33,603 bases of DNA from Ilumatobacteraceae bacterium (GCA_025463265.1 JAOBWH010000126.1:1-33603), one strand, 5' to 3'. Positions 1 to 33,603 are shown, counted from the first letter of the stretch. Notes: generated by a model from the letters alone, not told the origin. Numbers and translations are program-made.

Positions 1-102
1 ACCGTGCGGGCGAACGTGGCGATGTCGGGCCCCGTGAGCGTGGCCTTCGTGGGCGACACGGCCCGGCTGGAGCGCCGCGCCGAGCTGGTGGTGCAGGGAT
101 GA
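1..102 (+). CDS. C-terminal end of a protein upstream of the TadE-like gene (partial)
   Basis: The reading frame is open from the first base of the window and stops at TGA 100-102, giving the last 33 residues of a protein that ends in LERRAELVVQG. The stop overlaps the ATG of the next gene as ATGA (99-102), so the two are translationally coupled. Small TadE-type pseudopilins are usually encoded in short runs, and a hydrophilic tail of this kind would fit such a protein. Too little is present to assign a family with confidence. Confidence 0.6.
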   Translation, partial: TVRANVAMSGPVSVAFVGDTARLERRAELVVQG

Positions 103-1001
103 TGGTCCTCACGCACGTGCCCCCTGGGAAGCGGGACCACGATCACGGCCGCGGCCGTCCGCAGGAGCGGGCCGCCGCGCTGGTCGAGCTGGCCTTCACG
201 CTTCCGATCCTGATCCTGTCCATCTTCGGGTTCGTCGACCTCGGGATGGCCGCCTTCCAGTCCAGCCAGGCCTCGTCGGCGGCAGCGGACGGTGCCCGCG
301 TCGGCATCCTCCGCCACGAGCAGGCCGATGTGGTCAACAGCCCCGACCGGGTGGCGATCGAAGCGGCCGTGAGGGAGGAGCTGGTGGGCCAGGAGGTCGA
401 TGCGATCACGGTCGCGTGCGTCGATCCCACCGGCGCCACCGTGACCTGCGCCCTGGCGGACCCCGAGGTGGATCGGCTGAAGGTGACGGTGGCGTGGATG
501 TTCCGCCCCATCTCGCCGATGGGCCACGCCATCCCCGCCAAGATCCTCACGGGCCGGGCGACCATGGGCCTCATCGACCAGCCGGAGGGCCTGACCACGA
601 CCACGACCGCACCGGCCACCACCACGACCACCCTGGCGGGGACGACGACGACGACCACCACGGCGCCGCCGACCACCACGACGATCCCGCCGGTCGGGTG
701 CGTCATCACCGGGCTGACGTCGAGCCCGTCGAGCACCGGGGTGAAGAACAACCGGACGCTGGATGACGACCTGGCCCTGACCCTGACCACCAACGCGAAC
801 CCCGGGTGCACGCTGCTGACCGTGCGGATCGTCACCGACGGCGTGGTGGAGGAGGTGGTGGCGTTCAACAAGGTCACCGCGACGAGGTGGACGGCCACGG
901 TCGACAAGAACGGCTTCCGGTGGACGACCGGATCGAAGGTGGGCACCGTGTACGCCGGACCGACGGCGCTGACCACCCACCCCCTGGTGACGCTGACATG
1001 A
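99..1001 (+). CDS. TadE-like pilus protein with Thr-rich linker and extra C-terminal domain
   Basis: A 300-aa protein. Residues about 24-66 match the TadE-like N-terminal pattern: a short basic leader, RAAALVELAF, one hydrophobic helix (about 28-50), then a polar Gln/Ser/Ala helix ending in ADGAR. TadE proteins are minor pseudopilins of the Tad/Flp pilus, anchored in the membrane. The family is usually about 130-200 aa. Here residues 166-197 form an almost pure Thr/Pro/Ala linker (runs of TTTTT), followed by a domain of about 100 residues with two cysteines (C201, C237) and beta-rich alternation, possibly an Ig-like surface module. A second Cys pair (C107, C116) lies in the pilin-like part. 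ATGA overlaps on both sides (99-102 and 998-1001) tie it to its neighbours. The family call is firm; the tail function is unknown. Confidence 0.85.
   Translation: MMVLTHVPPGKRDHDHGRGRPQERAAALVELAFTLPILILSIFGFVDLGMAAFQSSQASSAAADGARVGILRHEQADVVNSPDRVAIEAAVREELVGQEVDAITVACVDPTGATVTCALADPEVDRLKVTVAWMFRPISPMGHAIPAKILTGRATMGLIDQPEGLTTTTTAPATTTTTLAGTTTTTTTAPPTTTTIPPVGCVITGLTSSPSSTGVKNNRTLDDDLALTLTTNANPGCTLLTVRIVTDGVVEEVVAFNKVTATRWTATVDKNGFRWTTGSKVGTVYAGPTALTTHPLVTLT
593..690 (+). repeat. Thr-codon tract (ACC/ACG repeats) in the TadE-like gene
   Basis: About 32 codons, mostly ACC and ACG with a few GCC/CCG, encode residues 166-197 of the TadE-like protein. Codon alternation shows it is maintained as protein sequence rather than as a simple microsatellite, but it is prone to length change. 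Confidence 0.7.
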
Positions 1002-2014
1002 CCCTCCGCCTGAGCCACCACGCCACCGGAGGCGCCGACGCCGGCGATGCCGGCCGACGGTCCGAGCGCGGGGCCATCTTGATCTTCATGGCGCTGAGCA
1101 TGACCGCCATCTTGATGGTGGCCTCCATCGTCATCGACGGGAGCCAGGCGTACTCGCAGCGCCGGAGCATGCAGAACGCGGCCGACCTCTCGGCCCTGGC
1201 CGGGGCCCGGGCGCTGGACGCGGTCAAGTACGCCGGAGCGAACTGGTCCACGGTGGACGCGGCCACGCGGGACCTGGGAGAGGACAACAAGGCGGAGTCG
1301 GTCGACTGCACCGTCATCACCAACGTCGGGACCGCCATCGGTGGCTGCCAGCAGTGGTGGGCCGTGATCTCCCCGATCGCGGCCGGGGTGCGGGTGAAGG
1401 CGACCGATGTCCGCACCACGACCTTCGCCAAGCTCACCGGTCAGGAGACCGTGACCGCCTCGGCCACCAGCTCGGCCACGATCCAGACGCTGATCGGGAC
1501 CGGGACGCCCTTCGTCATCTGCGGAAACGCCCAGGTCGGGGGTTACCCGATCCTGAACCGGGACAACACGATCAACGCCACCACGGCCACGGCGATGGGC
1601 ACGGTCGAGCTCCAGTCCGCGCAGGTGCCCACCTGCGGCGCCGGCTCGGCCTTCAAGGGCAAGATCGCCGACCAGGACTTCACGGTCCCGGGCTGGCTGC
1701 ACGCTGACAACGGCAACGGCTACGAGCAGGACATCAACGCGCAGGTCGTGGGGGGCACCCCCTGCCCGACCGGCGGCCCGTTCGACGACTGCGACATGCT
1801 CGTGCCGATCGCCGACCAGGGACTGGGCAACGGCAACGACATCCAGATGCACGCGGTGGCCTGGGCGGTGTTCCACATCACCGGCAGCGGCCGGACCAAC
1901 CCGAAGTACTACGGCACCTTCCGGTCCGGCGCCGCCTACGTCAGCGGCGGGCGCACCAACGTCGCCCTGCCCGCCAACAACGCCACGCCCCGGGTCATCC
2001 GCATCATCCAGTGA
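998..2014 (+). CDS. TadG-like pilus assembly protein
   Basis: A 338-aa protein. Residues 22-70 carry the classic TadG-like N terminus: SERGAILIFMALSMTA, a hydrophobic helix (about 26-47), then VIDGSQAYSQRRSMQNAADL and SALAGARAL. In known TadG proteins this helix anchors the protein in the membrane and the rest lies outside. The exported part (about 75-338) is rich in Gly, Thr and Asn, has several cysteines, and resembles no enzyme I recognise. I chose ATG 998 because it overlaps the TadE-like stop as ATGA and places the helix near the N terminus; the same frame is open further upstream but there it only shadows the TadE gene. It closes the visible pilus gene run and faces the diguanylate cyclase convergently. 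Confidence 0.85.
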   Translation: MTLRLSHHATGGADAGDAGRRSERGAILIFMALSMTAILMVASIVIDGSQAYSQRRSMQNAADLSALAGARALDAVKYAGANWSTVDAATRDLGEDNKAESVDCTVITNVGTAIGGCQQWWAVISPIAAGVRVKATDVRTTTFAKLTGQETVTASATSSATIQTLIGTGTPFVICGNAQVGGYPILNRDNTINATTATAMGTVELQSAQVPTCGAGSAFKGKIADQDFTVPGWLHADNGNGYEQDINAQVVGGTPCPTGGPFDDCDMLVPIADQGLGNGNDIQMHAVAWAVFHITGSGRTNPKYYGTFRSGAAYVSGGRTNVALPANNATPRVIRIIQ

Positions 2015-2028
2015 CCGGCGGTGCCCCG

Positions 2029-2053
2029 ACCTGACCCGGTCGAGGGTTCAGGT
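2029..2053. terminator. Imperfect hairpin between convergent genes
   Basis: ACCTGACCC (2029-2037) and GGGTTCAGGT (2044-2053) pair with one bulged base over a 6-base loop. The structure sits between the TadG-like stop (2014) and the cyclase stop (2048-2050, opposite strand) and overlaps the latter. A shared terminator is plausible, but no T-run supports it. Confidence 0.35.
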
Positions 2054-3937
2054 GGTCGGCAGCGGTGCGGGCGCCCGCTCGGGCAGCCCGATCGGGGGGA
2101 GGACGCCGCCGGCGATCTCGACCTGGCTGCGCGTCCGCTTGGCTCGGTAGGCGGCCTCGTCGGCCCGGGCGAGGATCGACAGCGGCGAGTCATCGATCCC
2201 GGTGTGCATGGCGATGCCGATGCTCACCGCGAGGTGGGTGAGGACGGGCGCGGCACCGCCGACGATGAACGGCTCGGCGATGCGCAGCGTCACCCGGCGA
2301 GCCAGCGCGGCCGCACCGGCGACGTCGGCGACGCTCTCGGCCACGACGACGAACTCGTCGCCGCCGAGGCGGGCGCAGACGTCGCCGGTGCGAGCTTCGT
2401 CCTGGAGGCGGCGGGCCACCTCGCAGAGCACCTCGTCGCCGGCCTGGTGGCCGAAGTTGTCGTTCACGGCCTTGAAGCCGTCGAGGTCGAGGTAGAGCAC
2501 GGCCAGCGGCGCCTCGGTCCGGCTCGCCCGGGCGAGGGCGTGGCCGAGGACCTCGAGGGCCCCCGCCCGGTTGGCCAGCGAGGTGAGCGCGTCGTGGGTG
2601 GCCCGGTGGGTGAGCTGTGCCTGGAGCTCGTTGCGCTGCGCGATGGACTTCGACAGGAGCTGGATCCAGTGCTCCATGGCCTCCCCGAGGGCGCCCGGGA
2701 GCGGTTCCTGCAGGCGGGGGTCCTCGAGCTCGCCGTCCGCCAGCGCTTCCACCTTCCCCTCGATCCGGTTCAGGTTGGCGACGACGTCGTTGAACGCGGC
2801 GGATGCTGCGGCGATCTCGAGCGGACCCTCCACCGGGAGCGGCTTCACGTCGAGCTCACCGTTGCCGACCCGGCGCACCGCGGCGATGAGGCGGCCCAGG
2901 GGGCGGTCGAGGGACCCGGCGACGGCGAGCGAGATCACCAGCAGCGAGATGAGTGCGGCGGCGAGGCCGGCGAGGTTGAGCACCGCGGCCCGCGCCGCCT
3001 CGTCGGCGAGGGCGGTGGCCGTCTCGGCGAGGCCGGCGCTGCGGCCCTCCATGAGCACGAGCAGGGGATCGAAGAGCTCGAAGCTCGAGGTGAACGTGTC
3101 GGCGATGACCTTCTCGTCGATCTTGCCCTCGACCGCGTCGGGGGGCCGGCCGGCGATGGTGTCGTCGATGGCGGCGGCGAAGGGCGTGCCCAACCGCGCC
3201 TTCGTGACGCGCCGGGCGGTCGCCGCCACCTCCGGATCGGTGCTCTCCCCGAGATCGGCGACCGCATCGTCGAACTGGTCGGACGCCACGGCGATCGCCG
3301 CTCGTGCCGGGCCCACCCGGGCGCTGTCGGTGAGCGCTCCGAACCAGTAGTCCGCCAGGTCGGTCACCATCGCGCTCGCGCCCGACACGGCCAGCGTCGC
3401 CGCTTCGAGGTCGTCGAGCCTGCCCTGCAGCTCCGTGCTGCCGGTGGCGACGACCTCGGTGCGGAGCTGCTCGAAGCGACGATCCCACTGGTTGCTGGCG
3501 AGGGTGTCGAGCTGGCCGAACTGATCGAGCAGGGCCACGTCCGGATGAAGCTCGGATCGGGCCCGGACGGCGTCGAGGCTGTCGATGGTGAACGGCTGCG
3601 TGCCGTCGGGCAGCGCCCGCAGACGGGCGGCGACCGCGTCGAGGTCGCTGGTGCCGCCCTCGATGCCGAGCAGGTCGAACGCCGTCTCGGGGTCGAGTCC
3701 GACGGAGCCGGCACGCACCTTGACCTCGACGGGGGCCCGGGCTGCGAACAGCGCCTGGCGGAGTGCGGTCAGATCGGACAGGACGCGCACGTCGACGCGG
3801 ACGTCGGTGATGACCTGGACGGATCGGTACTGGCGCTCCGTCGCCGAGATGCCCACGACGGCGAGGAACAACGCAGGCACCAAGACGAGCGCGAGCAGGC
3901 GGCTGCGCACACCGAGTGCTGAAGGATGCAGACGCAT
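2048..3937 (-). CDS. Membrane-bound GGDEF diguanylate cyclase with HAMP domain
   Basis: A 629-aa sensor that should make cyclic di-GMP from two GTP. Layout: transmembrane helix about 13-33; extracytoplasmic, mostly helical region about 35-315, resembling nitrate/chemoreceptor-type four-helix sensors only in general character; second helix about 319-341; HAMP about 342-395; GGDEF domain about 440-600. The active-site signature GGDEF is intact at 525-529. An inhibitory I-site RTGD (516-519) lies exactly five residues before it, so product feedback is expected. The frame is open up to 3988, but ATG 3937 is preferred because AGGGAG lies a few bases upstream and it gives a normal signal-anchor N terminus. 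It is a single gene, convergent with the pilus genes; the signal it senses is unknown. Confidence 0.9.
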   Translation of the reverse strand: MRLHPSALGVRSRLLALVLVPALFLAVVGISATERQYRSVQVITDVRVDVRVLSDLTALRQALFAARAPVEVKVRAGSVGLDPETAFDLLGIEGGTSDLDAVAARLRALPDGTQPFTIDSLDAVRARSELHPDVALLDQFGQLDTLASNQWDRRFEQLRTEVVATGSTELQGRLDDLEAATLAVSGASAMVTDLADYWFGALTDSARVGPARAAIAVASDQFDDAVADLGESTDPEVAATARRVTKARLGTPFAAAIDDTIAGRPPDAVEGKIDEKVIADTFTSSFELFDPLLVLMEGRSAGLAETATALADEAARAAVLNLAGLAAALISLLVISLAVAGSLDRPLGRLIAAVRRVGNGELDVKPLPVEGPLEIAAASAAFNDVVANLNRIEGKVEALADGELEDPRLQEPLPGALGEAMEHWIQLLSKSIAQRNELQAQLTHRATHDALTSLANRAGALEVLGHALARASRTEAPLAVLYLDLDGFKAVNDNFGHQAGDEVLCEVARRLQDEARTGDVCARLGGDEFVVVAESVADVAGAAALARRVTLRIAEPFIVGGAAPVLTHLAVSIGIAMHTGIDDSPLSILARADEAAYRAKRTRSQVEIAGGVLPPIGLPERAPAPLPTT

Positions 3938-4040
3938 GAAGCTCCCTACGGAGACACAGCCTCCGTCGGCCGAGTTCTCGTAGGTCATCTATCGACCGGT
4001 GGACCCACTCGCACGAGGGCAGGCGGCGACTCGGGCCGGG

Positions 4041-4072
4041 AAACCCTCACCCGGGTGGGAACGCCTCACCCG
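4041..4072. promoter_or_regulatory. Direct repeat in the 277-bp divergent intergenic region
   Basis: CCTCACCCG occurs at 4045-4053 and 4064-4072, and the 10-bp palindrome CACCCGGGTG spans 4048-4057. The region (3938-4214) separates the cyclase from the divergent 163-aa membrane protein, so it must hold both promoters. I found no SigF-type box here. The repeat could be an operator, but no regulator can be named. Confidence 0.3.
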
Positions 4073-4214
4073 AGGAGCGCCCCTTCGCCGCTGCCTGCGG
4101 ATGATGGCCGACCGACGGTCGGATCCGTCGTGGGTCGCGAGGTTGTTTCGTTCCGGGGGCGAAGCGGCAGTGGAGGGGTCGGGCCGACACCGGTCCACTG
4201 AACAGGAGATCAAC

Positions 4215-4706
4215 ATGGTTGCCAACACTGCATCGACGCAGACGTCCAACGCTGCCGACCGGGAGCGGATGCTGTCCATGGTCGCAGGCGCCCTCGGCCT
4301 GCTCATGTTCCTGCTGGGGTTCATGCGCTGGTTGAGCATCGGAGAAGGTGATCAGCAGAGCAAGTACTCCGGTTTCGCCTTCCAGATGCCCACCACGGCC
4401 ATCATCGGGTTCGCCCTCGCGGCGGGCCTCATCGCCCTCCTCGGTGCCACCGAGCGCCGCCCCGGCCGTGGCGTGCCCAGCGCCGTCCCCACCGGACTCG
4501 CCGCCACCAGCCTGCTGCTCGCCATCGGCGTGTACCTCGGCAAGGGCGCCATCAGCCCCGAGCTCGGTGACCAGGTCGGCGTCGAGATCGGCCTGATCCT
4601 CGGGCTCATCACGGCGCTCGTCCAGACCATCGTCTTGGCGATGGGCCTGGCCAGCCGCCACGACAACGACCGCGACAACGATTACGACGGTCGCGTCCGC
4701 TCGTAG
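4215..4706 (+). CDS. Four-helix membrane protein of unknown function (163 aa)
   Basis: Hydrophobic segments lie at about residues 20-40, 57-76, 91-110 and 119-143. The N terminus is polar, and the C-terminal tail is charged and rich in Asp, Asn and Arg (RHDNDRDNDYDGR), probably cytoplasmic. No catalytic motif is visible. The overall plan recalls small actinobacterial four-helix proteins such as the DUF5336 group, but I cannot confirm membership. ATG 4215 is preceded by AGGAG with good spacing, so the much longer upstream open frame is not part of the gene. It is transcribed alone, facing nnrD, and is followed by a strong hairpin at 4721-4751. Confidence 0.75.
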   Translation: MVANTASTQTSNAADRERMLSMVAGALGLLMFLLGFMRWLSIGEGDQQSKYSGFAFQMPTTAIIGFALAAGLIALLGATERRPGRGVPSAVPTGLAATSLLLAIGVYLGKGAISPELGDQVGVEIGLILGLITALVQTIVLAMGLASRHDNDRDNDYDGRVRS

Positions 4707-4720
4707 CCGCACGGCTGCGG

Positions 4721-4751
4721 CACCTCCTCCGCCCTACGGGCGGAGGAGGTG
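4721..4751. terminator. Perfect 14-bp hairpin, bidirectional terminator
   Basis: CACCTCCTCCGCCC (4721-4734) and GGGCGGAGGAGGTG (4738-4751) are exact inverse complements around a TAC loop. The hairpin lies between the convergent stops of the 163-aa membrane protein (4706) and nnrD, and contains the nnrD TAG stop (4734-4736 on the opposite strand). A smaller stem, GCCGCA/TGCGGC (4706-4711/4716-4721), precedes it. No U-tract follows, as is common for high-GC actinobacterial terminators. Confidence 0.7.
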
Positions 4752-5633
4752 CCCGGCGAGCGACGATCGCACCCACGGGAGCGCATCGATCACCTCGCGG
4801 GCGAGCAGGCCGAGCTCGGTCGCGTCGTTCGTGAGCGCCCGGCCGGCCTCGGCGTGGAGGTGGACCGCCCACACCATGGCGTCGAACGGCTCCGCTCCTC
4901 GGGCGAGGTGCCCTGCGAGCATGCCGCCGAGCACGTCCCCCGAGCCCGAGGTCGCCAGACCCAGCGGGCCGTTGCGCTCGATCACCCTCGGGTGATCCGG
5001 CGAGGCCACCCAGGTGTCGGGCCCGCGGAGCGCCACGGTGCAGCCCAGGCGGTCGACGAGCTGGTCGACGGCGGCGCCCGCATCGTCGTCGAGCTCCCCC
5101 TCCCCGACGAGCGCAGCCGCCTCACCGGGGTTCGGCATGGCGGCACTCCGGGCGGCGATCGGCTCGAGCAGACCCGGTGCCTGACCCAGGGCCACGAGCG
5201 CGCCGGCGTCGACGACGAGGCTCCCGCCGCCCTCCGAGACCGCGGCGACCGCAGCGTCGAGCAGGACCCGGCCCGGCTCCTCCTCACCGAGGCCGGGCCC
5301 GACCAGCACGACGTCGGAGGCGGCCATCGCCTCCGCCAGCCGCTGCGTCGGGCGCACCGTCCCGGAGGCGTGCTCGTCGAGCCCGATGACCTGGGCCTCG
5401 GGGATCTGGACCGCCAGCATCGGGGCGACGGTCCGAGGGGCGGCGATCTGGAGCCGGCCGGCGCCGACGCGCAGCGCCGACAGCCCGGCGAGGAGGAGCG
5501 CGCCGGGGGTCTCCACCGTGGCGCCCACGATCAGCACCGTGCCGCGGTCGTGCTTGCTGCCCCCCGGTTCCGGGGTGGGCAACGGGTGGTGGGCGAGGAA
5601 CGAGACGTCGATCTCGGGGGCGGTGCCGCTCAC
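4734..5633 (-). CDS. nnrD: ADP-dependent NAD(P)H-hydrate dehydratase
   Basis: A 299-aa protein of the YjeF C-terminal (ribokinase-like) family. These enzymes repair NADH and NADPH that have become hydrated, spending ADP or ATP, in the cytosol. Visible signatures are NPGE at 168-171 and the catalytic loop GSGDVLGG with Asp233, plus the glycine-rich VLVGPGLG near 109-116. Length matches stand-alone NnrD; the NnrE epimerase domain is not fused and no epimerase gene is in view. The GTG start overlaps the stop of the upstream histidine phosphatase gene as GTGA (5630-5633), so the pair is translationally coupled. The stop codon sits inside the 14-bp terminator hairpin. Confidence 0.93.
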   Translation of the reverse strand: MSGTAPEIDVSFLAHHPLPTPEPGGSKHDRGTVLIVGATVETPGALLLAGLSALRVGAGRLQIAAPRTVAPMLAVQIPEAQVIGLDEHASGTVRPTQRLAEAMAASDVVLVGPGLGEEEPGRVLLDAAVAAVSEGGGSLVVDAGALVALGQAPGLLEPIAARSAAMPNPGEAAALVGEGELDDDAGAAVDQLVDRLGCTVALRGPDTWVASPDHPRVIERNGPLGLATSGSGDVLGGMLAGHLARGAEPFDAMVWAVHLHAEAGRALTNDATELGLLAREVIDALPWVRSSLAGHLLRP

Positions 5634-6415
5634 GCCCGCCCCCCGGGCGCCGGGTCGTCCTCGGTGGTCCGGGGCACGCCGGCCTCCTCGAGGGCCACGG
5701 TCTCGTTGAAGCGCACCAGCTCCATGCCGTTCGTGGTGCCGTCCGCCCCACAGGCGAAGGTGGTCACCGAGCAGTTCACCAGCTCCTCCTGACGGGAGAT
5801 CTCGAGGATCTGCGCCTCGTCGAGGTGCTCGATGACGTAGCGGAACATGAAGATGACCACCTGGTGCGCCACCACCATGACGCGCTCACCCTGGTGCTCT
5901 CGTGAGATCGAGTCGAGCGCGCTCCGCACCCGGAGGCCGACGTCGCACCAGCTCTCGCCGCCTGGGGGGCGGTGGTAGAACTTGCCGAGCCGGGCCCGGG
6001 ACTCGGCCTCCTCGGGGAACTGGGCCTCGATCCCTCGGTGCGTGAGCCGGTCGAGGACGCCGAACTCCCGCTCGCGCAGGCGCTCGTCGAGGACCACCTC
6101 GGCTTCGAGACCGGCTTCGGCGATCGCCAGCTGGGCGGTACGGCGGGCGCGGGCGTAGGGGGAGCTGAGGATCACGGCGGGGGCCGCGTCGGCCTGGTCG
6201 CGCAACCAGGCTCCGAGCGCTCGGGCCTGGCGCTCGCCGTCGGGCGAGAGGGCCACATCCATGTCCCGGTCCTCGATGTCGATGCGCTCGTGGCCGGCGG
6301 CCTCGGCGAGATCGCGGGCCACGTTGCCGGCGCTCTCACCGTGTCGGACGAGCAGCAGCGTGCGAGGCCACGGTGGTGGCGCGCTGCTGGGCGGGCGGAA
6401 GGCGGGGTCGGTCAC
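5630..6415 (-). CDS. Histidine phosphatase (phosphoglycerate mutase-like) superfamily protein
   Basis: A 261-aa protein. LLLVRHGESAGN near the N terminus supplies the catalytic His25 of the RHG motif. The central REREFGVLD provides the acidic proton donor, and VVAHQVV carries the second conserved His. The fold covers broad-specificity phosphatases and mutases, so the substrate is open. GTG 6415 is preferred over GTG 6502 because the latter lies inside the terminator hairpin of the upstream gene (6495-6529). No clear Shine-Dalgarno precedes 6415, and a GGGTAG box lies only about 9 bases upstream, so the transcript may be leaderless. It overlaps nnrD by four bases, hinting at a shared role in cofactor or metabolite repair. 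Confidence 0.88.
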   Translation of the reverse strand: MTDPAFRPPSSAPPPWPRTLLLVRHGESAGNVARDLAEAAGHERIDIEDRDMDVALSPDGERQARALGAWLRDQADAAPAVILSSPYARARRTAQLAIAEAGLEAEVVLDERLREREFGVLDRLTHRGIEAQFPEEAESRARLGKFYHRPPGGESWCDVGLRVRSALDSISREHQGERVMVVAHQVVIFMFRYVIEHLDEAQILEISRQEELVNCSVTTFACGADGTTNGMELVRFNETVALEEAGVPRTTEDDPAPGGRA

Positions 6416-6423
6416 CGAGCCTG

Positions 6424-6450
6424 CTACCCCGTGCCCAAGGTGTTCGAGAC
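6424..6450 (-). promoter_or_regulatory. Possible SigF/SigB-type promoter, weak copy
   Basis: On the minus strand, GTCT (6450-6447), 17 bases, then GGGTAG (6429-6424). One mismatch to GTTT. Transcription would start near 6417, almost at the GTG of the phosphatase gene, so the mRNA would be leaderless. This fits the missing ribosome binding site. Confidence 0.4.
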
Positions 6451-6494
6451 TCCCGCCCCCGTGGTCGGCGACGGCGCGACGGGAGGGCGGAAAT

Positions 6495-6529
6495 GCCGAC
6501 ACCCCGGCGGCGGGAGCCGGGGTGTCGGC
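6495..6529 (-). terminator. 13-bp hairpin terminator downstream of the 160-aa membrane protein
   Basis: GCCGACACCCCGG (6495-6507) pairs perfectly with CCGGGGTGTCGGC (6517-6529) over a 9-base loop. In the minus direction it follows the stop at 6573 and is followed by ATTT. It separates that gene from the histidine phosphatase gene. Confidence 0.7.
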
Positions 6530-6572
6530 GTCCGCATCACCGGCGGCGGTGCCAGAGAGCGGAGACCTGCGA

Positions 6573-7055
6573 TCAGCGGACGACGGTGGTCACCCGGCGG
6601 TGCGACCACCACGGCACCAGCGAGCAGATGAACACGACGGCGCCCACGACGATGAAGAGGCCGGCAGAGCGGTTGTCCACCTGCATCGAGGAGTCGGACT
6701 GGCCGTCCACGATCAGGGCGCCGATCCCGACGGCGATGGTGACCAGGCCGACGAACGCAGCACCGCCGCGGTCCTGGTCGGCGAGGGTCGCCACCAAGAT
6801 GGCGCCGCCCAGGAGGATGGCGGCGATGGCGCCCGCCGCGCTGAAGCCGTAACCGGCGACCGAGGTGGTGGTGTCGAGCAGGTTGGCGTTGAAGTCGACA
6901 TCGAAGATGGCGATGAGGCCGATGATGAAGAGGGCGGCACCGGCGAGGGCCGAAGCGATCTGGAAGATGCGGAGTCCGGCGGAGGCGGCAGCGGGCCGGG
7001 TCTCCACCTGTTGGGCGACGATCGGTCGACCGGCGGAGTCGAGGGTCTCGTTCAT
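6573..7055 (-). CDS. Four-helix membrane protein of unknown function (160 aa)
   Basis: Polar N terminus of about 28 residues, then hydrophobic stretches at about 29-50, 66-90, 98-115 and 130-148, with a basic C-terminal end (SHRRVTTVVR). No catalytic residues or known motif can be seen. ATG 7055 has AAAGGAG seven bases upstream, which decides the start against the longer open frame. A textbook SigF-type promoter (GTTT-N17-GGGTAC, 7099-7125) lies about 45 bases upstream and a 13-bp hairpin follows, so it is a single-gene transcript probably induced by general stress. Its helix plan resembles that of the 163-aa protein at 4215, but I see no convincing sequence similarity. Confidence 0.75.
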   Translation of the reverse strand: MNETLDSAGRPIVAQQVETRPAAASAGLRIFQIASALAGAALFIIGLIAIFDVDFNANLLDTTTSVAGYGFSAAGAIAAILLGGAILVATLADQDRGGAAFVGLVTIAVGIGALIVDGQSDSSMQVDNRSAGLFIVVGAVVFICSLVPWWSHRRVTTVVR

Positions 7056-7098
7056 GGTTGGCTCCTTTCCTGGGGTCCCAGGTCGGACCCGGCGCCTG

Positions 7099-7126
7099 GT
7101 ACCCGCTGCAGAGCCGGAACCAAACC
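7099..7126 (-). promoter_or_regulatory. SigF/SigB-type promoter
   Basis: On the minus strand, GGTTT (7126-7122), a 17-base spacer, then GGGTAC (7104-7099). It lies between the STAS gene stop and the ATG of the 160-aa membrane protein (7055). It matches the GGTTT-N15..17-GGGTA pattern known for mycobacterial SigF and Bacillus SigB. Confidence 0.7.
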
Positions 7127-7186
7127 GCGCTCCGTCGACCGCGGGGCGGCGGGGCGTCCCCCGGACCTCGGCTGGGCCGCCCGCGC

Positions 7187-7510
7187 TCAGCCGATCCGGA
7201 CGCTGATCAAGCTGGCGAGGCCGCACATCTCGAGGACGCGCGAGACGGCCGGCGACGGGTTCACGATGGCCAGGTGGCTGCCCTGCTCGGCAGCGGCGGC
7301 CCCGGCCTGGATGATCAGCGAGATGCCGACCGAGCCGCAGAACGTCACACCGGCCAGGTCGAGCCAGACCGGTCCGCCACCGGCTCGGACCTCGCGGAGG
7401 ATCTGGTCGGACAGGTCGGGCGCGGTGGCCACGTCGAGCTCGCCGCCGATGATCACGGTGAGGGCGCGGTCGGAACGGGCGAAGGCGATGCGGGACTCGA
7501 TGGGGTACAC
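7187..7510 (-). CDS. STAS-domain protein (anti-sigma factor antagonist-like)
   Basis: A 107-aa single-domain protein. The fold signature is clear: a beta-rich N terminus, GELDVATAPDL, VWLDLAGVTFCGSVGIS, then LAIVNPSPAVSRVLEMCGL. STAS antagonists of the SpoIIAA/RsbV type release a sigma factor by binding its anti-sigma kinase. The phospho-acceptor position is kept (Ser60), but the usual preceding Asp is Gly59 and the next residue is Val, so the phosphorylation cycle may be altered. GTG 7510 is chosen because GGAG lies just upstream; the open frame to 7594 is Arg/Pro-rich and unlikely to be coding. No RsbW-like kinase gene is in the window. A link to the sigma factor at 18480 is an inference. 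Confidence 0.82.
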   Translation of the reverse strand: MYPIESRIAFARSDRALTVIIGGELDVATAPDLSDQILREVRAGGGPVWLDLAGVTFCGSVGISLIIQAGAAAAEQGSHLAIVNPSPAVSRVLEMCGLASLISVRIG

Positions 7511-7670
7511 GGGTTCTCCATGTCCCCGTGGAGCCCGGATGCGGCCAGTGGACGGCGGTCGCAGCGGAGCCGGCGTTGCCAGCAGCAGATCCAACCTAGT
7601 CGGTGGGGGCAGACCTGCTGCTCCGACGACGCTGCGAGCCCCCGGCCAGCGCAGGCGCGGGCCGATGCGG

Positions 7671-8669
7671 TCAGCCGGCGAGGCAGGCGATCGGAGGGTG
7701 CGACCTCGTGGCGGCGAGGCGCTTCGCCTGCTTCGCCCGGTACATCTCGCCGTCAGCGCGCCGCATCAGCTCGTCGAGCGTCGACGGAGCCCTCGGATCG
7801 AAGCGGGCCGTTCCGATCGACACGGAGAGCCGGAGGCCGCTGGGGCTCGCCGCGGGATCGGCGAGTCCTCGCTCGAGTCGGGCGACCATCTCGGCCGGCG
7901 ACGCGTCGCAGTCGGAGAGCAGGACCGCGAACTCGTCGCCTCCGATCCGCGCCACCACGTCGGCCTCGCGGAACGAGCCCCGGAACACATCGGCGACGGC
8001 ACGGATGAGCTCGTCGCCGGCCTCGTGCCCGGCGGTGTCGTTCACGGTCTTCAGCCCGTCGACATCGGCGTACAGCAGCATCGCCGGCACGCGCTGGCGG
8101 CGGCACAGGGCGAAGGCCCGCCCGGCGACGAGATGGAGGCCGCGCCGGTTGCTCAGCCCGGTGAGCTCGTCATCGTGCGCCCGCCGGCGCAGGAGGAGAT
8201 CCTGTTCGACGATCGCCGCCAGGTCGCGCAGCGCGACCCGGTCGGCGTCGGACAGGTGCCGGGGCTCATCACCGATCACGCAGAGGGTGCCGATGAGCGA
8301 GCCGTCCGGTGCCGCGATGGGGCAGCCGGCGTAGAACCGGACGCGGAGCCCGCCGGTGACGAACGGGTTGTCCCAGAAGCGGGGGTCCTTCGTGGCGTCG
8401 GGCACCTCGAGGATGTCGGAGCTGTTGATGGCGTGTCCGCAGAACGACACGCAGCGCTCGGTCTCCACGGCATCGATGCCGTGCTTCGACTTGAACCACT
8501 GGCGATCGGCGTCGACGAGCGACACGAGGGCCATCGGCGTGCCGATCACCCGCTGGGTGAGCCGGGTGATGGGGTCGAAGCTCTCCTCGCGAGGCGTGTC
8601 GAGCAGCTCCAGCTGCCAGAGCGCGGCGAGGCGCGCCCGCTCGTTGTCAGGGATGACCGGTTCGATCAT
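7671..8669 (-). CDS. GAF-GGDEF diguanylate cyclase, soluble
   Basis: A 332-aa cytoplasmic protein. Residues about 20-155 form a GAF sensor of the kind seen in many GAF-GGDEF proteins (LLDTPREESFDPITRL, VSLVDADRQWFKS, CVSFCGHAI, FYAGCPI). Residues about 160-320 form a GGDEF domain with intact GGDEF (243-247) and an I-site READ (234-237) five residues before it. It should synthesise cyclic di-GMP with product inhibition in response to an unknown small ligand or redox cue; the cysteines in the GAF domain (C73, C77) could matter. ATG 8669 has GGAGG six bases upstream, favouring it over the in-frame 8687 start. No EAL or HD-GYP phosphodiesterase is in the window. Confidence 0.92.
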   Translation of the reverse strand: MIEPVIPDNERARLAALWQLELLDTPREESFDPITRLTQRVIGTPMALVSLVDADRQWFKSKHGIDAVETERCVSFCGHAINSSDILEVPDATKDPRFWDNPFVTGGLRVRFYAGCPIAAPDGSLIGTLCVIGDEPRHLSDADRVALRDLAAIVEQDLLLRRRAHDDELTGLSNRRGLHLVAGRAFALCRRQRVPAMLLYADVDGLKTVNDTAGHEAGDELIRAVADVFRGSFREADVVARIGGDEFAVLLSDCDASPAEMVARLERGLADPAASPSGLRLSVSIGTARFDPRAPSTLDELMRRADGEMYRAKQAKRLAATRSHPPIACLAG

Positions 8670-8822
8670 GGTGCGCCTCCGTCCCACATCGCGCTCATGG
8701 GACGAGTTGACCAGGTGGTCGATGAACGAACCATGAACGGGCCCGGAGGGGGATGGCTACGACGACTGCACACGGGGCAGTCAGGCCCTCGCGCACCTCG
8801 CGCTCGCCACCTGGAGGTCACC

Positions 8823-9080
8823 ATGATCGGATTCATCGTCTTCGGACTCGTCGTCGGGGCGCTGGCGCGCCTCGTCCTGCCCGGTCGGCAGCACCTCGGC
8901 CTCATCGCAACGCTGCTGATCGGCCTCGTCGGCTCGGTCATCGGCGGGGTCGTGGCCAACGCGCTGGGCACGGGCGACATCTTCGAGCTGAACGTCCTCG
9001 GATCCGTCGTCGCGGTGATCAGCGCTGCCGTGCTGATCACGGTGATCGATCGCGGCGCTGCGTCCGCCCGGACCCAGTAG
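8823..9080 (+). CDS. GlsB/YeaQ/YmgE-family membrane protein
   Basis: An 85-aa, very hydrophobic, Gly-rich protein with three predicted helices and the family pattern GLVVGALARLVLPGRQ at the start, followed by GLIGSVIGG-type glycine spacing. Members are small inner-membrane proteins often induced by stress (transglycosylase-associated protein family); the molecular role is not established. ATG 8823 follows GGAGG with a five-base spacer. It is divergent from the GAF-GGDEF gene. No SigF-type box is recognisable in the 8670-8822 gap. Confidence 0.88.
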   Translation: MIGFIVFGLVVGALARLVLPGRQHLGLIATLLIGLVGSVIGGVVANALGTGDIFELNVLGSVVAVISAAVLITVIDRGAASARTQ

Positions 9081-9101
9081 GCGTCGCCCCGGCAGCGGCC
9101 G

Positions 9102-10391
9102 TCAGCCCACCTCCTCCGGAGCGGGTCGACGCCGCCGCCGGCTGCGGTAGGTGCGATCCACGAACGCCATCGCCGGCGTGGCCCCGATCCCGTGCACGCC
9201 GATCGAGATGACCATGGTCAGCGCCACGATCGACCACAGGGCGTCCGCATCGGCGAACGACGCGGCGGCAAGTGCGTAGGCCAGGTAGTAGACGGACCCG
9301 AACCCTCGGATCCCGAAGAACGAGATGACGAACCGCTCGGCCGCGATCAGCTCGGAGCCGACCAGGGCGACGAGTCCGGAGAGCGGCCGGATCACGAACA
9401 CCACGACCACCGCCACCGCGGCCCGCTGCCAGGTGAGCGCCCCCAGGATCCCCGAGACCAGGGCTCCGCCGAAGAGGAACAGCAGGGCGACGACGAGGAG
9501 GTTCTCCACCTGCTCCGCGAAGTCGTGCAGGTCGGCGTGGAACTCGTGGTGCCGTTCCGTGCCGCGGAGCACGACCGCGGCGACGAACACGGCGAGGAAG
9601 CCGTACCCGTGGATGAGCTCGGTCGTCCCGTAGGCGAGCAGGGTCCCGGCGATGGCGACGAACCCCTGCGGCGTCTCGGCGAGGGCGCTGAGGCGGCCCG
9701 GTGGGCGGAAGGCCACGATGCCGAGCAACCGCCCCACCACCCAGCCGACGGCCACGGCGATCGCGGTTCGCCCGATCAGGTCCCACGCCACCCACTCGAG
9801 GGCCCAGCCCGAGGGCGCCCACCCGTGCTCGGTGACGGCGATGGCGGCGTAGACGAATGGGAAGGCCATGGCGTCGTTGAGCCCGCCCTCGCTGGTGAGG
9901 GTGAAGCGCACGTCGTCCTCGGCGTGCGGGTTGGCGTCTTCGCCGAGCGACGGCTCCCCGACCTGCACATCCGACGCCAGGACCGGATCGGTGGGTGCGA
10001 GCACGGAGCCCAGCAGGAGCGCGCTGCTGGCGGCGAGACCGGCGAGCCCGCCCGCCAGCGCCGTCAGGCCGATGGTGATGGGCATGGCGATCGCGATCAT
10101 CCGCCACGTCAGTCCCCACCGGCGCCAGGCGAACGGGCGGTCGATCTTGAGGCCCGCCCCCATCAGGGCGACGATCACGACGAGCTCGGTCGTCCGCTCG
10201 GTCAGATCGAGGTGCGCTCTCGGGTCCGGCGTGGGGAACCGGAAGGGGAGGAGGAAGAACAGGGCGCCGATGCCGACCAGCACGACCGGCAGCGAGAGCG
10301 GTCGGCGAGACGTGTAGGCGGGAACCCACGCGGCGATGAGCGCGGCGATGCCGCCGACCGTCAACGCAGCTTCGTAGGGGTCGACGGTCAC
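9102..10391 (-). CDS. CPA1-type cation:proton antiporter
   Basis: About 429 residues with 11-12 hydrophobic segments. Recognition features are LAPTDPVLASDVQVGEP and GGLNDAMAFPFV. The latter is the Asn-Asp pair in the ion-binding helix of CPA1-family Na+(K+)/H+ exchangers. It should exchange monovalent cations for protons across the plasma membrane and so act in pH or salt stress. The start is uncertain: GTG 10391 places the first helix about 10 residues in, while the in-frame GTG 10466 would add 25 Arg/Pro-rich residues; neither has a good Shine-Dalgarno. A consensus SigF-type promoter lies at 10511-10536. The gene is convergent with the GlsB-like gene, 21 bases apart. Confidence 0.88.
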   Translation of the reverse strand: MTVDPYEAALTVGGIAALIAAWVPAYTSRRPLSLPVVLVGIGALFFLLPFRFPTPDPRAHLDLTERTTELVVIVALMGAGLKIDRPFAWRRWGLTWRMIAIAMPITIGLTALAGGLAGLAASSALLLGSVLAPTDPVLASDVQVGEPSLGEDANPHAEDDVRFTLTSEGGLNDAMAFPFVYAAIAVTEHGWAPSGWALEWVAWDLIGRTAIAVAVGWVVGRLLGIVAFRPPGRLSALAETPQGFVAIAGTLLAYGTTELIHGYGFLAVFVAAVVLRGTERHHEFHADLHDFAEQVENLLVVALLFLFGGALVSGILGALTWQRAAVAVVVVFVIRPLSGLVALVGSELIAAERFVISFFGIRGFGSVYYLAYALAAASFADADALWSIVALTMVISIGVHGIGATPAMAFVDRTYRSRRRRRPAPEEVG

Positions 10392-10510
10392 CGGGACGAC
10401 TGCCCGGGGGCGGCCGTAGCGATACGCAGGTCCCCGCCGCGGACGGGGGCCTGGATCCTCACGCACCAGCCGGGTTCTCGACGGGTGCGGTCAACGGGTC
10501 ACCCAGCGTG

Positions 10511-10536
10511 CTACCCGGGGACCGGCTCACGAAACC
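10511..10536 (-). promoter_or_regulatory. SigF/SigB-type promoter of the antiporter gene
   Basis: On the minus strand, GGTTT (10536-10532), a 15-base spacer, GGGTAG (10516-10511). It lies upstream of the antiporter gene. A second, weaker GTTG-N14-GGGTAG arrangement lies at 10603-10626. Confidence 0.7.
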
Positions 10537-10540
10537 GAAC

Positions 10541-10593
10541 GGAGCCTCGCCGCGCCCTCGGGCGGCGGGTTGCCCAGGGACCGGCGAGGCTCC
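10541..10593 (-). terminator. 12-bp inverted repeat downstream of the 140-aa membrane protein
   Basis: GGAGCCTCGCCG (10541-10552) is the exact inverse complement of CGGCGAGGCTCC (10582-10593), with a 29-base GC-rich loop that can itself pair. It lies between the 140-aa gene stop (10658) and the antiporter promoter, so a terminator is likely; a regulatory stem is the alternative. Confidence 0.5.
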
Positions 10594-10657
10594 AAGCCAG
10601 ACCTACCCACTGGGTGAGGTTTCAACCCGGACCGGTCGGATTCAGTCCCGCGAGCGG

Positions 10658-11080
10658 TCAGGAGTCGTGCGCCGTGGCGCGGTACGACCGCCAGCCCACG
10701 AGACCGACGGCTCCTGCGACCAGCGGGGACAGGACCCGCCGAGCCGGGGTGAGGTGCTGGGCGGCGATGAGCGTCGCCACGGCGTCGGCGCCGTCAGCGG
10801 CGAAGCCGGCGACGATCCACGGCCCGGCCGGGTGACCCTCCCGCACGGTGGTGATGATCCGCAGTCCCAGGGCGACGTCGCGGGCGCCGAGGGCCCGGGC
10901 GAACACCAGGCTGCCCGGCCCGTCGGCGCCGGGACCGACCCAGATCCGCCCGGCCCAGCGCGGCGCGGCCACCAGGGCGGCGCCGACGCCGAGGCGGAGG
11001 ACCCCGAGGGCGAGCTCGATGTGCTGCTGGCTGCTGGGCGGCGCGTCGGACGAGGCGGTCGTGTCATCGATGTCGGACAT
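10658..11080 (-). CDS. Small membrane protein of unknown function (140 aa), DUF4267-like
   Basis: A hydrophilic Ser/Asp-rich N terminus (about 20 residues) precedes three or four moderately hydrophobic helices: LRLGVGAALVAAPRWAG, a central Arg-Asp helix ALGARDVALGLRI, FAADGADAVATLIA, and LVAGAVGLVGW. The ARALGARDVALG pattern is typical of DUF4267-type small membrane proteins; their function is unknown. ATG 11080 has AGGAG upstream. Upstream, GTTG-N15-GGGCAG (11130-11155) resembles a degenerate SigF-type promoter, and a 12-bp inverted repeat follows the gene, so it is probably transcribed alone. Confidence 0.72.
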   Translation of the reverse strand: MSDIDDTTASSDAPPSSQQHIELALGVLRLGVGAALVAAPRWAGRIWVGPGADGPGSLVFARALGARDVALGLRIITTVREGHPAGPWIVAGFAADGADAVATLIAAQHLTPARRVLSPLVAGAVGLVGWRSYRATAHDS

Positions 11081-11129
11081 GGAGGCTCCTGGGTGCTGGT
11101 CTGGGTGGTGTGATGGTGCTGTCGACTCG

Positions 11130-11155
11130 CTGCCCGTTCCCCCGGCCGGGCAACC
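11130..11155 (-). promoter_or_regulatory. Possible SigF/SigB-type promoter, weak copy
   Basis: On the minus strand, GGTTG (11155-11151), 15 bases, GGGCAG (11135-11130). One mismatch in each box but correct spacing, about 50 bases before the ATG of the 140-aa membrane protein. Confidence 0.4.
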
Positions 11156-11162
11156 GTTCGCC

Positions 11163-12065
11163 CTAGGAGGCGGCCTGACGCGCCGCGCTCGCCTGCGGCG
11201 CTGCGGAGGTCCGTGCGTGTTCGTCGACGGCGGCGGCGACGAGCCCGGCGTGGAGCTCGGGGAGCCAGTGCGTGGCCCCCTCGATGAGGTCGAAGCGGTA
11301 GCGCCCGTTGACGTGATCGCCGGTCAGCTCCGCAGCTCGCCGCCCGAGGGCGCTGTCTCGGCTCCCCCAGAGGAAGCGGGTGGGGACCGAGACGTCGCCA
11401 GCCGGGAGCGAGCCGACGGGGACCGCCCGGTACCAGGCGAGCGAGGCGGACAGCGCCCCCGGGTCCTGCTGCCGACGGCCGTACGCATCGGCCACATCGC
11501 CCGGCAGGCCCGACCGCCGCAGCGCGGCACGCAGGACCGTGGCGTCTCGCGCGAGGAGCAGGGACTCGGGGACGACGGGCAGCTGGAACAGGCCGATGTA
11601 CGACGACCGGAGGATCTGGTCGCTCGACCAGAGCGAGCGGGCGAGGGCGAGGGGGTGCGGCGTCGACAGCACCGTCAGCGAGGCGACGCGCTCGGGGAAC
11701 CGGGCGGCGAGCGTCCACGCCACGGCACCGCCCCAGTCGTGGCCGACGAGGTGCACCTGGTCGAGCGCGGCGTCATCGAGCAGCTCGATGATGTCGGCGA
11801 CGAGCTCGTCCATCCGGTAGGCGCGCCGTCCCGATGGGCGGGCCCCGGGCGAGTAGCCGCGCTGATCGGGGGACAGCGTGCGGTAGCCGGCCTCGGCGAG
11901 CGCCGGCGCGACGAGATCCCACGTCGACGCTCCTCCGGGCCAGCCGTGCAGGAGCACCACGGGAGGCCCGTCGCCGGGCCCGTCCTCGCGGACGTCGAAC
12001 AGGAGGCCGGACCGTTCGAACGTGTGCAGGCGGCGGTCCTCGGCCCGTGGAGCCCGAGGGGTCAT
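11163..12065 (-). CDS. Alpha/beta hydrolase, epoxide hydrolase-like
   Basis: A 300-aa protein. HGWP (40-43) forms the oxyanion-hole loop, GHDWGG gives the nucleophile Asp110 (the Asp, rather than Ser, is typical of epoxide hydrolases and haloalkane dehalogenases), Asp237 in LWGSRD is the likely acid, and His266 in GATHW completes the triad. A cap domain spans about 140-215; its Tyr residues could serve epoxide opening, but I cannot place them with certainty. The substrate is unknown. The ATG overlaps the stop of the upstream lipoprotein gene as ATGA (12062-12065), so the two are translationally coupled and share the SigF-type promoter at 12480-12504. Confidence 0.85.
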   Translation of the reverse strand: MTPRAPRAEDRRLHTFERSGLLFDVREDGPGDGPPVVLLHGWPGGASTWDLVAPALAEAGYRTLSPDQRGYSPGARPSGRRAYRMDELVADIIELLDDAALDQVHLVGHDWGGAVAWTLAARFPERVASLTVLSTPHPLALARSLWSSDQILRSSYIGLFQLPVVPESLLLARDATVLRAALRRSGLPGDVADAYGRRQQDPGALSASLAWYRAVPVGSLPAGDVSVPTRFLWGSRDSALGRRAAELTGDHVNGRYRFDLIEGATHWLPELHAGLVAAAVDEHARTSAAPQASAARQAAS

Positions 12066-12445
12066 CCGCCGACGCTGTCGTCGTCGTCGTCGGTGTCGGC
12101 GCCGCCCTGGGTGTAGCCCGTGGAGCCGTCGCCGCCCTGCTCCTGGGTGTTGGCGTTGGGCGGGTTCGAGCCCTCGGTGCCCCCGGCCTCGGCGGCGGTG
12201 CCGGGGACCTGGGACGTGTCCCCGCCGACGGCCGTCGTGCCCGTCGTGCTGGTGGACAGCGTGGTGCCGGTGGTGGCGACCGCCGACGTCGTCGTCTTCG
12301 GCCCGCTCGGGTCGTCGGGCTGGTTGGACGATCCGCTCGAGCAGGCTGCGGCGAGGGCGATCACCAGCGCCAGCGGCGCCAGTGCTGCGGCCAGTCGCCT
12401 GGGGGAGCGCCGTCGGGTCTCGGGGTGCGTGGAGGGGGTGCGCAT
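12062..12445 (-). CDS. Small Thr-rich lipoprotein with acidic tail (127 aa)
   Basis: A twin-Arg-rich, basic N terminus (about 1-17), a hydrophobic signal helix (about 18-33) and the lipobox LAAAC mark a lipoprotein lipidated at Cys35. The mature part is low complexity: Thr/Ser-rich (TTGTTLSTSTTGTT), then Gly/Asn/Gln-rich, ending in TDDDDDSVGG. No folded domain is apparent. It may be a disordered surface or cell-wall spacer, and the Thr runs could be O-glycosylated; both are inferences. ATG 12445 has GGAGAG upstream. It is the first gene of a two-gene unit with the epoxide-hydrolase-like enzyme, under a consensus SigF-type promoter. Confidence 0.78.
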   Translation of the reverse strand: MRTPSTHPETRRRSPRRLAAALAPLALVIALAAACSSGSSNQPDDPSGPKTTTSAVATTGTTLSTSTTGTTAVGGDTSQVPGTAAEAGGTEGSNPPNANTQEQGGDGSTGYTQGGADTDDDDDSVGG

Positions 12446-12479
12446 CGGGGTTCTCTCCGGTCGGGAACGTCAGCGATCG

Positions 12480-12504
12480 CTACCCGGTGGCTCGTGGCGG
12501 AAAC
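12480..12504 (-). promoter_or_regulatory. SigF/SigB-type promoter of the lipoprotein-hydrolase unit
   Basis: On the minus strand, GTTT (12504-12501), a 15-base spacer, GGGTAG (12485-12480). Predicted start near 12473 gives a leader of about 28 bases to the ATG at 12445. Confidence 0.72.
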
Positions 12505-12546
12505 AGCCCCCGACGGCCCGGAGCTGCGCTGGATCTCGACCAGCGC

Positions 12547-12571
12547 GGTTGTCCCGGCCAGCGACGGGTAG
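12547..12571 (+). promoter_or_regulatory. Possible SigF/SigB-type promoter, divergent copy
   Basis: GGTTG (12547-12551), 14 bases, then GGGTAG (12566-12571) on the plus strand, about 30 bases before the ATG of the metallo-hydrolase gene (12604). It has one mismatch and a short spacer, but is placed back to back with the 12480-12504 promoter. Confidence 0.5.
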
Positions 12572-12603
12572 CGCAGCCCAGCCGCCGATCCGCAGGAGCA
12601 CCC

Positions 12604-13548
12604 ATGTCCGACGTGACCCCGACGCCTCCCGATCCGAGCCCGCCGGCCGAGGTCCTCACGATCGAGGAGTCGAGCGGTCCACCGACCGTCGACGCCCTCG
12701 CCGGCGACGGCACCTCGCCCGACATCCGGCCCGAGAACGGGTCCGAGGCCGGGCGCGGCGCGGGGGAGGTCCGGATCACCTGGATCGGCAACGCCACGGT
12801 CCTGCTCGAGGCGGGAGGCCTGCGCCTGCTCACCGATCCGAACTTCCTCCACAAGGGCGACCACGCCAAGCTCGGCGGCGGGCTGCGGAGCAAGCGCCTC
12901 CACGAACCGACCGCCCAGGTGGCGGACCTCCTCCCGCTCGACGTCATCCTCCTGTCGCACCACCACGGAGACCACTGGGACGAGATCGCCGACCGCGACG
13001 TGCCCAAGGACGTGCAGATCGTCACGACGGCCCATGCGGCCGGGAAGCTGCGCAAGGCGGGCTTCACCCGGGTCCGGGTGCTCGACACCTGGGACAAGGT
13101 GACGCTCCGGCGAGGATCGACCGAGCTCGACGTGACCGCCCTCCCCGGCAAGCACGCGCCCCAGCCCCTGGCCGCGATCATGCCCCCGGTCATGGGGTCC
13201 ATGCTCGACCTGCGGGTCGGCACCGGCCGGTGCCGGATCTACGTGAGCGGCGACACCCTCATGCACGACCGCCTCCGCGAGATCCCCGAGCGGTACCCGG
13301 ACATCGACCTGGCGCTCGTCCACCTCGGCGGGACCCGGGTGCTCGGGATCCTGCTGACGATGGACGGCGAACAGGGCGCCGAGGCCCTGGAGCTGCTCGA
13401 CCCCGACGCCGCCATCCCGATCCACTACGAGGAGTACACGGTGATGAAGTCGCCGCTGCGAGACTTCGACGCCGCGGTGGAGTGGAGGCGGCTGCGGACC
13501 CAGATCCACCGGCTCGACCGCGGCGACACGTTCACGTTCCCGATCTGA
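12604..13548 (+). CDS. Metallo-beta-lactamase-fold hydrolase (UlaG/NAPE-PLD-like)
   Basis: A 314-aa protein. After a disordered Pro/Glu/Ser-rich N terminus of about 50 residues comes the fold start ITWIGNATVLLEAGGLRLLTDPNF. The metal motif HxHxDH is present as H119, H121, D123, H124, with further metal ligands expected in YVSGDTLMHD and IPIHYEEY. This subgroup includes lactonases and phosphodiesterases acting on lipid or sugar phosphates; the substrate cannot be read from the sequence. AGGAG precedes ATG 12604. The upstream region carries a likely SigF-type promoter divergent from that of the lipoprotein gene. The methyltransferase gene follows 56 bases downstream. Confidence 0.85.
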   Translation: MSDVTPTPPDPSPPAEVLTIEESSGPPTVDALAGDGTSPDIRPENGSEAGRGAGEVRITWIGNATVLLEAGGLRLLTDPNFLHKGDHAKLGGGLRSKRLHEPTAQVADLLPLDVILLSHHHGDHWDEIADRDVPKDVQIVTTAHAAGKLRKAGFTRVRVLDTWDKVTLRRGSTELDVTALPGKHAPQPLAAIMPPVMGSMLDLRVGTGRCRIYVSGDTLMHDRLREIPERYPDIDLALVHLGGTRVLGILLTMDGEQGAEALELLDPDAAIPIHYEEYTVMKSPLRDFDAAVEWRRLRTQIHRLDRGDTFTFPI

Positions 13549-13604
13549 CGGGCCGGCCCGGACCGCTTCGCGGTTGATCCACGTGGCAGGGGTGAGTGCC
13601 GAGC

Positions 13605-14267
13605 ATGGACCTCATCACCCTTCCCGGCGTGTTCCGCCCCATCTCCGATTCCCAGATGCTCGCCGACGCCGTCGGGCGGGAGCCGATCCGGCCCGGGAGC
13701 CGGTCGCTCGACCTGTGCACCGGCAGCGGCATCGTCGCCATCGCCGCCGCCCAGGCCGGCTGCGACGCCACCGCCGTCGACGTCTCGCGACGGGCGCTGG
13801 CCACCACGGCGCTGAACGCCCGGCGCAACGGGCAGCGGGTGCACGTGCGGCGAGGTCATCTCTTCGAGCCGGTGGCGGACCGTCGGTTCCACCTGATCAC
13901 GAGCAACCCGCCCTACGTGCCTTCGCCGACCGATGACCTGCCCCGCCACGGGCGGTCCCGGGCGTGGGTGGCGGGCCGGGACGGCCGGACGGTCATCGAC
14001 GAGATCTGCGCCGAGGCCGCCGCGCACCTGCTGCCGGGCGGCGTCGTCATGGTGGTGCACTCGTCCCTGTGCGACGAAGAGGCCACGATCGCGCGGCTGC
14101 GAGCGTCCGGGCTGGTCGACGCGTGCGTGACCGAGCGGGACCGGGGTCCGCTCGGCCCGCTGATGCGGGAGCAGCAGGCGCTCGGCACGATCCCGTCGGA
14201 CGTCGACGAGGAGGACGTGGTGATCATCCGGGCGACGGCACCGGGGACCGCAGCGCGGAAGCGGTGA
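13605..14267 (+). CDS. Class I SAM methyltransferase with NPPY motif (HemK/PrmC-like)
   Basis: A 220-aa protein. LDLCTGSGIVAIAAA is the SAM-binding motif I, AVDVSRRAL supplies the acidic residue for the ribose, and ITSNPPYVPSP (NPPY at 101-104) is the catalytic motif of enzymes that methylate amide or amino nitrogens, such as glutamine in release factors. It lacks the N-terminal helical domain of PrmC and is closer in size to HemK2/archaeal-type proteins, so the substrate may be another protein or a small molecule. Start: ATG 13605 (AGGGGTGA nine bases upstream) or GTG 13596. It is convergent with the carboxylate-amine ligase gene. Confidence 0.85.
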   Translation: MDLITLPGVFRPISDSQMLADAVGREPIRPGSRSLDLCTGSGIVAIAAAQAGCDATAVDVSRRALATTALNARRNGQRVHVRRGHLFEPVADRRFHLITSNPPYVPSPTDDLPRHGRSRAWVAGRDGRTVIDEICAEAAAHLLPGGVVMVVHSSLCDEEATIARLRASGLVDACVTERDRGPLGPLMREQQALGTIPSDVDEEDVVIIRATAPGTAARKR

Positions 14268-14289
14268 GGCCGGCCGGGCGGCCGCCTGG

Positions 14290-15390
14290 TCAGAACCGTT
14301 CGATCAGCGACGCCGCCGCGTCGGCGACCGGCACCGAGCGCAGGGCGTCGGCGCCGCTCGCCCCGATCAGGGCGCGGGGCGCGTCGAGGCCGGCCGTCGC
14401 GAAGGGCTCGATGTCGTCGAGGACCTGGTGGAGGCGGCGCGACGTCGGGACCGGCGCCCCGGACTCCAGATCGGCGAGCGTGCCGTGGACGCCGTCGCGG
14501 AGGGCGCTCCACCGGTTCTCGGCGATCCGCCACGTGCTGGCCACCGGAAGGGGCCGGCCCTGGTCGAACGCGTCGGCGAGCCAGGCGACCAGCGCGTGCA
14601 CGACCTGCGCGACCGCTGCGGTGTCGGCCTCGGTGGCCTGGACGTCGGGGACCCGGACCTCGAGGGTCCCGTGGATGACGTGGGGCCGCAGCTCCCACCA
14701 CCACTGGCGCGGCTCGGGCACCGACCCGCTCGCCGACCCCCAGCGGAGGTCCGCTGCGAACCGGGACCACGACTCGATGGCCGGCGGGACGCCCTGGCGG
14801 GGCAGCTGGGCCGAGATGACGGGCCGGATCGAGGCGAGGCCGGTGTCGCGCCCCTCGTAGTAGGGCGCCGCCGCCGCCAGCGCCGCCACCTCGGGCAGGA
14901 ACCCCCGGAGGGTGTTGTAGACGGCGAGCGACCGGTCGGCGGAGCCGAGGGCGACGTGCACCTGGAGGGCCCCGACCATCTGGCGCCGGGCGACCTCACC
15001 GTACGCATCGCCGATCTGCTGGTGCCGGTCGGCACTGCTCAGCACGGCCGATTCCTGGCACGTGGGGTGCACGGCGGCCGCCGCCGGTGCGATCGCTGCG
15101 CCGCAGACCTGGCGCAGGACACCTCGAGCCTCGGCCAGCTCCGCCGTCGCGCTCGCCACGTCGGGGTGGGGGCGGGTGAACAGCTCGACCTGGCACGCCG
15201 GCAGCTCCCGCTTCACCCGCGGGTCGGCCGCCCGCCGCACCACCTCGTCGCCGAGGGGGACCGGCTGGTGGGTGTGCGGGTCGAGCAGGAGCACCTCCTC
15301 CTCGAGCCCGATGGTGAGCTCGTGGCCGGTGTCGAAGACGGAACGCAGTTCCTGCTCGTCGAAGAGCGTGGTCGCAGCGACGGCGCTCAC
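14290..15390 (-). CDS. Carboxylate-amine ligase, GCS2/YbdK family
   Basis: A 366-aa protein of the glutamate-cysteine ligase 2 family. The hallmark TIGLEEEVLLLD lies at about 26-37, and later EVRVPDVQ and NRWSALRDGVHG-type blocks follow the family order. Members join a carboxylate to an amine using ATP; some make gamma-glutamylcysteine (EgtA, YbdK weakly), others have unknown substrates. Length is normal. The GTG start lies three bases after the stop of the FAD-Rieske gene (15394), so the two form one transcript led by the SigF-type promoter at 16964-16988. The pairing suggests a stress-time small thiol or amide product, which is an inference. Confidence 0.87.
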   Translation of the reverse strand: MSAVAATTLFDEQELRSVFDTGHELTIGLEEEVLLLDPHTHQPVPLGDEVVRRAADPRVKRELPACQVELFTRPHPDVASATAELAEARGVLRQVCGAAIAPAAAAVHPTCQESAVLSSADRHQQIGDAYGEVARRQMVGALQVHVALGSADRSLAVYNTLRGFLPEVAALAAAAPYYEGRDTGLASIRPVISAQLPRQGVPPAIESWSRFAADLRWGSASGSVPEPRQWWWELRPHVIHGTLEVRVPDVQATEADTAAVAQVVHALVAWLADAFDQGRPLPVASTWRIAENRWSALRDGVHGTLADLESGAPVPTSRRLHQVLDDIEPFATAGLDAPRALIGASGADALRSVPVADAAASLIERF

Positions 15391-15393
15391 GGG

Positions 15394-16902
15394 TCAGGCA
15401 TCCGGGGTGGGGCTGGGGGGCTCGGCGCTGCGGAGCGGTCGGATCGCGGGTGCCGCCAGGACCGTGCCATCCCCCTCGAAGCGGGATCCGTGGAGCGGGC
15501 AGTCCCAGGTGCGGTCGCCGTCGTTCCAGCCGCACACGCCGCCGAGGTGGGTGCACACGACCCGGACGGCCGGGCCGCTCGGCTCGGGCTCCCCGACCGG
15601 GACGAGGCCGGACCGGCGGCGGCGTCCGGTCCCGTCGGACGCGGGGCCGGCCTCCGGCTTGATCCAGTCCGAGGCCATGTGCCCGGCGACCTCGGCGTTG
15701 AGCCGTGCCGCGGTCGGCAGCCCGCGCAGCGCCATCCGCTTCGGGTCGAAGATCGCGCCCCACGGCGTGGAGACCCCCTCGGTCCCCGTGATCGTGTCGG
15801 CCAGGAGGAGCGCCGCTGCGGTGCCCATGGTCATCCCCCACTTCTCGAACCCGGTGGCCACCAGCAGGTGGGGGCTGGTGAACGAGGCGGCACCGACCCA
15901 GGGGAGGTGGTCGGCCGGCACGTAGTCGTGGGCGCTCCACCGGGCCACCACCTCGTTGACGGGGAAGTGCTCCTGGGCCCAGTCGACGAGGGCCTGGTAG
16001 CGGGCGAGCGTCGGGCCGCCGCGCCCGGTGTGGTGCCCCTCCCCGCCCACCAGGAGGCGCTCCTGACCGTCGATGCGGGCGGTCCGCATCGACCGCGACG
16101 GTTCGTCGACGCTCAGGCTCATGGTCTGCGGCACCGACCCGGCGACGTCGAGGGCCACCAGGTAGGACGACTTGGGCTCCGCCCGGGCGAAGAAGAAGCC
16201 CCGGTCGGTGATCGGGAGCAGGGTCGCCACCACCACGTGCTGGGCGGAGACCGTCGCCCGCGGGGTCACGACCCGGAAGGTCCGGTGGCCCCGCACGGCG
16301 GTCACCCTCGTGTCCTCGTGGACGGTCCCGTTGGGCGACGCCGCGATCTCGGCGGCCAGCGCCGCCAGGTAGGGGCCGGGATCGAGCTGGGCCTGATCGG
16401 CGAGCATCACCGAGGCGGTGGCCTCGAAGGGGAGATCGGCTCCGCCGAGCTCGACGTCGAGGCCGGCGGCGGTCGCGGCCCGGGCTTCTTGCTCCACCTT
16501 GGACCGCCCCGCTTCGGTGGTGGCGTAGGTGAGCGCGGTGCGGCGCTCCCACTGGGCCGCCTCCACCGGCCCGGCCTGCTCGGCCATCCAGGCGAGGGCG
16601 TCGAGCTGGGCCCGGGCGTAGCGGGCGGCGGTGTCCTCGTCGTGCACGTCGGCGAGCACCTGGTAGCGGGCGCCCTGGAGTGCCGAGACCTTGGCGGTGG
16701 TGCGCCCGCTGGTGCCGGAGCCGACGGATCGGCCTTCGAGCACCACGACCTCCTTGCCGGCCCTCGCGAGGAGCGCGGCGGTGGTCAGCCCGGCGATCCC
16801 CGCACCGATGACCACGACGTCCGCCCGGCGATCCTCGGCGAGCGGTGCGTAGGCGGACGATCCGATGGCCCACGGGGGCGTGCTGTCGGCGGGGAGCTGC
16901 AA
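15394..16902 (-). CDS. FAD-dependent oxidoreductase with C-terminal Rieske domain
   Basis: A 502-aa protein. The N-terminal dinucleotide fold (VVVIGAGIAGLTTAALLARAG, about 29-49; acidic end VVLEG) binds FAD in the DAO/glycine-oxidase manner. Residues about 60-400 form the substrate domain. The C terminus (about 425-490) holds a Rieske [2Fe-2S] site with ligands C450, H452, C468, H471. This FAD-plus-Rieske layout is known in actinobacterial and bacillar (YhfW-like) enzymes of unsettled substrate. The start is TTG 16902, preceded by GAGG at good spacing. A consensus SigF-type promoter lies about 60 bases upstream, divergent from the CsbD-like gene. It is coupled to the ligase gene downstream. 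Confidence 0.9.
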   Translation of the reverse strand: MQLPADSTPPWAIGSSAYAPLAEDRRADVVVIGAGIAGLTTAALLARAGKEVVVLEGRSVGSGTSGRTTAKVSALQGARYQVLADVHDEDTAARYARAQLDALAWMAEQAGPVEAAQWERRTALTYATTEAGRSKVEQEARAATAAGLDVELGGADLPFEATASVMLADQAQLDPGPYLAALAAEIAASPNGTVHEDTRVTAVRGHRTFRVVTPRATVSAQHVVVATLLPITDRGFFFARAEPKSSYLVALDVAGSVPQTMSLSVDEPSRSMRTARIDGQERLLVGGEGHHTGRGGPTLARYQALVDWAQEHFPVNEVVARWSAHDYVPADHLPWVGAASFTSPHLLVATGFEKWGMTMGTAAALLLADTITGTEGVSTPWGAIFDPKRMALRGLPTAARLNAEVAGHMASDWIKPEAGPASDGTGRRRRSGLVPVGEPEPSGPAVRVVCTHLGGVCGWNDGDRTWDCPLHGSRFEGDGTVLAAPAIRPLRSAEPPSPTPDA

Positions 16903-16963
16903 CGTGGTTCCTCACGGTGGCGCGCACGCGGGCACGTGGCACGCCGGTCGATGAGGTCGGCCG

Positions 16964-16988
16964 CTACCCCGGCGCCCGGGCAGCAAAC
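16964..16988 (-). promoter_or_regulatory. SigF/SigB-type promoter of the FAD-Rieske/ligase unit
   Basis: On the minus strand, GTTT (16988-16985), a 15-base spacer, GGGTAG (16969-16964). The predicted leader to TTG 16902 is about 55 bases. Confidence 0.72.
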
Positions 16989-17053
16989 AACCGCAGGCCC
17001 CTCGGAGGCGGCCGGGGCCGGGCCGGGTGTGACCGATGGCCGCGCCGGCGGTG

Positions 17054-17079
17054 GATTGTCATCCAGGAGGGCGGGGTAG
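17054..17079 (+). promoter_or_regulatory. Likely SigF/SigB-type promoter of the CsbD-like gene
   Basis: GATT (17054-17057), 16 bases, then GGGTAG (17074-17079) on the plus strand; one mismatch to GTTT. The ATG of the CsbD-like gene (17110) lies 30 bases downstream. The site is divergent from the promoter at 16964-16988. Confidence 0.55.
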
Positions 17080-17109
17080 CAGTGGCGTCGAACACCAACC
17101 GGAGGAACC

Positions 17110-17619
17110 ATGACGGACCGATCGAACGAAGGCCCGCTGATCGAGCGGGTCAAGGGCAAGGCCAAGCAGGTGGCGGGCGCCGTGCTCGGCGACGAGGCGC
17201 TGAAGCACGAGGGCCAGCTGCACGAGCAGAAGGCCGACGCCCTCGGCGAGGCTGCGGAGCTGACCGAAGCGGCGAACCTCGATGAGCAGGACGCCGAGCT
17301 GCAGCGCCGTACCGAGGAGCTCGAGGCCGAGCAGCGCCTGCTCGCCGTGGACGCAGCGGCCGACGCCCGCGCTGACCTGATCGAGCGCGAGGCCGATCAG
17401 CAGGAGGCCGCCGCCGAGCAGCGCCGCCGCACGGAAGAGGCGGCGGCTGATGCCGGTGCCCGCGGCGCCGAGGCCGCCGCCGCCCGCCAGGAGGCGGAGG
17501 CGCAACGCCAGCAGGCCGAGGAGCGTGCCGAGGCCCAGCGGTTGGCCGAGGCTGCAGACCGTGCCCGTGCCGAAGCGGCTGCGCTCGACAGCGCCGCCCA
17601 GATCGCCGAGGAGGCGTGA
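17110..17619 (+). CDS. CsbD-like protein with long coiled-coil tail
   Basis: A 169-aa protein. Residues about 10-45 (ERVKGKAKQVAGAVLGDEAL, then HEGQLHEQKADA) match the CsbD pattern; Bacillus CsbD is a small hydrophilic protein controlled by the general stress factor SigB. Residues 45-169 are a continuous Ala/Glu/Gln/Arg-rich helix, predicted coiled coil, without Cys or aromatic residues. CsbD domains extended by such helices occur in mycobacteria as far as I recall. GGAGG precedes the ATG. A near-consensus SigF-type promoter lies upstream and the next gene begins two bases after the stop, so the two long-helix proteins are co-produced. Molecular role unknown. Confidence 0.85.
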   Translation: MTDRSNEGPLIERVKGKAKQVAGAVLGDEALKHEGQLHEQKADALGEAAELTEAANLDEQDAELQRRTEELEAEQRLLAVDAAADARADLIEREADQQEAAAEQRRRTEEAAADAGARGAEAAAARQEAEAQRQQAEERAEAQRLAEAADRARAEAAALDSAAQIAEEA

Positions 17620-17621
17620 CC

Positions 17622-18245
17622 ATGTCCAACACCCTGATCGAGCACATCACCCACCCCGCAGTCCGGATCGGACTGACCGCCACCCAGCTCCCCATCACCC
17701 TCGCCGGGCGCGTCCTCGGCGAGCAGGACAACGAGCAGTGGCCGCCCGCCCTGGCGGTCGAAGGGATGCAGGCCACGGTGATCCAAGCCGTCGGCTCCCT
17801 GCTCCACGACGACCAGCTCACCGTGAAGGGCCGCCTGCTCGCGGAGAAGGTCGACCGCCTGCGGGCCGCCGAGGTCCTCGAGGCCGAGGCCGAAGCGAAG
17901 ATCGAGCACGCCGACGCCGAGCGCGCCGCCCGTGAGGAGACGGCCGCCCGCCAGCGCGAGCAGGCTGCCGCCGCCGCCAAGGAGAAGAAGGCGGCGGCCG
18001 CCCGTCGGGCCCGTGACCAGAAGCGTGCTGCCCAGGAGAAGGCCGAGGCCGAGACGCGTGCGGCTGAGGAGCGGCGCCGTGCCGCGGAGCAGCGGGTCGA
18101 GGCCCAGGAGCGCACGGCTCGCACCGAGGCCATCGCCACGGAGCGCCAGGCCCTCGCCAAGAAGAAGGCGGCGGCCACGGCTGCCCGCAAGGCTGCGGCC
18201 GACGACGCTCGGATCAAGGCCACGAACCAGGCCAGGAAGAGCTGA
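17622..18245 (+). CDS. Helical Ala/Lys/Glu-rich protein of unknown function (207 aa)
   Basis: Residues 1-75 form a non-repetitive head (THPAVRIGLTATQLPITLAG, then EGMQATVIQAVGSLLHDDQL) with some hydrophobic character. Residues about 80-207 are a long charged helix built from Ala, Glu, Arg and Lys, ending strongly basic (KKKAAATAARKAA). The basic end could bind nucleic acid or an acidic surface, or pair with the acidic helix of the preceding CsbD-like protein; that is an inference. GAGGAGG in the end of the upstream gene serves ATG 17622; an overlapping GTG at 17616 (GTGA) is the alternative. A hairpin follows at 18249-18276. Confidence 0.78.
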   Translation: MSNTLIEHITHPAVRIGLTATQLPITLAGRVLGEQDNEQWPPALAVEGMQATVIQAVGSLLHDDQLTVKGRLLAEKVDRLRAAEVLEAEAEAKIEHADAERAAREETAARQREQAAAAAKEKKAAAARRARDQKRAAQEKAEAETRAAEERRRAAEQRVEAQERTARTEAIATERQALAKKKAAATAARKAAADDARIKATNQARKS

Positions 18246-18248
18246 CCC

Positions 18249-18276
18249 GACCCCTCCGGAGATGGTCGGAGGGGTC
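18249..18276 (+). terminator. 10-bp hairpin terminator abutting the sigma factor promoter
   Basis: GACCCCTCCG (18249-18258) pairs with CGGAGGGGTC (18267-18276) over an 8-base loop, directly after the stop of the 207-aa gene. The AGGTTT that follows is also the -35 box of the next promoter, so terminator and promoter are fused. Confidence 0.65.
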
Positions 18277-18277
18277 A

Positions 18278-18304
18278 GGTTTGACCGGTACCACGTTGGG
18301 GTAA
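18278..18304 (+). promoter_or_regulatory. SigF/SigB-type promoter of the sigma factor gene
   Basis: GGTTT (18278-18282), a 16-base spacer, then GGGTAA (18299-18304). It is the only recognisable promoter-like element before the sigma factor gene, leaving a leader of about 170 bases to ATG 18480. It implies that the sigma factor activates its own gene, as is known for SigB and SigF. Confidence 0.72.
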
Positions 18305-18479
18305 CGGCTCGGTGGTAGAGCAGCCTGCCGTGAGGTGCTCGCAGGGGCCGTCAGGTCCCCGAGCTGTGCTGGAAGACCGAGGTCGTCGATCGATGACCGC
18401 GGACCAGCAGCCTCGACACACCACGTGCACCGCAGTCTGAAGAAGCCGGACTCGGTTGCCCCGCACTTGCGAGGTACCC

Positions 18480-19355
18480 ATGTCCACCCTTCACCGCTCC
18501 TCCGGCCAACTCGTCGAGGCCCCTCCGCTCCGCCATCGTCGCTCCGCTGCGTCGATGCACGATGCGGAGAGCCTCGAGCGGACGATCCCTCGTGGCCGTC
18601 ACGAGCGCGACGAGGACCAGACCCCTGCGGTCGATCAGCGCGTCTGGCTCGACCACCTGGAGTTCGCCCGCACCGGCGACGCCGCCGTGCTCGCTCGGCT
18701 CGTGGCCGAGTACGAGCGCTACGCCCGGTCGCTGGCGCGGCGGATGTGGCGCGACGGCGAGCCCAGCGAAGACCTCGACCAGGTCGCGCTGGAGGCCCTC
18801 GTGGTGGCGCTGCGCCGCTTCGACCCCGAGCGCGGGATCCCGTTCCCGGCGTTCGCCACCCCCACCATCCTCGGCTCCCTGCGACGGCACTACCGGGACC
18901 AGGGCTGGCTGGTCCGGGTCCCTCGCCGGGTGCACGAGTTCGCCGTGGCGGAGCGCGACACGACCGATCGGCTCGTCGTCCGGCTGGGCCGCCAGCCCAC
19001 CGCGGCGGAGCTCGCCACGGAGATGTGCGTCGATCTCGACGTGGTGCTCGAGGCCCAGGACGCCCTGCACGCACGCAACACCCGGTCGTTCGAGGCGGCC
19101 GGGCCCGACGGGCAGCTGCTCGGCGACCAGGTGGGTGCCGAGGACGGCCGGCTGTCGGCATCCGTGGACCGCGTGGCGCTCATGGAGGCGATCCGCACCA
19201 TCGACGGCCCGGCGAAGGAGCTGCTGCACCTCTACTTCTTCGAGGAGCGGTCCCAGTCGGACATCGCCGAGCACCTCGGCATCAGCCAGATGCAGGTCTC
19301 GCGGCTGCTGAGCGCGGTGCTGCGGCGCCTCCGCTCGCAGGTGGGGCCACGCTGA
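18480..19355 (+). CDS. Alternative sigma factor, SigB/SigF/SigG family
   Basis: A 291-aa sigma-70 group 3 factor. After a variable N terminus (about 1-50) come region 2 (LVAEYERYARSLARRMWRD, then SEDLDQVALEALVVALRRFDP and FPAFATPTILGSLRRHYRD), region 3 (VPRRVHEFAVAERD, LGRQPTAAELATEM) and region 4 (IDGPAKELLHLYFFEERSQ, then DIAEHLGISQMQVSRLLSAV, the helix-turn-helix reading the -35 box). The FPAFATPTILGSLRRHYRD block and the overall length are typical of general-stress and sporulation sigma factors. ATG 18480 is preferred over an in-frame TTG at 18456. No anti-sigma gene is adjacent. A matching promoter lies upstream. Its last 74 bases overlap the 3' end of the opposing glycosidase-like gene. 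Confidence 0.92.
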   Translation: MSTLHRSSGQLVEAPPLRHRRSAASMHDAESLERTIPRGRHERDEDQTPAVDQRVWLDHLEFARTGDAAVLARLVAEYERYARSLARRMWRDGEPSEDLDQVALEALVVALRRFDPERGIPFPAFATPTILGSLRRHYRDQGWLVRVPRRVHEFAVAERDTTDRLVVRLGRQPTAAELATEMCVDLDVVLEAQDALHARNTRSFEAAGPDGQLLGDQVGAEDGRLSASVDRVALMEAIRTIDGPAKELLHLYFFEERSQSDIAEHLGISQMQVSRLLSAVLRRLRSQVGPR

Positions 19356-20682
19356 CCGTCCGGCTGCTCCGGGATCCGCCAGCTCCATCGGGCAGGCCCG
19401 GGGGCGCCACGTCGGGTGCTCGGGCGTCGGGGTTCGGCCCGTGCTCGTCGGCCGGCGGATCGATCCAGTCCCAGTGCGCCATGTGCGGCATCCAGCCGGC
19501 GATCCAGTCGGTGACGGGCGGTCGGAACCGGTAGGCCGGCAGCTGGCGAGCGGTCGCGCCGCCGGCAGCCAGGGCGAACGCCCGGCTCATGGAGGACCGG
19601 TGCCGATCGAAGTGCTCGTCGAGCCAGAACACGCCCACCGGGTCGATCGCTCCCTCGGACGACACGAGCTGGGAGGCCCAGTCGGCCGAGTCGATGGTGG
19701 GGAACCAGCAGCAACCCTCGATCTCGACTCCGCGGTCGGCCGCCAGCTCGCACTGCTCGACGGCGTAGCGGAGCCAGCTGGCCCGATCCGACGGGAAGCC
19801 GCGGAGGTTGGTCTCGGTCAGCGAGCAGGGCCGGTCGTAGCGGTGGGCGTACTCGACGATGAGATCGGACAGGGGCGGGGGCGCGGGGGCCACGTTGGTG
19901 CCCTTCCCGTCGCCGGTCCAGTGCCACTGGTTGTGGGCGTAGTAGTCGATGCCGATCACGTCGACGTGGCCCGGCGCCATCTCCAGCAGGGCCTCGCCGC
20001 CGTGGCTGGCCACGAGCTCGACGGAGGGACGGCCCGGGTCGACGGCGGTGCCGGTCAGCAGGTCCGTGAACAGGAACCGGCGGTCGTTGTACAGCTCGGC
20101 GGTGGCCCGGCCGGCCGCCTCCCACGTGTGGCGCTCCGCGGCCTCGACGTGGACGTGGCGGGCCTGGGGGAGCGCTCGTTCGAGGCGCCGAGACGCCTCG
20201 GCCACGACCGGCAAGATGTTCGTGGCCAGCTCGACGAACCCGTCGAGCCCCGTGCGGTGAGGCGCCCACAGGCCGAGCTCGCCGCACATGAGGACCGTGG
20301 TGAACGGCTCGTTGCACACCGTGTAGGCCGGCAGCCACGGGTACCGGTCGGCCACCGCCTCGGCGAAGCGGAGGAACGCCGGGCCGAACGCCGGCGAGCT
20401 GAGGTCCCCGATCCAGGCCGGGTAGCTGGTGTGGTGCAGGAGGTCCACGATGGGGGCCAGCCCGAGGTCGCGCTGGTGGTGCAGGACGGCATCGGTGTGG
20501 GTCCAGTCGTAGCGGCCCGGCTCGGGCTCGATGCGGTGCCAGCGCAACGGGTAGCGCAGCCCCCGGACGCCGAGCGACGCGAGGAGGTCCAGGTCGCTCC
20601 GCCAGCGCCGGTCGTGCTGGGTGGTCTCCACCACATCGACGTCGAACGCCGGCTGGTAGGTCGATTCGAACGCGCCCAGCAT
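19282..20682 (-). CDS. GH1-like glycoside hydrolase
   Basis: A 466-aa protein with a TIM-barrel glycosidase pattern. GLRYPLRWHRIEPEPGRYDW is typical of GH1-type barrels, VCNEP supplies the acid/base Glu125, and SLTETNLRG the candidate nucleophile Glu290. The family call is tentative because the GH1 ENG and sugar-binding blocks are not intact. ATG 20682 (or GTG 20688) lies just after the aldo/keto reductase stop at 20696, so it is the last gene of a four-gene sugar operon. The final 45 or so residues are Pro/Ala/Ser-rich and disordered, encoded where the gene overlaps the sigma factor gene on the other strand. It has no signal peptide, so it is cytosolic and may act on an intracellular or nascent glycoside. 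Confidence 0.82.
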   Translation of the reverse strand: MLGAFESTYQPAFDVDVVETTQHDRRWRSDLDLLASLGVRGLRYPLRWHRIEPEPGRYDWTHTDAVLHHQRDLGLAPIVDLLHHTSYPAWIGDLSSPAFGPAFLRFAEAVADRYPWLPAYTVCNEPFTTVLMCGELGLWAPHRTGLDGFVELATNILPVVAEASRRLERALPQARHVHVEAAERHTWEAAGRATAELYNDRRFLFTDLLTGTAVDPGRPSVELVASHGGEALLEMAPGHVDVIGIDYYAHNQWHWTGDGKGTNVAPAPPPLSDLIVEYAHRYDRPCSLTETNLRGFPSDRASWLRYAVEQCELAADRGVEIEGCCWFPTIDSADWASQLVSSEGAIDPVGVFWLDEHFDRHRSSMSRAFALAAGGATARQLPAYRFRPPVTDWIAGWMPHMAHWDWIDPPADEHGPNPDARAPDVAPPGLPDGAGGSRSSRTVSVAPPASGGAAAPRSAAARPASG

Positions 20683-20695
20683 CTCCACAGGCTGC

Positions 20696-21754
20696 TCAGT
20701 CCGCAGGAGCCGACCGCACCGGCGGGCGAGCCGGACCGGCGCCGGCCGACGTGGCCTCGATGGCCGCGGCGATCTGGTCGAGGTCCTCGGGTGCGAGCGA
20801 GACACCGGCTGCGCCCACCCACCCGTCGACCTGGGCCGGGCTGCGCGCCCCCACGATGGCGCCGGTGACGGGCGTCCAGTGGAGGGTCCATGCGATGGCC
20901 AGCTCCGACACCGACGCGCCGAGGCGTTCGGCGATCGGGGCGATGGCGTCGACCAGGGCGAGGTTGGCGTCGAGGCCCGGTGGCTGGAAGTCGGGATCGC
21001 TGCTCCGCCAGTCGTCGTCGGGGAGCGACGCCGCGCGCTGCGCATCGAACGCACCGCTCAGGAGTCCCGAGCGCATCGGGCTGTAGACGATCACGCCGGT
21101 GCCGTGCGCCTCGCACCACGGCAGCGTGTCGCCGCCGGCGTCTCGCACCAGCAGGTTCAGCTGCGGCTGGAACGTGTCGACGTGGCGGACGGACTCGCAC
21201 CGGTCGAGCAGCTCCACGTCGAAGTTGCTCACACCGATGAAGCGCACCTTGCCCTCGGTCACCAGGTCGGCCATGGTCTGCCAGGACTCCTCGATGGGCG
21301 TCCCGTCCTCGCCCGGCCAGTGGATCTGCAGCAGATCCAGGGCCCCGACGCCGAGGCGGCGCAGCGATGCCTCGCACTCGGAGCGGATCGACGCCGGGGT
21401 GAGCACGTTGTCGAAGGGCTTGGTGTCGTCCTCCCACACCAGGCCGCACTTGGTGAACACCAGGGGCCGGTCCTGAGCTGGCAGGCGGCGGACCGCTTCG
21501 CCGACCACCATCTCGGCGCGACCGCGTCCGTAGCCGGGCGCGGTGTCGATCCAGCCGATGCCGAGCTCGACGGCCCGGTGGATGGCGGCGATGGAGTCGG
21601 TGTCGTCCTGGGGGCCCCACCCTCCCTGGGCCCCGCCGCCGCCGATGGCCCAGGCCCCGAGGCCGAGGCGGGTGATGTCGAGCCCGGTGGTGCCGAGCGG
21701 CGCCTCGGGCAGCGCCTGCTCGGGCTGGCGGGTCTCGTCGGTGGAGGCGCTCAT
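20696..21754 (-). CDS. Aldo/keto reductase
   Basis: A 352-aa NADP-dependent (beta/alpha)8-barrel reductase. The catalytic tetrad is visible: Asp70 (WIDTAP), Tyr75 (GYGRGRAE), Lys102 (VFTKCG) and His145 (LQIHWPG). The cofactor block near the C terminus (AIVGARSPAQVDGWVGA) is also present. The closest look is to the AKR subgroup that acts on sugar or general aldehydes. ATG 21754 overlaps the stop of the upstream flavoprotein gene as ATGA (21751-21754), and the glycosidase-like gene starts 13 bases after its stop. In this setting it probably reduces a keto- or aldehyde-sugar or a toxic aldehyde; the substrate is not known. Confidence 0.92.
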   Translation of the reverse strand: MSASTDETRQPEQALPEAPLGTTGLDITRLGLGAWAIGGGGAQGGWGPQDDTDSIAAIHRAVELGIGWIDTAPGYGRGRAEMVVGEAVRRLPAQDRPLVFTKCGLVWEDDTKPFDNVLTPASIRSECEASLRRLGVGALDLLQIHWPGEDGTPIEESWQTMADLVTEGKVRFIGVSNFDVELLDRCESVRHVDTFQPQLNLLVRDAGGDTLPWCEAHGTGVIVYSPMRSGLLSGAFDAQRAASLPDDDWRSSDPDFQPPGLDANLALVDAIAPIAERLGASVSELAIAWTLHWTPVTGAIVGARSPAQVDGWVGAAGVSLAPEDLDQIAAAIEATSAGAGPARPPVRSAPAD

Positions 21755-23139
21755 CGGATCCCCTCGCCGGCCTGGCCCTCACCGCGAGGGATCCACACGG
21801 TCTCGGGGTCGCCGGCGAGCGCGTTGTCCACGAACGCGACGCCCTGCATGGTGGAGTGGTCCATGTTGCCGATCTCGTAGAGCCAGGCGCCGTCGCGGCC
21901 GCGGGACCAGATGCCCTGCTCGCGCAGCCACGGCTGGATCGTGCCCAGACTGGCGTCCCGGGTGGTCGACGGCACGGGATAGGACTTCTCCGGCGAGCAG
22001 AGCCAGGTGGTGACGATCTTGTCCCGATCGTCCTCGGTCATCAGGCCGGTGGAGATGAGGCCGTCGATGACGCGCTCGACGATCGTGTCGGCCGGTTCGG
22101 GCTTGTGGCCCGACTGCGACGTCTCGGTGAGCAGCAGCGTCTGGTCCGGCTTCGCCGTCATGTACGGCGAGTAGTTCGACAAGTAGGTGACCCGGTAGAA
22201 GGGCACGTCCGGCTCGGGGAAGTAGATCCAGTTCTTCGTCGAGCCGGCCGGCCGGTCGATGCCCACCCCGACGATGTGGCTCCCGCTCCAGTGCAGGCCC
22301 TGGGCGGCTTCGGTGATCGCGGCCGGCACGGACTCCGTCACCTCGATGAGCGACGTAAGCGGCATCGTGGACAGGAGGTGGTCGTAGGGGTAGGTGGTGC
22401 CGTCTGCGGTCCGCACCACCTTGGCGACCGGGTCGACCGACGCCACGGGGGTGTCGAGCCGGATGTGGTCCTCCAGGGCGGCGTGCATGCCGTCGTAGAG
22501 GAACCCGGTCCCGCCTCGCAGCGGGTAGCGGAACGTGTTGTTCGGCCCCCAGGAGCGCTCGCCCTGGCGGAGGATCACGTTGCGCAGCACCGCTTCGACG
22601 TCGACCACCGAGACCCGCTCGCCGATCCAGACGTGGTTCATGAGCTCGGCGGGCGTCGCCCACACCTTGAAGTTGTACGGGAGCATGAAGTGCTCGGCGA
22701 TCCCCTCGCCGAACACAGTGTCGACCCAATCGCGGAAGTTCTCGACGGGGCGGGCGGCCGCCTTCTGGGCGGCGATGAGCCCGTTGACGCACTCGAAGAC
22801 GGTCTGCGGTTCGAGGTCGGCGAGGTTGTTCTGGAACGGGTACGGGATGAAGCGGTCCTCCATCCACACCCACGCCTCGCGGTCCAGCTCGGTGTAGTCC
22901 GGCCCCATGAGCTTCTCGACCAGGCGGTCGTAGTAGTCGTAGTGGCTGAACATGACGTGGCCGCCGATGTCGTAGGTGAACCCGGCGTCGTCGGTGAACG
23001 ACGTCGCCAGGCCGCCGACGCGGTCGCTGGCCTCGAGGATGACCCAGTCCTCGTGACCGAGCTCCTGGAGCCGCCACCCTGCGCCGAGCCCGGTCGGCCC
23101 GGCTCCGATGATGACGATGCGGTCCTTGGAGGTGCTCAT
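21751..23139 (-). CDS. FAD-dependent UDP-galactopyranose mutase-like oxidoreductase
   Basis: A 462-aa flavoprotein. The N-terminal fold IVIIGAGPTGLGAGWRL (about 8-24), the motif EASDRVGGLATSF and the C-terminal FVDNALAGD-type region bind FAD. The segment DRFIPYPFQNNL and the block YPLRGGTGFLYDGM resemble UDP-galactopyranose mutase and the protoporphyrinogen-oxidase-like group of NAD(P)-binding proteins. It is longer than classical Glf (about 370-400 aa) and may be a divergent mutase or a sugar oxidase. ATGA overlaps join it to the glycosyltransferase gene upstream (23136-23139) and to the aldo/keto reductase gene downstream, which argues for a joint pathway. Cytosolic or membrane-associated. 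Confidence 0.85.
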   Translation of the reverse strand: MSTSKDRIVIIGAGPTGLGAGWRLQELGHEDWVILEASDRVGGLATSFTDDAGFTYDIGGHVMFSHYDYYDRLVEKLMGPDYTELDREAWVWMEDRFIPYPFQNNLADLEPQTVFECVNGLIAAQKAAARPVENFRDWVDTVFGEGIAEHFMLPYNFKVWATPAELMNHVWIGERVSVVDVEAVLRNVILRQGERSWGPNNTFRYPLRGGTGFLYDGMHAALEDHIRLDTPVASVDPVAKVVRTADGTTYPYDHLLSTMPLTSLIEVTESVPAAITEAAQGLHWSGSHIVGVGIDRPAGSTKNWIYFPEPDVPFYRVTYLSNYSPYMTAKPDQTLLLTETSQSGHKPEPADTIVERVIDGLISTGLMTEDDRDKIVTTWLCSPEKSYPVPSTTRDASLGTIQPWLREQGIWSRGRDGAWLYEIGNMDHSTMQGVAFVDNALAGDPETVWIPRGEGQAGEGIR

Positions 23140-24323
23140 GACGCCACGCTCCGCAGATCGGCCTCGGCCTCGGCTCCGACCTCGGCTCCGACGCCGACCT
23201 CGGGCCGGGGTGCCAGGTGGGGCTCGATCAGCTCGGCCATGCGGCCGGCGATGCCGTCCCAGCTGCGCCGGGCCAGCAGCTCCGCCACCTGGAGGTCACG
23301 GCGGGCGACGTCGTCGTGGGCGACGCGGGCGCACGCCTCGGCGAAGGACGCACCGTCGTCCTGGAGGTCCACCGCGGCGACGCACTCGGCGACCACGTCG
23401 GGAACTCGGGTGGACACCACCGGGAGACCGGCGGCGAGGTACTCGAGGGTCTTGGTGGGGCTGATCGAGCGGGTCGCCTCGTTGAGGGCGAACGGCATGA
23501 GGGCCACGTCGAACCCGGCCATCACCGCCGGGAGGTCCCGGTACTCACGGGACCCGAAGTAGGAGATGTTGGGGCGCTGGGGCAGGTCCTCGGGCTCGAT
23601 CTTCATCACCGGGCCGACCATGTGGATCTCCCAGTCGGGCAGGCGGTCGGCCAGGTCGGCGACGAGCGCAAGGTCCAGCCGCTCGTCGATGACCCCGACG
23701 TAGCCCGCGACCAGGGGCCGGGGCCCGACCGGCCCTGCGCCAGAGGACCGGGCGGAGCGGTAGTGGTCGATGTCGACACCGGAGGCGAACTGGTGGACGC
23801 CGTCGTCGCGCAGCCGGAGGATCGACTCGTGGAGCGAGCGTCCCCCGGTGAACACGACGTCGGCGGACCGCACTGCCTCGATCTGGGCGGCGACGAGCGC
23901 CGGCGGGGCGCCGGCGAACGACGCCAGGTCGTCCATCACGTCGTACACGAGGGCGCGAGGGCCGACGCACCGGGCCAGCGGCAGGGCGAGCGGGGTGTAG
24001 AGCCAGGCGAGCCGGTCGTCGCAGGACCCGAGCGCCTCGGGCAGCAGCGAGAGGTAGGCATCGACCGCCTGCTCGTCGAAGCTCGCCGTCGGGTTGTGCT
24101 CGGGCAGCTCCGCCCACAGCCGGGTGACCCCTCCGGCCTCCTCGGTCCGCAGGACCGGCTCGTCGACGGGGCCGGCGACCGGCTCCTCGACGAACCACAC
24201 CCGCCGTCCGTCGGCGATCCGGGAGATCAGGTGCTGGGGCCGCTGCCAGACCCAGTTCCAGCGCAGGTGGGAGAAGACGACCAGGTCGGGCGGGACCCCG
24301 GTGCCTCGGTGGTGATCGACCAT
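23136..24323 (-). CDS. GT-B family glycosyltransferase
   Basis: A 395-aa protein. The N terminus (VVFSHLRWNWVWQRPQHL) is characteristic of a glycosyltransferase subgroup often found beside UDP-galactopyranose mutase-like genes. The C-terminal half shows the GT4-like nucleotide-sugar site: VAGYVGVIDERLD, HMVGPV, NISYFGSREYRDLP, and the SPTKTLEYLAAGLPVVST stretch with a donor-binding Glu. The tail is an acidic Glu/Ala/Val repeat (VGVGAEVGAEAEADL) of low complexity. ATG 24323 is preceded by AGGAGG. It is the first gene of the four-gene operon; no SigF-type box is clear in the 24324-24475 gap. Donor and acceptor are unknown. Confidence 0.88.
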   Translation of the reverse strand: MVDHHRGTGVPPDLVVFSHLRWNWVWQRPQHLISRIADGRRVWFVEEPVAGPVDEPVLRTEEAGGVTRLWAELPEHNPTASFDEQAVDAYLSLLPEALGSCDDRLAWLYTPLALPLARCVGPRALVYDVMDDLASFAGAPPALVAAQIEAVRSADVVFTGGRSLHESILRLRDDGVHQFASGVDIDHYRSARSSGAGPVGPRPLVAGYVGVIDERLDLALVADLADRLPDWEIHMVGPVMKIEPEDLPQRPNISYFGSREYRDLPAVMAGFDVALMPFALNEATRSISPTKTLEYLAAGLPVVSTRVPDVVAECVAAVDLQDDGASFAEACARVAHDDVARRDLQVAELLARRSWDGIAGRMAELIEPHLAPRPEVGVGAEVGAEAEADLRSVAS

Positions 24324-24475
24324 CGTGTTCCTCCTGTCTTCCGCCCGACGGGGTTACCGGACGCCCACGCTCTTCCTCTGCGGCGGGGCGACAAACCGAA
24401 AGGGGCGGCGAAGCACCCCCGGCCGGGGCGCCTCGGCCGCCGAGCGCGTCGTTTGGCGACGACCTCGGGCGTGCA

Positions 24476-25603
24476 GTGCGCCTCGTGTACCAAGAAGCTG
24501 CGCTCCAGCCCTGGTTCGACGCGCTCGCCGACCCCCTGCCCGGGCTGGCGATCCACGACGGCCACCTCCACCTGGGCACCACCGACCCCGCGGGCTACCA
24601 GGCCCAGGAGGCCGAGGTGGTCTCGTCGCTCGAACGCATCGGTGCCCGGGGCGTGGTGTTCCCGGTGCAGGACCCGGCCGGGTACCGCCGGTCGAACGCC
24701 GAGGTCGCGGAGGTGGCGGCACGCAACGCCGGTCGCCTCACCGCGTTCGCTCGCCTCGACCCGGCTGACGATCCGGTCGCCGAGGCCCGGCGCGGGCTCG
24801 AGCGGGGCGTCACCGGTCTGAAGCTGCACCCTCGGGGCGAGGGCTTCGAGCTCGATGACCGGCGCCTCGACGACGTCTTCGCCCTGGCCGACGACCTCCG
24901 TCTGCCGGTGCTGATCCACGCGGGTGTCGGCCACCGGTCCGTGGGCGGCCACGCGCTCGACCGGGCGAAGGCGCACCCCGGCGCACGGCTGGTGCTGGCC
25001 CACGTCGCCGTCGGCGCGTTCACCGATGTGGTGCCGGACCTGGCCGACGTACCCAACCTCCTGGTGGACACCTCGTGGTGGAACCCGTCGGACCTGTGGG
25101 CTGCGTTCCGGCTGATTCCACCCGGTCAGATCGTCCACGGCAGCGACGTGCCGTTCAACAGCCCGGTCCAGGGCGCGCTCATGAGCGCCCGCCTCGGTCT
25201 CCAGGCCGGTCTCAGCCCCGACCAGGTCCGGGCGGTGATGGGCGGGACGTTGGGGCGGCTGCTGGCAGGCGAGGACCTGCCCGACCTCGGACCGGTCGAC
25301 CCGGACGAGGCGCCGTTGGCGCCCGAGCTCGAGCGGGTCTACGTCACCGTGTGCAGCGCCGTCGTCCCGATGCTGGCCGGCGACGACGGCAGCGAGGGCC
25401 TGGAGCTCGCCCGGGCCGCGTGCCAGGCGCCGCAGGGGCCGCACCGCTCGGTGCTGGAGAACGTCGACGCCCTGCTCGAGGCGGCGCAGGCGTGCGAGTC
25501 GCTCGACCCCCTCCGCCCGCTCCGGGCCCCGGGCTTCGATCTGGTCCTGACCGCAGCGCTCGTCGCCCGCACCCCCGATGTGGTGAACCCGGAGCTGCCG
25601 TGA
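24476..25603 (+). CDS. Amidohydrolase-family metal-dependent hydrolase
   Basis: A 375-aa TIM-barrel protein (amidohydrolase 2 type). Metal-site markers appear in order: HDGHLHLG (H30, H32), GLKLHPRGEGF with a Lys and His at the strand end, PVLIHAG, LVLAHVAVG, and HGSDVPFNSP with the catalytic Asp. Members hydrolyse or decarboxylate small cyclic or aromatic acids. Residues beyond about 270 form a helical extension not typical of the family. GTG 24476 is used; a second in-frame GTG at 24485 is possible, and no clear ribosome binding site helps to decide. It lies 52 bases before nuoC on the same strand and is divergent from the sugar operon. Confidence 0.85.
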   Translation: MRLVYQEAALQPWFDALADPLPGLAIHDGHLHLGTTDPAGYQAQEAEVVSSLERIGARGVVFPVQDPAGYRRSNAEVAEVAARNAGRLTAFARLDPADDPVAEARRGLERGVTGLKLHPRGEGFELDDRRLDDVFALADDLRLPVLIHAGVGHRSVGGHALDRAKAHPGARLVLAHVAVGAFTDVVPDLADVPNLLVDTSWWNPSDLWAAFRLIPPGQIVHGSDVPFNSPVQGALMSARLGLQAGLSPDQVRAVMGGTLGRLLAGEDLPDLGPVDPDEAPLAPELERVYVTVCSAVVPMLAGDDGSEGLELARAACQAPQGPHRSVLENVDALLEAAQACESLDPLRPLRAPGFDLVLTAALVARTPDVVNPELP

Positions 25604-25655
25604 GGAGCCGACGCGCGATCTGCTTGATCGGCCCGATCCCGGGAAGGGCGGCCGC

Positions 25656-26198
25656 GTGAGCGAGACCCACCGCGCCGGGGATCCGGGCGCATCGAGCCCG
25701 GATCCGACCGACCCGGTCGCGCCGGACGCCCACATCCACGGGATCCCCGTCGTGGAGGTCCGTGGGCAGGACGTGGCGTTCCCCGACCGGTCCGAGCTCG
25801 TGGATCTGGTCCGCAAGCTGCGCGCCGACGGCTACATCCAGTGCCTCACCGTCACCGGGGTCGATTACCTGGCCAGCCCGCAGACCGGGCTCCCCCCGAC
25901 GATCCGGCCCGAGCGGTTCGAGGTGGTCGTCATCTTGGTGTCCCACCTGGCGCGCCGGCGGATGCGCCTCCGGGTGCAGGTCCCCGAGCACGACCCCGTG
26001 GTGCCGACGCTGTACGAGGTGCACCCCGGCACCGAGGCCGCCGAGCGCGAGGTCTTCGACATGTTCGGGATCCGCTTCGACGGGCACCCCGACCTGACGC
26101 GGATCCTCATGCCCGAAGACTGGGAGGGCCACCCGCTGCGCAAGGACTTCGGCGTCGGCCAGGTCCCGGTCCAGTTCAAAGACGCGCCGAACCGATGA
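25656..26198 (+). CDS. nuoC: NADH-quinone oxidoreductase subunit C
   Basis: A 180-aa subunit of complex I (30-kDa subunit), part of the peripheral arm at the cytoplasmic face that links the NADH-oxidising part to the membrane arm. The signature EREVFDMFGIRFDGHPDLTR and the following LMPEDWEGHPLRKDF are intact. The N-terminal 25 residues are disordered. The GTG start has GGGAAGGG upstream. The stop overlaps the nuoD ATG as ATGA. Unlike the usual nuoA-N run, no nuoA or nuoB precedes it; an amidohydrolase gene does. Confidence 0.93.
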   Translation: MSETHRAGDPGASSPDPTDPVAPDAHIHGIPVVEVRGQDVAFPDRSELVDLVRKLRADGYIQCLTVTGVDYLASPQTGLPPTIRPERFEVVVILVSHLARRRMRLRVQVPEHDPVVPTLYEVHPGTEAAEREVFDMFGIRFDGHPDLTRILMPEDWEGHPLRKDFGVGQVPVQFKDAPNR

Positions 26199-27531
26199 GC
26201 CCGCCGCTCCCACCGCCCGCCGCCGGCTCCAAGGGGTCCATGGCCTCGACGTCGGAGGGGTCCCAGGAGATGGCGTCGATCGGCGGCACCTACGGGGTCG
26301 AGGCCCTGCGGGAGGCAGGCGCCGTGCTGCGGATGTCCGAGACCGAAGCCGCGACGGCCGACCCCAGCACCGGGGACACCACCATCATCAACATGGGGCC
26401 CCAGCACCCCAGCACCCACGGCGTCCTCCGCCTGATGCTGGAGCTCGAGGGCGAGACCATCCTGCGCACCAAGCCGGTGATCGGGTACCTGCACACGGGC
26501 ATGGAGAAGACCGGCGAGACCCTCACCTACCTCCAGGGCCAGACCAACACCACGCGCATGGACTACGCAGCGCCGATCTTCAACGAGACCGTCTTCTGCG
26601 CCGCCGCCGAGGACCTCATGGGCATCGAGCTCCCGCCGCGCGCCATCTGGATCCGGATGCTGCTGTGCGAGCTGAACCGGATCACCTCCCACTTCCTCTT
26701 CCTCGCCACCAACGGCCTCGACCTCGGCTCCACGTCGATGATGATCTACGGCTGGCGGGAGCGCGAGGAGGGCATCCGCCTCCTCGAGCTGATCACCGGG
26801 CTGCGCATGAACCACAACTTCATCCGGGTGGGCGGGAGCGCCGCCGACCTCCCGGACGGGTGGCGCGAACGGCTCGAGACCTACCTCGACAGCCTGCCCG
26901 AGCGCCTCGCCGAGTACGAGGTGCTGATGGACAAGCAGCCGATCTGGCGGGGGCGGCTCCAGGGCGTCGGTGTGCTCACCACCGACGAGGCTTTGGCGCT
27001 CGGCGCGTCCGGGCCGGTGCTGCGCTCCACCGGCTACGCCTGGGACCTGCGTCGCGACCAGCCGTACCTGGCCTACGACGACGTCGACTTCGACGTGATC
27101 GTCGGTTCCTACGGCGACGCCTTCGATCGCTACGCCATCCGCCTCAACGAGATCCGCGAGTCCATGAAGATCCTGCGCCAGTGCATCGACAAGATGCCGC
27201 CCGGCGACTACCGGATCCAGGATAAGAAGGTCACGCCACCGCCCCGCCAGCGGATCGACGAGTCCATGGAGGCGCTCATCCACCACTTCAAGCTCTTCAC
27301 CGAAGGCTTCAAGGTCCCGGCCGGCGAGGGATACGTGGCCGTCGAGTCCCCCCGGGGCGAGCTCGGGTGCTACCTGGTCTCCGACGCCACCTCGAAGCCC
27401 TACCGCCTCCACATCCGCGGGCCGAGCTTCGCCAACCTGCAGGTGCTCCCGCACCTCCTCCACGGCGGTACCATGGCCGATGCGGTCGCGTCGATCTCGT
27501 CGGTCGATCCCATCATGGGCGAGGTCGACCG

Positions 27532-27535
<4 letters not shown>
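26195..27535 (+). CDS. nuoD: NADH-quinone oxidoreductase subunit D
   Basis: A 446-aa subunit of complex I (49-kDa subunit), which forms the quinone-binding pocket with NuoB. The family blocks are clear: NMGPQHPSTHGVLRLMLELEGE with the His pair near quinone, IGYLHTGMEKTGE, LCELNRITSHFLFLAT, RMNHNFIRVGG, and the C-terminal SPRGELGCYLVSDATSKPYR. The N-terminal 60 residues are a disordered, Ser/Ala/Glu-rich extension; starts at later ATGs (about 26240 or 26336) cannot be excluded. Its first and last codons overlap nuoC and acnA by ATGA. nuoE and later genes do not follow. Confidence 0.94.
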
Positions 27536-30372
<2,837 letters not shown>

Positions 30373-30538
30373 GGGCAGTTCCCGGCACCCGGGTTGGAGC
30401 CTCGCCCCGCCGCGGCCGAGGAGGGAATCGACGGGCGGGACGAGGCCTCCACCGGCCGACCGCCCGGTGCCCAGCGCCTCAACCAGGCGCGACCGACCCG
30501 GGCCTGTGGTCCAGGGCCTGAGCGGCTCGCGCACGTCT

Positions 30539-30564
30539 GGTTTGCCCGGCGGCCGGGCGGACAG
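30539..30564 (+). promoter_or_regulatory. Degenerate SigF-type promoter candidate before the zinc dehydrogenase gene
   Basis: GGTTT (30539-30543), 15 bases, then GGACAG (30559-30564). The -35 box is perfect but the -10 has two mismatches, so it is weak. The 240-bp gap (30373-30612) otherwise shows only short GC stems, including CCCGG/CCGGG at 30381-30393. Confidence 0.25.
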
Positions 30565-30612
30565 TGGCTGCGCAACGCTGAGGGCCGGCGCGCCCGTGGA
30601 TGGAGGACCCCG

Positions 30613-31761
30613 ATGCAGGCGATGGTGTACCGAGGCCCGTACAAGGTCCGGGTCGAGGAGAAAGCTCCGCCCCGCATCGAGCACCCGAACGACGCCATCG
30701 TGCGCGTGACCCGTGCCGCCATCTGCGGGTCCGACCTGCACCTGTACCACGGCATGATGCCCGACACCCGGGTCGGCATGACCTTCGGGCACGAGTTCAT
30801 CGGGGTGGTCGACGAGGTCGGCCCGTCGGTCGAGCACCTGGCGGTCGGCGATCGGGTGATGGTGCCCTTCAACGTGTACTGCGGCTCGTGCTTCTTCTGC
30901 GCCCGGGGCCTCTTCTCCAACTGCCACAACGTGAACCCCAACGCCACGGCGGTCGGCGGGATCTACGGGTACTCGCACACCTGCGGTGGCTACGACGGCG
31001 GCCAGGCGGAGCTCGTCCGGGTGCCGTTCGCCGACGTGGGCCCGAGCCGCATCCCGGAGTGGATGGACGACGAGGACGCCCTGATGTGCACCGATGCGCT
31101 GGCGACCGGGTACTTCGGCGCCCAGCTCGGCGACATCGCCGAGGGCGACGTCGTGGCCGTCTTCGGTGCCGGACCGGTCGGGTTGTTCGCCGCCCGCTCG
31201 GCGTGGCTCATGGGAGCCGGGCGGGTCATCGTCATCGACCACCTGGACGACCGGCTGGAGATGGCGCGTCGCTTCGCCTTCGCCGAGACGGTCAACTTCA
31301 CCCAGCACCGCGACGTGGTGGTGGAGATGAAGCGGTCGACCGGCTTCCTCGGCGCTGACGTGGCGATCGACGCCGTCGGCGCCGAAGCCGACGGGAACCT
31401 CCTGCAGCACATCACGGCCGCCAAGCTCAAGCTCCAGGGCGGCTCGCCCATCGCTCTGAACTGGGCCATCGACTCGGTCCGCAAGGGCGGCACCGTGTCG
31501 GTGGTGGGCGCCTACGGGCCGATGTTCAGCGCCGTGAAGTTCGGCGATGCCGTGAACAAGGGCCTCACGCTGCGGATGAACCAGTGCCCGGTGAAGCGGC
31601 AGTGGCCCCGTCTCTTCGAGCACATCCGCAACGGTCACCTCAAGCCGAGCGAGGTCATCACGCACCGGATCCCGCTCGAGCACATCGCCGAGGGCTACCA
31701 CCTCTTCTCCGCCAAGCTCGACGGCTGCATCAAGCCCGTCATCACCACCGACGCCGCCTGA
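30613..31761 (+). CDS. Zinc-dependent alcohol dehydrogenase (formaldehyde-dehydrogenase-like MDR)
   Basis: A 382-aa medium-chain dehydrogenase. Catalytic zinc ligands are C38 (CGSDLH) and H60-E61 (GHEF). The structural zinc lobe has four Cys, C90, C93, C96 and C104, in the C-x2-C-x2-C-x7-C pattern. FGAGPVGLFAARSA is the NAD(P) fold and VIDHLDDRLEMA supplies the acidic cofactor residue, favouring NAD. The long inserted C-terminal region (LLQHITAAKLKLQGGSPIA) is typical of the FDH-like subgroup that oxidises aldehydes or hydroxymethyl adducts. GGAGG six bases upstream fixes ATG 30613. The 192-aa gene follows 12 bases after the stop and is co-transcribed. Confidence 0.92.
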   Translation: MQAMVYRGPYKVRVEEKAPPRIEHPNDAIVRVTRAAICGSDLHLYHGMMPDTRVGMTFGHEFIGVVDEVGPSVEHLAVGDRVMVPFNVYCGSCFFCARGLFSNCHNVNPNATAVGGIYGYSHTCGGYDGGQAELVRVPFADVGPSRIPEWMDDEDALMCTDALATGYFGAQLGDIAEGDVVAVFGAGPVGLFAARSAWLMGAGRVIVIDHLDDRLEMARRFAFAETVNFTQHRDVVVEMKRSTGFLGADVAIDAVGAEADGNLLQHITAAKLKLQGGSPIALNWAIDSVRKGGTVSVVGAYGPMFSAVKFGDAVNKGLTLRMNQCPVKRQWPRLFEHIRNGHLKPSEVITHRIPLEHIAEGYHLFSAKLDGCIKPVITTDAA

Positions 31762-31773
31762 TCGGAGCTCCTC

Positions 31774-32352
31774 GTGACCTACACCTCAGCCAAGCCGCCC
31801 CTGCCCGAGACCGCCGAGGAGCTGCGGGCCCGCATCCCCGGGTGGGGCGTCGACCTCGATCCTGCCGACCGGCCCTCCGTGCCGCGAGAAGCGCTCGACC
31901 CCGAGGCCAACGGCGCCCACTGGGAGTTCCCCGAGCGCCAGCTCGACGATGGCCGCCGGGAGCGGTCGATCGAGCACGCCATGTTGACGCCCGTGTTCGG
32001 CACGTCGTGCCCGACCCGGGGCCTGTCCGGGGTGGTCCGCCGCCTGGCGTACCGGCGCTACAGCGAAGCTCGGGCTGCGCACTGGCTGCTGCTGATCGGC
32101 GCCGACCGCATCGACGCCACCGAGGCGCACCTCCGGTCGTTCGCCACGCTGCGACCCGACCAGCCGTTCACCCAGACGGGTCTGCGCAGCGAGGTCTCGG
32201 GCCACGGCTGGTCCTCTCGGGTTCGCCGTCGCCGGGCCGACCTCGCCCACCTGTGGCTGGATCCGATCATCGTGGGCGGACCCTGGCTGGCGGCGGCCGC
32301 CGCCATCGTGCTCGGCGTGCGCCGGGTCGTCGGGATCCGGCGCCGCAGCTGA
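31774..32352 (+). CDS. Hypothetical protein co-transcribed with the zinc dehydrogenase (192 aa)
   Basis: I do not recognise the family. The first 70 residues are polar with conserved-looking short motifs (GWGVDLDPADRPSVPRE, then AHWEFPERQ and RSIEHAMLTPVFGTSCPTRGLSG). A central Arg-rich amphipathic part (VRRLAYRRYSEARAAHWLLLIGADR) follows, and a single hydrophobic helix (about 165-182) lies near the C terminus before a basic tail RRVVGIRRRS. It may be a membrane-tethered partner of the dehydrogenase or a tail-anchored protein. GTG 31774 has GGAG six bases upstream. The stop lies inside a 17-bp tandem repeat. Confidence 0.72.
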   Translation: MTYTSAKPPLPETAEELRARIPGWGVDLDPADRPSVPREALDPEANGAHWEFPERQLDDGRRERSIEHAMLTPVFGTSCPTRGLSGVVRRLAYRRYSEARAAHWLLLIGADRIDATEAHLRSFATLRPDQPFTQTGLRSEVSGHGWSSRVRRRRADLAHLWLDPIIVGGPWLAAAAAIVLGVRRVVGIRRRS

Positions 32353-32373
32353 GCCTGCGCCGCAGCTGAGCGT
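32340..32373. repeat. 17-bp tandem duplication across the stop codon of the 192-aa gene
   Basis: GCGCCGCAGCTGAGCCT (32340-32356) is followed directly by GCGCCGCAGCTGAGCGT (32357-32373), 15 of 17 bases identical. Each copy carries the sequence CAGCTGA, so the stop TGA is duplicated just beyond the end of the gene. Confidence 0.75.
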
Positions 32374-32389
32374 GCGGCGTGGACCGTGG

Positions 32390-32836
32390 TCAGTGGCCCT
32401 CTGCTGCCTCGGCAGCGTCGGCCTCTTCCTTGGTGTGGTGCACCGTGCCGGCCGGGTGCTCGGGCGGGGAGTACACGGAGTAGAGCTTCAGCGCCTCGTC
32501 GCCGGTGTTGACGACGTTGTGCCACGTGCCGGCGGGCACGACGATCGCCCAGTCGTCCTCCACGTCCCACCGCTCGTCGACCGTGTCCTCGGACGTGCCA
32601 AGGTCGAGGCGGCCCTGCCCCTGCTCGATGCGCAGGAACTGGTCGAGGTGGCCGTGGGCCTCCCAACCGATCTCGCCGCCGGCCGGGATGCACATCACGG
32701 TCAGCTGGGCGTGCGGGCCGGTGTGCACGACGGTGCGGAACGTGTCGTTGTCGAGGGTGAGGCGCTCGATGTCACCCACCCATCCCAGCTTGGACGGTTC
32801 GGGGCTCGTCTCGGGTGGGGGGCCTTGTTCGGTCAT
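32390..32836 (-). CDS. Cupin-domain protein
   Basis: A 148-aa single-cupin protein. Motif 1 is seen as GGEIGWEAHGHLDQFLRIEQGQG, with possible metal ligands His and Asp/Gln rather than the full two-His set. Motif 2 is VVPAGTWHNVVNTG with its His. Small cupins of this type bind metals or sugars and often act as isomerases or storage proteins; the function is open. The tail is acidic and Ala-rich. ATG 32836 has GAGGA upstream. It lies 27 bases after the SDR gene stop and is in the same transcript. No hairpin is evident before the convergent 192-aa gene. Confidence 0.85.
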   Translation of the reverse strand: MTEQGPPPETSPEPSKLGWVGDIERLTLDNDTFRTVVHTGPHAQLTVMCIPAGGEIGWEAHGHLDQFLRIEQGQGRLDLGTSEDTVDERWDVEDDWAIVVPAGTWHNVVNTGDEALKLYSVYSPPEHPAGTVHHTKEEADAAEAAEGH

Positions 32837-32863
32837 GGGGATCCTCGTGTTCGTCGAAGGAGG

Positions 32864-33603
32864 TCATCGTGGGCCCCGGAGATCAGGGCGGTCTGGTTCG
32901 GTGCCCGCTCCGGTCGGGGACAAGACGTTGCCGGCGGTGGCCGCCAGGCCCGAGCCGGTGGTCGCCAGCCGGCGGTACAGCGGTCCGACCAGCCGGCGGT
33001 ACAGCGGCGAGACGAAGCGGGAGCCGAAGACCACCACCTGGTTGGCCGGATTGGCGAAGGCCCGGCGCCGGCCGTGGTCGACGGCGTCGACGATCGCCCG
33101 GGCGACCCGGTCCGGTGCCTCCACCGGTGGAGGCGGGACGCCCTGCCGGCCGGTCACGTTCGCCGCCTGCCGGTAGATCGGGGTGTCGACGGCGCCAGGT
33201 GCGGTGGTGATCACGTGGACGCCCGGCTCGTCGGCGGTCTCGAGCTCCAGCACCCGGGCCAGGCCGAGCTGGCCCCACTTCCCTGCCACGTAGGCGCCGA
33301 TCTCGGGTACCGCCACCGACGACAGCAGCGAGGTGACGATGACCAAGGAGCCCTCGTGCTGGGCGCGCAGGACCGGCAGCACCGAGCGGGCGACGTTCGC
33401 CGTGCCGTGCAGGGCGGTGTCGAACACCGTCGTGCACACGTCGACGGGCAGGTCCTCGATCCGCCCGTACGCCATCACCATGGCGGCGTGGACCACGACG
33501 TCGACACGCCTGCGCCGCTGCACGGTCTCGGTGACCACCCGGTCCACCTCGGCCGCATCGGTCACGTCGACCGCCTCCACCGCCACCGAGGCGGCGCCGG
33601 CGA
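32864..33603 (-). CDS. Short-chain dehydrogenase/reductase, N terminus outside the window
   Basis: The frame stays open to the window edge, and the Rossmann TGxxxGxG segment is missing, so about 60 N-terminal residues lie beyond it. Visible parts are the acidic cofactor loop VDVTDAAEVDRVV, VVHAAMV in the NAG position, catalytic Ser in VTSLLSSV, and YVAGKWG with Tyr and Lys in the YxxxK order. SDRs of this build reduce or oxidise small alcohols and ketones with NAD(P)H. The C-terminal part (ANPANQVVVFGSRFVSPLYRR) carries an eight-residue duplication, PLYRRLVG/PLYRRLAT, typical of a membrane-associated tail in some actinobacterial SDRs. The cupin gene follows in the same direction. Confidence 0.87.
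   Translation of the reverse strand, partial: AGAASVAVEAVDVTDAAEVDRVVTETVQRRRRVDVVVHAAMVMAYGRIEDLPVDVCTTVFDTALHGTANVARSVLPVLRAQHEGSLVIVTSLLSSVAVPEIGAYVAGKWGQLGLARVLELETADEPGVHVITTAPGAVDTPIYRQAANVTGRQGVPPPPVEAPDRVARAIVDAVDHGRRRAFANPANQVVVFGSRFVSPLYRRLVGPLYRRLATTGSGLAATAGNVLSPTGAGTEPDRPDLRGPR
32965..33007. repeat. 19-bp direct repeat in the SDR gene
   Basis: CCAGCCGGCGGTACAGCGG occurs at 32965-32983 and again at 32989-33007, spaced by 24 bases, so it is an in-frame eight-residue duplication encoding PLYRRL twice in the SDR tail. Confidence 0.7.

Follow-up and report, generated by a model that had tools for sequence, protein, structure and literature searches.

The four tightly packed open reading frames that run from 24323 to 19282 on the minus strand of the window, by which we mean the whole 33,603-nucleotide stretch of Ilumatobacteraceae DNA that was analyzed, form one operon, and this operon probably encodes a pathway for a galactofuranose (Galf) glycoconjugate, as judged from its sequence and from related loci. 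At its core are a glycosyltransferase (GT), a UDP-galactopyranose mutase (UGM) and a GH1-like protein. In relatives at least, the pathway is most likely controlled by stress.

The operon and its mutase

All four frames proposed in an earlier note on this DNA were confirmed on the minus strand. The first gene (23136–24323, 395 aa) encodes a GT4-like glycosyltransferase of the GT-B type and is followed by the UGM (21751–23139, 462 aa), an aldo/keto reductase (AKR; 20696–21754, 352 aa) and the GH1-like protein, a predicted retaining glycosidase or transglycosidase (19282–20682, 466 aa), with a third-codon-position GC content of 92–96% across all four genes. The two ATGA overlaps described earlier are exact, at 23139–23136 between the GT and UGM genes and at 21754–21751 between the UGM and AKR genes. 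The 13-base gap claimed between the AKR and GH1 genes holds if GH1 begins at the ATG at 20682, but not if it begins at an in-frame GTG at 20688. The product of the latter start (MEMLGAFEST...) resembles the N-terminus of the relative at locus L039 (MELLGSFEST...), and therefore the gap may be 7 bases. Neither a sigma-70 promoter nor a significant terminator was detected around the operon, and a divergent amidohydrolase gene begins at 24476, 152 bp upstream. A role in anti-phage defence was rejected, as PADLOC gave no meaningful match. Elsewhere in the window, a zinc alcohol dehydrogenase is encoded at 30394–31761; members of the same sequence cluster lie near GH1 in L070, L072, and L084, and in L022 and L023 zinc alcohol dehydrogenases come directly after the gene set.

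Judged by its sequence, the operon flavoprotein is a UGM of the eukaryotic class found in fungi and trypanosomes, not the usual bacterial enzyme. It is 41% identical to the UGM of Trypanosoma cruzi (TcUGM), and its matches to TcUGM (4dsg, 374 bits) and to the Aspergillus fumigatus enzyme (AfUGM, 340 bits) span residues 7–446, whereas amine oxidases reached at most 41 bits in a search of solved structures. Phytoene desaturase, amine oxidase, and protoporphyrinogen oxidase were rejected as identities for the flavoprotein, their matches being far weaker than those to UGM. The suggested link to sugars was thus borne out, with no grouping with phytoene or amine oxidases, and the label "UGM-like" was right as to the mutase family but understated a full eukaryotic-class UGM. 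Eukaryotic and bacterial UGMs share only 14–18% identity (PMC3624792). The same function is expected of the operon enzyme as of the Glf in bacterial clusters, and canonical Glf occupies the same operon slot in relatives; however, the operon UGM has no match to PF03275, the family of bacterial Glf, and canonical Glf is absent from the whole genome.

When the operon UGM was aligned to TcUGM, 17 of 17 compared active-site positions were identical, including the GGH loop. Ten of these residues (H61, V62, R175, N200, Y306, R316, Y387, R415, Y421, and N425) correspond to residues whose roles were described in a QM/MM study of TcUGM (PMC4192007), and the seven further aligned positions are identical as well. 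The catalytic Arg pair, which the earlier note had singled out as a check, is kept (R175 and R316, equivalent to R176 and R327 of TcUGM), and the same 17 residues are found in all 12 cluster-associated bacterial UGMs (alignment A3). The operon enzyme therefore resembles the T. cruzi and A. fumigatus UGMs in length, in the GGH loop, and in every catalytic and UDP-binding residue compared, but it is bacterial and shares an operon with a GT and a GH1 protein, and its gammaproteobacterial relatives are fused to GT or to GH1-GT.

In the UGM tree, the T. cruzi and A. fumigatus enzymes are nested among bacterial rows (22-row clade, 99/97), and a clade of both with six bacterial rows has support of 97/94; since only two eukaryotic sequences were included, we take this nesting as a lead. 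These bacterial relatives would be useful for tracing the origin of the fungal and trypanosomatid enzyme. A PRK07208-like UGM paralogue of about 25–30% identity is also widespread, occurring in this genome (G000:C131:64020-65408) and in L101–L120. The Arg pair is retained in paralogues of about 28% identity, but most of these differ at 4 or more of the 17 active-site positions. V62, Q103, N156, and N200 are mostly replaced by R, K, T, and I, respectively; perhaps these paralogues are mutases for another sugar.

The glycosyltransferase, the reductase, and the GH1-like protein

The GT has a two-Rossmann GT-B fold with a Glyco_trans_1 domain (PF13692, 45 bits). Its AlphaFold2 model (pLDDT 89.8) is similar to retaining enzymes of the GT4 type, among them MshA (3c48/3c4q), the best Foldseek match. 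The best NCBIfam match is the teichuronic acid glycosyltransferase TuaH, but its score of 84 bits lies far under the equivalog cut-off of 550. The AKR matches PF00248 above the cut-off (212 bits). Its orthologues, at 66–68% identity, adjoin GH1 or UGM in L022, L023, L027, and L029, five loci have relatives at 56–68% identity, and reductases of other kinds (RmlD fusions, SDRs, and other AKRs) recur elsewhere. Of the four genes grouped at the outset, GH1, GT, and mutase make up the core, while the AKR is the least constant member and an accessory.

The fourth operon protein is a divergent member of GH1 that retains the two catalytic glutamates. Its score against PF00232 (32.7 bits) passes the gathering cut-off of 22.6, whereas its score against NCBIfam BGL (47 bits) is far under the equivalog cut-off of 478. 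The GH1 fold suggested for it was supported by the AlphaFold2 model (pLDDT 87.2), which matches the GH1 enzyme of Thermotoga maritima (TmGH1; 2j7h/1od0) with a VIA-align Z of 36.4 at 2.4 Å over 365 residues; residues 419–466 are disordered, and no signal peptide is evident. E125 and E290 align with the catalytic glutamates of GH1, and the acid/base N124-E125 and the nucleophile E290 are invariant among 30 relatives, from Actinomycetota to Deinococcus, Hymenobacter, and Proteobacteria. The protein thus shares with TmGH1 the fold, the acid/base NE, and the nucleophile E. However, it is only 16–22% identical to GH1 beta-glycosidases and sits within a biosynthetic operon. In addition, the Glu that binds the glycone (E405 in TmGH1) is replaced by D334, and the Trp that GH1 enzymes conserve behind the first His (W122 in TmGH1) by T85. 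Gln20 of TmGH1 is presumably the N-terminal residue of the −1 subsite, and the GH1 sequence alignments begin beyond its equivalent. In two Deinococcus loci (L122:7540-9903 and L138:5965-8208), a protein annotated as acyl-CoA dehydrogenase has a GH1-like N-terminal domain and is followed by a PIG-L deacetylase gene.

To our knowledge, no cytosolic GH1 protein occurs in the usual capsule and O-antigen clusters. In plants, SFR2 is a GH1 transglycosidase. Another, the cytosolic SoGH1, is a precedent for a GH1 that builds glycosides in the cytosol (PMC11782082). The likeness of the operon protein to these plant enzymes lies in this biosynthetic precedent.

Conservation and fusion of the gene set

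A GH1 profile search yielded 63 GH1 loci, mostly from Actinomycetota but also from Chloroflexota, Acidobacteriota, and one Chthoniobacterales, and several come, by their titles, from desert-soil or crust isolates or MAGs. The gene set had been said to occur in stress-tolerant bacteria, and it is indeed kept in such bacteria, far beyond this genome: the same GT subfamily, which recurs across phyla at 37–60% identity, is encoded near GH1 (within 7 kb) in 51 of the 63 loci. A mutase is found in this neighbourhood in 22 loci, divided equally between eukaryotic-class UGM (11) and canonical Glf (11). That two barely related classes of mutase share one slot suggests that mutase activity is what matters, and we consider this the strongest argument for the Galf pathway. 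GT, glf, and GH1 also occur together on plasmids of Mesorhizobium, Skermanella, and Caballeronia, forming GT-glf-GH1 operons in Mesorhizobium and Skermanella; in plasmid records, the bacterial relatives of the eukaryotic-class UGM are annotated merely as FAD-dependent oxidoreductase or NAD(P)-binding protein.

The module is also joined by gene fusion. GH1 and GT form a single ORF in nine actinobacterial loci, and the reverse order, a GT domain followed by GH1, is found in Ensifer, Paracoccus, and Aureimonas. GT-Glf fusions are present in Sphingobium and Azospirillum, and a GT-UGM fusion in Methylomagnum, where GH2, galT, and galK come after it. In Chimaeribacter arupi (1263 aa) and Pantoea eucrina (1242 aa), GH1, GT, and UGM are combined in one protein, and GH1 is fused to an RmlD-type reductase in Deinococcus deserti and in Sphingobium (Proteobacteria). 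The natural GH1-GT fusions in this GH1 clade point to a biosynthetic use of the hydrolase fold.

By contrast, about 20 Arthrobacter-group loci (L028, L033–L035, L038, L040–L044, L047–L050, L053–L055, L058, L081, and also L026) have no mutase by GH1-GT. Instead, a cytidylyltransferase-SDR fusion resembling CDP-ribitol synthase and a LicD-methyltransferase protein precede GH1-GT, possibly a teichoic-acid-like variant of the module. Mutase and LicD do not occur together in any of the 63 loci. One of these records, L034, is titled Vibrio cholerae strain 35D, yet in gene order and similarity the locus matches Arthrobacter, and the record is probably a mislabelled assembly.

At the level of genomes, a mutase was present somewhere in 31 of 31 further GH1 genomes (29 with Glf, 2 with the eukaryotic class), 30 of which have none within 7 kb of GH1. 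In a phylum sample of 198 genomes, a mutase is encoded by all six in which GH1 matched strongly, compared with about 33 of the 192 others (Fisher p = 4e-5), and in the family of Arthrobacter crusticola, the Micrococcaceae, Glf is present in 8 of 8 GH1 genomes vs. 54 of 112 (p = 0.004), although related genomes are not independent samples and kinship inflates all these numbers. Since about half of Micrococcaceae have Glf anyway, part of the co-occurrence in that family is background.

A putative galactofuranose pathway and its control

In the proposed pathway, Leloir genes would supply UDP-galactose, which the eukaryotic-class UGM would convert to UDP-Galf. The GT-B enzyme would then transfer Galf, or a Galf-carrying sugar, to an acceptor in the cytosol, and the GH1 enzyme would trim or rearrange the resulting glycoside by a retaining two-glutamate mechanism, while the AKR may set the redox state of the sugar or aglycone. 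The product, perhaps a glycan or glycolipid that serves at the surface or in the membrane during stress, would be exported last. Among these steps, we infer with good support that UDP-galactose is converted to UDP-Galf and that GT and GH1 act together. In the clusters most closely related to that of the window (L024, L025, and L027), galE (390 bits in L025, cut-off 262), galT, galK, and GH2 are interleaved with GH1, GT, and UGM, and in this genome galK and galT matches are adjacent on another contig; the presence of nearby gal genes along with UGM points to the conversion of UDP-galactose to UDP-Galf. An MsbA-type ABC transporter is encoded directly after the set in L127, L137, L140, and L145 (two species of Skermanella, Azospirillum, and Chimaeribacter). 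As counterpoints to the Galf pathway, the AKR orthologue is rare, and the CDP-ribitol synthase and LicD genes that replace the mutase in the Arthrobacter group suggest that UDP-Galf may not be the substrate of the GT itself.

The galK, galT, galE, and GH2 genes clustered with the set in those three relatives, along with the retained fold and both catalytic glutamates, are also what one would expect if GH1 were a salvage glycosidase that hydrolyses imported galactosides, with galK, galT, and galE feeding UDP-galactose to the mutase and the product left untouched. We consider such a role unlikely, however, because gal genes are not nearby in most loci and because of the fusion partners of GH1: an RmlD-type reductase in Deinococcus and Proteobacteria, GT in nine actinobacterial loci, and GT-UGM in Pantoea and Chimaeribacter. 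The last two kinds of fusion suggest that GH1 acts on the product of the GT. It is quite improbable that the mutase has shifted to another nucleotide sugar, giving a product with a different furanose: in its favour are the paralogues whose active site is altered, one of which this genome encodes, but all 17 active-site residues here are those of enzymes proven on UDP-Galp, Leloir genes adjoin the set in relatives, and canonical Glf fills the same slot. That AKR, GT, and GH1 each belong to large families and that gene order differs among phyla could mean that common carbohydrate genes are only loosely grouped here and share no pathway, but the translation-coupled overlaps, the recurrence of one GT subfamily across phyla, and the GH1-GT, GT-Glf, GT-UGM, and triple fusions make this hardly credible.

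Returning to the Galf pathway, we tentatively entertain a more far-reaching version of it, which we regard as doubtful as a whole: GH1 would be a cytosolic galactofuranosyl (or Galf-glycan) transglycosidase, the module would make an undescribed Galf glycolipid or glycan under the control of a general-stress sigma factor in many bacteria, from several phyla, that live in desert soil or on rock or tolerate radiation, and the eukaryotic UGM class would descend from this bacterial family. Work on galactofuranose has mostly concerned its part in virulence. The sugar would gain a second role if free-living bacteria, often from deserts, do widely carry a Galf module, one that in several lineages has stress-type promoters, and the requirement for the mutase is a prediction directly testable in culturable Arthrobacter or Skermanella. 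A search of the open full-text literature, a weak negative with subscription papers outside its scope, returned no account of a GT/UGM/GH1 operon, of a link between UGM and general stress, of a eukaryotic-type bacterial UGM, or of Glf fusions.

With regard to stress control, the convergent neighbour of the operon (18456–19355, plus strand) encodes a sigma factor of the SigB/SigF/SigG family (TIGR02980, 197 bits vs. a cut-off of 234), at most a candidate member of the system, and overlaps the 3' end of the GH1 gene by 74 bp. This tail-to-tail placement by itself says nothing about regulation. We scored a SigB-type promoter motif (GTTT-N14-17-GGGTA, 9 positions) in a window of 280 bases around the operon start. 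At least 8 of the 9 positions matched in 15 of 61 related loci, compared with 3% of random windows, and the match was perfect in 5 of 61, compared with 0.2%. For the operon described here, the best site scores 7/9, which is chance level (reached by 27% of random windows).

Outside the operon, five GTTT-N15-17-GGGTA sites lie between 7100 and 18303, where 0.17 would be expected, and the pattern has only 27 matches in the whole 4.05-Mb genome. One (18279, plus strand) is upstream of the sigma gene itself; those on the minus strand are at 16965, before a DAO-Rieske oxidoreductase and then GCS2, at 12481, upstream of an alpha/beta hydrolase, at 10512, before a Na/H exchanger, and at 7100. Together, these sites have the look of a local stress regulon next to its sigma factor.
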